A stretch of 64,000 nt of DNA from Thermotoga petrophila RKU-1. Its GTDB lineage: Bacteria > Thermotogota > Thermotogae > Thermotogales > Thermotogaceae. The position numbers were made by a program, and so were the translations under genes. The stretch is taken from positions 434,001 through 498,000 of the forward strand of contig NC_009486.1 of the NCBI RefSeq assembly GCF_000016785.1, in the 5' to 3' direction. Shown here piece by piece: positions 1 through 64,000 of the stretch; within the stretch, counting starts at the first letter, position 1; each line of letters starts with the position of its first letter. The notes beneath the pieces were generated by a model. It did not search any database. It was given only the letters and a program-made list of their open reading frames with translations, and had not been told where the DNA came from.

Positions 1-2
1 CC

Positions 3-719
3 CGTTTTGATCACTACTGGGTCCAGGCAACGGACGGCTACGCAGCTCTCAAAGCGGGGGCCTTTGGAGTTTCTACAGACGCGAACGCGGACTACTGGGG
101 TGTCAAATCCATGGGAACGATGCCTCACGCCCTGATAGCCTGCTACGATGGGAAGACCGAGGACGCTGCCATCGCGTTCGATATGCACATGGAGGAAGAC
201 GTGAACAGGATCATTCTTGTGGACTGGGACAACGATGTGATAGGAACAACCTTCAAGGTCATCGAAAAGTTCTACGAGTACGTGATGAAAAAGCCGTTCA
301 AACTCGGAGTGACAGATCCTTCACCGATCATAGGTCCTGGAAAGAACAAGATATGGGGTGTGAGGTTCGACACCTCCGGGAATCTAAGAGATAAATCCGT
401 GGTACCAAAGGACGAGTCTTCCTTTGGGGTGTGTCCGGAACTCGTCTGGAGAGCCCGTCAGGAGTTCGACAAAGTGGGGCTCAAGGATCTGAAGATAGTC
501 GTCTCCGGAGGATTCGACGAGAAGAAGATAGATCTCTTCGAAAGACTCGGAGTTCCTGCAGATGCTTATGGTGTTGGATCTCGCCTGCTGAGGGAGAAGG
601 TGGATATCACGGCAGACATCGTTGAAGTCAATGGAAGACACTGCGCAAAGGTGGGAAGGTACAAGATAGAAAACCCCAGACTGAAAAAAGTGGAGAAGCG
701 CTACTGGGAAGAAGAGTGA
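3..719 (+). CDS. pncB: Nicotinate phosphoribosyltransferase, 5' end missing
   Basis: The reading frame is open from base 3, so the N-terminus lies outside the window and 238 residues are visible. The family makes nicotinate mononucleotide from nicotinate and PRPP in NAD salvage. Visible marks are the TMPHAL motif near the cut end, the central [14 protein letters not shown] stretch, and [10 protein letters not shown] followed by GVGSRLL, which resemble the phosphate-binding loops near the C-terminus of NAPRTases. It lies just before pdxS, so two nucleotide-cofactor functions share the transcript. It matches the TM0474 position in T. maritima (from memory). Family is clear. Nicotinate rather than nicotinamide specificity is inferred from the family. 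Confidence 0.85.
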
Positions 720-732
720 GGAGGTGAATGGA

Positions 733-1614
733 ATGGAAATCAAAAAGGGTACCTGGATCATAAAGAAGGGTTTTGCGGAGATGTTCAAAGGCGGTGTCAT
801 CATGGACGTCACCTCTGCTGAACAGGCCAAGATCGCAGAAGAAGCGGGAGCCGTTGCGGTAATGGCCCTCGAAAGAGTTCCGGCCGATATCAGAAAAGAG
901 GGCGGAGTCGCCAGAATGGCAAGCATCGCAAAGATCAGGGAAATCATGGAAGCAGTGTCCATCCCTGTGATGGCGAAGGTGAGAATCGGACACATAGCCG
1001 AGGCAAAGATACTGGAAGAACTCGGAGTCGATTTCATCGATGAGTCTGAGGTACTCACACCAGCTGACGACAGGTTCCACATCAACAAACACGAATTCAA
1101 AGTACCTTTTGTCTGCGGTGCAAGAGATCTTGGAGAGGCTCTCAGAAGAATAGCGGAAGGCGCCGCTATGATCAGAACGAAGGGAGAGGCTGGAACGGGA
1201 AACGTCGTGGAAGCGGTGAAGCACATGCGAAGGATGATGGAACAGATAAAACAGGTGACCAAGATGGAAGACGAAGAACTCGTCGCTTACGGAAAAGAAA
1301 TAGGAGCTCCCGTGGAGCTTCTCAGGGAGGTCAAAAGACTTGGAAGACTTCCCGTCGTGAACTTCGCAGCGGGTGGTGTGGCAACTCCTGCGGATGCGGC
1401 TCTCATGATGATGCTCGGAGCAGATGGAGTGTTTGTAGGATCCGGTATCTTCAAATCCAAGGATCCAAGAAAGATGGCGAAAGCCATGGTGCTGGCCGTT
1501 ACCTACTGGGACAATCCAAGGATACTCCTCAAGATCTCCGAAGACATAGGAGAGCCGATGAGAGGGCTCGATGTCGAAGAACTCGAAGTGAGAATGCAGG
1601 AGAGAGGGTGGTAA
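733..1614 (+). CDS. pdxS: Pyridoxal 5'-phosphate synthase subunit PdxS
   Basis: PdxS is the (beta/alpha)8 synthase that condenses ribose 5-phosphate (or ribulose 5-phosphate), glyceraldehyde 3-phosphate and ammonia into PLP, working as a dodecamer loaded with PdxT. The 293-residue length is normal. The motif VMAKVRIGH carries the lysine that binds the sugar phosphate; [15 protein letters not shown] and GVFVGSGIF form the phosphate site. A GTG at 724 in the same frame is part of the Shine-Dalgarno sequence GGAGGTG (720-726), so the ATG at 733, six bases further on, is the start. pdxT follows after 3 bases. Confidence 0.97.
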
Positions 1615-1617
1615 AGA

Positions 1618-2184
1618 ATGAAGATAGGTGTTCTGGGTGTTCAGGGAGATGTCAGAGAACACGTGGAAGCTCTCCACAAGCTCGGAGTTGAGACTCTGAT
1701 AGTGAAACTTCCAGAGCAGCTGGACATGGTGGATGGTCTCATCCTGCCTGGTGGAGAATCGACCACCATGATAAGAATTCTCAAAGAGATGGATATGGAT
1801 GAAAAGTTGGTGGAAAGAATAAACGAAGGATTACCAGTCTTTGCAACGTGTGCCGGTGTGATCCTTCTCGCAAAGCGCATCGAAAACTACTCCCAGGAAA
1901 AACTTGGAGTTTTGGACATAACCGTTGAAAGAAACGCCTACGGAAGACAGGTCGAAAGCTTTGAGACGTTTGTAGAGATACCCGCTGTAGGAAAAGATCC
2001 ATTCAGAGCCATTTTCATAAGGGCTCCAAAAATTGTTGAAACAGGAAAGAATGTGGAAATTCTGGCAACCTACGACTACGATCCTGTTCTGGTGAAAGAA
2101 GGAAATATACTCGCGTGCACGTTTCACCCAGAACTCACCGACGATTTGAGACTGCACAGATACTTCCTGGAGATGGTGAAATGA
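1618..2184 (+). CDS. pdxT: Pyridoxal 5'-phosphate synthase glutaminase subunit PdxT
   Basis: PdxT hydrolyses glutamine and passes ammonia to PdxS. The 188-residue protein has the class I glutaminase layout: LILPGGEST (oxyanion region), [10 protein letters not shown] with the nucleophilic cysteine near residue 79, and the C-terminal [10 protein letters not shown] that supplies the His and Glu of the triad. The start is 3 bases after pdxS, as in most bacteria that use the DXP-independent route. The TGA stop overlaps the ATG of the next gene. Confidence 0.97.
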
Positions 2185-2810
2185 AAGTGAAAATCGATCT
2201 GGAAGATGAAAAACTTCGTGAACGGATAGTCAAAATCGTTCAAGAGGTGGGATTTCTCATAAATGAATCATCGGATGTAATCATCACCGACAATTTGAAG
2301 GAACAGGATCGGTGGATGATTTTGGTTTCAGAGAACGTACCTGAAAATATTCCGGAAGGTGTGCTGGACGTGATCGATCCACGCCTTCCGGACTTTCTGC
2401 TAAGAAAAAAATTTGAAATGGTGAAGGTGTACCTGAAATTCCCCTCTGGTATCCTCAGTTATCTCGAAGACGAGTTCGAAAAATCGAAGCGATATGGATT
2501 CCCACTTTCTGTTATCTATCTCTTTTTCGAAGATGACGGCACAGCAAGACGCGTCTATGAAATCCTCCGAGAACTTTTGAGGTCTTCTGATAGATTCGAT
2601 TTCCTGAAGAGAAACGAAATAATGATCGTTCTTCCCGGAACATCGAAAGAAGGCGCGGAAAGACTCCTCAAAAGGTTGAAGAGAAAGTTCCTGAGATTGG
2701 ATTGGACGAAACAGCCGATGCTTGAGTACGGAGTCGCCCAGGTCGAAGACTGGATGGAAACCGTTGAAGATCTGCTTGCATCCCTCGAATCTTCTTTGAG
2801 GAGGTTGTAA
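2181..2810 (+). CDS. Degenerate receiver/GGDEF-like two-domain protein
   Basis: A 209-residue protein whose ATG overlaps the pdxT stop (ATGA). An upstream in-frame ATG at 2115 lies inside pdxT and has no ribosome site. Residues 1-85 resemble a receiver fold ([12 protein letters not shown], then DVIITDN where a receiver has its DLIILD strand) but the acidic pocket is incomplete. Residues 90-209 resemble a GGDEF domain: [20 protein letters not shown], then a segment ending [19 protein letters not shown] where an active cyclase would have GDEF, and a helix with AERLLKRLK. The GGDEF signature is missing, so cyclase activity is unlikely. Position corresponds to TM0471. Domain calls are by eye and moderately sure. 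Confidence 0.6.
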
Positions 2811-2814
2811 AAAT

Positions 2815-3836
2815 CTGAGTAAAAAAGAGTGGATCAACATAATTCTGGCGCTGGCTTTTGGATTTCTCGCCGTCTTTTTTATTTTCAGGGAAGTAGATCC
2901 CGCTGAATTTTCCAGATATTTTCATTTAAAATCTCTCCTTTACATGTTCCTTCTCTGCGGAACATTCGTTTTTTCTATTGTCATAGACTCTCTCAGAATG
3001 AAATGGCTTTATTCGTTCGTATGGAAAGAGAAATTTCCGCTGTACGATGCCTTCTTCAACAATTACATGAGTTTTGTTTTCAGCATGCTCACTCCTTTCT
3101 ATTTCGGAGGACAGTTTTTTCAGACGTACCACCTTTCAAGGATGGGTTTCAGATCTGAACACAATGTGAACGTGATTCTTTCCAGATTCGTAGAATACCT
3201 GATCTCTGTTACTGTTCTTTCGATTCTGGGCCTTGTGAGATACAGAAACCTTCTCTTCTCGAACGCACTTTTGACCTCAAAGTTGATACTTCTCGCGTAT
3301 CTCATTAGTGTATCGTTCATAGCCGTTTTGATGGTTTCACTGATAAATCCTACTCTCATTGCACGTCTTTTTAACGTTTTCAAGAGAATAGGGTGGATAG
3401 ATCGACTCATCAAAAAGATCACCAAAATAGAAGATTGGGATACCAGATTCCTGGAATGGACAGAAAAATTGAAAGAAAGCGTTCAAGTACTCTGGAAAAG
3501 TGGCTTTATGTTTTTCGATTTTCCTCTCACTTTCATTTCCCTGCTTGTTCAATCTTTTGTTCTCTACCTTGCCATCTGGCTCACATCCGGAAAAATAGGT
3601 TTTCTCGACGTCACAGGCCTCTTCTATTTCCTGAGTTTGGTCGTGTTTTACATACCCACTCCTGGAGCGAGTGGAGGAGTGGAAGCGGTTTATCAGATCG
3701 TTTTTTCCAAGATTTTGAATTCTTCTGAAAAAACACTCGCCTCCATTCTCATCTGGAGGATTTCTACCTATTATCTTCCGATATTCATCGGTATAGCATT
3801 CCTCTTGATTTACCGCTATCCGAAGGAAGTGGCAAA

Positions 3837-3840
<4 letters not shown>
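2815..3840 (+). CDS. Flippase-like membrane protein (LPG synthase TM / UPF0104 family), apparent CTG start
   Basis: Multi-pass membrane protein of the lysylphosphatidylglycerol synthase TM-region family. The first ATG (2944) would drop the first membrane segment. The frame is open back to 2800 and encodes SKKEWINIILALAFGFLAVF then FREVDP, which is how the family normally begins. No ATG, GTG or TTG exists between the upstream stop (2797) and 2944. A CTG at 2815 sits about ten bases after GAGGAGG (2799-2805), so I use it, giving 341 residues. The family's conserved TPFYFGGQFFQTYHL and PTPGASGGVE loops are present. Exact function unknown; relatives transport lipid-linked substrates. The 3' end overlaps the next gene (ATGA). 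Confidence 0.75.
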
Positions 3841-6120
<2,280 letters not shown>

Positions 6121-6121
<1 letters not shown>

Positions 6122-6882
6122 TGTCAGGTCACAACAAGTGGGCCAATATTAAACACAGGAAGATGGCCCAGGATGCGAAGAAATCCAAAATTTTCACAAA
6201 GCTGATCAGAGAAATCATAGTTGCAGCAAGAGAAGGAGGAGGAAACATAGAAACAAATCCGCGATTGAGAGCGGCAGTTGAAAAAGCACGGGCAGAAAAC
6301 ATGCCCAAAGAAAACATTGAAAGAGCCATAAAGAGAGGAACGGGAGAACTCGAAGGTGTAGATTACCAGGAAGTGATCTACGAAGGATACGCACCCGGAG
6401 GAGTCGCCGTGTACATCAGAGCGCTCACAGACAACAAGAACAGAACCGCTCAGGAGCTCAGGCACCTGTTCAACAAATACGGTGGCAGTCTTGCAGAGAG
6501 CGGCTCGGTGAGCTGGATATTCGAAAGAAAAGGAGTTATCGAGATCCCAAGAGACAAGGTGAAAGATCTGGAAGAACTCATGATGATCGCTATAGACGCC
6601 GGTGCGGAAGACATAAAAGACACAGAAGATCCGATACAGATAATTACAACCCCTGAGAATCTTTCGGAAGTGAAGAGCAAGCTGGAGGAAGCCGGCTATG
6701 AGGTGGAAGCAAAGGTAACATTCATTCCAAAGAACACGATGAAAGTCACAGGTAAAGATGCCGAAAAAGTCCTCGAATTTCTCAACGCACTGGAAGATAT
6801 GGACGACGTGCAGGAAGTGTATTCGAACTTTGAAATGGACGACAAAGAGATGGAGGAGATACTTTCCAGACTGGAAGGATAA
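6121..6882 (+). CDS. YebC/TACO1-family protein
   Basis: A 253-residue YebC family protein starting [14 protein letters not shown], the hallmark of the family. Bacterial and mitochondrial relatives have been linked to translation of difficult (for example polyproline) stretches and were earlier annotated as transcriptional regulators. The family's [15 protein letters not shown] and [10 protein letters not shown] segments are intact, as is an acidic C-terminus. An ATG at 6118 overlaps the upstream stop and would add one Met; AGGAGGTGG lies just before both. I prefer 6121 by family convention. Confidence 0.93.
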
Positions 6883-6890
6883 CTCTGATT

Positions 6891-7607
6891 TTGTTTGTTC
6901 TGGCAACCGTTTCTGCGTACGCTGGTTTCATCGAAGTGGGAGCAGGAGTTTATAATGAAGTTCCCACGGTGGGTTTTGTACTGTCTCCTGAGCTCAAAAC
7001 AGACTTCATAGAAGGAAAGTTCAGGTTCGATTTTTTTGCAAGTTTTTCGGAAGGGGAGCTCTCTCTCCTTCCTTTCATTTATGACAATCCTGTTTATTTT
7101 CGATTCGGAATCGATGATTTTTCGTTCGAATATCACGCACCAGCAGTCTTGAAAGCGACCTTTGTACCGTTCAAAAAGAGCTGGAATGTGAGACTTGGTT
7201 TCATGGGTGGAATCTGGAACGGAGAAAATGTTTTCTTCTTCACGGAGAAACCCGTGTTTCTCGTTTTGTCGAACGATGATAACTACCACATTGGGCTGAA
7301 CTTCAAAGTGTTCGATACAGGTCTTGAACTCTTCGTTGAAAACGAAAAGCCCGGTGTCTGGTTAGAACTTGGAAGTTTAAAAGTTGGTGTTTCGAACTGG
7401 GTTGGTTTGATCTTTGAACATAAAAAAACGGTGGTTCGTTTTCTTTACGATGGAGAATTTAAACCCGGTTTGGCGTTGCTCGAGGAAAACGGCTGGATCT
7501 TTGTCAACAGTGACTACGTAGAAGGAAGCTGGAAGGTGGGAAGATTCCATGCAGGAGGAAAGATCGGAAAAGAAAATTGGGCCTTTCAAATTTCAATCGA
7601 ATTTTGA
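6891..7607 (+). CDS. Exported beta-rich hypothetical protein
   Basis: A 238-residue protein that starts at TTG 6891, or possibly at a near-cognate codon just upstream (CTG 6885). Residues 1-10 ([10 protein letters not shown]) form a short hydrophobic leader ending in an AYA-type signal peptidase site, so export is likely. The rest alternates aromatic and charged residues in many short strands ([26 protein letters not shown]), as in small outer-membrane or beta-barrel proteins of Thermotoga. I do not recognise a family. The last 59 bases overlap cheR. Position corresponds to TM0465. Confidence 0.7.
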
Positions 7608-8397
7608 GTGGAAAGAATTTCCTCAGGAGGAATTCGAATGGTTCGTGAAAGAAGCTGAAAAGAGGTTCGGACTGAACCTCTCTTCTTACAAACCGCAGAG
7701 GGTGAAGCGCAGAACAGAACTCCTTCTCAGAAAGTACAACGTGGGATATAGAGAGTATTTGAACATGCTCATCAAAGACAAAAAGTACCTCGATGAATTC
7801 ATGGATAAGATGACGATAAACGTGACGGAGTTCTTCAGAAATCCGGAAAAGTGGTGGGAACTCAGAGACGAAATCATTCCTCTGATTGCAAAAAATTCTC
7901 TGAGGATGAAGTTCTGGAGTGCGGGTTGTTCTTCCGGAGAAGAACCGTACTCCCTGGCCATCCTGGTTAACGAACTCAATCTTTCCTATAAAACTCGTAT
8001 TCTGGCAACAGACATTGACATCGGCGTGCTCGGAAGAGCCCAGGAAGGTGTTTACGAAGAAAGGGCCTTCGTCAGCACTCCAAAGGAATACCTGGAAAAA
8101 TACTTCGAGAAGTTACCAGATGGAAGGTACAGGATAAAAGATTCTGTGAAGAAAATTGTGGAGTTCAAAAGGCACGATCTTTTGAAGGATCCGTTCGAAA
8201 AGAACTTCGATCTGATAGTGTGTCGAAACGTGGTCATTTACTTCGAACCAGAAGCGAAAAATGAGCTCTACAGAAAGTTCGCTGAATCACTGAAACCGGG
8301 GGGATTCCTCTTCGTTGGAAACACTGAAAGAATTTTCAATTACAAAGAACTGGGATTTGAGATATACAAACCGTTCATCTACAGAAAGGTGGAGTAA
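7549..8397 (+). CDS. cheR: Chemotaxis protein methyltransferase CheR
   Basis: CheR methylates glutamates of chemoreceptors using S-adenosylmethionine. The N-terminal helical CheR_N region is at residues 24-80 ([20 protein letters not shown]). The SAM-binding domain follows, with [30 protein letters not shown], and CRNVVIYF. The ATG at 7549 gives about 24 residues more than the usual N-terminus and a 59-base overlap with the upstream gene. The only alternative in-frame start (a GTG around 7645) would cut into CheR_N. No other chemotaxis gene is nearby; it sits between an exported protein and lspA. Confidence 0.93.
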
Positions 8398-8958
8398 ATG
8401 GCATTTGTGATGGTTCTCACGATTGTTCTGGATCAGCTTACAAAGCGGATAGCAAGCGAGATACACGGAACCTTCTTCATAGTTCCGGGTTTTTTGAGAT
8501 TCGTGAAGGCAACCAACCGAGGAATCGCACTCGGGTTGTTTAAAAATCTTTCCGAACAGCTTCTCTGGACCGTGATGTTCGTTGTTGTTTTTCTATCCCT
8601 ACTTCCTTATATTTTCAAGTTCAGCAGGCTGGAAAGAACAGCCATGGGCTTCATTCTTGGGGGAGCTCTCGGTAACCTTCTCGACAGAATCAGATTCGGA
8701 TACGTTCTTGATTTCCTGAATCTGACTTTTCTCCCAACGATATTCAATCTTGCAGACGTGTTCATCATAGTCGGAGGAGCACTTATGATACTGGGAGTTT
8801 TCAGAGGTGGAGACAATGAAAGTTTGGAGAGTCGAAAAAAGAGAAGAGGGTTGGAGACTGGATCAGTTTTTGAAGGAGAAGACACCGTCATGGATCTCGA
8901 GATCACTGATTCAAAAAGCGATAAAAGAGGGCAAAGTGAAGGTCAACGGTCAGATTAA
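8398..8958 (+). CDS. lspA: Lipoprotein signal peptidase LspA with out-of-frame C-terminal extension
   Basis: LspA cleaves the signal peptide of lipid-modified prolipoproteins in the inner membrane. Four membrane segments are visible, and the catalytic aspartates lie in GYVLDF (Asp105) and FNLAD (Asp120). It follows cheR with no gap. The conserved enzyme ends near residue 138. The frame then continues 46 residues as a charged tail read across the first 143 bases of the rluD-type gene, giving 186 residues. A one-base shift near 8816 would end it at an ATGA overlap with that gene, as elsewhere in this operon. The tail may be real, strain-specific or a sequence error. Confidence 0.9.
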   Translation: MAFVMVLTIVLDQLTKRIASEIHGTFFIVPGFLRFVKATNRGIALGLFKNLSEQLLWTVMFVVVFLSLLPYIFKFSRLERTAMGFILGGALGNLLDRIRFGYVLDFLNLTFLPTIFNLADVFIIVGGALMILGVFRGGDNESLESRKKRRGLETGSVFEGEDTVMDLEITDSKSDKRGQSEGQRSD

Positions 8959-9751
8959 AAAGCCGAGTTACAAGTTGAAAGAGGGTGAGATAGTAGAGGT
9001 TGACCTCCCTGAAAAGCCACAGGAAGCGACAGTTCAACCCGAAGAGATAGAATTGAAAGTTCTTTATGAGGATAGAGACATCGTAGTTATCGACAAACCT
9101 GGAGACATGATCGTTCATCCTGTTCCCTCCAAACTCAGCGGAACTCTCGTGAACGCCCTCCTCAATCACTGCAAAGATCTTCAGGGAGTGGGAGGAAAGC
9201 TCCGGCCGGGAATAGTTCACAGGCTCGACAAAGAAACCTCCGGTGTCATAGTGGTAGCCAAGAACGATTTTGCCCATCAGAGCCTCTCGAAGCAGTTCAA
9301 AGATCGAAAGGTGAAGAAAACTTACATACTCTTGGTGAAGGGTAGAGTGAAGAAAGATGAAGGGGTTGTCGATCTTCCTCTCGCAAGGCATCCTGTTCTG
9401 AGGATAAAAATGGCCGTCGTTGAAACAGGGAAGGAAGCGATCACGGAGTACCGAGTTCTGAAAAGGTTCGATGACGTTGCGACGCTCGTTCTCGCCTTTC
9501 CTAAAACAGGTAGAACACACCAGATCAGGGTGCACATGAAAAGCCTCGGGCATCCGATCATGGGAGACAAAATCTACGGGAAGCCGAAAGAGGATGAGAT
9601 CTTCGGAATAAAAAGGCAGATGCTTCACGCCCTGAAACTCGGTTTCTTCCACCCTCGAACGGGCAAATGGATGGAGTTCGTCTCACCTCTGCCAGAGGAC
9701 TTCAAAGAAGCCATCAGAAGGATCCATGAGTACGTGAGGGAAAGATCATGA
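8816..9751 (+). CDS. RluA/RluD-family 23S rRNA pseudouridine synthase
   Basis: A 311-residue protein with an N-terminal S4 RNA-binding domain (RLDQFLKEK, VKVNGQIKKPSYKLKEGE, residues 10-75) and a pseudouridine synthase domain. The catalytic Asp lies in VHRLDKETSG; the substrate loop GRTHQIRVHM is intact. ATG 8816 is preceded by AGAGGTGGAG; an in-frame GTG at 8807 is inside that site. The gene begins inside the annotated end of lspA and ends in an ATGA overlap with dnaE. RluD-like target uridines in 23S rRNA are inferred from the family. Confidence 0.92.
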   Translation: MKVWRVEKREEGWRLDQFLKEKTPSWISRSLIQKAIKEGKVKVNGQIKKPSYKLKEGEIVEVDLPEKPQEATVQPEEIELKVLYEDRDIVVIDKPGDMIVHPVPSKLSGTLVNALLNHCKDLQGVGGKLRPGIVHRLDKETSGVIVVAKNDFAHQSLSKQFKDRKVKKTYILLVKGRVKKDEGVVDLPLARHPVLRIKMAVVETGKEAITEYRVLKRFDDVATLVLAFPKTGRTHQIRVHMKSLGHPIMGDKIYGKPKEDEIFGIKRQMLHALKLGFFHPRTGKWMEFVSPLPEDFKEAIRRIHEYVRERS

Positions 9752-12276
9752 TTCCATGGGTGATATCTCCCTATTCTTTCGATGGCTCAGTCGTTCGATT
9801 CGAAAAACTGGCCCTTCTCTTGAAAAGTAAGGGATTGAAATCTGTCATCCTCGCCGACAGAAACTTCCACGCCGCTGTGAAGTTCAACACGATCATGAGA
9901 AAACACGGCCTGATACCGGTTCACGGCCTCTGGAAAGGCGGCAGAATCTTCGTCGCGAGAAACAGAGAGGAATTCGACAGACTGGTCAGGTACTACAACG
10001 GAGAAATAGATAAACTCGAAAACGTACCCATTTTCCACGAAAGCGAACTAACACCCGTAAGATACCTCGATAACTCTGAAAGGAAGGCAAGCATCTTCAT
10101 GAGAAAAGTCTTCGGGCTCGACGAAGACGTTCAGGGTTTTCCGGAAAAATGTGAAGATGCAGTCGACACTTTAAACGCAGAAGCCTACGATCTCAGAGTG
10201 AATCACAGATTTCCCACTCCTCCAGAGGATTGGGACGAATCACTCATAGAAAAGGCAGAGTCGCTGGGTGAAGAGTACGTTAGCCGCCTGAAAAGAGAAC
10301 TCGAGGTGATAAAAAGAAAGGGCTTCACCCCGTACATCTACACGGTGGAAAAAGTGGTAGAGATCGCAAGAAAACTGGGTATAAAAGTTGGTCCAGGAAG
10401 AGGAAGTGCGGTAGGTTCCCTCGTTGCACACCTGTGTGGAATAACCGAGATAGATCCCATAAAATACGATCTTCTCTTCGAACGCTTCCTAAACGAAGAA
10501 AGGCAGGAACCACCCGATATAGATGTGGATGTGGAAGACAGAAGAAGAAAGGACCTGATAAAGGAGCTATCAAAGTCTTTTCAAGTCTATCAGGTTTCAA
10601 CCTTCGGAAACCTCACAGAGAAATCTCTGAAAAACCTCATAAACTCCGTTCTTCCAGATGCGTCTCTTGAAGAAAAAAACGAAATCTACAAAATCGTTTA
10701 TGGACTGCCGCACCATCCCAGTGTTCACGCCGCGGGAATCGTGATCTCAGAAAATCCTCTGCCATTACCCACAAGAGAGGAAGAAGATATCCCAATAACG
10801 GACTACGACATGTACGATCTTCAAGAAATAGGTGTTGTGAAGATCGATATACTGGGTCTTAAAACACTCTCGTTCATAAAGGATTTCAAAAAAGAGATTT
10901 TCGATTACTCTGATGAAAAAACGTATCATCTCATCTCCAAGGGAAAAACTCTCGGTGTGTTTCAGCTCGAAGGTCTCCAGGCAAGAAAACTATGCAGAAG
11001 AATCTCTCCCAGAAACATGGACGAACTCTCCATTCTCCTTGCCCTCAACAGACCTGGTCCATTGAGGTCTGGCCTGGATGTTATGTTTTCGAATCCGAAG
11101 AACGTTCCCGAGTTTTTCAGGAAGACGTTTCCAGAGACAAGAGGGGTTCTGATCTATCAGGAACAGATCATGCGACTCGCCATGTTCGCGGGTCTCTCAG
11201 GCACCGAAGCGGATATTTTGAGAAGGGCCATTGCAAAGAAAGAAAGAGAAAAAATGGAACCTCTCCTTGAAAAGATGAAAAAAGGCCTTCTTGAAAAAGG
11301 TATGGAGAACGCAGAACAGATCCTCGAGATCCTCCTGAACTTTTCCTCCTATGCCTTCAACAAGTCTCACAGCGTCGCATACGCCCACATCACATACCAG
11401 ACGGCATATTTGAAAGTCCATCATCTTGAAGAATTCTTCAAGCTCTACTTCGCGTACAATTCTTCAGACACCGAAAAGATCTTCCTTGCCGTTCAGGAAC
11501 TGAGAAGCGAAGGATACAGAGTACATCCTCCAGATATCAACACCTCTGGAAAAGAACTGGTCTTTCACGGTAAAGACGTTTACCTTCCCCTGACGGTTGT
11601 GAAAGGAGTGGGAGCAACCCTGGTTGAACAAATCGAAAAAATCAGGCCGATCAACAGTGTGAGAGAACTTCAGGAAAGGGTAACCGGAGTTCCGAGAAAC
11701 GTTGTGGAAAGCCTGATCACAGCAGGCGTCTTCGACAAACTTTATGAAAACAGAAAACTGGCACTGGAAGAACTGAACAAAAAGGTTGAGAAAGATATTC
11801 TTGAGATTCGAAGCCTCTTCGGAGAAAAGGTAGAGCAGGAAAGTTCAAACATCAAAATAGGAGACATCACCGAACTCGAAGAGAAGAGCATGGGATTTCC
11901 GTTGACACCCGTTCCTGAAGTTCCTACAGGACTCTTTGCCGGTATAGCCGATGTCTTCACGTATGGTAGGACTCTTCCTGTGCTCGTCAAAAGAGTTTCG
12001 AGAAACATCGTGACGGATGGCCTTTCTATTTGCCGGGTAAGGGCAGACGTTCCCGATGGTGTTCACCTTGTGCTCCTCTCACCCCTTCAGAAGATCATCA
12101 AAATCTGGCCCTTCAATGAAAACACCAGGTTCGTGTACAGAGTGGATTTTACCGCGACACTGGAAAAGGCCGGTCAAAACGAGATAACGGAAGTCCTTAA
12201 AAACGGGGCTGTCGTAAGGTATGAAGGATACAGACCTCTAACGGATGAATATCGCTACAGAGTCGTTCCTCGGTGA
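9748..12276 (+). CDS. dnaE: DNA polymerase III alpha subunit (short DnaE)
   Basis: C-family replicative polymerase, 842 residues against about 1,160 in E. coli. The palm has the glycine-rich GPGRGSAVGSLVAHL around residue 214 and the catalytic aspartates of PDIDVDVEDRRR near residues 257-262. The finger region HSVAYAHITYQ is also present. The N-terminal 90 residues occupy the PHP position but read WVISPYSFDGS where active PHP domains have an HLHTEYS-type metal motif, so PHP activity is lost. A helix-hairpin-helix-like VVKGVGATLVEQI is near residue 615; the C-terminus is abbreviated. T. maritima also encodes a PolC elsewhere, so this enzyme may be secondary (inference). Confidence 0.94.
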   Translation: MIPWVISPYSFDGSVVRFEKLALLLKSKGLKSVILADRNFHAAVKFNTIMRKHGLIPVHGLWKGGRIFVARNREEFDRLVRYYNGEIDKLENVPIFHESELTPVRYLDNSERKASIFMRKVFGLDEDVQGFPEKCEDAVDTLNAEAYDLRVNHRFPTPPEDWDESLIEKAESLGEEYVSRLKRELEVIKRKGFTPYIYTVEKVVEIARKLGIKVGPGRGSAVGSLVAHLCGITEIDPIKYDLLFERFLNEERQEPPDIDVDVEDRRRKDLIKELSKSFQVYQVSTFGNLTEKSLKNLINSVLPDASLEEKNEIYKIVYGLPHHPSVHAAGIVISENPLPLPTREEEDIPITDYDMYDLQEIGVVKIDILGLKTLSFIKDFKKEIFDYSDEKTYHLISKGKTLGVFQLEGLQARKLCRRISPRNMDELSILLALNRPGPLRSGLDVMFSNPKNVPEFFRKTFPETRGVLIYQEQIMRLAMFAGLSGTEADILRRAIAKKEREKMEPLLEKMKKGLLEKGMENAEQILEILLNFSSYAFNKSHSVAYAHITYQTAYLKVHHLEEFFKLYFAYNSSDTEKIFLAVQELRSEGYRVHPPDINTSGKELVFHGKDVYLPLTVVKGVGATLVEQIEKIRPINSVRELQERVTGVPRNVVESLITAGVFDKLYENRKLALEELNKKVEKDILEIRSLFGEKVEQESSNIKIGDITELEEKSMGFPLTPVPEVPTGLFAGIADVFTYGRTLPVLVKRVSRNIVTDGLSICRVRADVPDGVHLVLLSPLQKIIKIWPFNENTRFVYRVDFTATLEKAGQNEITEVLKNGAVVRYEGYRPLTDEYRYRVVPR

Positions 12277-12280
12277 TCTA

Positions 12281-12289
12281 TGCTATAAT
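12281..12289 (+). promoter_or_regulatory. Extended -10 promoter for the binding protein gene
   Basis: The sequence TGCTATAAT is a perfect extended -10 element (TGnTATAAT) in the 60-base gap after dnaE, about 48 bases before the binding protein start. No good -35 hexamer is visible 17 bases upstream, which an extended -10 can do without. A purine-rich GGAAAGGGGG precedes the ATG. Confidence 0.7.
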
Positions 12290-12336
12290 TCAAATATAGT
12301 AAGGAGTCATCACATTTTTGGAAAGGGGGTTTCGTT

Positions 12337-14184
12337 ATGAAGAAACTGTTTGTGCTGTTTCTGGCAATCCTGTCAGTTCTGGTACTGGCCGAAGTGAAAA
12401 ACCCTGACACCATAATCGATGCCACCATTGGAGAACCCGACACTCTCGACCCACACTACGCCTATGACACGGCGAGTGGCGAAGTTATCTACAACGTGTA
12501 CGAGAACCTGATCGCTTACAAAGGAGAAAGCCTCACAGAATTCGAACCACGCCTTGCGGAAAGATGGGAAATTCTGGACGACGGGAAAACTTACAAGTTC
12601 TACATCAGGAAAGGTGTGAAGTTCCACGAAGGAGGAGATCTCACACCAGAAGACGTGGAATACAGCTTTGAGAGAGGTCTCATCTTCGACCCAACAGCGG
12701 GTCCCATGTGGATGCTCTGGGAAGCCCTGTTCGGTGTGGATTCACTGGAAACTTTCGTCGAGGAAAAGATCGGCAAGCCTTACAGCGAACTCTTCGACGA
12801 AAACGGTGAGCCGCTTCCAGAGTACAGAGACGCCCTCATAAAGATCTACACGGATTACATCGATCCCGCCATCGAAGTTGAAGGTGACGCCGTTGTGTTC
12901 CACCTCGTGAGACCCTTCGCACCGTTCATGTACATACTCGCCCAGAGCGCCAGCTGGAGTGCTGTCCTCGACAAAGAGTGGTGTATAGAGATAGGATGCT
13001 GGGACGGAAGAGCCGATACCTGGTGGAAGTACCACGATATCAGAAAAGAAGATTCTCCTCTCTACGCGAGAATGAACGGAACTGGACCCTTCAAATTCGT
13101 CGAATGGGACAGAGCTCAGCAGAAAGTCATCCTCGAGCGAAACGACAACTACTGGAGAGAACCCGCGAAGATCAAAAGAGTTATCATCTGGGGAATCGAC
13201 GAGTGGAGCACAAGAAGGGCGATGTTCCTTCAGGGAGACGCCGATATCTGTGCTGTCCCAACCCAGTACCTCGAGCAGGTGGAAGGAAAACCCGGTGTCA
13301 CCGTTATAAAGGGACTTCCTGAACTTGCGGTAACATCCCTTCACTTCGCGTGGAACGTTCCCGAAGACAGCAAGTACATAGGCTCTGGAAAACTCGACGG
13401 AAACGGAATACCACCAGACTTCTTCACTGATGAAAACGTGAGAAAAGCCTTCATCTACGCGTTCGACTACGACACATTCATAAACGAAGTGCTCAAAGGT
13501 CTTGGTAGAAAGATACCAACAGACCTTCCAGAAGGACTCCTCGGATTCAACGAAGAGCTGCTGAACGATCCAGACGCTCCACACTTCGATATTGTGAAAG
13601 CAACAGAGTACTTCAAGAAGGCATGGAACGGAGAAGTCTGGGAGAAAGGATTCAAGATCACACTGCTTTACAACACCGGTAACGATGTGAGAAGACAGGC
13701 CGCGGAGATGCTGAAGGCATACATCGAGATGATCAATCCGACGAAGTTCAAGGTCGAAGTGAGAGGCGTTCAGTGGCCTACGTATCTCGACGCAACCAAG
13801 AGAGGAGAAGTGCCTGTCTTCATCATAGGATGGCTCGCAGATTATCCGGATCCTCACAACTTCATCTTCACATACTACCACAGTGCAGGAGTTTACTCTG
13901 GAAGACAGGGTGAGAACTTCAGGAAGTTCATTTCCACACCACATCCCGACCTTGGTGGTAGAAGCCTCGACGAGCTCATAGAAGAAGCGATCGCGAAGAC
14001 CGATCCCGCAGAAAGACAGGCACTCTACGAAGAGATCCAGAGGTTCGCAATGAAGCACGCCCTTGGTATGCCTCTCTACCAGCCGCTCGGTGTGAGAGTC
14101 CAGAGAAGCTGGGTCAAAGGATGGTACTACAATCCAATGAGACCTGGTGACGACTACTACGTGCTCTGGAAAGCAGAAGAGTAA
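12337..14184 (+). CDS. Family 5 extracellular solute-binding protein (oligopeptide/oligosaccharide type)
   Basis: A 615-residue periplasmic binding protein of ABC importers. The signal peptide is MKKLFVLFLAILSVLVLA, with cleavage after LA. Family features are GEPDTLDPHYAY near the N-terminus, LAERWEILDDGKTYKFYIR, and GTGPFKFVEWDRAQQ. Many Thermotoga family 5 proteins bind oligosaccharides, so the ligand cannot be read from sequence. There are no permease or ATPase genes beside it, so it must use a transporter encoded elsewhere or act as a stand-alone binding protein. It corresponds to TM0460. Confidence 0.92.
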   Translation: MKKLFVLFLAILSVLVLAEVKNPDTIIDATIGEPDTLDPHYAYDTASGEVIYNVYENLIAYKGESLTEFEPRLAERWEILDDGKTYKFYIRKGVKFHEGGDLTPEDVEYSFERGLIFDPTAGPMWMLWEALFGVDSLETFVEEKIGKPYSELFDENGEPLPEYRDALIKIYTDYIDPAIEVEGDAVVFHLVRPFAPFMYILAQSASWSAVLDKEWCIEIGCWDGRADTWWKYHDIRKEDSPLYARMNGTGPFKFVEWDRAQQKVILERNDNYWREPAKIKRVIIWGIDEWSTRRAMFLQGDADICAVPTQYLEQVEGKPGVTVIKGLPELAVTSLHFAWNVPEDSKYIGSGKLDGNGIPPDFFTDENVRKAFIYAFDYDTFINEVLKGLGRKIPTDLPEGLLGFNEELLNDPDAPHFDIVKATEYFKKAWNGEVWEKGFKITLLYNTGNDVRRQAAEMLKAYIEMINPTKFKVEVRGVQWPTYLDATKRGEVPVFIIGWLADYPDPHNFIFTYYHSAGVYSGRQGENFRKFISTPHPDLGGRSLDELIEEAIAKTDPAERQALYEEIQRFAMKHALGMPLYQPLGVRVQRSWVKGWYYNPMRPGDDYYVLWKAEE

Positions 14185-14191
14185 AAAATAA

Positions 14192-14215
14192 AAGGGGCTC
14201 CTTTCGGAGCCCCTT
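14192..14215. terminator. Two-way intrinsic terminator between binding protein gene and rpoC
   Basis: A perfect 10-base-pair stem (AAGGGGCTCC / GGAGCCCCTT) with a TTTC loop lies between the convergent genes. On the + strand a CTTCTTTT-rich tract follows; on the - strand the stem is followed by TTTTATTTTTTAC. It can therefore end the binding protein transcript and the rpoBC transcript alike. Confidence 0.9.
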
Positions 14216-14234
14216 CTTCTTTTCTCTTTGTTTC

Positions 14235-19307
<5,073 letters not shown>

Positions 19308-19323
19308 TCTACCAACCTCCCAA

Positions 19324-22300
19324 TCAGTACTTGTCGATATCTATTTCGTTACCGTTCTCATCATAGAGTCTCACATCGAGCGCGAGACCTCTGAGTTCTT
19401 TGATGAGAACCCTAAAGCTTTCGGGAACACCAGGTTCAGGTATATTCATGTTTTTCAGTATGGCTTTGTAGGCTTCGTTTCTTCCTTTTATGTCGTCGGA
19501 TTTTATGGTGAGCATCTCCGCGAGAGTATGAGCAGCTCCGTACGCTTCCAGAGCCCAGACCTCCATTTCTCCAAGCCTCTGTCCACCGAAGTGAGACTTT
19601 CCTCCGAGAGGCTGCTGGTGAATGAGAGAGTAAGGTCCTGTGGATCTTGCATGAATCTTTTCTTTTGCTATATGAACGAGCTTCAGCATGTACATGTAAC
19701 CGACCACCACAGGATTGTCGAAGGGTTCTCCCGTTCTTCCGTCTCTGAGAACCACTTTTCCATTCGGGTTGTTTTCGTCGTCTCCAAGGTGAAGACCCCT
19801 CTTCTTCCTTTCTTCGTAGAGCGGTCTGAGAATTTCGTCTTCTTTCGCCCCTTCGAAAACAGGTGTTGCAAACCATTTTCCAGTTAGTTTGGCGAGCCAT
19901 CCAAGGTGCGTTTCCAGAATCTGACCGACGTTCATACGTGAGGGTATTCCCAGCGGGTTCAGTACCATCTGAACCGGTGTTCCATCGGGTAGGAACGGCA
20001 TGTCTTCTTTTGGAAGTATGTTTGAGACAACACCTTTGTTTCCGTGGCGTCCCGCGAGCTTGTCTCCGATGTCGAGCGTCTTTCTTGAGGCGACGTACAC
20101 CCTGACGAGTTTCAAAACTCCCGCTCCCAGTTCTGCTATATCGTTTTGATCGTAAACATCGACCCTTATAACTCTTCCCTCAACCCCGTGAGGCAGCCTG
20201 AGAGATGTATCCTTCACGTCTCTTCCACGTTCACCAAAAACAGATCTGATGATCTTCTCTTCTGGTGTTGTGTCTCCTTCACCTTTCGGTGTCACCTTTC
20301 CAACCAGTATTGCCTGAGAACCCACTCCATAGTCACTCACAACGTACGCTCCAACTCTGATGATTCCGTTCTCGTCGAGATTTTTCAGGAGTTCTTTGCT
20401 CACGTTCGGTATATCAGCGGTGATCTCTTCAGGACCGAGCCTCGTTTCTCTTGCTTGAGTTTCATAAACTTCTATGTGGATCGACGTGAAAACGTCTTCT
20501 TCAAGAAGCTCCTGACTCACGAGAATAGCGTCCTCGTAGTTGTAACCTTCCCATGGCATGAAGGCGACGAGGATGTTCCTTCCGAGTGCCAGTTCTCCCA
20601 TGTCGGTTGCCGGACCGTCGGCTATGGGATCACCCTTCTTCACAAAATCGCCTTCGTTGACAATGGGTTTTTGATTTATCATCGTATCCTGGTTGGATCT
20701 CACAAATTTTAGAAGTCTGTATTCATCAACCACTGGATTGCCCTTATCATCGTACATGAGATTTCCATTCTCGTCTGTTCTGTGAACAACGATTCTGGCG
20801 GCGTCAACCTCTTTCACTATTCCATCGTGTTCTGCGAGAGTGACATAACCAGAATTTTTCGCTGCTTCCCATTCCATTCCAGTTCCAACAAAGGGTGCTT
20901 CCGCTTTCAGAAGCGGGACGGCCTGCCTCTGCATGTTCGAACCCATAAGGGCTCGGCTGGCATCGTCGTGTTCGAGGAATGGAATGAGTGAAGCCGAGAC
21001 ACTGAAGGGCTGTTTTGTTGATACATCCATGAAATCTACTTCTTCTCTGGGAACAAGCCTGATATCCTCACCCACTCGAGCCACTACTCTCTCTGGTATT
21101 ATGTTGCCCTCTTCATCCACGGGTGTGGTGGCAGGTACAATTTTGAAATCTTCTTCTTCGTTGGCCCTCAAGTAGACTACTTCATCCGTCACTTTTCCAT
21201 TGACTACCTTTCTGTAAGGAGTCATGAGAAATCCGTATTCATCAATTTTGGTGTATATAGCCAGCGATGTTATGAATCCTATGTTCGCACCTTCAGGTGT
21301 CTCAATGGGACACAGCCTTCCGTACTGTGAGTAGTGCACGTTTCTTGCTTCGAAGACTTTGGATTCTCTTCTCAACCCACCAGGTCCAACAGCGGAAACC
21401 CTTCTTTTGTGAGTGAGTTCCGACAGAGGGTTCACCTGATCCATGAACTGAGAAAGCTGGTTCATCGCGAAAAACTGGTTGACCGTTGATATGATAGATT
21501 TTATGTTTATAAGACTCTGAATGGAAACCTTGCTCAGAGAGTTTATGAGTGTGAGTCTTTCCTGAATGGCCTTCTGTGCCCTTGCGAACAACCTCTCGAA
21601 CTCTCTCTGGACGAGTTCTCCCACCGTTCTAACGCGCTTGTTCCCGAGATGGTCTTTTGTATCGAAAGGTATCGAAGGAAGCTCCTTGTTTATGTTGGAG
21701 ATGTACCTGATAGCAGCAAGGACACTGAGATCGGATGTTACTCCATAGTTCCTCCGAAACACCGATACAAGCTTTCTGAGGTCGTAAGAAGCTGTTTTTC
21801 TCTTTTCCAAATATTCTTCCTTGAAGATTCTGATCAAATTTCTCAACTCGTAGGAATCTATTTCAAAATCGTTGACGTATCTTCTCTCAAAGTAGTCGAA
21901 GAGAATTCTGGAAGCGAGGACTATATCGAGTGGTTTCAGAACGAGAGAATTTTCGTTGTAAACCTTCTTCCTCGCTTCTTCGGGATCTTCTCCCTCAACC
22001 TCTATGAGGTACCTGATGTAAGCGTTTCTTAGTCTTTCGTTGACTTTGTACCTTCCCACCTCGGAAAGATCGTATCTTTCTGGATTAAAGAAGAGATCGT
22101 GAAGATACCTCTTCGCCGCGTTTATTCTTGGAAGTTCCTCGGGTCGCAATCTTCTAAATATCTCCAGATAAGCGTCCACAACGGTAACTTCGTTTAAACC
22201 GTAAATCTTTGTCTTTTCCTCTTCTTCCTCTCCCTCTTCGCCCGAGGAAGACACCAATTCCAGCATCTTTTCAAATGTATTTTGAGCTATTGGATGAACT

Positions 22301-23115
22301 ATTTTTATCTGATTTATGTCATCTATCATCAAAATCCTTTCCGCGAGATCTTTGGTCAGGATATCCCATTTTTCGGCGATCTTCCTGTCACCATCGTAGA
22401 TGTCTTCAAGCAGAATGGAACCCACATGGAGCAGGAGACTGTCTTCATCGTCGGCATCCAGATAGGTGGGATAAAGAGAGAGGATATCCTCATCCTTTTC
22501 ATAACCGATCGTTTTCAGAAAGAGGAAAAGATTGACCTTCTTTCCGTCAAGACCCGCGTAAAGAACTCCATCGTAGGGATCGAGGATAACTTCAAGCCAT
22601 GCGCCTCGAGATGGAAGAAAGTATCCGCCGTACTCTTCTCTGTCGATGTACTCAGACGAGAAGTAAAGCCCTGGAGAAACTACTATCTGATTGACCACAA
22701 CTCTTTCTGCTCCATTTATTATGAACGTTCCACGATCTGTCATGTAGGGAATGTAGCCAAGGAACACTTCTTCTTCCTTCATTTCACCGCTTTTCATGTC
22801 GGTAAGGCGAGCCGTTGCGTATATTGGAACACTGTAAGTTAAACCCTTTGCTTTACATTCAAGGGGATCAACAACAGGTTCTCCTATCCTGGTTGAAACA
22901 AATTCAAGGGCAAATCCTCTGTCCGATTTTTTCAAATCTGAGCGAGTCGCCTGCGAATAAATGGGGGAAAATTTTTTGAGGACTTCGAGCAAACCTTCTT
23001 CGAGGAATCTTCGGTAGGAAATCTTCTGAATCTCCACAAGGTCTGGAATTGGTAGGGGTTCCTGAGTCTTGCCGAAAGAAACCCTTGTCCTCCTACCGCA
23101 AGAGATCTCTTTCAT
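19324..23115 (-). CDS. rpoB: RNA polymerase beta subunit
   Basis: The 1263-residue beta subunit. The N-terminus [15 protein letters not shown] matches T. maritima RpoB. A TTG 15 bases upstream is in frame but falls in the ribosome site GAGGTGAG, so ATG 23115 is used. The rifampicin-pocket stretch around [19 protein letters not shown] is wild type in appearance, and the conserved [10 protein letters not shown] and [20 protein letters not shown] segments are present near the C-terminus. It is separated from rplL by a leader with two hairpins. Confidence 0.98.
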
Positions 23116-23146
23116 TTTCTCACCTCTCAATGTGGAATAAGAAACT

Positions 23147-23166
23147 CCCAGGATTTCTCTCCCGGG
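23147..23166 (-). promoter_or_regulatory. Hairpin in the rpoB leader
   Basis: Read on the - strand, CCCGGGA and TCCTGGG pair over 7 bases (one G-T) around a six-base loop, about 32 bases before the rpoB start and just before its ribosome site. It is not followed by a T run, so it is not a terminator by itself; it could shape the 5' end of rpoBC mRNA. Function is not known. Confidence 0.4.
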
Positions 23167-23245
23167 TTTTGCTTAGATTGAACGGAAAGGAAACAATAGG
23201 GTGAGGAAGAGCTTTTGTACCACACTCTATTTATTAAAACACAAA

Positions 23246-23277
23246 AACCCTGTACCGGCAAGAGGCGGTACAGGGTT
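23246..23277 (-). terminator. Attenuator-like terminator between rplL and rpoB
   Basis: A perfect 12-base-pair stem (AACCCTGTACCG / CGGTACAGGGTT) with an 8-base loop follows rplL by 28 bases. On the - strand it is followed by TTTTGTGTTTTAAT. As no strong promoter is visible between it and rpoB, it probably lets only part of the ribosomal protein transcripts continue into rpoBC, as the rplL-rpoB attenuator does in E. coli. Confidence 0.8.
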
Positions 23278-23305
23278 GAAACATTCTTTTTTCACAAACG
23301 AAAAT

Positions 23306-23692
23306 TTACTTCAGTTCTACCTCAGCACCGGCTTCTTCAAGCTTTTTCTTGATATCTTCTGCTTCCTGTTTGGGAACACCGCTCTTAATGATTGCGTCGG
23401 GTGAACCGGCTTTTTCAACGAGATCTTTGGCTTCCTTGAGACCGAGTCCGGTGATCTCTCTGACAACCTTGATGACCTGAATCTTGTTCTGACCGAAGCT
23501 CTTCAAAACAACGTCAAATTCTGTTTTCTCTTCCTGAGCGGCACCGGCAGCGGCTCCGGCAACTGGAGCGGCAGCAACGGCCACAGGTGCTGCAGCAGTC
23601 ACTCCAAATTTGTCTTCGAGCTTCTTCACGAGTTCTGCAAGCTCTGAAACCGTGAGTTTCTCAATCGCTTCGATGATTTCATCAATCGTCAT
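23306..23692 (-). CDS. rplL: Ribosomal protein L7/L12
   Basis: The 128-residue stalk protein. The N-terminal dimerisation domain ([15 protein letters not shown]) is followed by an Ala/Pro/Val-rich hinge (around residues 34-55) and the C-terminal factor-binding domain ([20 protein letters not shown]). ATG 23692 is 7 bases after GGAGGTG; the in-frame TTG two codons upstream is too close to that site. It lies 15 bases downstream of rplJ. Confidence 0.97.
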
Positions 23693-23707
23693 CTTCAAAC
23701 ACCTCCA

Positions 23708-24247
23708 TCATTCGGATTTTTTCTCTTTAATGGCATTGAGCACATACACGAGATTCCTCAAAATACCACTCAGAACAAACACAAGACCGGTAATAGGAGC
23801 TTTCACACGACCAACGAGCATAGCGTAGAGCTCTTCTTTGGATGGGAGTTTTGCGATGTTTTCCACTTCTTCTGCCGTGAATTTCTTTCCTTCGAGGAAA
23901 CCACCCTTGAGCCTCGAAAGATCAGCCTTTTTATCTTTGTAAAAGTTGTAAACTATCTTGACAGCCTCCACAGGATCTCCTTCCGTGACGTAGAGTACAG
24001 CTGTAGGTCCTTTGAGAAATTCTTCGTAGCCTTCGTATTCAGCGTTCTTGAGCGCAAGATTCAAGAGAGTATTTTTCACAACCCTGAACCTTGCTCCATC
24101 TCCGTACTTTTCTCTCAATTTGGAGCGAAGTTCGGTGAGATCAGCCACCGTGAAACCCAGGAAATCGGCAAAGAGTATCAGCGATGTTTTTTTGAATATT
24201 TCACTCATTTCTTCAACTATGAGTTCTTTTTGTTGCCTGGTCAGCAA
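23708..24247 (-). CDS. rplJ: Ribosomal protein L10 (TTG start)
   Basis: The 179-residue stalk base protein that anchors L7/L12. The frame is open for another 37 codons upstream, but those codons are the L10 leader RNA. The TTG at 24247, shortly after GGGAGGTGAA, gives MLTRQQKELIVEEM, matching T. maritima L10. FRVVKNTLLNLAL and the C-terminal helices that bind the L12 dimers are present. Confidence 0.96.
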   Translation of the reverse strand: MLTRQQKELIVEEMSEIFKKTSLILFADFLGFTVADLTELRSKLREKYGDGARFRVVKNTLLNLALKNAEYEGYEEFLKGPTAVLYVTEGDPVEAVKIVYNFYKDKKADLSRLKGGFLEGKKFTAEEVENIAKLPSKEELYAMLVGRVKAPITGLVFVLSGILRNLVYVLNAIKEKKSE

Positions 24248-24388
24248 AGGATTCACCTCCCAAAAAAAATTTTGTGGACCCCGGAGGGTCCACAAAAAGG
24301 TCATAGAACCTTTCTGGGACGCCTCCGGCAGGATCTTTAACCCCAAGGGCCCTGCCATCTACGGCGTCTTATTGAGTTTTCGATTGCT
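24248..24388 (-). ncRNA. L10 leader: autoregulatory mRNA structure with terminator
   Basis: The 141 bases between rplA and rplJ have the position and look of the L10 leader that binds L10(L12)4 and controls rplJL. It contains a GGGGTTAAAGATCC segment followed by GCCGGAGGCG and AGAAAGG pieces of the branched fold. At its 3' end (24270-24297) is a perfect 12-base-pair stem, TTTTGTGGACCC / GGGTCCACAAAA, closed by a four-base loop and followed by eight T residues (- strand), then the rplJ ribosome site. The strong terminator implies control by transcription termination. The exact kink-turn fold was not modelled. Confidence 0.8.
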
Positions 24389-25090
24389 TTACTCTTTCAA
24401 CAGGCTCTGAAGATTCAACTTTATACCGGGTCCCATTGTAGAAGACAAAACCGCTTTTTTAATGAACTGTCCTTTCACACCTGCGGGTTTCATCTGCATG
24501 ATCTGTCTTACAGCTGAAATTATGTTTTCCTTCAATTTTTCGTTGTCAAAACTCCTTTTACCAACGGGTATGTGAATGTTCCCAGTTTTGTCCGTTCTGA
24601 CCTCTATTCTTCCTTTTTTGAATTCTTTAACCGCTTCCGCTACTTCCTGAGTTACCGTTCCTGATTTGGGCGACGGCATCAAACCTCTTGGTCCCAAGAT
24701 CTTTCCGAGTCTTCCAATTACTCTCATCATATCGGGCGTGGCTATTGCAACATCGAAATCGAGAAAACCTTCCTTTTCTATTTTTTCTACCAGATCCTCA
24801 GCCCCTACGTAATCTGCACCCGCTTCCAATGCCTCTTTCGCCGCTTCTCCTTTGGCAAACACCAGAACCCTGACTTCCTTACCCGTTCCGTGTGGAAGGA
24901 CAACAGTTCCTCTGATGTGCTGCTCAGGTTTCCTGTAGTCTATTCCAGTTTGAATGTGGAGTTCTATCGTTTCATCGAACTTCGCTGTGGCAGTTTTTTT
25001 AACAAGTTCTATGGCCTCATCGAGATCGTAGTATTTCGTTCTGTCTACGAACTTCCTTGCTTCAAGATACCTCTTGGAGTGCTTCGGCAT
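24389..25090 (-). CDS. rplA: Ribosomal protein L1
   Basis: The 233-residue L1 stalk protein, starting [16 protein letters not shown]. The RNA-binding domain I and the conserved [15 protein letters not shown] loop of the second domain are intact, and the C-terminus returns to domain I ([20 protein letters not shown]). It follows rplK after 23 bases, the usual rplK-rplA pair. Confidence 0.97.
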
Positions 25091-25113
25091 TGCGCCTCCT
25101 CCTTTCCGTTACT

Positions 25114-25539
25114 TCAGTCCACCACTTCTATTCCCATGCTCTTAGCGGTTCCTTCAATGATCTTCATGGCCGCTTCCAAACTGTTTGCGTTCAAGTCCGG
25201 CATCTTTGTTCTCGCTATCTCTTCGATCTGTTTTCTGGTAACCTTTCCAACAATCTTTCTCTTTGGTTCGGAAGAACCTTTCTCCAAACCTGCCGCTTTC
25301 ATGAGAAGGAAGGAAGCCGGAGGTGTTTTGATGATAAAGGTGAACGACTTATCTTCGTACACCGTTATAACAACAGGAAGAATCATGCCTGCTTTATCCG
25401 CTGTTTCGGCATTGAACCTTTTACAAAATTCCATGATGTTTACGCCGTGCTGACCCAAAGCAGGTCCAACAGGTGGCGCCGGTGTGGCTTTCCCGGCGGG
25501 CAACTGCAATTTAATCTGAGCCGTTACTTTCTTCGCCAT
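25114..25539 (-). CDS. rplK: Ribosomal protein L11
   Basis: The 141-residue L11 of the GTPase-associated centre. The N-terminal domain has [20 protein letters not shown] and the proline pair that thiopeptides contact; the C-terminal RNA-binding domain has [14 protein letters not shown] and [22 protein letters not shown] ribosome site lies 7 bases before the ATG. nusG is 47 bases upstream. Confidence 0.97.
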
Positions 25540-25586
25540 GTTCGAACCTCCCTATGCGTGGTGCGGATTCCTCCTCCCACGTTTTC

Positions 25587-26648
25587 TCACTCGATTTTCT
25601 CCACTTCAGAAACGTGAAGCACAACAGGAGTTTCCCGCCCGAATATGGTCACGTTTACCTTCAATTCCTGTCTCTCCGGATCGATTTCTTTTATGACACC
25701 CGCAAAGTCCTCGAAAGGACCGCTTATTATCTTCACCATGTCTCCAACCTTGAAACCGATCTCGACTTTCACAGGCTTCTTCTTCTCTTCGTACTCTTCG
25801 AGCCCCGCAAGTCTCAAAATAGGTCTCATTTCTCTGTCTTTTACGGGAACGGGTTGTCCTCCCGAACTGACAAACCCCATAACGTATGGCACGGAACGAA
25901 CGAAGTTGTAGGCTTCATCGTTCATGATCATTTCCACGAATACGTAACCAGGGAAGAGTTTTCTTCTTTTCGTCTTGTAAATTCTGATCTCTTTTCTTGT
26001 TAAATAATCCACCACCTCAACTCTTCCTGAAATCCTGGCGAAAAATTTCCTGGCTTCTGCCAACATTTCACCCTGTTTCACTTCTTTTCCTTTTTTTATT
26101 CTATCCCTGTCAAAAACATCCAGAGGAATGTAATAAACATCCTGCTCACCATCAGGTGTCTGAACGACCACTTTTTTCATTCGTTCTATTTCAACGATCT
26201 TTCCATCCAGCTCACAGATGTACTCTTCATTTTTTGAAAGCGGCAGTCCCTGCTTCACTTTTGCTCCAACCCTCAAACCCGGCTCGATCCCCGCGGATTC
26301 AGGAATGTAATACGTCTTCGTATACTTCCTATCGATGGTTTCCACGACGATCTTTCTGACGTTCTTCACGTCAACAACCACACCGCTTCTTCGAGCATAA
26401 ATAGGGGGCTCTTCAGCTATCAAATCTCCCTTGTTAACATCTTTTCCATTGTTCACGTGTAATTTGGCCTTCGGAGAAAGTATGAGCCTCTCGGAAGGAC
26501 TGGTGGCGTCCAGAACTACCTCTTCAGGAATAACAATACGGCCCACCAGATTCTTTATCCCGGTGGCTTCGATTTTCTTTTCGATATTTTCTTTAACTCT
26601 TTCTTCGTAACCAGACATGGTGAGCACTATGTACCAGTTTTTCTTCAT
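25587..26648 (-). CDS. nusG: Transcription factor NusG with inserted domain
   Basis: NusG binds RNA polymerase and couples it to Rho or the ribosome. This copy has 353 residues, about twice the usual length. The NGN domain is split: it starts WYIVLTMSGYEE and resumes near residue 230 with KLFPGYVFVEMIM. Between them, residues about 45-225, lies a beta-rich insert with lipoyl/hybrid-motif-like repeats (VNNGKDVNKGDLI, VGAKVKQGLPL, KKGKEVKQGEML). The C-terminal KOW domain (GDMVKIISGPFEDFAGVI) is intact. T. maritima NusG has the same insert. A GTG one codon upstream is an alternative start. It lies 11 bases after secE. Confidence 0.97.
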   Translation of the reverse strand: MKKNWYIVLTMSGYEERVKENIEKKIEATGIKNLVGRIVIPEEVVLDATSPSERLILSPKAKLHVNNGKDVNKGDLIAEEPPIYARRSGVVVDVKNVRKIVVETIDRKYTKTYYIPESAGIEPGLRVGAKVKQGLPLSKNEEYICELDGKIVEIERMKKVVVQTPDGEQDVYYIPLDVFDRDRIKKGKEVKQGEMLAEARKFFARISGRVEVVDYLTRKEIRIYKTKRRKLFPGYVFVEMIMNDEAYNFVRSVPYVMGFVSSGGQPVPVKDREMRPILRLAGLEEYEEKKKPVKVEIGFKVGDMVKIISGPFEDFAGVIKEIDPERQELKVNVTIFGRETPVVLHVSEVEKIE

Positions 26649-26659
26649 CACCTATCACC

Positions 26660-26857
26660 TTATCCTATTCCCAGCGCTTTGAAAATCGCACTCACAACTC
26701 CTGAAAAGATGAAATCAAGCACAAAAAAATAAACGCTTGTAACAGCGAGTATCACGAGAACAACACCAAAAGAAGTGAGCAACTCCTTTCGGGAGGGCCA
26801 GGAAATTTTCTTTGCTTCGGCGATGACTTCCCTGAAGAACTTTCGGAGTTTCTCCAT
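26660..26857 (-). CDS. secE: Preprotein translocase subunit SecE
   Basis: A 65-residue single-span SecE. A cytosolic amphipathic helix (FFREVIAEAKKISWPSRKEL) carries the conserved KISWPS motif and is followed by one membrane segment (residues about 28-50). It stabilises SecY in the translocon. The gene lies between tRNA-Trp and nusG, the common bacterial secE-nusG arrangement. Confidence 0.95.
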   Translation of the reverse strand: MEKLRKFFREVIAEAKKISWPSRKELLTSFGVVLVILAVTSVYFFVLDFIFSGVVSAIFKALGIG

Positions 26858-26883
26858 TCTCGATGCCCCCTCAGATCAAAAAA

Positions 26884-26959
26884 TGGCAGGGCCGGCAGGA
26901 CTCGAACCCGCAACCACCGGTTTTGGAGACCGGCGCTCTACCAGTTGAGCTACGGCCCT
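26884..26959 (-). tRNA. tRNA-Trp (CCA)
   Basis: A 76-base cloverleaf on the - strand. The acceptor arms AGGGCCG and CGGCCCT pair fully, the anticodon loop CTCCAAA holds CCA, the T arm reads GCGGGTTCGAGTCCTGC, and the 3' CCA is encoded. Its 5' end is only 4 bases after the rpmG stop and secE starts 26 bases after its 3' end, so it is cut out of a messenger that also encodes proteins. Confidence 0.97.
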
Positions 26960-26963
26960 GCGA

Positions 26964-27113
26964 TTACGCTTTCGTTTCGGTATGAATCGTGTGGGCGTTG
27001 CACTTTGGACAGTACTTTCTCAGTTCGAGCTTTGCTCTTTTGTCCTTGTTCCTTGTGGTGTAGTAGTTCTTGTTACCGCACTGAGAACATTTCAGAGCCA
27101 CTTTCACTCGCAT
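26964..27113 (-). CDS. rpmG: Ribosomal protein L33
   Basis: A 49-residue gene. It encodes MRVKVALKCSQCGNKNYYTT followed by a lysine/arginine-rich stretch and YCPKCNAHT, so it is the zinc-binding form of L33 with two CxxC pairs (Cys9/Cys12 and Cys35/Cys38). A GGGTGGAAGAT purine stretch lies before the ATG. It lies between tRNA-Tyr and tRNA-Trp in the same transcript. Confidence 0.95.
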   Translation of the reverse strand: MRVKVALKCSQCGNKNYYTTRNKDKRAKLELRKYCPKCNAHTIHTETKA

Positions 27114-27138
27114 ATCTTCCACCCTTTCTCAAAAAATC

Positions 27139-27225
27139 TGGTGGTGGGGGGAGGATTTGAACCTCCGAAGGCATTCTGCCAGCGGATTTACAGTCCGCCC
27201 CCTTTGGCCACTCGGGCACCCCACC
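27139..27225 (-). tRNA. tRNA-Tyr (GTA)
   Basis: An 87-base class II tRNA with a long variable arm. Acceptor arms GGTGGGG and CCCCACC pair, the anticodon loop CTGTAAA holds GTA, the T arm is GAGGTTCAAATCCTC, and CCA is encoded. It lies 9 bases downstream of tRNA-Thr and 25 bases upstream of the rpmG start. Confidence 0.97.
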
Positions 27226-27234
27226 ACATACTTT

Positions 27235-27310
27235 TGGAGCCAGCGGTGGGACTCGAACCCACAACCTACTGATTACAAATCAGTCGCTCTACCGGTTGAG
27301 CTACGCTGGC
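27235..27310 (-). tRNA. tRNA-Thr (TGT)
   Basis: A 76-base cloverleaf. Acceptor arms GCCAGCG and CGCTGGC pair, the anticodon loop TTTGTAA holds TGT, the T arm is GTGGGTTCGAGTCCCAC and the 3' CCA is encoded after the discriminator T. It is the second tRNA in the - strand operon. Confidence 0.97.
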
Positions 27311-27333
27311 CCTATTTCCTTTCCGATGACCTA

Positions 27334-27406
27334 TGGCGGCGGTGGGACTCGAACCCACGACACGGTGATTATGAATCACCCGCTCTCGCCGCTGAGCTAC
27401 GCCGCC
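27334..27406 (-). tRNA. tRNA with CAT anticodon, probably elongator tRNA-Met
   Basis: A cloverleaf with acceptor arms GGCGGCG and CGCCGCC, D arm GCTCAGCGGCGAGAGC, anticodon loop TTCATAA and T arm GTGGGTTCGAGTCCCAC. After the discriminator A the sequence is TAGG, so CCA is not encoded, unlike its neighbours. The paired G1-C72 excludes the initiator. Similarity to Bacillus elongator Met (GGCGG, TTCATA) favours Met over the lysidine-modified Ile tRNA. It is the first gene after the 27422-27450 promoter. Confidence 0.9.
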
Positions 27407-27421
27407 CAAGACCGTTCATTA

Positions 27422-27450
27422 ATTTTACTATCAGAGCTTTTCTTTGTCAA
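27422..27450 (-). promoter_or_regulatory. Sigma-A promoter of the tRNA-rpmG-secE-nusG-rpl-rpoBC operon
   Basis: On the - strand a perfect TTGACA (27445-27450) is followed after 17 bases by TAAAAT (27422-27427). Transcription would begin about 8 bases before the tRNA-Met 5' end at 27406. No other clear promoter was found until rpoC ends, so this may drive more than 13 kb. Confidence 0.88.
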
Positions 27451-27484
27451 CCTCGAACATCTTTGAACGATGTGTTAAAATAAT

Positions 27485-27505
27485 AAGGAGAGCCGTGCTC
27501 TCCTT
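27485..27505 (-). terminator. Terminator after the upstream CAT tRNA
   Basis: A 9-base-pair stem (AAGGAGAGC / GCTCTCCTT) with a 3-base loop follows the tRNA at 27513-27588 by 7 bases. On the - strand it is followed by ATTATTTTAAC. It separates this single-gene transcript from the operon promoter that begins 35 bases further on. Confidence 0.75.
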
Positions 27506-27512
27506 CAGGAAC

Positions 27513-27588
27513 TGGTGGGCTCGGGAGGATTCGAACCCCCGACCACCCGGTTATGAGCCGGGCGCTCTGCCAACTGAGCTACGAGCCC
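27513..27588 (-). tRNA. tRNA with CAT anticodon (elongator Met or lysidine-type Ile)
   Basis: A 76-base cloverleaf: acceptor arms GGGCTCG and CGAGCCC, anticodon stem CCCGG/CCGGG with loop CTCATAA, T arm CGGGGGTTCGAATCCTCCCG region, encoded CCA. A paired first position and the lack of three G-C pairs at the loop end of the anticodon stem argue against the initiator. The CTCATAA loop occurs in both tRNA-Met and tRNA-Ile2, so the identity is left open. It has its own promoter and terminator. Confidence 0.9.
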
Positions 27589-27601
27589 ACACCGCTATCA
27601 G

Positions 27602-27630
27602 ATTATATTCTAACACATCCCCGTTGTCAA
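27602..27630 (-). promoter_or_regulatory. Perfect consensus promoter of the CAT tRNA
   Basis: On the - strand TTGACA (27625-27630), a 17-base spacer and TATAAT (27602-27607): both hexamers and the spacing are exactly consensus. The predicted start is about 6 bases before the tRNA 5' end. It overlaps the 5' leader of the divergent 50-codon gene. Confidence 0.93.
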
Positions 27631-27644
27631 GGAGTGTGATCAGC

Positions 27645-27797
27645 ATGAAGAGAGATCCTATCAAGGAAATGCTCGTAAAATATCCGAGAATTCTCGTGAT
27701 AAAAGCCGCTCTGAAGATTTTAAAGGACGGAAATAAGATAGACCGAGAACGGATCGAAAAAACGATCGTCAAGATCATGACCAAAAAGGAGGGCTGA
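27645..27797 (+). CDS. 50-residue hypothetical protein
   Basis: A small basic protein beginning MKRDPIKEMLVKYP and rich in Lys, Ile and Arg, predicted to be mostly helical. AAGGAG lies 10 bases before the ATG. It sits between the divergent tRNA promoter and thyX, and a hairpin overlaps its stop codon. I recognise no family; its position matches TM0450. Conservation and the good ribosome site argue that it is real, but no function can be stated. Confidence 0.65.
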   Translation: MKRDPIKEMLVKYPRILVIKAALKILKDGNKIDRERIEKTIVKIMTKKEG

Positions 27798-27810
27798 AAA
27801 CTTCAGCCCT
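27790..27810. terminator. Hairpin at the end of the 50-codon gene
   Basis: A perfect 9-base-pair stem (AGGGCTGAA / TTCAGCCCT) with a 3-base loop includes the TGA stop of the small gene. On the + strand it is followed by CTAAGC, a poor T tract; on the - strand by CCTTTTTGG. It may be a weak terminator or a 3'-end stabiliser. Confidence 0.5.
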
Positions 27811-27830
27811 CTAAGCTTATATGTTAGTAT

Positions 27831-27839
27831 TGTTATAAA
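27831..27839 (+). promoter_or_regulatory. Extended -10 promoter upstream of thyX
   Basis: TGTTATAAA fits the extended -10 pattern (TGnTATAAT with one mismatch), about 49 bases before the thyX ATG. No convincing -35 is seen. It would also serve the downstream bamA-like gene, which is coupled to thyX, and possibly purKE. Confidence 0.55.
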
Positions 27840-27887
27840 AGACCGGCACCCTCCAACAACGAGCACTTTCCAGAAGGGAGGATATCG

Positions 27888-28550
27888 ATGAAGATCGATA
27901 TCTTGGACAAAGGATTCGTTGAACTTGTGGATGTGATGGGAAACGACCTCTCCGCTGTACGGGCTGCCCGCGTTTCTTTCGATATGGGTTTGAAAGACGA
28001 AGAAAGGGATAGACATCTCATCGAATACCTCATGAAACATGGTCACGAGACACCTTTCGAACACATTGTCTTCACTTTCCACGTGAAAGCTCCCATATTC
28101 GTGGCGAGGCAGTGGTTCAGACACAGGATCGCATCCTACAACGAATTGAGCGGCAGATACTCGAAGCTCTCCTACGAATTTTATATCCCCTCTCCCGAAC
28201 GCCTGGAAGGGTACAAAACGACCATCCCTCCCGAACAGGTGACGGAGAAGATCTCAGAAATAGTCGATAAAGCGTATCGAACGTATCTGGAGTTGATAGA
28301 AAGCGGTGTTCCTCGAGAAGTGGCAAGGATAGTGCTCCCTTTGAATCTGTACACGAGGTTTTTCTGGACTGTGAATGCAAGAAGTCTCATGAACTTTTTG
28401 AACCTGAGGGCAGATTCTCACGCTCAGTGGGAAATTCAACAGTACGCTCTGGCAATCGCGAGAATTTTCAAAGAGAAGTGTCCCTGGACTTTTGAGGCAT
28501 TTCTCAAGTATGCTTATAAAGGAGATATCCTGAAGGAGGTACAGGTATGA
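27888..28550 (+). CDS. thyX: Flavin-dependent thymidylate synthase ThyX
   Basis: ThyX converts dUMP to dTMP using FAD, NADPH and methylene-tetrahydrofolate. The 220-residue protein carries the ThyX motif [14 protein letters not shown] (residues 78-91) and the C-terminal [14 protein letters not shown] flavin/dUMP region. GGGAGGATATCG precedes the ATG. It matches T. maritima TM0449, the structural prototype. No thyA-like gene is seen nearby. Its stop overlaps the start of the Omp85 gene by 4 bases. Confidence 0.98.
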
Positions 28551-30682
28551 AGAAAGAACTGGTTCTTCTGCTGATTCTGCTGACTGTTTCCGCGATGGCA
28601 ATTTACATCTCGGAAGTCGATTTCAAGGGATTGAACACACTCAATTCCGAATTCATAGTTCAAAAAGTCGGAAAACTCTTCGGAGAGGTATCATCCGATG
28701 AAATTCAGGAGTATCTGAAAAAAGTCTTCGACCTTGGATATTTCTCCTCTCTAACACCCTCTCTGGAACCAGCTGATGTGGGTTACAGACTTGTCGTCTC
28801 ACTGGAGGAAAATCCAGTTGTCAAAGATTGGAAACTGGAAATAGAGGGCCCTGGTCTGGTGGACAAAAAAGAACTCAAAGAGCTCGTTAAAATCGAGAAA
28901 GGCATGCCGTTGAACGTGAACCTTTTGAAAGAAACGTTCGAAACTATGAGAAACAAGTATCAGGAAGCAGGATACTTTCTTGTAGAGATAAACGGAAACT
29001 TTGAGGACGGTACTTATAAAATCGTTGTGAAAGAATACGCTCTATGGGACATCGTTTTCAACGGAGAAGTGGATGGGCTGGATATCGTTTCCATCCTTTC
29101 GAAAGCGAAGATAAAAACCCTGAGAGACTTCTATTCTTCCTCTCCACTGGTGAGGTTTTTCACCATGAGCAAGAAAGATTTCTATCCAAAGTACTCCGAT
29201 ATAAACAACCTCATCTCAGTTATAAACTCCTACCCGTTCTTCTCGAAAGAAACAACGGTTAATTTCAAGAAAACCACAGTGAAGGATATCGAAGAAAAGA
29301 ATGTCGTGATCATGGTGGTCAATGTAGTACAGAGAAGACTGTTTGAAGGAGAGAAAGCTTTCAAAGAGATCCTATTCCACGGTAACACGATCTTCACGGA
29401 TCAGGAGCTTTTGAAAGCGTCCGGGTTGTCTCCAGATCAGACCTACACGAATGCTCAGGTGCTTCTCGCGATGAACAGAATAGTTGATTTTTACGAGAAG
29501 AACAATTTCCCGTACGCATGGGTGGAAGCAAAGGTAGAAGACGACAGCCTCGTGTTCGATATCTACGAGAAATACGTTCGCTCCGTTAAAATCGAAGGAC
29601 TCAAGAAAACAAAACCCTACGTGGTGGAGAACCTGGTCACCATAAAAGAAGGAGAACCTCTGAACAAAGAAGAGATCATGCTCACCTACTCTTATCTGCA
29701 GAACAGCAGGTACTTCGATTCTGTGAACATATATCCACAGCTTTCTCCAAGCGCAACTCAGGTGGATGTCGTAATAGATCTCAAAGAAGCGGAAAAAACG
29801 AGGAATTTCATCGGTGGAATTGGATGGACCATGCCGAAAGAAGGCGATTGGTGGCAGGGCTTCAGCGGAATGGTTCAGCTCTCCGCAGTGAACACTTTCG
29901 GATACGGAGAGTCCTTCTCAGTGAATCTCAACCTCGGTTTCACCGAAAGAAGCGTTGAAGGAAGCATGAAACTCCCTGTCAAATTCGAAGTTCCAATGAA
30001 CCTTGAACTGGGAATTGGATACACAGATTACACCACCTCCAGCGGCACCGATACGATCAGCCTCAAAGGCTTGATCTCTTCTCTTCCGTACAAGGGACAT
30101 TCCTTCGGTATCGGACCCATCTACGAAAAAACATTGGTCGACGGAAGCAAGGGAACTCTCGCAATCCTCACGAGATACAGATACAACACCAAGAACTCCG
30201 CAATCCTTCCAACCGAAGGGTACTACCTCTCGCTCGACCTGACACGCGCGGGTCTTTTCGGGCTGGACGATCAAAAGTACTGGAAGGGCATCCTCTCGGG
30301 AGAAGCGTACTACCCGATCTTTGAAAGTCTCTTCTGGAGCTTCAAAGGTACAGGCGGAATGGTCCGCAACGAGATTGGAACGGAACTTTTGGAAGTGTCT
30401 GGTCCTTATGCGGTGCGTGGTTACAACTACTTCGAGACTGAAAAGATGTTCAAACTCTCAGCCGATCTGAACTGGATTCTTCAGAAAGAAAACGTACCCG
30501 TCGTCACCGGACTGTTTGTTGACTACGGCGGAATAGAAGAGAACGGAAATATGAACACTCTCTCCTCAGCAGGAGTGAAACTCGATCTCGTCGTTCCCCT
30601 TCTTGGGAGCGTGGAAGTTGGCGGTGCCTACAGATTCAACGAGAAAGACTGGCAGTTCTACTTCTTCATGGGAAGCTGGTGA
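28547..30682 (+). CDS. Omp85/BamA-family outer-membrane assembly protein
   Basis: A 711-residue protein with a signal peptide ([17 protein letters not shown], cleavage near residue 18). Several POTRA domains follow at residues about 20-405 ([49 protein letters not shown]). The C-terminal barrel (residues about 410-711) contains [10 protein letters not shown], the [10 protein letters not shown] motif (usual VRGY/F lid-lock motif) and a final strand ending in an aromatic residue (FFMGSW). It should insert barrel proteins into the Thermotoga outer sheath (toga). Coupled to thyX by an ATGA overlap. Corresponds to TM0448. Confidence 0.9.
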
Positions 30683-30695
30683 GGAGGGAGGAGTT

Positions 30696-31838
30696 TTGAA
30701 AAAGATCGGTATCATCGGCGGTGGCCAGCTTGGCAAGATGATGACCCTCGAAGCGAAGAAGATGGGTTTTTACGTGATAGTGCTCGATCCAACCCCCAGA
30801 AGCCCCGCTGGGCAGGTGGCGGACGAACAGATAGTCGCAGGCTTTTTCGACTCAAAAAGAATTGAAGATCTGGTAAAAGGTTCAGATGTTACCACCTACG
30901 ATCTTGAACACATCAACGTTCAGACGCTGAAGAAACTCTACGACGAGGGCTACAGAATACATCCCTCTCCGTACACCTTGGAAATCATACAGGATAAGTT
31001 CATTCAAAAAGAATTTTTGAAGAAAAACGGCATCCCAGTTCCCAGATACAAACCGGTGAAGGATCTGGAAAGCGACGTCAGGGAGTTCGGTTTCCCTGTT
31101 GTTCAAAAGGCGAGAAAAGGAGGATACGACGGCAGAGGTGTGTTCATCATAAAAAACGAAAAAGATCTCGAAAACGCTATAAAAGGCGAGACCTACCTTG
31201 AGGAGTTCGTTGAGATAGAGAAAGAACTCGCTGTCATGGTGGCGAGAAACGAAAAAGGAGAAACAGCGTGTTATCCCGTGGTGGAGATGTACTTCGACGA
31301 AGATGCGAACATCTGCGATACGGTGATAGCACCTGCCAGAATAGAAGAAAAACATTCGAAGATCGCCAGAGAAATCGCAACGAGTGTTGTAGAGGCGTTA
31401 GAAGGTGTCGGTATCTTTGGAATAGAGATGTTTCTCACAAAACAGGGTGAGATACTCGTCAACGAGATCGCTCCACGCCCACACAATTCCGGCCATTACA
31501 CCATTGAAGCGTGTGTGACGAGCCAGTTCGAACAGCACATAAGGGCGATCATGAACCTGCCTCTCGGATCAACGGAGCTTCTCATCCCCGCGGTGATGGT
31601 GAATCTCCTCGGTAAGGAAGGATATTATGGGAAACCCGCCCTCATTGGATTGGAAGAAGCTCTGGCCATAGAAGGTCTTTCGCTTCATTTCTATGGAAAA
31701 AAAGAAACCAGACCGTACAGAAAAATGGGACATTTCACGGTGGTGGACAGAGACGTTGAAAGAGCGCTCGAAAAAGCGCTCAGAGCGAAGAAAATACTGA
31801 AAGTCGTCTCGGAGGAGGGAGCGATGTGCCAAGGGTAG
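30696..31838 (+). CDS. purK: N5-carboxyaminoimidazole ribonucleotide synthetase PurK (TTG start)
   Basis: PurK uses ATP and bicarbonate to carboxylate aminoimidazole ribonucleotide. The protein has 380 residues and an ATP-grasp fold: [20 protein letters not shown] at the start, [13 protein letters not shown] and [17 protein letters not shown] in the middle, and [17 protein letters not shown] with metal-binding residues. The frame is open upstream inside the previous gene, but TTG 30696 follows GGAGGGAGGAG and gives the family N-terminus. It overlaps purE by 13 bases. Confidence 0.96.
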
Positions 31839-32341
31839 GAATCATCATGGGAAGTGACTCCGATCTTCCTGTAATGAAGCAGGCAGCTGAAATTTTGGAA
31901 GAATTCGGAATAGATTACGAGATTACGATCGTTTCTGCCCACAGGACACCGGATCGCATGTTCGAGTACGCAAAGAACGCCGAAGAACGGGGAATAGAAG
32001 TGATCATTGCGGGAGCGGGAGGAGCAGCTCACCTCCCGGGAATGGTGGCAAGCATCACCCACCTTCCTGTGATAGGTGTTCCCGTGAAAACATCCACACT
32101 GAACGGTCTGGATTCACTTTTCTCCATAGTTCAGATGCCAGGGGGTGTGCCCGTTGCCACCGTTGCCATAAACAACGCGAAGAACGCGGGAATCCTCGCT
32201 GCGTCTATTCTGGGAATCAAATATCCGGAGATCGCAAGGAAGGTAAAAGAGTATAAAGAAAGAATGAAACGGGAAGTTCTGGAAAAAGCCCAAAGATTAG
32301 AACAAATTGGTTACAAAGAATATCTGAACCAGAAAGAGTAA
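31826..32341 (+). CDS. purE: N5-carboxyaminoimidazole ribonucleotide mutase PurE
   Basis: PurE moves the carboxyl group to make CAIR, the step after PurK. The 171-residue protein has the class I marks: [16 protein letters not shown] (phosphate loop), [10 protein letters not shown] with the catalytic His, and [13 protein letters not shown]. It starts at GTG 31826 inside the end of purK. The presence of purK supports the two-step bacterial route. Corresponds to TM0446, of which a structure exists. Confidence 0.97.
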
Positions 32342-32345
32342 CTTG

Positions 32346-32354
32346 TGATAAAAT
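32346..32354 (+). promoter_or_regulatory. Extended -10 promoter before the hydF leader
   Basis: TGATAAAAT (extended -10 with TAAAAT hexamer) lies 5 bases after the purE stop. Initiation about 7 bases later would give an RNA beginning close to base 32361, exactly where the structured leader starts. No strong -35 is visible. Confidence 0.6.
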
Positions 32355-32360
32355 TAACAT

Positions 32361-32448
32361 GAAAAAGACCGTTCCACCTGAGGTGGAGGGCACCCGACAC
32401 CGAGGGGGAACTCACCCCTTCGGTCGTGCGAAGGGGATTTTTCTTTAT
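32361..32448 (+). promoter_or_regulatory. Attenuator or riboswitch-like leader upstream of hydF
   Basis: Three hairpins can be drawn. Hairpin 1: TCCACC / GGTGGA (32373-32387). Hairpin 2: ACCGAGGGGG (32399-32408) with CCCCTTCGGT (32415-32424), 10 pairs including one G-T. Hairpin 3: CCCCTTCG (32415-32422) with CGAAGGGG (32429-32436), 8 perfect pairs, followed by ATTTTTCTTTAT. Hairpins 2 and 3 share CCCCTTCG and cannot form together, which is the layout of a terminator/antiterminator switch. The T run ends just before the hydF ribosome site. I do not recognise a known riboswitch consensus. Confidence 0.7.
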
Positions 32449-32461
32449 AGAGGGTGATATC

Positions 32462-33676
32462 GTGAGATTGCCGGACGCTGGTTTCAGGAGATACATCGTT
32501 GTCGCCGGAAGAAGAAACGTCGGGAAATCATCCTTCATGAACGCACTCGTTGGACAAAACGTGTCCATCGTGAGTGAATACGCAGGCACCACGACAGATC
32601 CCGTTTACAAATCCATGGAGCTTTACCCCGTAGGCCCTGTAACGCTGGTCGACACTCCTGGGCTCGATGATGTGGGAGAACTTGGAAGACTCAGAGTGGA
32701 GAAAGCAAGGAGAGTATTCTATAGAGCGGACTGTGGAATACTCGTAACAGACAGCGAACCGACACCGTACGAAGACGACGTTGTCAATCTTTTCAAAGAG
32801 ATGGAAATTCCCTTCGTAGTTGTCGTAAACAAAATCGACGTTCTTGGAGAAAAGGCCGAAGAGCTGAAGGGACTCTACGAAAGCCGTTACGAAGCGAAAG
32901 TACTCCTTGTCTCGGCTTTGCAGAAAAAGGGATTCGACGATATCGGGAAGACCATCTCCGAAATTCTTCCGGGTGATGAAGAGATTCCTTACCTCGGTGA
33001 TCTGATAGATGGCGGCGATCTTGTGATCCTCGTGGTCCCTATAGATCTCGGTGCTCCAAAGGGGAGGCTCATCATGCCTCAGGTCCACGCGATCAGGGAA
33101 GCCCTCGACAGAGAAGCCATCGCCCTCGTGGTGAAGGAAAGAGAGCTCAGGTACGTGATGGAAAACATAGGGATGAAACCAAAACTCGTCATCACAGACT
33201 CTCAGGTGGTAATGAAAGTAGCGTCTGATGTCCCGGAAGACGTGGAACTCACCACCTTTTCCATTGTGGAGTCACGATATCGAGGCGATCTGGCCTACTT
33301 TGTGGAAAGCGTGAGAAAGATAGAAGAGCTGGAAGACGGAGACACTGTTGTCATCATGGAAGGCTGCACCCACAGACCTCTCACCGAAGACATCGGAAGG
33401 GTGAAGATTCCAAGGTGGCTTGTGAACCACACGGGAGCCCAGTTGAACTTCAAAGTCATAGCGGGAAAGGATTTCCCGGATCTCGAAGAGATCGAAGATG
33501 CCAAACTCATCATTCACTGCGGAGGATGTGTTCTGAACAGGGCAGCTATGATGAGAAGGGTGAGAATGGCAAAAAGACTCGGTATTCCCATGACGAACTA
33601 CGGTGTGACGATCTCTTACCTCCATGGAGTACTCGACCGGGCGATACGTCCCTTCAGAGAGGAAGTGAAGGTGTGA
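32462..33676 (+). CDS. hydF: [FeFe]-hydrogenase maturation GTPase HydF
   Basis: HydF is the scaffold on which the diiron subcluster is assembled before transfer to the hydrogenase. The 404-residue protein has the GTPase domain first (G1 [10 protein letters not shown]3 VDTPGLDD, G4 NKID; residues 10-175), then a dimerisation domain. The C-terminal iron-sulphur domain has EGCTHRP and HCGGCVLNR (CxH...CxxC ligands). GTG 32462 follows GAGGGTGAT. hydE and hydG are not in the window. Expression appears to be set by the leader upstream. Confidence 0.97.
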
Positions 33677-35049
33677 GAAAGGAACACGATTACCTCGGGG
33701 AACTGGAGATAGAAGACGAAGCCTACTATGGAATACACACAAAGAGAGCCCTCATGAACTTCCCATCCACAGGTGAAAAGCTTGACGAAACTTTCATCTG
33801 GGCCTATTTCATGGTGAAAAAAGCCTGCGCCCTTTTGAACACAGAGCTCGGTTATCTGGACGAACGAACAGGAAACGCCATCGTGAAGGCCTGTGACGAA
33901 TGGGAAGACCTGAAAAAACACGTGGTTGTGGATCCACTCTCTGGTGGGGCTGGAACTTCCATAAACATGAACGTAAACGAAGTGATCGCAAACAGGGCTA
34001 CGGAAATACTCGGTGGAAAGAAAGGAGAATACCTGGTCGATCCCATAGACCATGTGAACCTGCACCAGTCCACGAACGATACCTTCCCAACGAGTGCGAA
34101 AATCGCCACCATCGTGAAACTCAGAAAACTCATAGATGAAGTGATAAACCTTCAGGAGAAGATTCAGGAGAAAGAGAAGGAGTTCTACTCCATAAGAAAA
34201 CCAGGAAGAACACAGCTCATGGATGGACCGCCCATCATGTTAGGGCAGGAATTCGGCGCTTTCGCGGATGCCCTCGCAAGAGACAGATGGAGGCTCTACA
34301 AAGTCGAAGAAAGAATAAGAAGTGTAAACATCGGGGGAACGGCCATCGGAACGGGAGTTGGGGCGCCGAAAGACTACATCCTCAAGATCGTCGAAAAAGT
34401 GAGAGAAGTAACGAAAGTGAAGATTGCTAAAGCAGAAAACCTCATAGACGCCACGCAGAACTGGGACGTTTTTGCTGAGGTTCATGGTCTTTTGAAATCT
34501 CTTGCTGTGAACCTCTACAAGATCTCAAATGACATCAGACTGCTGGGAAGCGGACCAAACACCGTGATCGGGGAACTGATTCTTCCAGCTGTGCAGGCGG
34601 GAAGCTCCATCATGCCAGGAAAAATAAACCCGGTTGTTCCCGAGTACGTGATGCAAATCTGTCACATGGTTTTCGGTCACGACATGATCCTGAACCATGC
34701 CTGCGCACTTGGGAATTTAGAACTCAACCAGTTCGCTCCTCTGATAGTTCACCTAACACTGAAATCTCTCACACTCCTCACAAACGCCTGTAGATCACTC
34801 GCCAGCTACATCTCAAAAATAAAAGCGAACAACGAGCGGTGCGAGGAACACCTTCGAAGGTCTGTTTCGAACCTCACACCTTTGATAAAGTTGTTTGGAT
34901 ACGAAGCGGTCTCTGAAGCAATAAAAAAAGCGAATTGGGACATAAAGAAAGCCGTTGAAATTCTATCCCAGGAGAAAAACATTCCTGTCGAAGAGATACT
35001 GAAGGTTCTCAACCTCAAAAAGATGACGGGGCTTGGCTACTCCTTGTAA
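33673..35049 (+). CDS. Aspartase/fumarase-family lyase, probably aspartate ammonia-lyase
   Basis: A 458-residue member of the aspartase/fumarase superfamily. Signatures are [29 protein letters not shown], the catalytic loop [15 protein letters not shown], and [13 protein letters not shown]. The start GTG 33673 overlaps the hydF TGA by 4 bases (GTGA), so translation is coupled. Aspartase is more likely than fumarase by overall pattern and because T. maritima has a separate class I fumarase. hyd gene clusters of several anaerobes also carry an aspartase gene, so a role in supplying ammonia for the bridging azadithiolate is conceivable (inference). The 3' end overlaps the convergent kinase gene by 13 bases. 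Confidence 0.85.
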
Positions 35050-36467
35050 TAATAGTCCACGAGTTTTTCGTACAGGAACTTATAATCACTGTACAGTCTC
35101 TCGTACACCGCGTTTCTTTCAGAATCAGGGTGAAACACCCGCTCTACCCGAACCTCTTTTTCGATAAAGCCTTCCACATCTTCTCCCAGCGATTTCAAAG
35201 CCATTACGTAGGCTCCAAAAGCGGAAGGATTCTCCACGTTTGTGACGATTATATCCTTTCCAAGAACGTCCGATAAGAGCTGGACCCAGTACGGAGAGCT
35301 GGTGAAACCTCCCGTCGCAACGATTCGATTGGGATCAACACTTCCCACTCTTTTAACCGCGTTGTGTATGTCCTTTATCCTGAAGCAGATTCCCTCGAGT
35401 GCCGCTCTTGCAATGTCACTCCTTCTGTGAGAGGAAGTGAGCCCTACCAGAACGCCCCTGTATCTTTCTCTCCAGTGCGGTGCCCTTTCCCCGTTGAGAA
35501 ACGGCAGGAATACCAGTCCGTTCGCACCAGCTGGAGACTCCTTTGCTTCTTCTATGATATCGTCGTAACTGTCGAACCTCATGACATCTTTAAGCCACAT
35601 CAACACGATACCGCCATTGTTTATCGCCCCGCCGAGAACGTAGTTTTCCTCATCGATCAGATAGCACCAGGTGGAAATCCCCTCCCGATCGATCACCGGT
35701 CTGTCCATGACAACACGAAACGCGCCGCTCGTTCCGATCGTCACGGTGGCTGAATCAGGATCCATCGCGCTCAATCCCACGTTCGTCATCACTCCGTCTC
35801 CACCGCCAAGGATCAGGTAGACTTTCTTGAAGCCAAGCTCTTTTGCTATCTCGTCTTTCACCCTCACCTGTGTGTAAGGTGATTTGATCTCAGGAAGATC
35901 TTCTTTCCTCACTCCCGTGATCTCCAGGATTTCCCCGTCCCATTCGAGGGAATGTATGTTCATCATACCGGTTCCAGATGCGAGAGAAAGCTCTTCCACA
36001 AATTCTCCAGTCATCTTGTTGACGATGTAGGCTTTTATCGAACAGAACTTTTTCGCATTCGAGTTTTTCTTCATCCACAGGATCTTTGAAGGCCAGTACA
36101 TCGGATGGAGCGGGCACGCGGTTTTTTCATAAAAGAACCTGACACCGTACTTCTTCTCCAGTTCTTCCTTTTCCCTAAAGGATCTCCTGTCTGCCCAGTT
36201 GAGGAGGGGAGTAACCGGATTGAGATTTTCATCAAGACCGATGATGCTGTGGAACACAGAGCTCATACCAACGTAGAGAACCTCGTCCTCGTTGGGTACT
36301 TGCTTTAAAAGATCGAAAACAGCGGAAAAGATCTCATTCGGGTCCTGTTCTGCCGCCTCGGGTGATGGAAAGAAGATTCTATATGACTTTTTCAGAACTT
36401 TCCACTCACCGTTACTTTTGAACATAAGACGAGCGCTCTCTGTTCCAATGTCTATGGCCGCTATCAT
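35037..36467 (-). CDS. gntK: FGGY-family carbohydrate kinase, probably gluconate kinase
   Basis: A 476-residue kinase with the FGGY/hexokinase-like fold: AAIDIGTESARLMFK (first phosphate loop), GGGDGVMTNVGLSAMDPD, TIGTSGAFR (second phosphate loop), NGERAPHWRERYRGV, and VATGGFTSSPYW (adenosine motif). It is the last gene of the - strand hexuronate operon and corresponds to TM0443, annotated as gluconate kinase. Its product, 6-phosphogluconate, is the substrate of the Gnd encoded in the same operon. Substrate call rests on context. Its start overlaps the preceding gene by 4 bases. Confidence 0.85.
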   Translation of the reverse strand: MIAAIDIGTESARLMFKSNGEWKVLKKSYRIFFPSPEAAEQDPNEIFSAVFDLLKQVPNEDEVLYVGMSSVFHSIIGLDENLNPVTPLLNWADRRSFREKEELEKKYGVRFFYEKTACPLHPMYWPSKILWMKKNSNAKKFCSIKAYIVNKMTGEFVEELSLASGTGMMNIHSLEWDGEILEITGVRKEDLPEIKSPYTQVRVKDEIAKELGFKKVYLILGGGDGVMTNVGLSAMDPDSATVTIGTSGAFRVVMDRPVIDREGISTWCYLIDEENYVLGGAINNGGIVLMWLKDVMRFDSYDDIIEEAKESPAGANGLVFLPFLNGERAPHWRERYRGVLVGLTSSHRRSDIARAALEGICFRIKDIHNAVKRVGSVDPNRIVATGGFTSSPYWVQLLSDVLGKDIIVTNVENPSAFGAYVMALKSLGEDVEGFIEKEVRVERVFHPDSERNAVYERLYSDYKFLYEKLVDYYYKE

Positions 36468-37780
36468 CCTCTCCTCCCCTTCAGATCGTAGAGGTACTTT
36501 CCACCCGGGACTATCCAGAGACTATCCTCATCCATGAAATCTTCTTTTCTGATCTTCGACGGATCCATGTATCCAAGGTTCACTGCCCTGCATTCGTCTT
36601 CAGGAATGGAGGTAGCGAGAATCACATCGAATTCGAACTCCTCTTTACCCGTTTCTGGATCGAACGTTCCAGCTCCTCTTACGTTGATCACATGTGCTGC
36701 AACGTTCTTGTTGAAATCGGGATGTTTCTTCAGATACCATTTCACGTAGTCTTTGCAGTGGTATCCTATTTCCCTGATCCACTTGTCCATCTGCGGGTTG
36801 GAGTGGAACCTCTTTATGTGCGGTGCGTAGATGATGATCTGACCGCCCTTTGCCATCACACCTGGTTTTTGAAGCTTGTAGGACCCCTTCCCCGCCGTCC
36901 AGACCTCGTCGTATTCCTCTCCTATCACCTGGACAGCCCTTCTGAGAGGTCGGTCTATGTATTTCACGTGAAGTTGAGAGCTGAGCTCGCAAGCTTTTTC
37001 GTATGCCCTTAAAAAGCCTTTGTATCCTTCATCTATGTAGAGAGCTCTTGGAATCACTTCTTCTTCCTCTTCGTACACCATGTTGAGTGTGAAGGATCTT
37101 GCTTTTATCTTCTCAAAAATCATCTCCGATGCCCTGTTTATGATCTTACGCGCGGGATTGTCCACCGTGCCTATGAGTTTTGGAATGCCCATGAGAACTG
37201 CTGCCCAGTGGAAAGTATCTACAACTTCCGTGCTGGCGATTCCCGGAATAACGATCTTCAAGCCACCGGAAAAACCTGTCGATTCGTGAGGAACTGTACC
37301 GTTTATGAAAAAGATCGCGTCGAAATCTTCAAAGAGGATTCTGTTCACCTTTATCGGTATCTCCTCTTCCAGATCTCCCTCGGTCATCTCTGAAACGAAA
37401 TCAGCCGGTAGTGTGCCAACAAACGCCAGTGCTTCAGGATTGAAAAACTCATGGTTGTGGAAAAACACTCCTCTTTCGTTTCTTGAGATACCGAGTTTCT
37501 TTTCGAACTCTTCAATTTTCATGGCCCTGTGTGTACCGCTCGCGTTGAGCGTATGAAACTCTTTCAGACCTCTTTCAAGGAGAAATCTGTAGAGGTTCTT
37601 TGCCACTAAGTGGGTGAAATCCACGCGGGTGTAATCTGTGTGCACCACCAGCACTTTTTTCACTTTTCCAAGATCTTCAACCAATTTTGAAAGACCTTCT
37701 TTTATCTTCTCTTCGGTCAAAGGATCTCCTTCCAGATACACCGTCACTGGCCTCACCCCTTCAATTCGCAGTCCAACCAC
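36464..37780 (-). CDS. LarA-family (DUF2088) nickel-pincer racemase/epimerase, probable gluconate 2-epimerase
   Basis: A 438-residue LarA-type protein. The catalytic residues of lactate racemase LarA are all present with the right spacing: DYTR near residues 49-52, GTHR with His84, His165 in VPHES, Lys175 in GGLK (10 residues on) and His191 in DTFHW (16 further). LarA enzymes use a covalently bound nickel-pincer cofactor made by LarB, LarC and LarE, none of which is here. Position in a gluconate operon fits the gluconate epimerase role proposed for TM0442 (from memory). It overlaps the SDR gene upstream by 20 bases. Confidence 0.85.
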   Translation of the reverse strand: MVGLRIEGVRPVTVYLEGDPLTEEKIKEGLSKLVEDLGKVKKVLVVHTDYTRVDFTHLVAKNLYRFLLERGLKEFHTLNASGTHRAMKIEEFEKKLGISRNERGVFFHNHEFFNPEALAFVGTLPADFVSEMTEGDLEEEIPIKVNRILFEDFDAIFFINGTVPHESTGFSGGLKIVIPGIASTEVVDTFHWAAVLMGIPKLIGTVDNPARKIINRASEMIFEKIKARSFTLNMVYEEEEEVIPRALYIDEGYKGFLRAYEKACELSSQLHVKYIDRPLRRAVQVIGEEYDEVWTAGKGSYKLQKPGVMAKGGQIIIYAPHIKRFHSNPQMDKWIREIGYHCKDYVKWYLKKHPDFNKNVAAHVINVRGAGTFDPETGKEEFEFDVILATSIPEDECRAVNLGYMDPSKIRKEDFMDEDSLWIVPGGKYLYDLKGRRG

Positions 37781-38528
37781 CGTCTACAAATATGATCTGT
37801 CCAGTCACGTACTTCGCCTCTTCGGAAGCAAGGAAGACTGCCACACCCTTCAAATCCTCTGGTACACCCGTTCTGCCAAGGGGTATCCTCTTGAGCATGT
37901 AGTCCAGTTTTTCTGGATCGCTGAATACAGCCTCTGTCATCTTGGTTCTGTACCAGCCCGGCGCTATCACATTCACCCTTATGCCGTACCTTCCCCACTC
38001 CTTCGCCAGAGCTTTTGTGAGAGAAGCTACGCCCCCTTTCGAAGCAGCGTACGCGGATATGTTGGGCATGGTGACTTCTTCAACGGTGAGAGATCCTATG
38101 TTTATGATAGAGGGGTTATCGGATTCTCTCAGGAGTGAAAAGGCCTCCCTACACACGTAGTAAGTTCCAAAAAGGTTCACCTCTATCACCTGTCTGAACT
38201 CATCGAGAGGAAATTCTTCCGCTGGATGTCTTCTGTTTATCCCCGCAGCGTTGACCACCGTATCGAGCTTTCCAAATTTCTCTTTCACTGCTTCCAAAAG
38301 TTTTTTCACTTCCTCATAGTTTGAAACATCGCATCGGAAAGCCATCGTTTCAACGCCGTATTTTTCTGTCAACTTTTGAGCCGCTTCTGATGCTTCCTCC
38401 AGATTTCTGCTTGCAACGACCACTGAACATCCAACCTCTGCCAGCCCCTGAGCGATTCCAAAACCCAGCCCACGAGAGCCACCGGTTACGAGGGCAACCC
38501 TCCCCCTGAGATCGAACACACAAATCAC
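37761..38528 (-). CDS. Short-chain dehydrogenase, gluconate 5-dehydrogenase-like
   Basis: A 255-residue classical SDR: cofactor motif VTGGSRGLGFGIA near residue 14, NAAGINRR, catalytic Ser in IGSLTVEE, and YAASK. It corresponds to TM0441, whose structure was solved as a putative gluconate 5-dehydrogenase. In a hexuronate/gluconate locus a keto-gluconate or hexuronate reduction is likely, but the direction and substrate are not visible. GTG 38528 or GTG 38519 (three codons later, better spaced after AGGGGTGA) may be the start. It overlaps uxaE by 4 bases. Confidence 0.88.
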   Translation of the reverse strand: MICVFDLRGRVALVTGGSRGLGFGIAQGLAEVGCSVVVASRNLEEASEAAQKLTEKYGVETMAFRCDVSNYEEVKKLLEAVKEKFGKLDTVVNAAGINRRHPAEEFPLDEFRQVIEVNLFGTYYVCREAFSLLRESDNPSIINIGSLTVEEVTMPNISAYAASKGGVASLTKALAKEWGRYGIRVNVIAPGWYRTKMTEAVFSDPEKLDYMLKRIPLGRTGVPEDLKGVAVFLASEEAKYVTGQIIFVDGGWTAN

Positions 38529-39970
38529 CCCTTCAACAGGTCTACGTGCCTTTTTATATGTTTTGCCACGGTCTCGTAGAAGAGTTCCTCATTTTGTTCA
38601 AGCGTCTTAAACAGCCGTTCTTTCAAAGATGCATCTTTCAGAACAGAGCCATAGGTGACATGGATCAACTGTCTCACGTTGATGTCTTCAAAAAGACCTG
38701 GAAGATCTTCATCTTTCACTTTCTCTACTTCCGGAACTTTCGACAGATCCGCAGATATGTGATAGGACTTTCTGTCTTCCTCAAAGTGATCGAGAGCACA
38801 CCTGTAGATCTCCCGGAAGAGCTCCGGGTTGACCATGGATATGACCTTCACCGCCTCAAGATAACTCGTTCCGGCTGTCTTCACGTGGAAAAGGCCTCCT
38901 GTCGCGGAAGCAAAAGCAGGATACACGGAAAATTTGTCGCTTCCAGAGTGGAGTGATATTTTGTATCCTTCGAACATCCTTGCGATTTCTGCGTGCATTT
39001 TGATTTCTCTCTCGAACTGTGCAAGATCCCCCTTGTAATCTATTCCCTTTTCCCATTCGCCGATGAATCTCAGGGCAAGATTGGTGAACTCCACACCTCT
39101 TCGTCTGAGTTCTTCCACAACGAAAATGTGGAAGAGAGGACTCGTGGGAGTTTCTGTTTCGTCAACTGACACTTCGAAGTCGAAATCCGGGGTTTCGTCT
39201 TTCAAAATTTGATACATCATATCCACGTGGGCAATCGCATCGTAATACACGAGCGCCGCATCTCTGAGATTCTTCTCATCGAATTCGATCTTCTCACCGA
39301 GAACAGAGTATTTCTTACCGAGATAGATCCTGTCGATCCTTTCCTTTCTCAGAATCTCTTCGAATTTCTCATTTCTTTCCTTTTCTGTAAGTTTTGAAAG
39401 ATTCCTCACATGATCCGAAGGATCGATTGTGAACATGGTGAAACCTTCCCTTGCAGCCGAAACAAGATCCTCCGGCCGCTTCACGTGATCGGCGTCTGCT
39501 CCGAATCCCTCACTGTATCCCTCCTGGAAAACTCCCCATGTGGCATCGTCCAGCACATCTCTCCAGGTCCTTCCCGTTCTCTCGTTCTCCCTCACCGACT
39601 GCTGCGCAAAGATGGGAAAAAGCCCTGAATCCTTCAACGCCCTCACGTGAGCCGGTGTGGTGATACCGAGTCTGTCACCTGTTCCAAAAGACGCTCTCAA
39701 TCCCGCTCGAACTGGTTTGAGATCTGGAAAGTATTTTCTGAGAACTTCCAAGTTCTCATGATTTCTCTCACAGAAAAAGAACGAAACACCCTCCACCCGC
39801 TGTTTTTTGAAAAACGACAGACCCTCAGGTGCCTTTTCTCCAGCCACTACCAGAATTTTTCCTTCCTCTCCCTTTGTCAAGAAGAAAGAGAGAGAATCCT
39901 TTTCTCTATAAGACTTTTCGTAAACTTCGTATCCCCTTCCAAAGTGATCTTTGAACACTTTCAAGACCAT
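38525..39970 (-). CDS. uxaE: Tagaturonate/fructuronate epimerase UxaE
   Basis: A 481-residue protein that matches the T. maritima UxaE (TM0440) in position and overall sequence. UxaE interconverts D-tagaturonate and D-fructuronate, joining galacturonate and glucuronate breakdown without altronate dehydrogenase. Conserved-looking stretches are GLRASFGTGDRLGITTPAHV, GFGADADHVKRPED, SVDETETPT and SLHSGSDKFSVYPAFA, rich in His, Asp and Glu suitable for a metal site. Start ATG 39970 lies 6 bases after gntR. Confidence 0.92.
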   Translation of the reverse strand: MVLKVFKDHFGRGYEVYEKSYREKDSLSFFLTKGEEGKILVVAGEKAPEGLSFFKKQRVEGVSFFFCERNHENLEVLRKYFPDLKPVRAGLRASFGTGDRLGITTPAHVRALKDSGLFPIFAQQSVRENERTGRTWRDVLDDATWGVFQEGYSEGFGADADHVKRPEDLVSAAREGFTMFTIDPSDHVRNLSKLTEKERNEKFEEILRKERIDRIYLGKKYSVLGEKIEFDEKNLRDAALVYYDAIAHVDMMYQILKDETPDFDFEVSVDETETPTSPLFHIFVVEELRRRGVEFTNLALRFIGEWEKGIDYKGDLAQFEREIKMHAEIARMFEGYKISLHSGSDKFSVYPAFASATGGLFHVKTAGTSYLEAVKVISMVNPELFREIYRCALDHFEEDRKSYHISADLSKVPEVEKVKDEDLPGLFEDINVRQLIHVTYGSVLKDASLKERLFKTLEQNEELFYETVAKHIKRHVDLLKG

Positions 39971-39976
39971 AACTTC

Positions 39977-40621
39977 TCAACTCCTTTCATATGTGTACAG
40001 GTTCTTTATGGTCTCCGCCTCCACATTTTTCAAGTGTTCTTTTAACTTTTCAATAGCGCCTTCTTTATCGCCGCTGATGATTCTCTCTATGAGTTCTTTG
40101 TGTTCCCTGTTCGAAACGACGTATCTTTCGTTCAGATGCCTTACGAGGTCTATACGATCCCATATTTTTTCATACAAAGATATGATGAGTTCATTTCCCG
40201 AGGCTCTGATGAAGAGTTTGTGTAGCCTTTCATCGGAATCGTCAAAAATCTCTCTCTTGGCGCTTTTCTCCACATCATCGATTTCTCCCTTTATCTCTAA
40301 AAGTTCTTCGGAACCAGCAATTTTATCGAAGTAATTTTCAAGACAGAAGACTTCCATCATGATTCTCGTTTCTATGGTTTCTCTTATGAATTTCTCATCG
40401 ACGTCGGTTACAAAAAAACCAACCCTTGGAACCACCTTCACAAGACCCTCAGTTGCAAGCTGGAGAAGGGCATCCCGCACAGGAGTAAAGCTGATACCAA
40501 GTTTTTCGGAGAGTTCTCTCACGTTTAGTTTCTCTCCAAGCTTCAATTCGTGGTTCAGTATCATTTCTTTGAGAAGATTGTAGACCTTCGTTCTCACGAG
40601 GTCCACTTCGATTTTTTTCAT
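39977..40621 (-). CDS. GntR-family (FadR/FCD type) transcriptional regulator
   Basis: A 214-residue repressor. The N-terminal winged helix (residues about 8-75) has GEKLNVRELSEKLGISFTPV followed by RDALLQLATEGLV. The C-terminal FCD ligand domain has all-helical sequence with RIMMEVF, DERLHKLFIRASGN and SNREHKELIE, whose Asp/His residues bind a metal in this family. It corresponds to TM0439 (UxaR of the reported hexuronate regulon, from memory). The likely operators are the palindromes in 44501-44670. It overlaps gnd by 4 bases. Confidence 0.9.
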   Translation of the reverse strand: MKKIEVDLVRTKVYNLLKEMILNHELKLGEKLNVRELSEKLGISFTPVRDALLQLATEGLVKVVPRVGFFVTDVDEKFIRETIETRIMMEVFCLENYFDKIAGSEELLEIKGEIDDVEKSAKREIFDDSDERLHKLFIRASGNELIISLYEKIWDRIDLVRHLNERYVVSNREHKELIERIISGDKEGAIEKLKEHLKNVEAETIKNLYTYERS

Positions 40622-42027
40622 CCTATCTCTCCTTCCTCCCAGTTGATGTGGAACACACCTTCTCTGTCTACTCTCTCAAAAGTGTGTGCTCCGAAGAAGT
40701 CTCTTTGAGCCTGTATGAGATTCGCCGGCAGTCTCTCTTCGGTAAGACTCATGAAGTAGTTGTAAGAGGAATTCAAAACAGGAACGGGGATTTCGTTCTC
40801 TATGGACGCCTTCAATATGTTCTTTAGAGAATCGATTTTGCCTTTCAATAGATTCATCACTTCTTCGTTCTCCAGCAAATACGCGTTCTCGTTAGATATG
40901 TACCTTCTGAGTGTGTCTATCAACTTCGCCCTTATGATACATCCACCCTTCCATATTCTGAGCACCTCCGAGAGGTTCACCCCATAGCCGAACTCTTTCG
41001 ATGCTTCTGCGATCAACCACATGCCCTGAGAAAAGGCCATGAACATGGCAAAGAAGAGAGAGTTTCGGAGATCTCTCAAAAATTCCTCGCTACCCTGAGT
41101 AGCGCTTCTTCTCTTATTATACAGTTTCGAAAGCCTTGTTCTTATGTCTTTGAAATGGGAAATCACCCTTTCAACCACCGCCAGGTTTATGGAAGGGGTA
41201 GGTATTCCGAGGTCAAGGGCTGCTTGGGATGTCCACTTTCCAGTTCCCTTTTGTTCCGCCTTGTCCAGAATCACATCGACCATCGGTTTTCCTGTTTCTT
41301 CATCTTTCTTTCTCAAAATCTTGTAGGTGATCTCCACCAGGAACGAGCTGAGTTCTCCTCTGTTCCACTCTTCAAAGATACTGGACATTTCTTCAGATGA
41401 TAGGCTCAAAACATCTCTCATAATGTGATAAACTTCCGCTATCGCCTGCATGATGGCGTATTCTATGCCGTTGTGAACCATCTTCACAAAGTGGCCCGCT
41501 GATCTTTCCCCAACGTATGTACAGCATGGTCCATCCTCTGTTTTCGCTGCTATTTTCAAAAGAATCTCCTCAACCAGGTTGTACGCTTCTCTACTTCCTC
41601 CAGGCATGAGAGAAGGCCCGTAAAGAGCCCCGTACTCACCACCAGAAACTCCCATACCGAGGAAAAGTATTCCCTTTTCAGAGAGTTCCTTGAAGCGTCT
41701 TTCGGTATCCATGTAATGGGAATTACCACCGTCTATTATCAAATCACCTGGTTCGAGGTGAGGAAGAAGCTGAGAAATCGTATCATCCACGGGTTTACCT
41801 GCCTTTACCATTAAGATTATCTTTCTTGGCCTTTCGAGAGACTTCACGAAGCTTTCGATATCGTAATGAGGTTCTATCTCTTCATTCGTTACACGATTTT
41901 TCACAAATTCTTCCGTTCTCTGTGCTGTTCTGTTGTAAACCGAAACTTTGTAGCCTTTCCTCGCAATGTTCAGTGCAAGATTCTGACCCATCACCGCAAG
42001 ACCGATGAGACCGATATGAGATTTCAC
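40618..42027 (-). CDS. gnd: 6-phosphogluconate dehydrogenase
   Basis: Decarboxylating dehydrogenase giving ribulose 5-phosphate. The 469-residue protein begins MKSHIGLIGLAVMGQNLALN with the dinucleotide motif and the NRT of NADP-type enzymes. GAGASGG-like MGVSGGEYGALYGPS, catalytic HFVKMVHNGIEYA (Lys and Asn) and TGKWTSQAALDLGIP follow. An in-frame GTG three codons upstream overlaps the ribosome site GGGAGGTGA, so GTG 42027 is the better start. In this operon it takes 6-phosphogluconate from the kinase. Confidence 0.96.
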   Translation of the reverse strand: MKSHIGLIGLAVMGQNLALNIARKGYKVSVYNRTAQRTEEFVKNRVTNEEIEPHYDIESFVKSLERPRKIILMVKAGKPVDDTISQLLPHLEPGDLIIDGGNSHYMDTERRFKELSEKGILFLGMGVSGGEYGALYGPSLMPGGSREAYNLVEEILLKIAAKTEDGPCCTYVGERSAGHFVKMVHNGIEYAIMQAIAEVYHIMRDVLSLSSEEMSSIFEEWNRGELSSFLVEITYKILRKKDEETGKPMVDVILDKAEQKGTGKWTSQAALDLGIPTPSINLAVVERVISHFKDIRTRLSKLYNKRRSATQGSEEFLRDLRNSLFFAMFMAFSQGMWLIAEASKEFGYGVNLSEVLRIWKGGCIIRAKLIDTLRRYISNENAYLLENEEVMNLLKGKIDSLKNILKASIENEIPVPVLNSSYNYFMSLTEERLPANLIQAQRDFFGAHTFERVDREGVFHINWEEGEIG

Positions 42028-42044
42028 CGGTGTCACCTCCCTTT

Positions 42045-43385
42045 TTATTTCAGCAGAGCTTTACCTTCGATGTAAAGCTTTTCGAATCTTGATCCATTCA
42101 TGATAACATTCTCCATCCCCAACTGACCGAACTCAAGAAGAACAGAGATCTTCGCTCCTTCCATTATAGTATCAGATATCAGGATATCTTTTACATAATC
42201 ATTCTCCAGACCCTCAATCCGTAGAGCGTATTTTCCACCTGTCGCCTTCAGGTTCTTAACAAAAACGCTTCTGACTACAGGGAGATATTCCCCCTCTTCG
42301 TTATCGTATCTGAGATTTATTCTGATCACCTCTTCCGAAACGTTCACAGCCACGTTGTCTATAAAGAAGATGTTCTCCATGTATCCTCCACGCCTGGAAT
42401 TCGTTTTCAACCTGAGAGCCCTTTCCACATTCATGTAGACGTTGTTCCTTGCAACGACGTTTCTCACACCACCGGACATTTCACTCCCAATCACAAGTCC
42501 ACCATGACTCGCCTGACTGATCACCAGGTTGTCCCTCACAAGAATGTATTCAGAAGGCACTCCGATTCGCCTTCCGTCCGCGTCTCTCCCCGATTTGATG
42601 ACCACAGAATCATCACCTGTGTCGAATCTGCATTTCTCAATGAGCATATACTTGCAGGATTCAGGATCGATACCATCATTGTTTGGGCCCGTGCTCGAAA
42701 TTTCGATGTTTCTTATGATCACATTTTCAGAAAGAACAGGATGTACACACCACATAGGAGAGTTGATGATCTTCACATCTTCTACCAAAACATTCCTGCA
42801 TCTGTAAAACTGAACAAAACTCGGTCTCAGATAATGTCCCTTTCCGAACACTCTCTCTTCAACTGGTGTTCCTCTCTCTGCCATCTCTTTCAGTTTTTTT
42901 ACATCCTCCTGCTGGTTGGGAAGTCCTTCCTTCCATCCGAAATCTTTCTTTCCCTTCCAGGACCACCAGTGTTCGTTGTCTGCTGAACCGTCTAAAACCC
43001 CACTTCCGGTGATAGCCACGTTTTTACAATCCAAGGCGTAAACCAGGGGAGAATAATTGTACAGTTCGATTCCCTCGAACCTGGTGAGAACGACGGGAAG
43101 GTATCTCTCAGGATCAGGAATGAATTTTATGGTTCCCTTCACGTGGAGTTCGATGTTGCTCTTCAAATGAATTGGTCCCGTTAGAAACACACCTTCGGGA
43201 ACAATCAGTCTTCCTCCGCCCTGTTTTGAAAGTTCTTCTATGGCCCTTTTGAAGCTCTCAGAACAGTCGGTTCTTTCATCCCCTCTCGCTCCAAAATCGA
43301 GGAGGTTAACCTCTCGATTGGGTATTTCGGGCTCTCTCACGTGATTCAAAATCTCTTCTTCAATCTTTTTTGCCAGTTCTTCCAT
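42045..43385 (-). CDS. pelB: Exo-polygalacturonase, GH28
   Basis: A 446-residue right-handed beta-helix enzyme of family GH28. The four family motifs are present: NNDGID (usual NTDGID), DTGDDSVVIKSG, SHGGLVIGSEMSGG and ALRLKTN. There is no signal peptide, so it acts in the cytoplasm on imported oligogalacturonides, releasing galacturonate from the non-reducing end, as reported for T. maritima PelB (TM0437). ATG 43385 is preferred over ATG 43391, which is too near GGAGGG. It touches the end of the dehydrogenase gene. Confidence 0.95.
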   Translation of the reverse strand: MEELAKKIEEEILNHVREPEIPNREVNLLDFGARGDERTDCSESFKRAIEELSKQGGGRLIVPEGVFLTGPIHLKSNIELHVKGTIKFIPDPERYLPVVLTRFEGIELYNYSPLVYALDCKNVAITGSGVLDGSADNEHWWSWKGKKDFGWKEGLPNQQEDVKKLKEMAERGTPVEERVFGKGHYLRPSFVQFYRCRNVLVEDVKIINSPMWCVHPVLSENVIIRNIEISSTGPNNDGIDPESCKYMLIEKCRFDTGDDSVVIKSGRDADGRRIGVPSEYILVRDNLVISQASHGGLVIGSEMSGGVRNVVARNNVYMNVERALRLKTNSRRGGYMENIFFIDNVAVNVSEEVIRINLRYDNEEGEYLPVVRSVFVKNLKATGGKYALRIEGLENDYVKDILISDTIMEGAKISVLLEFGQLGMENVIMNGSRFEKLYIEGKALLK

Positions 43386-43387
43386 GA

Positions 43388-44491
43388 TCATCCCTCCGGA
43401 TAAAGGATTACCTTCAAAGCCTCTCTCGATTCCATGAGTTCCAGTGCTCTGTTTGCCTCTTTCAAAGGAAGTCTGTGCGTGATGAGTTTGGAAAGAAGTT
43501 GATAATTCCTGGACGTGATTGAAACCGTCTTCACAAAGTGTGAAGTATCACTGACCCAAATTCCCTTGAAAGTCGCGCTCTTCAAAACAAGCCATTCGTA
43601 AACCTTAAAAGGTACAGGATCCTGTGGCACAGCTACCCCCGCAACAGCGTAAAATCCTCCTCTTCTCAGTAACTCAGCTCCTTCGAGAAGCGCTCTGCTG
43701 TCCCCCGTCGCCTCCAGGACAAAATCTGCTCCTCTACCGTGTGTGATGTCCATTATTGCTTTTCTTCTCTCCTCAGCACTCGTTTCTCTTCTGTTAAATG
43801 TGAGATCTGCTCCTATTTCTTCGGCGAGTTTCAGCCTGTTCGGAGAACCCGCTATTACAACCACCTTCTCCGCACCAAGACTCCTTGCTATAACAACTCC
43901 AAACAATCCCAAAGGTCCCGCTCCCTGTATAACAACGGTCTTCCCAGCAAAGGATTCAGGATACTCATCAAATGCGTGATATGCAGTTGCTCCTGAACAC
44001 ATCGCCATGGCAAGAACATCAAGATCGTCTTTTTCCGATACTTTCAAAACATCTGTTTCTGGGTCCAGCACAATGTGAGAACTGTAGCATCCTCTGAGGT
44101 GAGGATACTCAGAACATCCCCTGTTTATTCCATAGACCATTCTGTTCGGACAGAGATAAGGTTCTTTTGACACCTTACACCAATAGCATTCACCACAGGT
44201 GATACCTCTGTTCCAGACGATCAAATCACCGGGTTTAAGAAGTTCTCCGTTGAGATCCCTCTTTTCTCCGTTCACTTCGACAACTCTTCCTGCACCCTCG
44301 TGTCCCAGGATGATGGGAAGGGGTACTCTGGGATCTTCTCCGCGAAACATGTGAACATCGGAACCACAAACACCTGCAGAGAGAATTTCAACCAGAATAG
44401 ATCCTCGTGGAATGTCTGAGATCTCGAATTCTTTACATACAAGAGGTTGATTGAACTTTTCCAGCACCATGGCGTGAGCTTTCAACCCCAT
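43388..44491 (-). CDS. Zinc-dependent medium-chain alcohol/polyol dehydrogenase
   Basis: A 367-residue MDR enzyme. Catalytic zinc ligands: Cys in GVCGSDVHMF, His-Glu in LGHEGAGRV. Structural zinc cysteines: CGECYWCKVSKEPYLC. NAD site: VVIQGAGPLGLFGVV. It corresponds to TM0436, of known structure but unproven substrate. It is the first gene of the - strand hexuronate operon, so oxidation or reduction of a sugar acid or aldehyde is likely. ATG 44491 is used; a GTG one codon earlier is possible. Confidence 0.9.
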   Translation of the reverse strand: MGLKAHAMVLEKFNQPLVCKEFEISDIPRGSILVEILSAGVCGSDVHMFRGEDPRVPLPIILGHEGAGRVVEVNGEKRDLNGELLKPGDLIVWNRGITCGECYWCKVSKEPYLCPNRMVYGINRGCSEYPHLRGCYSSHIVLDPETDVLKVSEKDDLDVLAMAMCSGATAYHAFDEYPESFAGKTVVIQGAGPLGLFGVVIARSLGAEKVVVIAGSPNRLKLAEEIGADLTFNRRETSAEERRKAIMDITHGRGADFVLEATGDSRALLEGAELLRRGGFYAVAGVAVPQDPVPFKVYEWLVLKSATFKGIWVSDTSHFVKTVSITSRNYQLLSKLITHRLPLKEANRALELMESREALKVILYPEG

Positions 44492-44500
44492 CACTCCCTT

Positions 44501-44513
44501 TAAGATGTTTGAT
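44501..44513. repeat. 13-base inverted repeat, left copy
   Basis: TAAGATGTTTGAT is the exact reverse complement of ATCAAACATCTTA at 44658-44670. The two copies flank the divergent intergenic region, each just before the ribosome site of the gene it faces (the dehydrogenase here). This mirrored placement suggests two operators for one regulator. Confidence 0.6.
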
Positions 44514-44525
44514 GTTTCAGATAGC

Positions 44526-44546
44526 GCAATCCTGATTGCAATTATA
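44526..44546 (-). promoter_or_regulatory. Promoter of the hexuronate operon with overlapping operator
   Basis: On the - strand TGATATAAT (hexamer at 44541-44546) is a perfect extended -10. Directly downstream, at the expected start point, is a perfect 6-2-6 palindrome GCAATCctGATTGC (44526-44539). A repressor bound there would block initiation of the eight-gene operon beginning with the alcohol dehydrogenase. Confidence 0.7.
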
Positions 44547-44564
44547 TCACAACTGTGAAGAAAG

Positions 44565-44588
44565 ATTTGTTGTTGTACAAAATCAAAT
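44565..44588. promoter_or_regulatory. 24-base palindrome centred on TTGTACAA, probable GntR-family operator
   Basis: The half-sites ATTTGttgTTGT and ACAAaatCAAAT match at 10 of 12 positions around a perfect TTGTACAA core. FCD-type GntR regulators commonly bind TTGTnnACAA-like palindromes, and such a gene lies in the adjacent operon. It sits upstream of the -10 of the leftward promoter and in the upstream region of the rightward transporter operon, so it could control both. Confidence 0.65.
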
Positions 44589-44634
44589 TCATATTTGTGT
44601 AATTATTGGTTCTTTATTTCGAAACATTAATTGG

Positions 44635-44642
44635 TGTAAAAT
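44635..44642 (+). promoter_or_regulatory. Possible -10 element of the transporter operon
   Basis: TGTAAAAT contains a TAAAAT hexamer (44637-44642) 48 bases before the transporter binding protein start. No good -35 is present at the usual distance, so this is tentative; an activator may be needed or the true promoter may lie elsewhere in this AT-rich gap. Confidence 0.35.
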
Positions 44643-44657
44643 TTCAAGAGATGAAAT

Positions 44658-44670
44658 ATCAAACATCTTA
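44658..44670. repeat. 13-base inverted repeat, right copy
   Basis: ATCAAACATCTTA, exact reverse complement of 44501-44513. It lies between the possible -10 (44637) and the ribosome site AAGGAGGGG of the binding protein gene, where a bound protein would block transcription of the transporter operon. Confidence 0.6.
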
Positions 44671-44690
44671 CATTATAAGGAGGGGAAAGT

Positions 44691-46550
44691 ATGAAAAGGA
44701 AACTTGTTTGGTTATCGTTTTTATTACTGATATTCACGCTTGCTTTTTCTCAAGTAGCCAATGTGCCAAGGTCGGACTTACTAATTGTTCAACACTCTCA
44801 CGGTAGAGTCTCTGATCCTGCTAATTGCAATATTTTCACGTCATCCTGGAGATATCCGGCCAGAGGGCTTCATCAGTTGATCGTTAGACCTCTTTGGATG
44901 GTTGATCCTGCGAAAATGGAAATTATCAATGTTCTTGCAGAAACTAGCCCTATTTACAACGATGATTTCACGGAAATGACTGTTAAACTTCGCAAAGGGA
45001 TATATTGGAGTGATGGAGTGGAATTCACTGCCGATGATGTTGTCTTCGGAGTGAAATTAACGATTCAAAATGAAGGTATGTCTAACCACGTTCAACTCAA
45101 AGAATGGGTCAAAGATGTCGAGGCAAAAGATAAATACACTGTCGTTTTTAAGCTAAACAAATCCAATCCTAGATTCCATTATTATTTTGTCGACAGATGG
45201 GGTTGCTGGAGACCATTCCCCAAACATATATTTGAGAAAGTAGAAGATCCCGTTAAATTCAATTTCTATCCACCTGTTGGAACGGGTCCTTATGTTTTAA
45301 AATCCTATGATCCAAATGGATATTGGTTTTTGTATGAGAGAAGAGAAGATTGGGAAAGAACACCAGATGGTATACTTTATGGAATGCCACAACCTCGCTA
45401 TGTGCTCTTCCAGGCTTATGATTCTCCTAGCCAAATGATTCTTGCCATGAGACAACACCAACTGGACGTCACATATACATTTTCTTTGGAAATGGTTAAA
45501 TCTTTTTTGAAAATACCTACTGTTAGAGTCTTCAGAAAAGATTTCCCTTGGGGTGAAACACTAGAACCAACAGTTACAGGCATTACTCTGAATACAATGC
45601 GCTATCCTTACAACATTCGTGATGTAAGATGGGCATTGGTACTTGCTATAAACATACTGGAAGTTGCAGATCTAGTTGCTGATGGGGCTGTTAGATTTGC
45701 CCCATTACATGTGCCACCAGAACCTGTCTGTGAAAAGTATTACTATACAGCCTTGAAAGATTTCTTAGAGAACTTCACATTGCAAATTGACGATCAGACG
45801 GTATTCAAACCTTTTGATACCACACTACCCGATAAGCTGGCAGAAATGGCAAGGAAGAAGGGTTATAAAGTCTCCAAAGGTCAACTAGAAGAGTTGTTTG
45901 GCATCGGTTGGTGGAGATATGCTCCTGACGTAGCAGAAAAATTACTGAAAAAACATGGTTTCAAGAGAAATGAACAGGGACAGTGGTTGTTACCCAACGG
46001 AACCCCATGGAAGATGGAAATAATTGTTAACCCAGACGCAAACAGGCCAGACAATAGGGTACCTGCAGCAATTGCGCAACAGTGGAAAAAATTTGGAATC
46101 CAAATTGAAATAAGACCAACTTCTGATTCTACTGTGCACGCTTATGGAGAATTTGATGCGTGCAGTGCCTGGCCAGCAGTAGAAACATGGGGAGGAGTAG
46201 CAGATATTTATAGAACATTATCTCCTTTCGCGAGCAGATATCAGCGACCAATAGGCGAATTCAACGCTGGTCATGCTTCCAGATGGTCTGACCCTAGAAT
46301 GGATGAAATATTAGAAAAAATGAAAAAAACATCTCCATTTGATCCAGAAACAATAGAGTTAGGTAAAGAAGGATTAAAATTGTTAATTGAAGAAATGCCA
46401 AGCATTCCCGCTTTCCAACTGACATGGTTTGTGATTTACGATGAATACTACTGGACAAACTGGTCAACCGTGGAGAATATCTACGTACATCCTGTCCATA
46501 CTTGGCCTAATTTCGGTTTTGAATTGCCGTATCTGAAAAGAACAAAATAA
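44691..46550 (+). CDS. Family 5 solute-binding protein of the glucuronide-linked ABC transporter
   Basis: A 619-residue lipid-free periplasmic binding protein with signal peptide MKRKLVWLSFLLLIFTLAFS. Family features: VKLRKGIYWSDGVEFTADDV, VGTGPYVLKSYDPNGYW and a C-terminal aromatic-rich segment. It heads an operon ending in a beta-glucuronidase, like T. maritima TM1067-TM1062, so it probably binds glucuronic-acid-containing oligosaccharides rather than peptides (inference). Codons end in A or T much more often than in neighbouring genes, a sign of different ancestry. A strong GC hairpin follows its stop. Confidence 0.9.
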   Translation: MKRKLVWLSFLLLIFTLAFSQVANVPRSDLLIVQHSHGRVSDPANCNIFTSSWRYPARGLHQLIVRPLWMVDPAKMEIINVLAETSPIYNDDFTEMTVKLRKGIYWSDGVEFTADDVVFGVKLTIQNEGMSNHVQLKEWVKDVEAKDKYTVVFKLNKSNPRFHYYFVDRWGCWRPFPKHIFEKVEDPVKFNFYPPVGTGPYVLKSYDPNGYWFLYERREDWERTPDGILYGMPQPRYVLFQAYDSPSQMILAMRQHQLDVTYTFSLEMVKSFLKIPTVRVFRKDFPWGETLEPTVTGITLNTMRYPYNIRDVRWALVLAINILEVADLVADGAVRFAPLHVPPEPVCEKYYYTALKDFLENFTLQIDDQTVFKPFDTTLPDKLAEMARKKGYKVSKGQLEELFGIGWWRYAPDVAEKLLKKHGFKRNEQGQWLLPNGTPWKMEIIVNPDANRPDNRVPAAIAQQWKKFGIQIEIRPTSDSTVHAYGEFDACSAWPAVETWGGVADIYRTLSPFASRYQRPIGEFNAGHASRWSDPRMDEILEKMKKTSPFDPETIELGKEGLKLLIEEMPSIPAFQLTWFVIYDEYYWTNWSTVENIYVHPVHTWPNFGFELPYLKRTK

Positions 46551-46574
46551 ATTCTTCTAAAATCTGAATTTTTC

Positions 46575-46593
46575 AGGGGGGGCCTCCCCCCCT
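46575..46593 (+). terminator. G/C-run hairpin between binding protein and permease genes
   Basis: AGGGGGGG and CCCCCCCT form 8 pairs around a CCT loop, followed by ATTTTGG. A hairpin at this place in importer operons usually reduces read-through or protects the upstream message so that binding protein exceeds permease. The unbroken G and C runs are striking in this AT-rich stretch. Confidence 0.7.
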
Positions 46594-46613
46594 ATTTTGG
46601 AGGAGGTCCAGCT

Positions 46614-47621
46614 ATGTGGAAGTACACAATCGCTAGATTCATACAATTTCTCATAGTTGTATTTATAAGCGTAACGGCTATTTTTTTAATAGTAAGATTA
46701 ACTCCGAGCGGTCCTGTTGAAAACGCAATAGCAAGAATTTCATCAAGTGGAGCCTACCTAGAACCAAGTCTTGTAGAAAAAATGATAGATTCTTTGAAAG
46801 AAATGTATGGTTTAAAAGGAAATTTGTTTGAACAATATATCAACACCTGGAAAAGATTGCTCACTTTAGATTTTGGCCCATCCTTGACTTACTTTCCAAC
46901 CCCTGTGAAATCTATTATCAGAGAATCTGTTTTTTGGACAATAGGATTGTTAGGCACGACAACCGTTTTATCGTGGATAATAGGAAATATACTAGGAGTT
47001 TTAGCAGGTTATTATGGTCAGAATTCACGCTTGTTGAATTTGATTGATACACTTTTCATGATTGTTAGACCTATTCCTTACTACATTCTCGCTTTTGTGC
47101 TTCTTATAGTATTTGCTTATTATATTCCAATTTTTCCCATAGGAGGGGCTTACACACCAGGTATAATTCCTCAAATGAACTGGGGTTTCTTTCTCGATAT
47201 ATTAAGACATGCATTTCTCCCTGCCTTGAGTTTACTACTCCTTGGAATAGCCGGTTGGTTTCAAAGTATGAAAATTATATCAATTAATATTAAAAGAGAA
47301 GATTTTGTCGTTTATGCAAAGTATGGAGGGGTACCGGATAAGAAAATAGTTATGAAATATATATTTAGAAATGCCCTTTTACCTCAAATAACAGGCCTAT
47401 CCCTTTCGTTGGGTCAAATTTTTGGAGGAGCTTTGATAACAGAAATTGTTTTTTCTTACCCAGGGCTAGGTGGAGTACTCTATTCAGCCATTCTGCAGTC
47501 AGATTACAATACAATTTTAGGAATTGTTATGTTTTCAGTTCTGGCCATTTCACTTGGAACATTAATTTTGGACATAACATATCCTCTTTTTGATCCTCGA
47601 ATTAGATACTCAAATAGGTGA
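46614..47621 (+). CDS. ABC transporter permease, DppB type
   Basis: A 335-residue inner-membrane permease with about six membrane segments. It starts with the family N-terminus (TIARFIQFLIVVFISVTAIF) and has the ATPase-contacting EAA loop at YAKYGGVPDKKIVMKYIFRN, then FGGALITEIVFSYPGLG. GGAGGAGG precedes the ATG. AT-rich codon use like the gene upstream. It pairs with the DppC-type permease 10 bases downstream. Confidence 0.93.
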   Translation: MWKYTIARFIQFLIVVFISVTAIFLIVRLTPSGPVENAIARISSSGAYLEPSLVEKMIDSLKEMYGLKGNLFEQYINTWKRLLTLDFGPSLTYFPTPVKSIIRESVFWTIGLLGTTTVLSWIIGNILGVLAGYYGQNSRLLNLIDTLFMIVRPIPYYILAFVLLIVFAYYIPIFPIGGAYTPGIIPQMNWGFFLDILRHAFLPALSLLLLGIAGWFQSMKIISINIKREDFVVYAKYGGVPDKKIVMKYIFRNALLPQITGLSLSLGQIFGGALITEIVFSYPGLGGVLYSAILQSDYNTILGIVMFSVLAISLGTLILDITYPLFDPRIRYSNR

Positions 47622-47631
47622 GGTGGATTGA

Positions 47632-48486
47632 ATGAGATATTTGAAGGATTTACTTCTTGATAAAAAATTTCGATTTAGCTTTATAGTAATGCTTTCACTA
47701 ACATTTCTGGTGATTCTTTCTTTATTTTCTCCATACGAACCGACGCAATGGCAAGTTGTACCTGAAGAACTACCTCCTTCTTTTAAACACCCTTTTGGGA
47801 CTACTTCGTTAGGTCAGGATCTTTTTTGGACTATTTGTTCAGCTGTAAAGAATAGTCTGGTGTTTGCTATCATAACGGCTGCAATATCAAGAGCTATAGC
47901 TGTAACATTAGGTATGTTATCTGGTTTCAAAAAAGGAGCATTCGATAAAGTTCTCATGGCAATATCTGACGCTCTCATTTCACTTCCCAGGATTCCTATC
48001 TTAATTCTTATAGGAGCTATTTTCAAGGAATCTCTTCGTCTCTCTACATTAGCTATAATTCTGGCATCAATTGGTTGGGCATGGGATGCGAGGGTGATTA
48101 GGTCTCAGGTTTTGAGTCTGAGGGAAAGGGATTTTACTTACACCGCTCTTCTCTCTGGATCAAAGGCTCTTTCAATTGTTTTTAAAGAATTCTTCCCTCA
48201 TATCACTCCCATAATTTTTGCTTCTATCTTAAACAACATGATGTGGGCAATCGGAATAGAAACCACCCTCTCTGTCCTTGGTTTGACAAATCTCCTCGTA
48301 CCAACGCTTGGAACCACATTATATTGGGCTATCAGTTATCAAGCTTTGTTTTTAGGTTATTGGTGGTGGATAGTTTTTCCGGTGCTTATCATAGTTTTTC
48401 TATTTGTTTCCATCTACCTCCTTTCCATCAGCATCAGTGAGTATCTGGATCCGAGGATGAGGATACAGAGAATAGGACAGGCATGA
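47632..48486 (+). CDS. ABC transporter permease, DppC type
   Basis: A 284-residue second permease. Family features: HPFGTTSLGQDLFWTICSAV after the first membrane segment, an EAA loop at YTALLSGSKALSIVFKEFFP, and the C-terminal DPRMR. The 5' part is AT-rich; the composition moves towards the genome norm in the last third and the next gene is fully normal, so a recombination border may lie here. The stop is followed 10 bases later by the ATPase start. Confidence 0.93.
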   Translation: MRYLKDLLLDKKFRFSFIVMLSLTFLVILSLFSPYEPTQWQVVPEELPPSFKHPFGTTSLGQDLFWTICSAVKNSLVFAIITAAISRAIAVTLGMLSGFKKGAFDKVLMAISDALISLPRIPILILIGAIFKESLRLSTLAIILASIGWAWDARVIRSQVLSLRERDFTYTALLSGSKALSIVFKEFFPHITPIIFASILNNMMWAIGIETTLSVLGLTNLLVPTLGTTLYWAISYQALFLGYWWWIVFPVLIIVFLFVSIYLLSISISEYLDPRMRIQRIGQA

Positions 48487-48496
48487 GGTGATAGCG

Positions 48497-49495
48497 GTGG
48501 AAGTGTTGAGAACAGAAAATCTCAAGTCTTATTACATTCTGGACATATTCGGAAAAAAGAGAGTAGTGAAAGCAGTGGACGAGGTGAACATTTCGATCAT
48601 GGAGAACGAGATATACGGTATCGCAGGAGAGAGCGGATGTGGAAAGAGCACTCTTTTGAGAGCTCTCTTTGCTGCAATAGAACCACCACAGAGAATAGTG
48701 GGAGGAAAGGTCTTGTACAGAGAAAACGGAAAAGAAGTGGATGTTTATTCTCTGAGCGATGAAGAGAGAAGAAAACTCAGATGGAATTTCATTTCCTACG
48801 TTCCTCAAGGATCTATGAGTGTTCTCAATCCCGTGGTGAAGATAAAAGAGACCTTCAAGGATTTCATAGAAAGCCACACGACTGGAAAGACGAAAGAAGA
48901 AGCGTACGAGATGGCAAAAGAACACATAAGAGAGCTGGGGCTTCCAATAGAAATTCTCAACGCCTATCCACACCAGCTATCTGGTGGAATGAGGCAGAGG
49001 GTAACGATCGCCCTTGCAACCGTTCTGTCACCGAAGGTGATCATAGCGGACGAGCCGACGACGGCTCTCGACGTTGTGACTCAGAGAGGTGTGATCCAGC
49101 TTCTCAAGGAGATACAATCTTCAAGACAGAACACCATCATCCTTGTCACACACGATATGGGGGTTCATGCGAACGTGACAGACAGGATAGCAATCATGTA
49201 CGCAGGAAAGATCATAGAAGAAGGGAAAACAGAAGAGATCTTTGAAAACCCCTTGCATCCCTACACGAAGTATCTGATCTACTCGCTTCCAAAGTTTGGA
49301 GACAAAGGAAGGAGAGAAAGCGCTCCTGGAAGTCCTCCGTCACTCGCCGATCTTCCACCAGGATGCAGTTTCCATCCAAGATGTCCACATGCGTTCGATA
49401 GGTGCAAAAAAGAAGTACCCCCTCTCAAGGAATACCTGCCGGGCCACAGAGTTGCATGCTGGTTAGTAGAGGAGGGAAAGAATGCCGCTTCTTGA
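48497..49495 (+). CDS. ABC transporter ATPase, DppD type
   Basis: A 332-residue ATPase: Walker [10 protein letters not shown], signature LSGGMRQR, Walker [14 protein letters not shown]-loop TLVTHDMG-like VTHDMG. The C-terminal oligopeptide/dipeptide domain has a conserved cysteine cluster ([15 protein letters not shown] and a later CWL), which in this family can bind an iron-sulphur cluster. GTG 48497 is spaced 6 bases from GAGGTGAT; GTG 48488 overlaps that site. It overlaps the next ATPase gene by 14 bases. Confidence 0.93.
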
Positions 49496-50444
49496 GATAA
49501 AAAATCTGACGAAGATCTTCACCATAGGGAGCATCTTCTCCAGAACGAGAATAGTGGCTGTGGATAACGTGAACTTCGATATAAAAGAAGCAGAGATCTT
49601 CACCCTCGCTGGAGAGAGCGGCTGTGGAAAGACCACGACCGCCAAGATCATCCTCGGCTTTGAAGAACCCACCTCCGGTGAGATCATCTACAAAGGAAGA
49701 AAGATTGATCGTGTGCATCAGAACGAAAAAGAAAGAAGAGAGCTTCTAAAAGAAATACAGGCAGTCTTCCAGAATCCGTTCTCCACGTTCAACCCCCTCA
49801 GGAAGGTGGACAGGTACTTCTATGAGACACTCTTCAACCTTGGCATAGCGGATACAAAAAAGAAGGCAGAAGAGATCATCAAAGAGAAACTCTCCGCAGT
49901 CGGTATCTCCTTTGAAGAATTCTCCGAGAAGTACCCAAGTGAGTTCTCGGGAGGTCAGCTTCAAAGAATTTCCATCGCAAGGGCACTTCTCACGAATCCT
50001 TCTCTTCTCGTTGCAGACGAACCTGTCTCGATGGTCGACGCTTCTTTGAGAATGTCGATCGTGAACCTCTTCAAGGATCTCAAAGAACAGTACGGTGTGA
50101 GCGTGCTCTACATCACCCACGATCTCACAACGGCTTACTACGTCTCTGACAGAATCGCCGTCATGTTCAGAGGAAACATAGTGGAACTGGGACCCGCAGA
50201 GAAAGTTCTCATGGAACCAAAGCATCCATATACCCAGCTTTTGAGGGAATCCGTTCCAGAACCGGATCCGAAGAAAAAGTGGGACATCAGGATAAAACTG
50301 TCCGAGACAGAGCAGGCAGAGTATCTGAGACAGGGCTGCAAGTTCGCAGGAAGATGTCCAAAGGCCATGGATATATGCAGAAAGGAGCCTCCTCCATATT
50401 TTGAAGTAGATGGTGTGCAGGTGAAGTGCTGGTTGTATAAATAA
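49482..50444 (+). CDS. ABC transporter ATPase, DppF type
   Basis: A 320-residue partner ATPase: Walker [11 protein letters not shown]-loop AVFQNPFSTFNP, signature SGGQLQRISIARAL, Walker B LLVADEPVSMVD, H-loop YITHDL. The C-terminal domain again has the cysteine cluster (GCKFAGRCPKAMDIC and CWL). Composition is typical of this genome. With the preceding ATPase and the two permeases it completes the importer. The glucuronidase follows after 25 bases. Confidence 0.94.
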   Translation: MPLLEIKNLTKIFTIGSIFSRTRIVAVDNVNFDIKEAEIFTLAGESGCGKTTTAKIILGFEEPTSGEIIYKGRKIDRVHQNEKERRELLKEIQAVFQNPFSTFNPLRKVDRYFYETLFNLGIADTKKKAEEIIKEKLSAVGISFEEFSEKYPSEFSGGQLQRISIARALLTNPSLLVADEPVSMVDASLRMSIVNLFKDLKEQYGVSVLYITHDLTTAYYVSDRIAVMFRGNIVELGPAEKVLMEPKHPYTQLLRESVPEPDPKKKWDIRIKLSETEQAEYLRQGCKFAGRCPKAMDICRKEPPPYFEVDGVQVKCWLYK

Positions 50445-50469
50445 TTAACAAAGTTTGGGAGGGATGTAA

Positions 50470-52164
50470 ATGTTGAGAAGCCAGAGGAATGCAAGAAGAC
50501 AGATTCAAGTCTTGATTGGTATCTGGTCCCTTGAAGTGAACGGGGAGGAAAGGCCCATCGCCGTTCCTGGAAGCTGGAATGAGCAGTACCAGGATCTGTG
50601 CTACGAAAAAGGACCCTTCACCTACAAAACCACCTTCTACGTTCCAGAGGAACTTTCACAAAAACACATCAGACTTTACTTTGCTGCCGTGAACACAGAC
50701 TGCGATGTCTTCCTAAACGGAGAGAAAGTGGGAGAGAATCACATTGGATACCTTCCCTTCGAAGTAGATGTGACAGGGAAAGTGAAACCTGGAGAGAACG
50801 AACTCAGAGTGGTTGTTGAGAACAGGTTAAAGGTGGGAGGATTTCCCTCGAAGGTTCCAGACAGTGGCACGCACACCGTGGGATTCTTTGGAAGCTTTCC
50901 ACCCGCGAACTTTGACTTCTTCCCTTACGGTGGAATCATAAGGCCTGTTTTGGTAGAGTTCTCAAATCACGCAAGGATACTTGACATCTGGGTGGACACG
51001 AGTGAATCTGAACCGGAGAAGAAACTTGGAAAAGTGAAAGTGAAGATAGAAGTCTCAGAAGAAGCGGTGGGACAGGAGATGACGATCAAACTTGGAGAGG
51101 CAGAAAAAAAGGTCAGAACATCCGACAGATTCGTCGAGGAGGAGTTCATCCTCGAAAACGCCAGGTTCTGGTACCTCGAAGATCCGTATCTTTATCCTCT
51201 CAAGGTGGAACTCGAAAGAGACGAGTACACTCTGGACATCGGAATCAGAACGATCAGCTGGGACGAGAAAAAGCTCTACCTGAACGGGAAACCCGTCTTT
51301 CTGAAGGGCTTTGGAAAGCACGAAGAATTTCCCGTTCTGGGGCAGGGTACTTTCTATCCACTGATGATAAAAGACTTCAACCTTCTGAAGTGGATCAACG
51401 CGAATTCTTTCAGGACCTCTCACTATCCTTACAGTGAAGAGTGGCTGGATCTTGCCGACAGACTCGGAATCCTTGTGATAGACGAAGCCCCGCACGTTGG
51501 TATCACAAGGTATCACTACAACCCAGAGACCCAAAAGATAGCAGAAGACAACATAAGAAGAATGATAGACAGAGACAAGAACCATCCCAGTGTGATCATG
51601 TGGAGTGTGGCGAACGAACCAGAGTCCAACCATCCAGACGCGGAGGGTTTCTTCAAAGCCCTTTATGAGACTGCCAAAGAGATGGATCGAACACGTCCCG
51701 TGGTCATGGTGAGCATGATGGACGCACCAGACAAGAGAACAAGAGACGTGGCGCTGAAGTACTTCGACATCGTCTGTGTGAACAGATACTACGGCTGGTA
51801 CATCTATCAGGGAAGGATAGAAGAAGGGCTTCAGGCTCTGGAAAAAGACATAGAAGAGCTCTACGCAAGGCACAGAAAACCTATCTTTGTCACAGAATTC
51901 GGTGCGGACGCGATAGCCGGCATCCACTACGATCCACCTCAAATGTTCTCCGAAGAGTACCAAGCAGAGCTCGTTGAAAAGACGATCAGACTTCTTTTGA
52001 AGAAAGACTACATCATTGGAACGCACGTGTGGGCCTTTGCAGATTTCAAGACTCCTCAGAATGTGAGAAGACCCATTCTCAACCACAAAGGTGTTTTCAC
52101 AAGAGACAGACAACCCAAACTCGTTGCTCATGTACTGAGAAGACTGTGGAGTGATGGTGATTAG
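50470..52164 (+). CDS. Beta-glucuronidase, GH2
   Basis: A 564-residue cytoplasmic GH2 enzyme. The jelly-roll domain (residues about 1-165, IAVPGSWNEQY) is followed by an immunoglobulin-like domain (about 165-255) and the TIM barrel. The acid/base Glu is in WSVANEPESN and the nucleophile in FVTEFGADA. Apart from the first 30 residues it is nearly identical to T. maritima TM1062, a characterised beta-glucuronidase. It releases glucuronate from imported glucuronides, feeding the hexuronate operon on the other side of the shared control region. Confidence 0.95.
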   Translation: MLRSQRNARRQIQVLIGIWSLEVNGEERPIAVPGSWNEQYQDLCYEKGPFTYKTTFYVPEELSQKHIRLYFAAVNTDCDVFLNGEKVGENHIGYLPFEVDVTGKVKPGENELRVVVENRLKVGGFPSKVPDSGTHTVGFFGSFPPANFDFFPYGGIIRPVLVEFSNHARILDIWVDTSESEPEKKLGKVKVKIEVSEEAVGQEMTIKLGEAEKKVRTSDRFVEEEFILENARFWYLEDPYLYPLKVELERDEYTLDIGIRTISWDEKKLYLNGKPVFLKGFGKHEEFPVLGQGTFYPLMIKDFNLLKWINANSFRTSHYPYSEEWLDLADRLGILVIDEAPHVGITRYHYNPETQKIAEDNIRRMIDRDKNHPSVIMWSVANEPESNHPDAEGFFKALYETAKEMDRTRPVVMVSMMDAPDKRTRDVALKYFDIVCVNRYYGWYIYQGRIEEGLQALEKDIEELYARHRKPIFVTEFGADAIAGIHYDPPQMFSEEYQAELVEKTIRLLLKKDYIIGTHVWAFADFKTPQNVRRPILNHKGVFTRDRQPKLVAHVLRRLWSDGD

Positions 52165-52575
52165 AAGAAGAAACATACTTGACACCAGTGATCTTCTCCA
52201 AAAAATGTCTGAGTTAGGCATAGGTATTAAGAAGGAAGGCAACACAATTTTTTGGTCGGGACCATATGGAGGAAGAATGAACCCCAATAGTACTCTTGCT
52301 GGAAAAAGATCAGTATAATAGTGGAAAGTGATTTCAGAGATTGATAGGCATATTATCTAGCAGTTTACATCGGAGAATATGGTGGCATGCTTCAATTCAT
52401 TCTTGATAATAATCATCTCTGGAAAGTTTCTCGTTTTCTTTTTGGAAGCGAAGCACCAATAGAACCAACTGGACGAACAGGGTTATACATTCAATGTGGG
52501 ACTTGGTTTTAAAGAGGCAAGAATAATTTCTCCTGTCCTCCTGCAGCCAGGCAAAGGCCATGAGAATTCCCAACG
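52165..52575 (+). other. Gene-free decayed stretch after the glucuronidase
   Basis: This 411-base stretch has no credible gene. It holds broken open frames: one from 52154 (GTG ATT AGA AGA...) to a stop near 52318, containing IGIKKEGNTIFWSGP, and one from about 52349 to 52514 containing YYLAVYIGEYGGMLQFILDN and GSEAPIEPTGRTGLYIQCG. They are separated by stops and lack ribosome sites. They read like remnants of former genes, but I cannot name a family. Base composition is AT-rich. Confidence 0.5.
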
Positions 52576-52922
52576 GCAAAGTCCGATGATTATGATGCGC
52601 TCATTATTGTAGGCGGTTGGTCTGGAGACGTTTTATATGAAAAAGATAAGGTTGTGGACTTTATAAAAGCTGTAATGAAGTACCTAGAAAAATAATAGCA
52701 ACTATTTGTCATGGTCTGATTGCTCTGGCGGTAGCTGATATAGTAGCAGGTAAAAAGCTTACTGGGTGGTTTGCCTGTAAGGACCCTATCGAAATTATGG
52801 GAGTAGAATTTGTTCCAGAACACGTAGCGGTTATTTGTGGTCGTATAGTCAGCGTCAGAACTCCTCCTGAAATACCAGAATTTGTGGATATTCGCACTGT
52901 TACTTTGTTGAATGAGTTTTAA
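52576..52922 (+). pseudogene. DJ-1/PfpI-family pseudogene (frameshifted, N-terminus lost)
   Basis: Two adjoining frames encode consecutive parts of a DJ-1/PfpI protein. The first (52576-52695) gives AKSDDYDALIIVGGWSGDVL and ends in a stop after VMKYLEK. The second, from about 52689, gives IIATICHGLIALAVADIVAG with the nucleophile-elbow Cys-His, then KLTGWFACKDPIEIMGVEF and a C-terminal TPPEIPEF, ending at TAA 52920-52922. A frameshift near 52690 breaks it, and no start or N-terminal strand is recognisable. Family members are chaperone-like or glyoxalase-type hydrolases. Confidence 0.75.
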
Positions 52923-53065
52923 AAGAAAAAAAGATAGTAAACAGTTAAACTAAGCCAGTTATTGTCTTAAAAAGCAAAAGTTCTTTCTCACGAAAATAGC
53001 TGTGCGTTTTTTTCTGAAAGTTTTTCGAATTATGATAAGAAACTTAAAATATGAGGTGAATCTGA
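52923..53065 (+). other. AT-rich upstream region of the oxidoreductase operon
   Basis: No gene. A TATGAT hexamer at 53031-53036 is a possible -10, 30 bases before the GTG start, without a clear -35; runs of A and T lie upstream. A GAGGTGA ribosome site is at about 53053-53059. Confidence 0.35.
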
Positions 53066-54373
53066 GTGAAAAAAAGGTTCAAATACAGAACACTCGAAGA
53101 GATGCGCTGGGAAGCTATTACGTTGGGAATGGATCTTCCACTGTTGGATGATTTCGATGTTTTCAGAGATCCTGTTGATCTTGGTTTAAAGACAATACCG
53201 AACAGGTTCGTTGATCAACCCATGGAAGGAAACGACGCACAGCTCGATGGAACCCCTGGTCCCCTCACACTGAGACGTTACAGAAGACTCGCCGAAGGTG
53301 GAGCTGGTGTGATATGGGTGGAAGCCATCGCCATTTCTAGGGAAGCGAGGGGAAACGACAGACAACTAATGTTAACAGAAGAAACTGTGAACTCTTTCAG
53401 AAGCTTTGTTGCAGAGATAAAAAGTGCTTCCTTGAAAACAAACAACTTTGAACCGTACGTTGTAGCCCAGCTTACCCATCCTGGAAGATTTGGAAAGAAC
53501 AGAAAGATTCTCTTCCACGATAAATTCTTGGATGAAAAATACGGTATAACAGAAGATTTCCCCCTCATGTCCGATGAAGAACTGGACAGCTTGAAAGAAC
53601 AGTACCTGAGAGCTGCAAAATTCGCAAAAATAGCTGGATTCGATGCGGTTGATATCAAAGCGTGTCACAGATACCTTCTTTCCGAACTACTTGCAGCACA
53701 CACACGCGAGGGAAAATATGGGGGTTCCTACGAAAACAGAACAAAACTTCTGAAAGACATCGTAAGACTCGTTAGAGAGGAAGTCGAAATAGATATTACC
53801 GTGCGATTGAACCTTTCTGACTTCATTCCTTACCCATACGGATGGGGATCGACAGAAGAAGGAACACTCGATTTCACAGAACCTGGAAGACTTCTGAAAG
53901 AACTGGAAGAACTCGGTGTGAAAATAATCAACGTGACCGCTTCCACACCGTATCTGAAACCTCATATAAACAGACCGTATGATGAAATGGGAAAGTACAA
54001 TCCCCCTGAGCATCCCATCGTTGGAGCCATGAGACTTCTGAACCTGGCGAAACTGGCCAAAGAAACTCTTTCAAGAACGCTCGTTGTTGCGAGCGGCTTC
54101 ACCTGGTTCAGACAGTTCGCACCCTACGTTGCAGCCGGTATGCTGAAGAACAGCTGGTGCGACCTTGTGGGTTTTGGAAGAATGACATTCGCTTATCCAG
54201 ACTATCCAAAAGACATACTGACAAAGGGGGAACTCGATCCGAAGAAGGTCTGTATCACCTGTAACAAATGTGCAGAACTGAAAGCCGCGGGAGAAAGCTG
54301 TGGTTGCGTTGTCAGAGACAGTGAAGTGTACCTTCCCATATACAGAAAGATGGAGGAGAACAAGAAATCATGA
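53066..54373 (+). CDS. OYE-family FMN/Fe-S oxidoreductase (NADH:flavin oxidoreductase type)
   Basis: A 435-residue protein with the Old Yellow Enzyme TIM barrel: NRFVDQPMEGNDAQLDGTPG, VAQLTHPGRFGKN, GFDAVDIKACHRYLLSELL (usual HGYLL region), and LVGFGRMTFAYPD. After the barrel it has CITCNKCAELKAAGESCGC, which resembles the cysteine cluster that binds a [4Fe-4S] centre in dienoyl-CoA reductase and enoate reductase relatives. The C-terminal FAD/NAD half of those enzymes is absent. GTG start with GAGGTGA before it. The next gene, overlapping by 4 bases, encodes a separate FAD protein that may be its redox partner. Confidence 0.85.
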   Translation: MKKRFKYRTLEEMRWEAITLGMDLPLLDDFDVFRDPVDLGLKTIPNRFVDQPMEGNDAQLDGTPGPLTLRRYRRLAEGGAGVIWVEAIAISREARGNDRQLMLTEETVNSFRSFVAEIKSASLKTNNFEPYVVAQLTHPGRFGKNRKILFHDKFLDEKYGITEDFPLMSDEELDSLKEQYLRAAKFAKIAGFDAVDIKACHRYLLSELLAAHTREGKYGGSYENRTKLLKDIVRLVREEVEIDITVRLNLSDFIPYPYGWGSTEEGTLDFTEPGRLLKELEELGVKIINVTASTPYLKPHINRPYDEMGKYNPPEHPIVGAMRLLNLAKLAKETLSRTLVVASGFTWFRQFAPYVAAGMLKNSWCDLVGFGRMTFAYPDYPKDILTKGELDPKKVCITCNKCAELKAAGESCGCVVRDSEVYLPIYRKMEENKKS

Positions 54374-56364
54374 GAGAGTCGGTTGTTAAGTTAAACGAAC
54401 ACACCCTGAGAATTTTCTCTCTCAATACTATCGTGGTGGGTTCTGGTGCTGCGGGTTTGAATGCGGTAGACAGGGTTTTCTCTTTTGGTCAGAAAGATGT
54501 GGCACTTTTAACGGACAACCTGAAATGGGGAACATCCAGAAACACTGGCTCTGACAAGCAAACATACTACAAGCTCACGCTCGCAGGTAATGTACCTGAT
54601 TCCGTTTATGAACTTGCTGAAACATTGTTCAACGGAGGAAGTATGGACGGTGACATCGCACTCGTTGAAGCTGCCCTTTCGGCCCGGGCGTTTTTCAGGC
54701 TCGTGGAACTTGGGGTTCCTTTTCCCCATTCGAGGTACGGTGAGTACGTTGGATACAAGACAGATCATGATCCCAAACAGCGCGCTACCTCTGCAGGTCC
54801 TCTGACTTCCTATTACATGTGCGAAAAACTCCTGGAGGAGATCAGAAGAAAGGGTATAAAGATCTTTGAAGGTTACCAGGCGATTGGTATCTTAACAGAC
54901 AGAAACGAAGAAAAAACAATTGGTCTCATCGCGCTCGATCTGAACAACCTCTATGATCCGGAAAAGAGATACGTTCTCTTCAACGTGAAAAACATAATCT
55001 ATGCAACCGGTGGACCTGCGGGAATGTTCTATTTCCACTCGGTTTATCCTCCTGTGCATTTTGGAGCCACTGGTATCGCTTTCGAAGCGGGGGTTATGGG
55101 GAAGAATCTGACGGAATGGCAGTTTGGAATCGCTTCCAAAAAGTTCAGATGGAACCTGTCTGGTACCTATCAACAGGTCATACCGAGGTACGTTTCTACG
55201 GATGAAAATGGAAACGATGAAAGAGAGTTCCTTGAAGAGTACTTCCCGGATCCTTCCACGATGCTGAACGCCATTTTTCTGAAAGGTTACCAGTGGCCGT
55301 TCGATGTGAGAAAGATAAAAAACTACGGTTCCTCTCTGATAGATATCCTCGTGTTCTACGAAACAGTAATCAAAGGTAGAAGGGTCTGGTTGGATTTCAC
55401 AAGAAACCCCAGCTGGGGAAGCAAAAACGGGGAACTGGACTTCTCCCTTCTTGGAAAAGAAGCGTACGAATACCTGAAAAATTCAGGTGCTCTCTTCGGT
55501 CGACCCATAGACAGGCTTGAAAAAATGAACGGACCCGCGATAGAAGTCTATTTACAGCACGGAATAGATCTGAGAAAAGAATACTTAGAAATCGGAGTCT
55601 GCGCCCAGCATAACAACGGAGGTCTTCATGGAAACATTTGGTGGGAAAGCAATCTGAAACATTTCTTCCCGGTGGGAGAAGTGAACGGATCCCATGGAGT
55701 ATACAGACCCGGTGGTAGCGCTCTGAACTCTGGACAGGTGGGAGGAGTGAGGGCCGCCCAGTACATAGTAGAGAACTACTCTGGTGATCCTCTGTGCGAA
55801 GAGGAAATTCTGGAAGAGGCGAAAGATCAAATCCTCAAAAAAATTGAACTGGGCGAAAGTTTTGTGAAAAGAATCACTGGAAAATCCAATGTGTCATCCA
55901 TTCTCAAAGAGATAAGCGAGCGTTCCATGAGAAGTATGGGTATAGTGAGATCTCTTGAAGAAGCGAGAAAAGGGAAAAACGAGACCCTCAGAGATTTCAA
56001 TAATCTGATTGAAAAAGTAGAACTCTCCTCTATAAGACAACTTCCTTTCGCATTCAGACTTTACGACGTTCTTCTCACACAATACGTGTATCTTTCAGCA
56101 GTTGAAAATTACATAGAATCGGGTGGAAAGAGTAGAGGTTCTTACATCGTTCACGATCCGACCGGAGAACTTCCCATCCCGAATCTACCAGAGATGTTCA
56201 GATACAGCCTGGCTGGCGAATCTTTTAACAAGAAAATTCAGAGAGTTCGTTGCAAAGAAAACAGGTGTGAATTTTTCTGGGATCCTGTGAAGGAAATTCC
56301 AAGGGAAGATACCTGGTTCGAAACGGTATGGAATAGCTTCATGAGGAGAGAAGTTCTCAGATGA
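54370..56364 (+). CDS. FAD_binding_2 flavoprotein (fumarate reductase/aspartate oxidase-like)
   Basis: A 664-residue flavoprotein. The FAD-binding Rossmann motif is IVVGSGAAGLNA (residues 21-32); a second FAD segment is IIYATGGPAGMF, and the C-terminal flavin loop is FPVGEVNGSHGVYRPGGSALNSGQVGG. The cap region contains aromatic stretches unlike succinate dehydrogenase, and the C-terminal 170 residues are helical then end with two closely spaced cysteines (RCKENRC). No signal peptide, so it is cytoplasmic. Substrate is unknown. It is translationally coupled to the OYE gene and probably works with it. Confidence 0.82.
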   Translation: MRESVVKLNEHTLRIFSLNTIVVGSGAAGLNAVDRVFSFGQKDVALLTDNLKWGTSRNTGSDKQTYYKLTLAGNVPDSVYELAETLFNGGSMDGDIALVEAALSARAFFRLVELGVPFPHSRYGEYVGYKTDHDPKQRATSAGPLTSYYMCEKLLEEIRRKGIKIFEGYQAIGILTDRNEEKTIGLIALDLNNLYDPEKRYVLFNVKNIIYATGGPAGMFYFHSVYPPVHFGATGIAFEAGVMGKNLTEWQFGIASKKFRWNLSGTYQQVIPRYVSTDENGNDEREFLEEYFPDPSTMLNAIFLKGYQWPFDVRKIKNYGSSLIDILVFYETVIKGRRVWLDFTRNPSWGSKNGELDFSLLGKEAYEYLKNSGALFGRPIDRLEKMNGPAIEVYLQHGIDLRKEYLEIGVCAQHNNGGLHGNIWWESNLKHFFPVGEVNGSHGVYRPGGSALNSGQVGGVRAAQYIVENYSGDPLCEEEILEEAKDQILKKIELGESFVKRITGKSNVSSILKEISERSMRSMGIVRSLEEARKGKNETLRDFNNLIEKVELSSIRQLPFAFRLYDVLLTQYVYLSAVENYIESGGKSRGSYIVHDPTGELPIPNLPEMFRYSLAGESFNKKIQRVRCKENRCEFFWDPVKEIPREDTWFETVWNSFMRREVLR

Positions 56365-56381
56365 GAAGGAGGCAACAACTC

Positions 56382-57599
56382 ATGAAAGAAGTCTCTGTGG
56401 TTCTCGTAGGCATCGGGGGTTACGGTAACAAATATGTAGAGTACATACTGAGAGAAGGAAGAGAAAAAGGTGTTCGAATATCTGGTGTGGTAGATCCGTA
56501 TCCACAGAACAGCAGGTTCTATGATGAACTCCGTTCGTTAAACGTTCCTATGTACAACACACTCGAAGAATTTTACTCTCACCATACAGCAGATCTTGCT
56601 ATCATTTCTTCTCCTATCCATTATCACTGCGAGCAAACCTGTACGGCAGTCAGAAACGGAAGTCACGTGCTCTGTGAAAAACCCGCTGCAGCTACTGTAA
56701 AGGAAGTAAAAAAGATGATCGAATGCAGAGAAAAATACGGAAAGATCGTAGCGATAGGTTATCAGTGGTCCTATAATCCTGCGGTTCTCAAGCTCAAGGA
56801 GGATATTCTCGCTGGAAAATTTGGAAAGCCGGTTCTTTTTAAAACTCTTGTCCTCTGGCCAAGAGATACGGCTTATTACAGAAGAAACTCCTGGGCAGGA
56901 AAATTGAAGGTGAACAATCGATGGGTTTTAGACAGTGTGGCGGGAAACGCTACAGCACACTTTCTCCACAACATGCTTTTCTTGCTGGGTGAAAAAATGG
57001 AAGAAAGTGCGTATCCTGAAAGTATAGTTGCGGAGCTCTACAGAGCCAACGACATAGAAAGTTTCGACACCTGTGCTTTGAAAATGACTGTGAGAAAGAT
57101 ACCCGTTCTTTTCTTCGCAACACACGCTGTAAAAGAACGTAAAGGACCTGTTTTTGAATACAGATTTGAAAAGGCCCGGGTCATATGTAATTACCCGGAA
57201 TATCCTGAAAGTGAAGAGAATCTTCTCGTTGTTTATGAAGATGGCAGAAAAGAGATTTACGGTCCAACAGATCACGGTAGTATGAGAAAACTCTGGGTTG
57301 TGGTAGATGCAGTGAGGGGGCAAAAGGAATTCATCTGTACCCTTGAATCGGCCATGGCCCACACAATTGCTATAAATGAAGCACACGTTTCCATGAAAGA
57401 AATCCAGGATTTTCCAACAGAACTGAAAAGAGTAGAGGGAGAACCTCCTCTGATTTGGGTAGAAGGATTAAAAGAGGCCATGGAGAGAGCCTACGAGGAG
57501 GAAAAAATCTTTTCTGAACTGAATCTACCGTGGGCGAAGCGTGGTGAAGAAGTAAAGCTTGAAAACTTCGAGGGGCTCGAAGGGGAGATAACATGCTGA
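56382..57599 (+). CDS. Gfo/Idh/MocA-family oxidoreductase A
   Basis: A 405-residue NAD(P)-dependent sugar or cyclitol dehydrogenase-like protein. The cofactor motif is VVLVGIGGYGNKYVE at the start; HVLCEKPAAAT carries the EKP lysine. The catalytic region reads WVLDSVAGNATAHFLHNMLF, so the usual GxHxxD histidine is replaced by a NATAHxLHN arrangement. ATG 56361 overlaps the upstream stop, but ATG 56382 is well spaced from AGAAGGAGG and gives the family N-terminus. It overlaps the second Gfo/Idh gene by 7 bases. Confidence 0.85.
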   Translation: MKEVSVVLVGIGGYGNKYVEYILREGREKGVRISGVVDPYPQNSRFYDELRSLNVPMYNTLEEFYSHHTADLAIISSPIHYHCEQTCTAVRNGSHVLCEKPAAATVKEVKKMIECREKYGKIVAIGYQWSYNPAVLKLKEDILAGKFGKPVLFKTLVLWPRDTAYYRRNSWAGKLKVNNRWVLDSVAGNATAHFLHNMLFLLGEKMEESAYPESIVAELYRANDIESFDTCALKMTVRKIPVLFFATHAVKERKGPVFEYRFEKARVICNYPEYPESEENLLVVYEDGRKEIYGPTDHGSMRKLWVVVDAVRGQKEFICTLESAMAHTIAINEAHVSMKEIQDFPTELKRVEGEPPLIWVEGLKEAMERAYEEEKIFSELNLPWAKRGEEVKLENFEGLEGEITC

Positions 57600-58579
57600 A
57601 GATATGCGTAATTGGCTCCTCTGGTCATTTCAGATATGCTTTAGAAGGACTCGACGAGGAGTGTTCCGTTACCGGAATCGCACCAGGGGTACCAGAAGAA
57701 GATTTGTCAAAGCTGGAAAAAGCTATATCTGAAATGAACATAAAACCGAAGAAATACAACAACTGGTGGGAAATGTTAGAAAAAGAAAAACCCGATATTC
57801 TGGTTATAAATACCGTTTTTTCTCTGAACGGAAAGATCCTGCTAGAAGCTTTAGAGAGAAAAATCCATGCCTTCGTAGAGAAACCCATAGCTACCACCTT
57901 CGAAGATCTGGAAAAGATCAGGTCTGTCTATCAGAAGGTGAGGAACGAGGTTTTCTTCACAGCCATGTTTGGTATCAGATACCGGCCACATTTTCTCACC
58001 GCCAAAAAACTTGTCAGTGAAGGTGCTGTGGGTGAAATCAGACTCGTGAACACACAGAAGTCATACAAACTCGGACAAAGACCAGATTTTTACAAAAAGA
58101 GGGAAACATACGGAGGGACCATTCCCTGGGTTGGAATACACGCGATTGACTGGATCCACTGGATCACCGAAAAAAAATTTCTCTCCGTTTATGCTACTCA
58201 CTCACGTCTTCACAATTCAGGCCATGGAGAACTCGAAACGACGGCACTCTGCCACTTCACATTGGAAGACGAAGTTTTCGCATCCCTTTCCATAGATTAT
58301 CTCAGACCCCATGGTGCCCCTACCCACGACGACGACAGAATGAGAATAGTGGGGACCAAGGGAATCGTCGAGGTCATTAATGAAAGAGTGTTTCTCACTG
58401 ACGAGAAAGGACACAGAGAAGTACCACTCGTTGAAAAAGGGCAGATTTTCGAAGATTTCTTGAGGGAAATTCGTGGTCAAGGAAAGTGCATGGTAACCCC
58501 GGAAGACTCTATTCTCACCACCGAGATCGCATTGAAAGCAAGACTTTCAGCAGATACAGGGCAAATCGTTAGGATTTGA
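57593..58579 (+). CDS. Gfo/Idh/MocA-family oxidoreductase B
   Basis: A 328-residue member of the same family. The N-terminus CVIGSSGHFRYAL has a modified dinucleotide loop (GSSGHF in place of GxGxxG). HAFVEKPIATTFEDL carries the EKP lysine and IPWVGIHAIDWIHW the catalytic His/Asp. It is not close to oxidoreductase A, so the two probably act on different forms of one substrate, for example an oxidation followed later by a reduction (inference). Confidence 0.85.
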   Translation: MLKICVIGSSGHFRYALEGLDEECSVTGIAPGVPEEDLSKLEKAISEMNIKPKKYNNWWEMLEKEKPDILVINTVFSLNGKILLEALERKIHAFVEKPIATTFEDLEKIRSVYQKVRNEVFFTAMFGIRYRPHFLTAKKLVSEGAVGEIRLVNTQKSYKLGQRPDFYKKRETYGGTIPWVGIHAIDWIHWITEKKFLSVYATHSRLHNSGHGELETTALCHFTLEDEVFASLSIDYLRPHGAPTHDDDRMRIVGTKGIVEVINERVFLTDEKGHREVPLVEKGQIFEDFLREIRGQGKCMVTPEDSILTTEIALKARLSADTGQIVRI

Positions 58580-58591
58580 AGGAGGAAAAAA

Positions 58592-59482
58592 ATGCTCTAT
58601 ACGACGTTCTCGGCGATAATTCCTTCTTTTCTCATAATCCTCATCGGCTACACTTTGGGGAAAGTTTTTTCTGAAGAAACAATGGGTCTTGCTTCAAAAG
58701 TTGCAATCTGGGTCATGGTTCCAACGGTAACGTTTACCTTTATAAACGAATACACTCCCAGTTTTTCAACTCTTGGAGAATTCGGACTTGGAGTGGCTAT
58801 TATTTTTGTTATCTTCTATCTTTATTCCAGACTCTTCAAGGAGAAAAAAGAAGTGATTCACGTCACCGCAGTTACCGCAAACGTTGGCTATTTGGGATAT
58901 CCTATCCTTCTTTCTTTGTGGGGAGAAGAAGCACTTTCTCTCGGAGTGGTTTACGCCACCCTGAACATCATCATGTTCTCCGCAGTTCTTCCCATGTTCC
59001 TTGGTGAGAAAGTGAACATTAAAAATCTGTTCAGACTTCCTTACGTGTACGCTCTGATTGCAGGATTTCTAACCGGAAAATTGGGCTGGAGTTTTCGAGA
59101 ACTTCCCGAATGGCTTGTAAATGCTATTTTGATGTTGAAGCAATCTGCCATACCGTACCTTCTTCTTTACGTGGGATTGTCTGTTTCCAAACTGAAACTG
59201 GGAAGACATCTTTCGAAGATTGGCGGGATCATCGTTGTGAATAAGCTCTTCCTTGCCCCCCTCATTGCACTGGTTTTCGCTCTGATTTACGGTCTTGAAG
59301 GACTCACAGCCAAGGTTTTCGTGCTGGAAACCGCGATGCCTGCTGCTGTGAACGCAGTGGTTCTCACTTCTGCCCTCGATGGAGACAGTGAAACAGTGGG
59401 TTACGGTGTTACTCTCACCACTTTCTTTGCCATCTTCACTCTTCCTGTCTGGGCTGTCATCTTAGAGAGAATATTCAGTTGA
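58592..59482 (+). CDS. AEC-family (auxin efflux carrier-like) transporter
   Basis: A 296-residue membrane protein with about ten membrane segments in two halves. FLIILIGYTLGKVF at the start, ANVGYLGYPILLSLWG in the first half and LETAMPAAVNAVVLTSALDGD in the second are the family's repeat motifs. Bacterial relatives carry organic acids such as malate or malonate. GGAGG lies 9 bases before the ATG. As the last gene of the five-gene operon it may import the substrate or export the product. Confidence 0.88.
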   Translation: MLYTTFSAIIPSFLIILIGYTLGKVFSEETMGLASKVAIWVMVPTVTFTFINEYTPSFSTLGEFGLGVAIIFVIFYLYSRLFKEKKEVIHVTAVTANVGYLGYPILLSLWGEEALSLGVVYATLNIIMFSAVLPMFLGEKVNIKNLFRLPYVYALIAGFLTGKLGWSFRELPEWLVNAILMLKQSAIPYLLLYVGLSVSKLKLGRHLSKIGGIIVVNKLFLAPLIALVFALIYGLEGLTAKVFVLETAMPAAVNAVVLTSALDGDSETVGYGVTLTTFFAIFTLPVWAVILERIFS

Positions 59483-59487
59483 TATTG

Positions 59488-59655
59488 TCAGCTACCCTGT
59501 TCCATAGGAGGCAAGGCTCTCCGCTTCGACCCGTGATAGATCGTAGCCTCTTTTCGGGTTCTGCCGCCAGAGTACGTTCCACGGGCATGAACTCGGACGG
59601 TTCCTGTCCCTATCGTGATGCGTTCCACATGCACTTCACGTCCATTCTCTAACAT
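59488..59655 (-). pseudogene. Probable 3' remnant of an IS200/IS605 tnpB gene
   Basis: A - strand frame of 55 codons reads LENGREVHVERITIGTGTV, then VHARGTYSGG, TRKEATIYHGSKRR and ends MEQGS. This resembles the variable, Gly/Arg-rich C-terminal tail of Thermotoga-type TnpB proteins after the zinc ribbon. There is an in-frame stop just before it and no RuvC or zinc-ribbon part, so only the tail is left. Its stop lies 5 bases from the end of the AEC gene. GC content is higher than in the flanking AT-rich gap. Family assignment is by eye and needs a search. Confidence 0.45.
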
Positions 59656-59768
59656 TCAAGCACCTTGTAGAAGATGGAGTCCTCTTTGCAAGTCTTAATA
59701 AAAATTTTTCTATACTTCGTGAAAAATTTAACAATTAAGGTTGATAATAATGGTAGGAGGTGATAATC
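59656..59768 (+). other. Upstream region of gldA
   Basis: AT-rich gap with no gene. TATACT (59711-59716) and TGATAAT (about 59744) are weak -10 candidates; no consensus -35 is seen. The strong site AGGAGGTGAT ends 4-5 bases before the gldA ATG. Confidence 0.35.
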
Positions 59769-60863
59769 ATGATAACAACCACCATATTTCCAGGTAGATA
59801 TGTTCAGGGGGCAGGTGCTATCGACATTCTAGAAGAAGAACTTTCTCGTTTTGGAGGAAGGGCATTTGTGGTGATCGATGATTTTGTGGACAAAAACGTG
59901 CTAGGAGAAAATTTCTTCAGCTCTTTTATAAACGTCAGGGTAAACAAACAGATCTTTGGTGGAGAGTGTTCAGACGAAGAGATAGAGAGACTTTCAGGTC
60001 TTGTTGAAGAAGAAACAGACGTGGTGGTGGGCATAGGTGGCGGAAAAACACTCGATACCGCTAAAGCGGTCGCCTATAAGTTGAAGAAGCCTGTTGTGAT
60101 TGTTCCAACTATTGCCTCTACAGATGCTCCATGCAGTGCCCTTTCCGTGATTTACACACCAAACGGGGAGTTCAAAAGATACCTGTTTTTGCCAAAGAAT
60201 CCAGATGTCGTTCTAGTAGACACGGAGATTGTAGCGAAAGCCCCCGCGAGATTTCTCGTTGCCGGAATGGGAGATGCCCTTGCCACGTGGTTTGAGGCAG
60301 AATCTTGTAAACAGAAATATGCTCCAAATATGACGGGAAGACTTGGTTCGATGACAGCCTACGCACTCGCAAGACTTTGCTATGAGACACTTTTAGAATA
60401 CGGTGTACTCGCGAAAAGGTCGGTGGAGGAAAAGTCTGTCACACCTGCCCTTGAAAAAATCGTTGAGGCGAACACCCTTTTAAGTGGTCTGGGATTCGAA
60501 AGTGGAGGACTGGCAGCTGCACATGCTATTCACAACGGTCTCACCGTTCTGGAAAATACCCACAAGTATTTACACGGGGAAAAAGTGGCCATAGGAGTTC
60601 TCGCATCACTGTTTTTGACTGACAAACCCAGAAAGATGATCGAAGAGGTCTACTCTTTCTGTGAAGAAGTGGGATTACCTACTACTCTGGCAGAGATAGG
60701 ACTTGATGGTGTTTCGGACGAGGATCTGATGAAAGTGGCTGAGAAAGCCTGTGACAAGAATGAAACAATACACAACGAACCCCAACCTTTGACATCAAAA
60801 GATGTGTTTTTCGCCCTAAAAGCAGCAGACAGGTACGGAAGGATGAGAAAAAACCTCACTTGA
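59769..60863 (+). CDS. gldA: Glycerol dehydrogenase
   Basis: A 364-residue iron/zinc-type dehydrogenase oxidising glycerol to dihydroxyacetone. The NAD motif is VVGIGGGKTLDTAK; VPTIASTDAPCSALSV is typical of GldA. The metal is held by Asp in GMGDALATWFE and His in AAHAIHNGL and YLHGEKVAIG. ATG 59769 follows AGGAGGTGAT; ATG 59760 lies within that site. It corresponds to TM0423, whose structure is known. The 3' end overlaps the convergent gene by 8 bases. Confidence 0.97.
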   Translation: MITTTIFPGRYVQGAGAIDILEEELSRFGGRAFVVIDDFVDKNVLGENFFSSFINVRVNKQIFGGECSDEEIERLSGLVEEETDVVVGIGGGKTLDTAKAVAYKLKKPVVIVPTIASTDAPCSALSVIYTPNGEFKRYLFLPKNPDVVLVDTEIVAKAPARFLVAGMGDALATWFEAESCKQKYAPNMTGRLGSMTAYALARLCYETLLEYGVLAKRSVEEKSVTPALEKIVEANTLLSGLGFESGGLAAAHAIHNGLTVLENTHKYLHGEKVAIGVLASLFLTDKPRKMIEEVYSFCEEVGLPTTLAEIGLDGVSDEDLMKVAEKACDKNETIHNEPQPLTSKDVFFALKAADRYGRMRKNLT

Positions 60864-61770
60864 CCTTTCTTCTTTTTTTAGTCTTGTTGTTGTCTGCTGC
60901 AAGAATCAGACGCCTTCTCAGAAGGTTGAGGGAGTCCGCATACTCATCAGCGAATCTGTCCATGGAATTTATTTCTAAAATTACGATACCATCGAAACCA
61001 GACTCTCTGATTATCCTGAAGACCTTGTTGTACGGAATATCTCCTTCTCCAATGGGAAGGTGAAGATCTCCTATTCCATAGACGAAACGAAAGGCTTCTA
61101 CATCCGGTATTTTTTGATAAGTCTGCGGAGACTCCCCGAAGTTATCGCTGAGATGCAGTTCAACTGCATATGGAAGGCCCTTCTTCAACTCATCGTAGAA
61201 ATCTATACCGGTGTAGTTTGAAACTATAAACAAATGACCCACATCTATGACGAGCTTCACGTTTGGATGATTCACCGCTCTTACAAGCTTCAACACCTCA
61301 GAAACTGGATGACCAACATTTTCAACGCCTATGACAACACCCTTCTCTTTTGCAAGATCCGCCAATTCACGGAGAGCCACGATTTCAGTCTTTCTTTGAA
61401 CTCTCTCGGGAACATCTATCGAATGATCCACTTCTCCGTAATGGTAAACCACCACTTCCGCATTTATCTCACCGGCGAATTCTATTGTGGCTTCCATAAC
61501 CTGGTAGTGCCAGGGATTGGTTTTTATCTTCAGATTTATCACATCGGGAGCATGAACCGTGTATCGGAAATTGTAGTTGGAAAGAAGTTCTTTCACTCGC
61601 TCAAGCCTTTTCCTAATGATCCTGCCCCGTGCTATCACATCGAGGCCAGCAGCTGGAATCTCCACATAATCGAATCCTATGCTTTTGAAAAACTCGAGTT
61701 CGCTCACCAGTCTTTTTATTGAACCGTTTACCCTCCTTGTATCCACGTTGGTTCCTATTCCCTTTATCAT
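60856..61770 (-). CDS. TIM-barrel sugar isomerase/epimerase (AP endonuclease 2 superfamily)
   Basis: A 304-residue xylose isomerase-like barrel: FFKSIGFDYVEIPAAGLDV, RYTVHAPDVINL, VVYHYGEVDH, VIGVENVGHP, VKLVIDVGHL, AVELHLSDNF and VILEINS supply the Glu, Asp and His metal ligands expected of the family. The C-terminus is very basic (NNKTKKRRKVK). It lies directly downstream of the ABC transporter genes on the same strand and corresponds to TM0422. In that context it may act on inositol-derived keto compounds, but no substrate can be read from sequence. Confidence 0.85.
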   Translation of the reverse strand: MIKGIGTNVDTRRVNGSIKRLVSELEFFKSIGFDYVEIPAAGLDVIARGRIIRKRLERVKELLSNYNFRYTVHAPDVINLKIKTNPWHYQVMEATIEFAGEINAEVVVYHYGEVDHSIDVPERVQRKTEIVALRELADLAKEKGVVIGVENVGHPVSEVLKLVRAVNHPNVKLVIDVGHLFIVSNYTGIDFYDELKKGLPYAVELHLSDNFGESPQTYQKIPDVEAFRFVYGIGDLHLPIGEGDIPYNKVFRIIRESGFDGIVILEINSMDRFADEYADSLNLLRRRLILAADNNKTKKRRKVK

Positions 61771-61788
61771 AACTGCACCTTCTTTCTT

Positions 61789-62868
61789 TTACAGAATCGT
61801 TTCCTCCGTTTCTGGATTAAACAGATGAATCCTCCCGAGATCAGGAACCAGAAATACATTCTCACCCGGTTGTGGAGCTTTTCCAGTGTCGCCGAAGACC
61901 TTTATTATCTCTCCTTTCTCCGTTTTCACGTTCACTATTATATCCCTTCCCAATGGTTCTACAACATAGACAACACCGGGAATTGAGTTTTCCACACGCT
62001 CGCAGGAAATCCTGCAGTGCTCAGGTCTAATGCCGACAACGACTTCCTTCAATTTTACATCAACTGGCTCTGGCAGTTTAATGATGACATCGTCTCTTTT
62101 CAAAATTGTTTGTTTGTTTTCCACGGAGACAGAGAAATCCCTCAGGAAGTTCGTTGGAGGATTCCCTATGAACGAAGCGACAAACATGTTCTTTGGAGAG
62201 TCATAAACCTCATCGGGTGTTCCATACTGAACGAGTTTCCCCTGATTGAAAACAGCGATTCTTGAAGCCATCGTCATCGCCTCAGCTTGATCGTGTGTGA
62301 CGTAAACAGAGGTGATTCCAAGTTCCTGCTGAAGGTGTTTTATTTCCGCCCGCATGATCATCCTGAGGTTTGCATCCAGGTTTGACAGCGGTTCATCAAA
62401 AAGGAGCACCTTTGGTTGTTTCACCAGAGCCCTTGCGAGCGCCACTCTTTGCTGTTGTCCTCCGGAAAGCTGTGACGGCTTTCGATCGAGAAGGTTGTCG
62501 ATGAGGAGTTTCCTGGCGATCTCCAAGACCCTCTTTTCTATTTCATCCTTCGGGAGTTTTCTCGCTTTCAGGGGGAAGGCGATGTTTTCGAAGACGGTCA
62601 TGTGTGGATAGAGCGCGTAGTTCTGAAAGACCATCCCCACCTCTCTGTACTTCGGAGGGATATCGTTGACCAGCACGTCATCGAAGTAGATCTCTCCCGC
62701 GGTGGGTCTGTAAATACCCGCGAGCGTCAAGAGAGTGGTGGTTTTGCCGCAACCGGATGGACCAAGCAGCGCCACGAACTCTCCATCCTTCACCTCGAAG
62801 CTCACGCCATCTACTGCTTTCACTTTTCCGAAGTACTTTTTCAGATTCACAACCCTGATACTGGGCAT
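61789..62868 (-). CDS. ABC sugar transporter ATPase (MalK/UgpC type), probable inositol importer
   Basis: A 359-residue ATPase: Walker A GPSGCGKTT, Q-loop VFQNYALYPHM, signature LSGGQQQRVALARAL, Walker B VLLFDEPLSNLD, H-loop VTHDQ, and a C-terminal TOBE/OB region (VVGIRPEHC). A longer frame to 63033 runs into the permease gene; ATG 62868 shares a base with the permease TAA stop and gives the family N-terminus MPSIRVVNLKKYFG. It corresponds to TM0421 (InoK of the reported myo-inositol system). Confidence 0.93.
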   Translation of the reverse strand: MPSIRVVNLKKYFGKVKAVDGVSFEVKDGEFVALLGPSGCGKTTTLLTLAGIYRPTAGEIYFDDVLVNDIPPKYREVGMVFQNYALYPHMTVFENIAFPLKARKLPKDEIEKRVLEIARKLLIDNLLDRKPSQLSGGQQQRVALARALVKQPKVLLFDEPLSNLDANLRMIMRAEIKHLQQELGITSVYVTHDQAEAMTMASRIAVFNQGKLVQYGTPDEVYDSPKNMFVASFIGNPPTNFLRDFSVSVENKQTILKRDDVIIKLPEPVDVKLKEVVVGIRPEHCRISCERVENSIPGVVYVVEPLGRDIIVNVKTEKGEIIKVFGDTGKAPQPGENVFLVPDLGRIHLFNPETEETIL

Positions 62869-63719
62869 TATCCTTTCACTCCCCCAATGGTCAGTTTTAT
62901 CATGTGCTTGCTGACGAAGAAGAAAAAGATGATCGTTGGTATCATGTAGAACAATCCCACGGCAGTCACAAGCCCGTAGTCTGCGAATCTGTAGTCTCCG
63001 ATGAACCCTTTTACGTACTTTGAGAGTGTCCACAGGTTCTGCGAGAAGATGAACGTGTTCACGAAAACGAATTCAGACCATCCGGAAAGGAAAGCAAAGA
63101 TGGCCGTAACGGCGATCCCTGGTTTTACAAGTGGAAGAAGAATCTTTCTCCACACCTCGAATCTGCTGTAGCCATCAACAAGGCCTGCCCACTCGAGTTC
63201 CCAGGGAATACCATCGTAAAACCCCTTCATAATCCAGGTGCCCCACGGCACTTCCAGAGAGGCTTTGAGGAGTATCACTCCCCAGAGGGTATCCAGCAGT
63301 CTAAGCGTCCAGAGGAGGTAAAACACAGCTGTCATGAGAGATATTGCCGGAAAAGCATGAAGTGCAAGAATGAACTTCATCATAGAGGACCTTCCAGGAA
63401 AATCGTACCTTGAGAGTGCATACCCACCAAGGCTTGTGATCAACACCTCAATTCCCATCACACCGAGTGCTAGCAGAGCGGTGTTCAGCGTGGTTTGCCA
63501 GATGTTCGGATATCCCTTGATCTCCTGCCAGAGGAATCTCCAGTTTTTCAGGGTGAGCTTCGTGGGGACAAAGCCGTTCACCAGATCCTCGCTGAAAGAT
63601 CTCAGAATGAGCCAGACGTACCCCACCAGAATCGGTGAGGTTATGAGAAAAAGCACGAGGATTATCACAAAATTTCTGATTTTTTCCGAATTTTTTTGCC
63701 AGAACGAGAGTTTCATCAT
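62868..63719 (-). CDS. ABC sugar transporter permease, MalG type
   Basis: A 283-residue inner-membrane permease with six membrane segments. The EAA loop reads EWAGLVDGYSRFEVWRKILL, and the C-terminus ends KHMIKLTIGGVKG as in MalG-type proteins. FVPTKLTLKNWRFLW after the first segment is also typical. It overlaps the MalF-type gene by 4 bases and the ATPase gene by 1. Corresponds to TM0420 (InoG). Confidence 0.94.
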   Translation of the reverse strand: MMKLSFWQKNSEKIRNFVIILVLFLITSPILVGYVWLILRSFSEDLVNGFVPTKLTLKNWRFLWQEIKGYPNIWQTTLNTALLALGVMGIEVLITSLGGYALSRYDFPGRSSMMKFILALHAFPAISLMTAVFYLLWTLRLLDTLWGVILLKASLEVPWGTWIMKGFYDGIPWELEWAGLVDGYSRFEVWRKILLPLVKPGIAVTAIFAFLSGWSEFVFVNTFIFSQNLWTLSKYVKGFIGDYRFADYGLVTAVGLFYMIPTIIFFFFVSKHMIKLTIGGVKG

Positions 63720-64000
63720 TCCACCTCGACCTTCGGTTTTTCCATGAGAGATTCAAAACCGAAGAACTTCATGTAGACAAGAGCAGAAACCACACCTATG
63801 ATAACGAGGATGATCGAAAGGGCTGCACCGTAGCCGAATCTGAAGTGTGAAAAGGCGTTGTGGTACGTGTAGAGTGCCCACACCTCTGTTCTGTAAACGG
63901 GTCCACCGTCCGTGATGATGAGTATGTATTCAAAAGAGGCAAGAAGGGAAAGTGTCTGGTATGCAGTCACGAAGAGAAGATGCCACTTTATCAGAGGAAG
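63716..64000 (-). CDS. ABC sugar transporter permease, MalF type, 5' part outside the window
   Basis: The frame is open to the window edge, so only the C-terminal 94 residues are seen: LIKWHLLFVTAYQTLSLLAS, then FEYILIITDGGPVYRTEVWA, typical of MalF-type permeases after the EAA loop, followed by a last membrane segment and a short charged tail. Its internal GTG at 63970 is not the start. Corresponds to TM0419 (InoF); the binding protein gene should lie further upstream. Confidence 0.9.
   Translation of the reverse strand, partial: LPLIKWHLLFVTAYQTLSLLASFEYILIITDGGPVYRTEVWALYTYHNAFSHFRFGYGAALSIILVIIGVVSALVYMKFFGFESLMEKPKVEVE

Follow-up and report, generated by a model that had tools for sequence, protein, structure and literature searches.

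The stretch of DNA analyzed here (the window) comprises 64,000 nucleotides of Thermotoga petrophila RKU-1, positions 434,001 to 498,000 of contig NC_009486.1, in a genome of 1,823,511 bases. A gap at 32342 to 32461 on its plus strand, the strand of all features given below, separates an upstream open reading frame named purE in a preliminary description of this DNA (31826 to 32341) from hydF (32462 to 33676), which starts with GTG and encodes the [FeFe]-hydrogenase H-cluster maturation GTPase (TIGR03918; 536.7 bits, cutoff 325.6). The purE stop codon lies 5 bases upstream of an extended −10 element, TGATAAAAT (32346 to 32354), which likely belongs to the hydF promoter; the block GTGATAAAATTAAC was kept in all seven Thermotoga genomes compared (L001 to L007), and the flanking purE end was variable. 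Read-through from purE could bypass this promoter. Further downstream are an antiterminator hairpin of 10 pairs (32399 to 32424), formed by ACCGAGGGGG (32399 to 32408) with CCCCTTCGGT (32415 to 32424), and an intrinsic terminator hairpin of 8 pairs (32415 to 32436) followed by ATTTTTCTTT, with a T-rich tract at 32437 to 32446. A likely Shine-Dalgarno sequence for hydF, GAGGGT, occupies 32450 to 32455. Both hairpins and the extended −10 had been proposed in the preliminary description, and all three are present. It also had the RNA start exactly at the structured part; the start more likely falls at ~32361, roughly 10 nucleotides (nt) upstream of the structure.

Absent from that description was a sensor helix (32371 to 32411), predicted to decide between the two hairpins. 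It is an irregular helix of ~41 nt in the order P1, GA/GA, P2, GA/GA, P3. On the evidence of folding and covariation, P1 pairs the 5′ strand GUUCC-A-CCU (32371 to 32379) with the 3′ strand GGGGGAAC (32404 to 32411). Internal loop 1 has GA on its 5′ side (32380 to 32381; GA/AA conserved in 77 distinct sequences) and a conserved GA on its 3′ side (32402 to 32403), P2 pairs the covarying strands GGUG (32382 to 32385) and CACC (32398 to 32401), and internal loop 2, likewise recognized by conservation, has GA at 32386 to 32387 and at 32396 to 32397. The P3 stem-loop, GG-GCAC-CC (32388 to 32395), keeps its outer pairs and varies in its loop.

The whole leader (32359 to 32445) folds at −40.4 kcal/mol (z = −3.8; none of 200 shuffles as good); a scan of 10 kb for terminators alone found 11 compared with 10.9 expected, which is not above chance. 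When the leader has been transcribed to 32411, the sensor helix is the minimum-energy fold (−22.8 kcal/mol). The antiterminator is favored by about 5 kcal/mol when the RNA ends at 32424 to 32430, and the sensor plus terminator are favored by 5 kcal/mol when it ends at 32436. Since the antiterminator takes the 3′ strand of the sensor helix, the two are mutually exclusive, so that the expression platform excludes the sensor as in riboswitches. The calculated stagewise energies are the profile of a co-transcriptional decision, of which we infer the direction and kinetics. A 5′ hairpin, UCCACC-UGA-GGUGGA (32374 to 32388), was considered as a partner in the antiterminated state and rejected, as it is not conserved.

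In alignments fitted to the covariance model (98 distinct sequences), standard pairs made up 93.8% of the pair cells, and two-sided changes occurred at 9 of 13 pairs, including the central P2 helix. Two-sided cells numbered 188, compared with 59 in shuffles (0 of 500 as high) and at most 35 in slid-partner controls. The covarying P2 variants were GGUG/CACC, GAUG/CAUC, GGUC/GACC, and GAUC/GAUC. A first alignment of 33 sequences, made with MAFFT, had 34 double changes versus 14 in shuffles, with the number of pairs showing two-sided changes not above shuffles. Conservation is concentrated on the internal loops and their flanking pairs, and the unpaired loop nucleotides are nearly invariant across phyla. 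The conserved, covarying sensor structure is of the kind expected of a riboswitch. Both sensor strands read YCY-GA-NNNN-RA-GGR, with the same consensus at every position outside P2, and the site is therefore a pseudo-twofold RNA duplex.

Two kinds of output accompany this sensor. A terminator lay downstream in 65 of 80 matches; the run of pairs joining its 5′ arm to the sensor 3′ strand had a mean length of 11.3 (shuffled arms, 5.9). Members of family f5 have their Shine-Dalgarno sequence (GAGGAGG) in the P1′ strand, adjoining the start codon. Either layout, be it the terminator, whose 5′ arm pairs with the 3′ strand of the sensor, or the Shine-Dalgarno sequence within P1′, predicts that expression would be OFF once the sensor helix has formed.

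The distribution of the RNA was examined in 103 Thermotogota genomes by a pattern search, followed by a covariance model built from 33 sequences and its successors. All seven Thermotoga genomes, along with four genomes from other genera, have the sensor helix and terminator immediately before hydF. The pattern search revealed many further copies, often several kilobases upstream of hydF, which lead operons beginning with TM1266 (TIGR03959) and hydG or with an [FeFe]-hydrogenase gene; the window genome has two copies, one at hydF and one before TM1266-hydG-TM1268-hydE. According to the covariance models, the RNA is present in 64 of the 103 genomes, namely, in 64 of 70 with hydG versus 0 of 33 without it (Fisher's test, 3e-21). 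Nearly all aligned matches (74 of 76) were directly upstream of TM1266, hydG, hydE, hydF, or [FeFe]-hydA, the remaining two being an ABC transporter site (L204) and a chance match (L211), and good matches all adjoin TM1266, hydG, hydE, hydF, or an [FeFe]-hydrogenase gene, with a transport gene in two cases. Matches in G095, G097, and G098, obtained with a model that had been trained with L211 (R2), were discarded, and model R3 was built without it. A limitation of the element to hydF or to one genus is rejected by both the pattern and the model searches.

Several loci have features of their own. At L204, the RNA (398 to 444) lies between the end of an [FeFe]-hydrogenase gene and an NMT1-like ABC transporter (binding protein, permease, and ATPase; downstream 575 to 2930), and a transporter of the same kind stands between hydE and hydF at L082 (7187 to 9618). 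The NMT1-like transporter may import an H-cluster precursor. Most hyd operons, including L174 and its relatives, carry a frame of ~84 residues between hydG and hydE (TM1268) that has no Pfam match. In G089, two frames share the HydG sequence (L206, downstream 326 to 1731), probably because of an error in sequencing or because the gene is broken. G026 carries a second hydF that is divided into two pieces (L078, downstream 2988 to 4006), with an intact hydF and its own leader copy elsewhere in that genome. The leader copy at L225 (477 to 520) has a Shine-Dalgarno end and is followed by unrelated insertion-like sequence.

Beyond Thermotogota, the covariance model found the RNA in at least three phylum-level groups. 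In a set of 287 genomes from other groups it matched G138, G220, and G379, all at TM1266-hydG, and two further phylum-level searches gave matches in 12 of 82 genomes and in 32 of 125. Of 31 loci inspected outside the phylum, 29 precede TM1266, one precedes a TonB-dependent receptor gene, and one is a chance match. Model matches in G291 and G363, with no hyd gene downstream, were read as chance. Matches outside Thermotogota from a single-pattern scan of all species genomes, with low model scores and no visible terminator, were taken as chance as well; that scan was blind to the GAUG/CAUC form of P2. Upstream of TM1266 genes, a model-free descriptor recovered the architecture in 17 of 70 cases, some of them with a very different P2 (UCGC/GCGA or CCGC/GCGG); it matched none of 14,000 Markov sequences and only 2 of the 1,538 other pieces.

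Three further observations were made. At L312, a copy of the Shine-Dalgarno form (1501 to 1544) is directly upstream of the TonB-dependent receptor gene (from 1549), a possible uptake gene of the same regulon. In genus g308 (L260 to L282), a strongly conserved AT-rich block, CCUAARUGAAUAACURUUAAUGUUUAUCAURAAGG, precedes TM1266 by about 40 to 80 nt and resembles a derived version of the leader element with P2 as GUGA/UCAU. A second, copy-like element (CUGAUCCARAGG ... CUGAUGGARAAG) covers the ribosome site and TM1266 start codon at L230, L234, L247, L285, L287, and L288; it could represent another translational version, or it could reflect conservation of the start of the protein.

Taken with the strong covariation in related genomes, on which the preliminary description had made its riboswitch- or attenuator-like reading of the leader depend, and with a terminator/antiterminator layout that recurs with compensating changes, these data indicate that the hydF leader is almost certainly a conserved cis-regulatory RNA. 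Leader control had been proposed for hydF; this reading is supported, and the gene associations point beyond hydF to the whole H-cluster assembly regulon. The translational form in other lineages was outside what that description could see, and the consensus that it did not recognize indeed has no Rfam family (see below).

Among the controlled genes, TM1266 is the candidate effector. It occurs in all 64 Thermotogota genomes with the RNA, including those in which it lies outside the RNA-led operon (G049, G056, G058, G061 to G063, G069, and G070). Among hydG-containing genomes, the RNA is present in 64 of 65 with TM1266, the remaining one (G048) having TM1266 and hydG and no recognizable RNA, versus none of five without TM1266. 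These five belong to a single genus, and the losses are only suggestive, because one genus and the adjacency of the RNA and TM1266 allow a single deletion. As expected of an autogenous leader, the RNA site adjoins the gene of the candidate protein and is inherited together with it, with the losses confounded by linkage. A fold comparison of TM1266 returned its own structure (2NZC, four chains), followed by the regulatory domain of NikR and ACT domains, and the protein is without the DNA-binding part. A symmetric TM1266 oligomer on the symmetric RNA site would be the simplest reading and is the one that we favor. In T. neapolitana under CO2, TM1266, hydG, and hydE were upregulated 5.98-, 6.39-, and 7.52-fold, respectively, and hydF 1.28-fold (PMC7039931). 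The operon is therefore regulated, and the small change in hydF implies that the two leader copies need not respond alike. A point against TM1266 is that many TM1266 genes outside Thermotogota are without a clear match to the strict descriptor, which is limited to the 17 of 70 given above.

Beyond the conserved structure, covariation, two outputs, and gene association given by sequence comparison, we infer the OFF direction, TM1266 as effector, and any ligand. RNA starting near 32361 would fold the sensor helix first. As 32415 to 32424 emerges, the antiterminator would capture the sensor 3′ strand and transcription would proceed into hydF; an effector holding the sensor helix would instead leave 32415 to 32436 to form the terminator, turning hydF off. 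In another lineage, the same helix would cover the Shine-Dalgarno sequence and block translation. The effector would most likely be a TM1266-family protein, a small NikR/ACT-like oligomer that places a symmetric unit on two YCY-GA-N4-RA-GGR half-sites, its binding perhaps controlled by a hydrogenase-related ligand. For the statement as a whole, a widespread cis-regulatory RNA family over H-cluster assembly genes with a switch that is OFF when the sensor forms and TM1266 as effector, our confidence is somewhat better than balanced. We give about even odds to the reading that TM1266 grips an RNA helix of twofold symmetry and thereby switches the genes for [FeFe]-hydrogenase assembly in several bacterial phyla via termination or translation, which would constitute a new class of protein-RNA regulation as well as a new RNA family.

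The main rival to TM1266 as effector, possible though we lean against it, is that the leader is a true riboswitch whose helix binds a small molecule or ion of H-cluster synthesis (a precursor, metal, or product), with TM1266 merely one of the controlled genes. Strong conservation of the internal loops and outer pairs around a variable P3 loop would suit a ligand-binding site, as would the terminator and Shine-Dalgarno outputs and the wide distribution. Many small-molecule riboswitches likewise precede the genes of their own pathway with such output forms, and the regulon seems to include importers (the NMT1-like ABC transporter and the TonB-dependent receptor). Against it stand the small size of the sensor, a single irregular hairpin of about 41 nt with no junction or pseudoknot seen, the twofold symmetry of the site, and the strict company of TM1266 even when unlinked.

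Explanations that dispense with an effector fare worse. An attenuator in which transcription speed, temperature, or ribosome traffic sets the balance between hairpins would be consistent with alternative folds within about 5 kcal/mol at each stage, but we regard it as quite improbable, given that the unpaired loop nucleotides hardly vary across phyla, that the terminator-less translational form keeps the same sensor, and that the leader reading frame lacks conservation. In related Thermotoga species, the frame that opens at 32359 is shifted or interrupted by a stop, and a leader-peptide attenuator was rejected. It is also conceivable, if barely credible, that the hairpin is an ordinary purE terminator next to an unrelated hydF promoter, the antiterminator having arisen by chance. 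The hairpin on its own is not above chance and its position is just after purE, yet dozens of genomes have the same sensor, antiterminator, and terminator, with covariation, in front of other hyd genes, which contradicts this explanation.

To our knowledge, little work has addressed how bacteria regulate the synthesis of the [FeFe]-hydrogenase active site, and TM1266, whose structure dates from 2006, has reportedly been labeled a "putative regulator" since then with no mechanism attached. With the hyd leader come a defined RNA site and a set of target genes, together with a prediction for the sign of control and a candidate effector whose structure is solved; the leader is thereby a testable handle on the regulation of hydrogen metabolism. 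Rfam would also gain a widely distributed RNA family, and the leader points to transporters that may feed H-cluster synthesis. A window scan with Rfam 15 (4227 models) gave no match over the leader at the gathering score, a local permissive scan gave subthreshold chance matches only (best, 18.4 bits versus a cutoff of 49.5), and no Rfam 15 family was found in the loci of eight relatives. No paper joining a riboswitch with hydF, hydG, TM1266, or hydrogenase maturation was found in open full text, supplements excluded. The element goes unmentioned in the main text of candidate-RNA papers of 2010 and 2024, a comparison that does not extend to the list of 224 candidates (Weinberg 2017). The RNA family is new in that it is absent from Rfam 15 and from the open full text found.

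The hyd leader shares with transcription-terminating riboswitches and riboswitch candidates a conserved sensor helix, an exclusive antiterminator and terminator, a version that covers the ribosome site, and association with one pathway. It differs from them in having no Rfam 15 family, in its twofold-symmetric hairpin with two tandem-purine internal loops, and in the constant company of a candidate protein effector. Tandem G-A mismatches also recall the kink-turn; however, the alignments show symmetric, duplicated 2×2 loops in which the GA pairs are not flanked by a 3-nt bulge. The TM1266-like family (PF21699 and TIGR03959) already bears the database name of putative regulator of the iron-only hydrogenase system; neither entry proposes an RNA target, and the RNA site is proposed here. 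Autogenous protein-binding leaders include ribosomal-protein leaders and attenuation of the TRAP or PyrR type. As in those systems, the leader is often followed directly by the gene of the putative binder, which is kept in the genome when unlinked, whereas the candidate protein here has a NikR/ACT-like fold (2NZC). We know of no report of a NikR/ACT-like protein binding a leader RNA.
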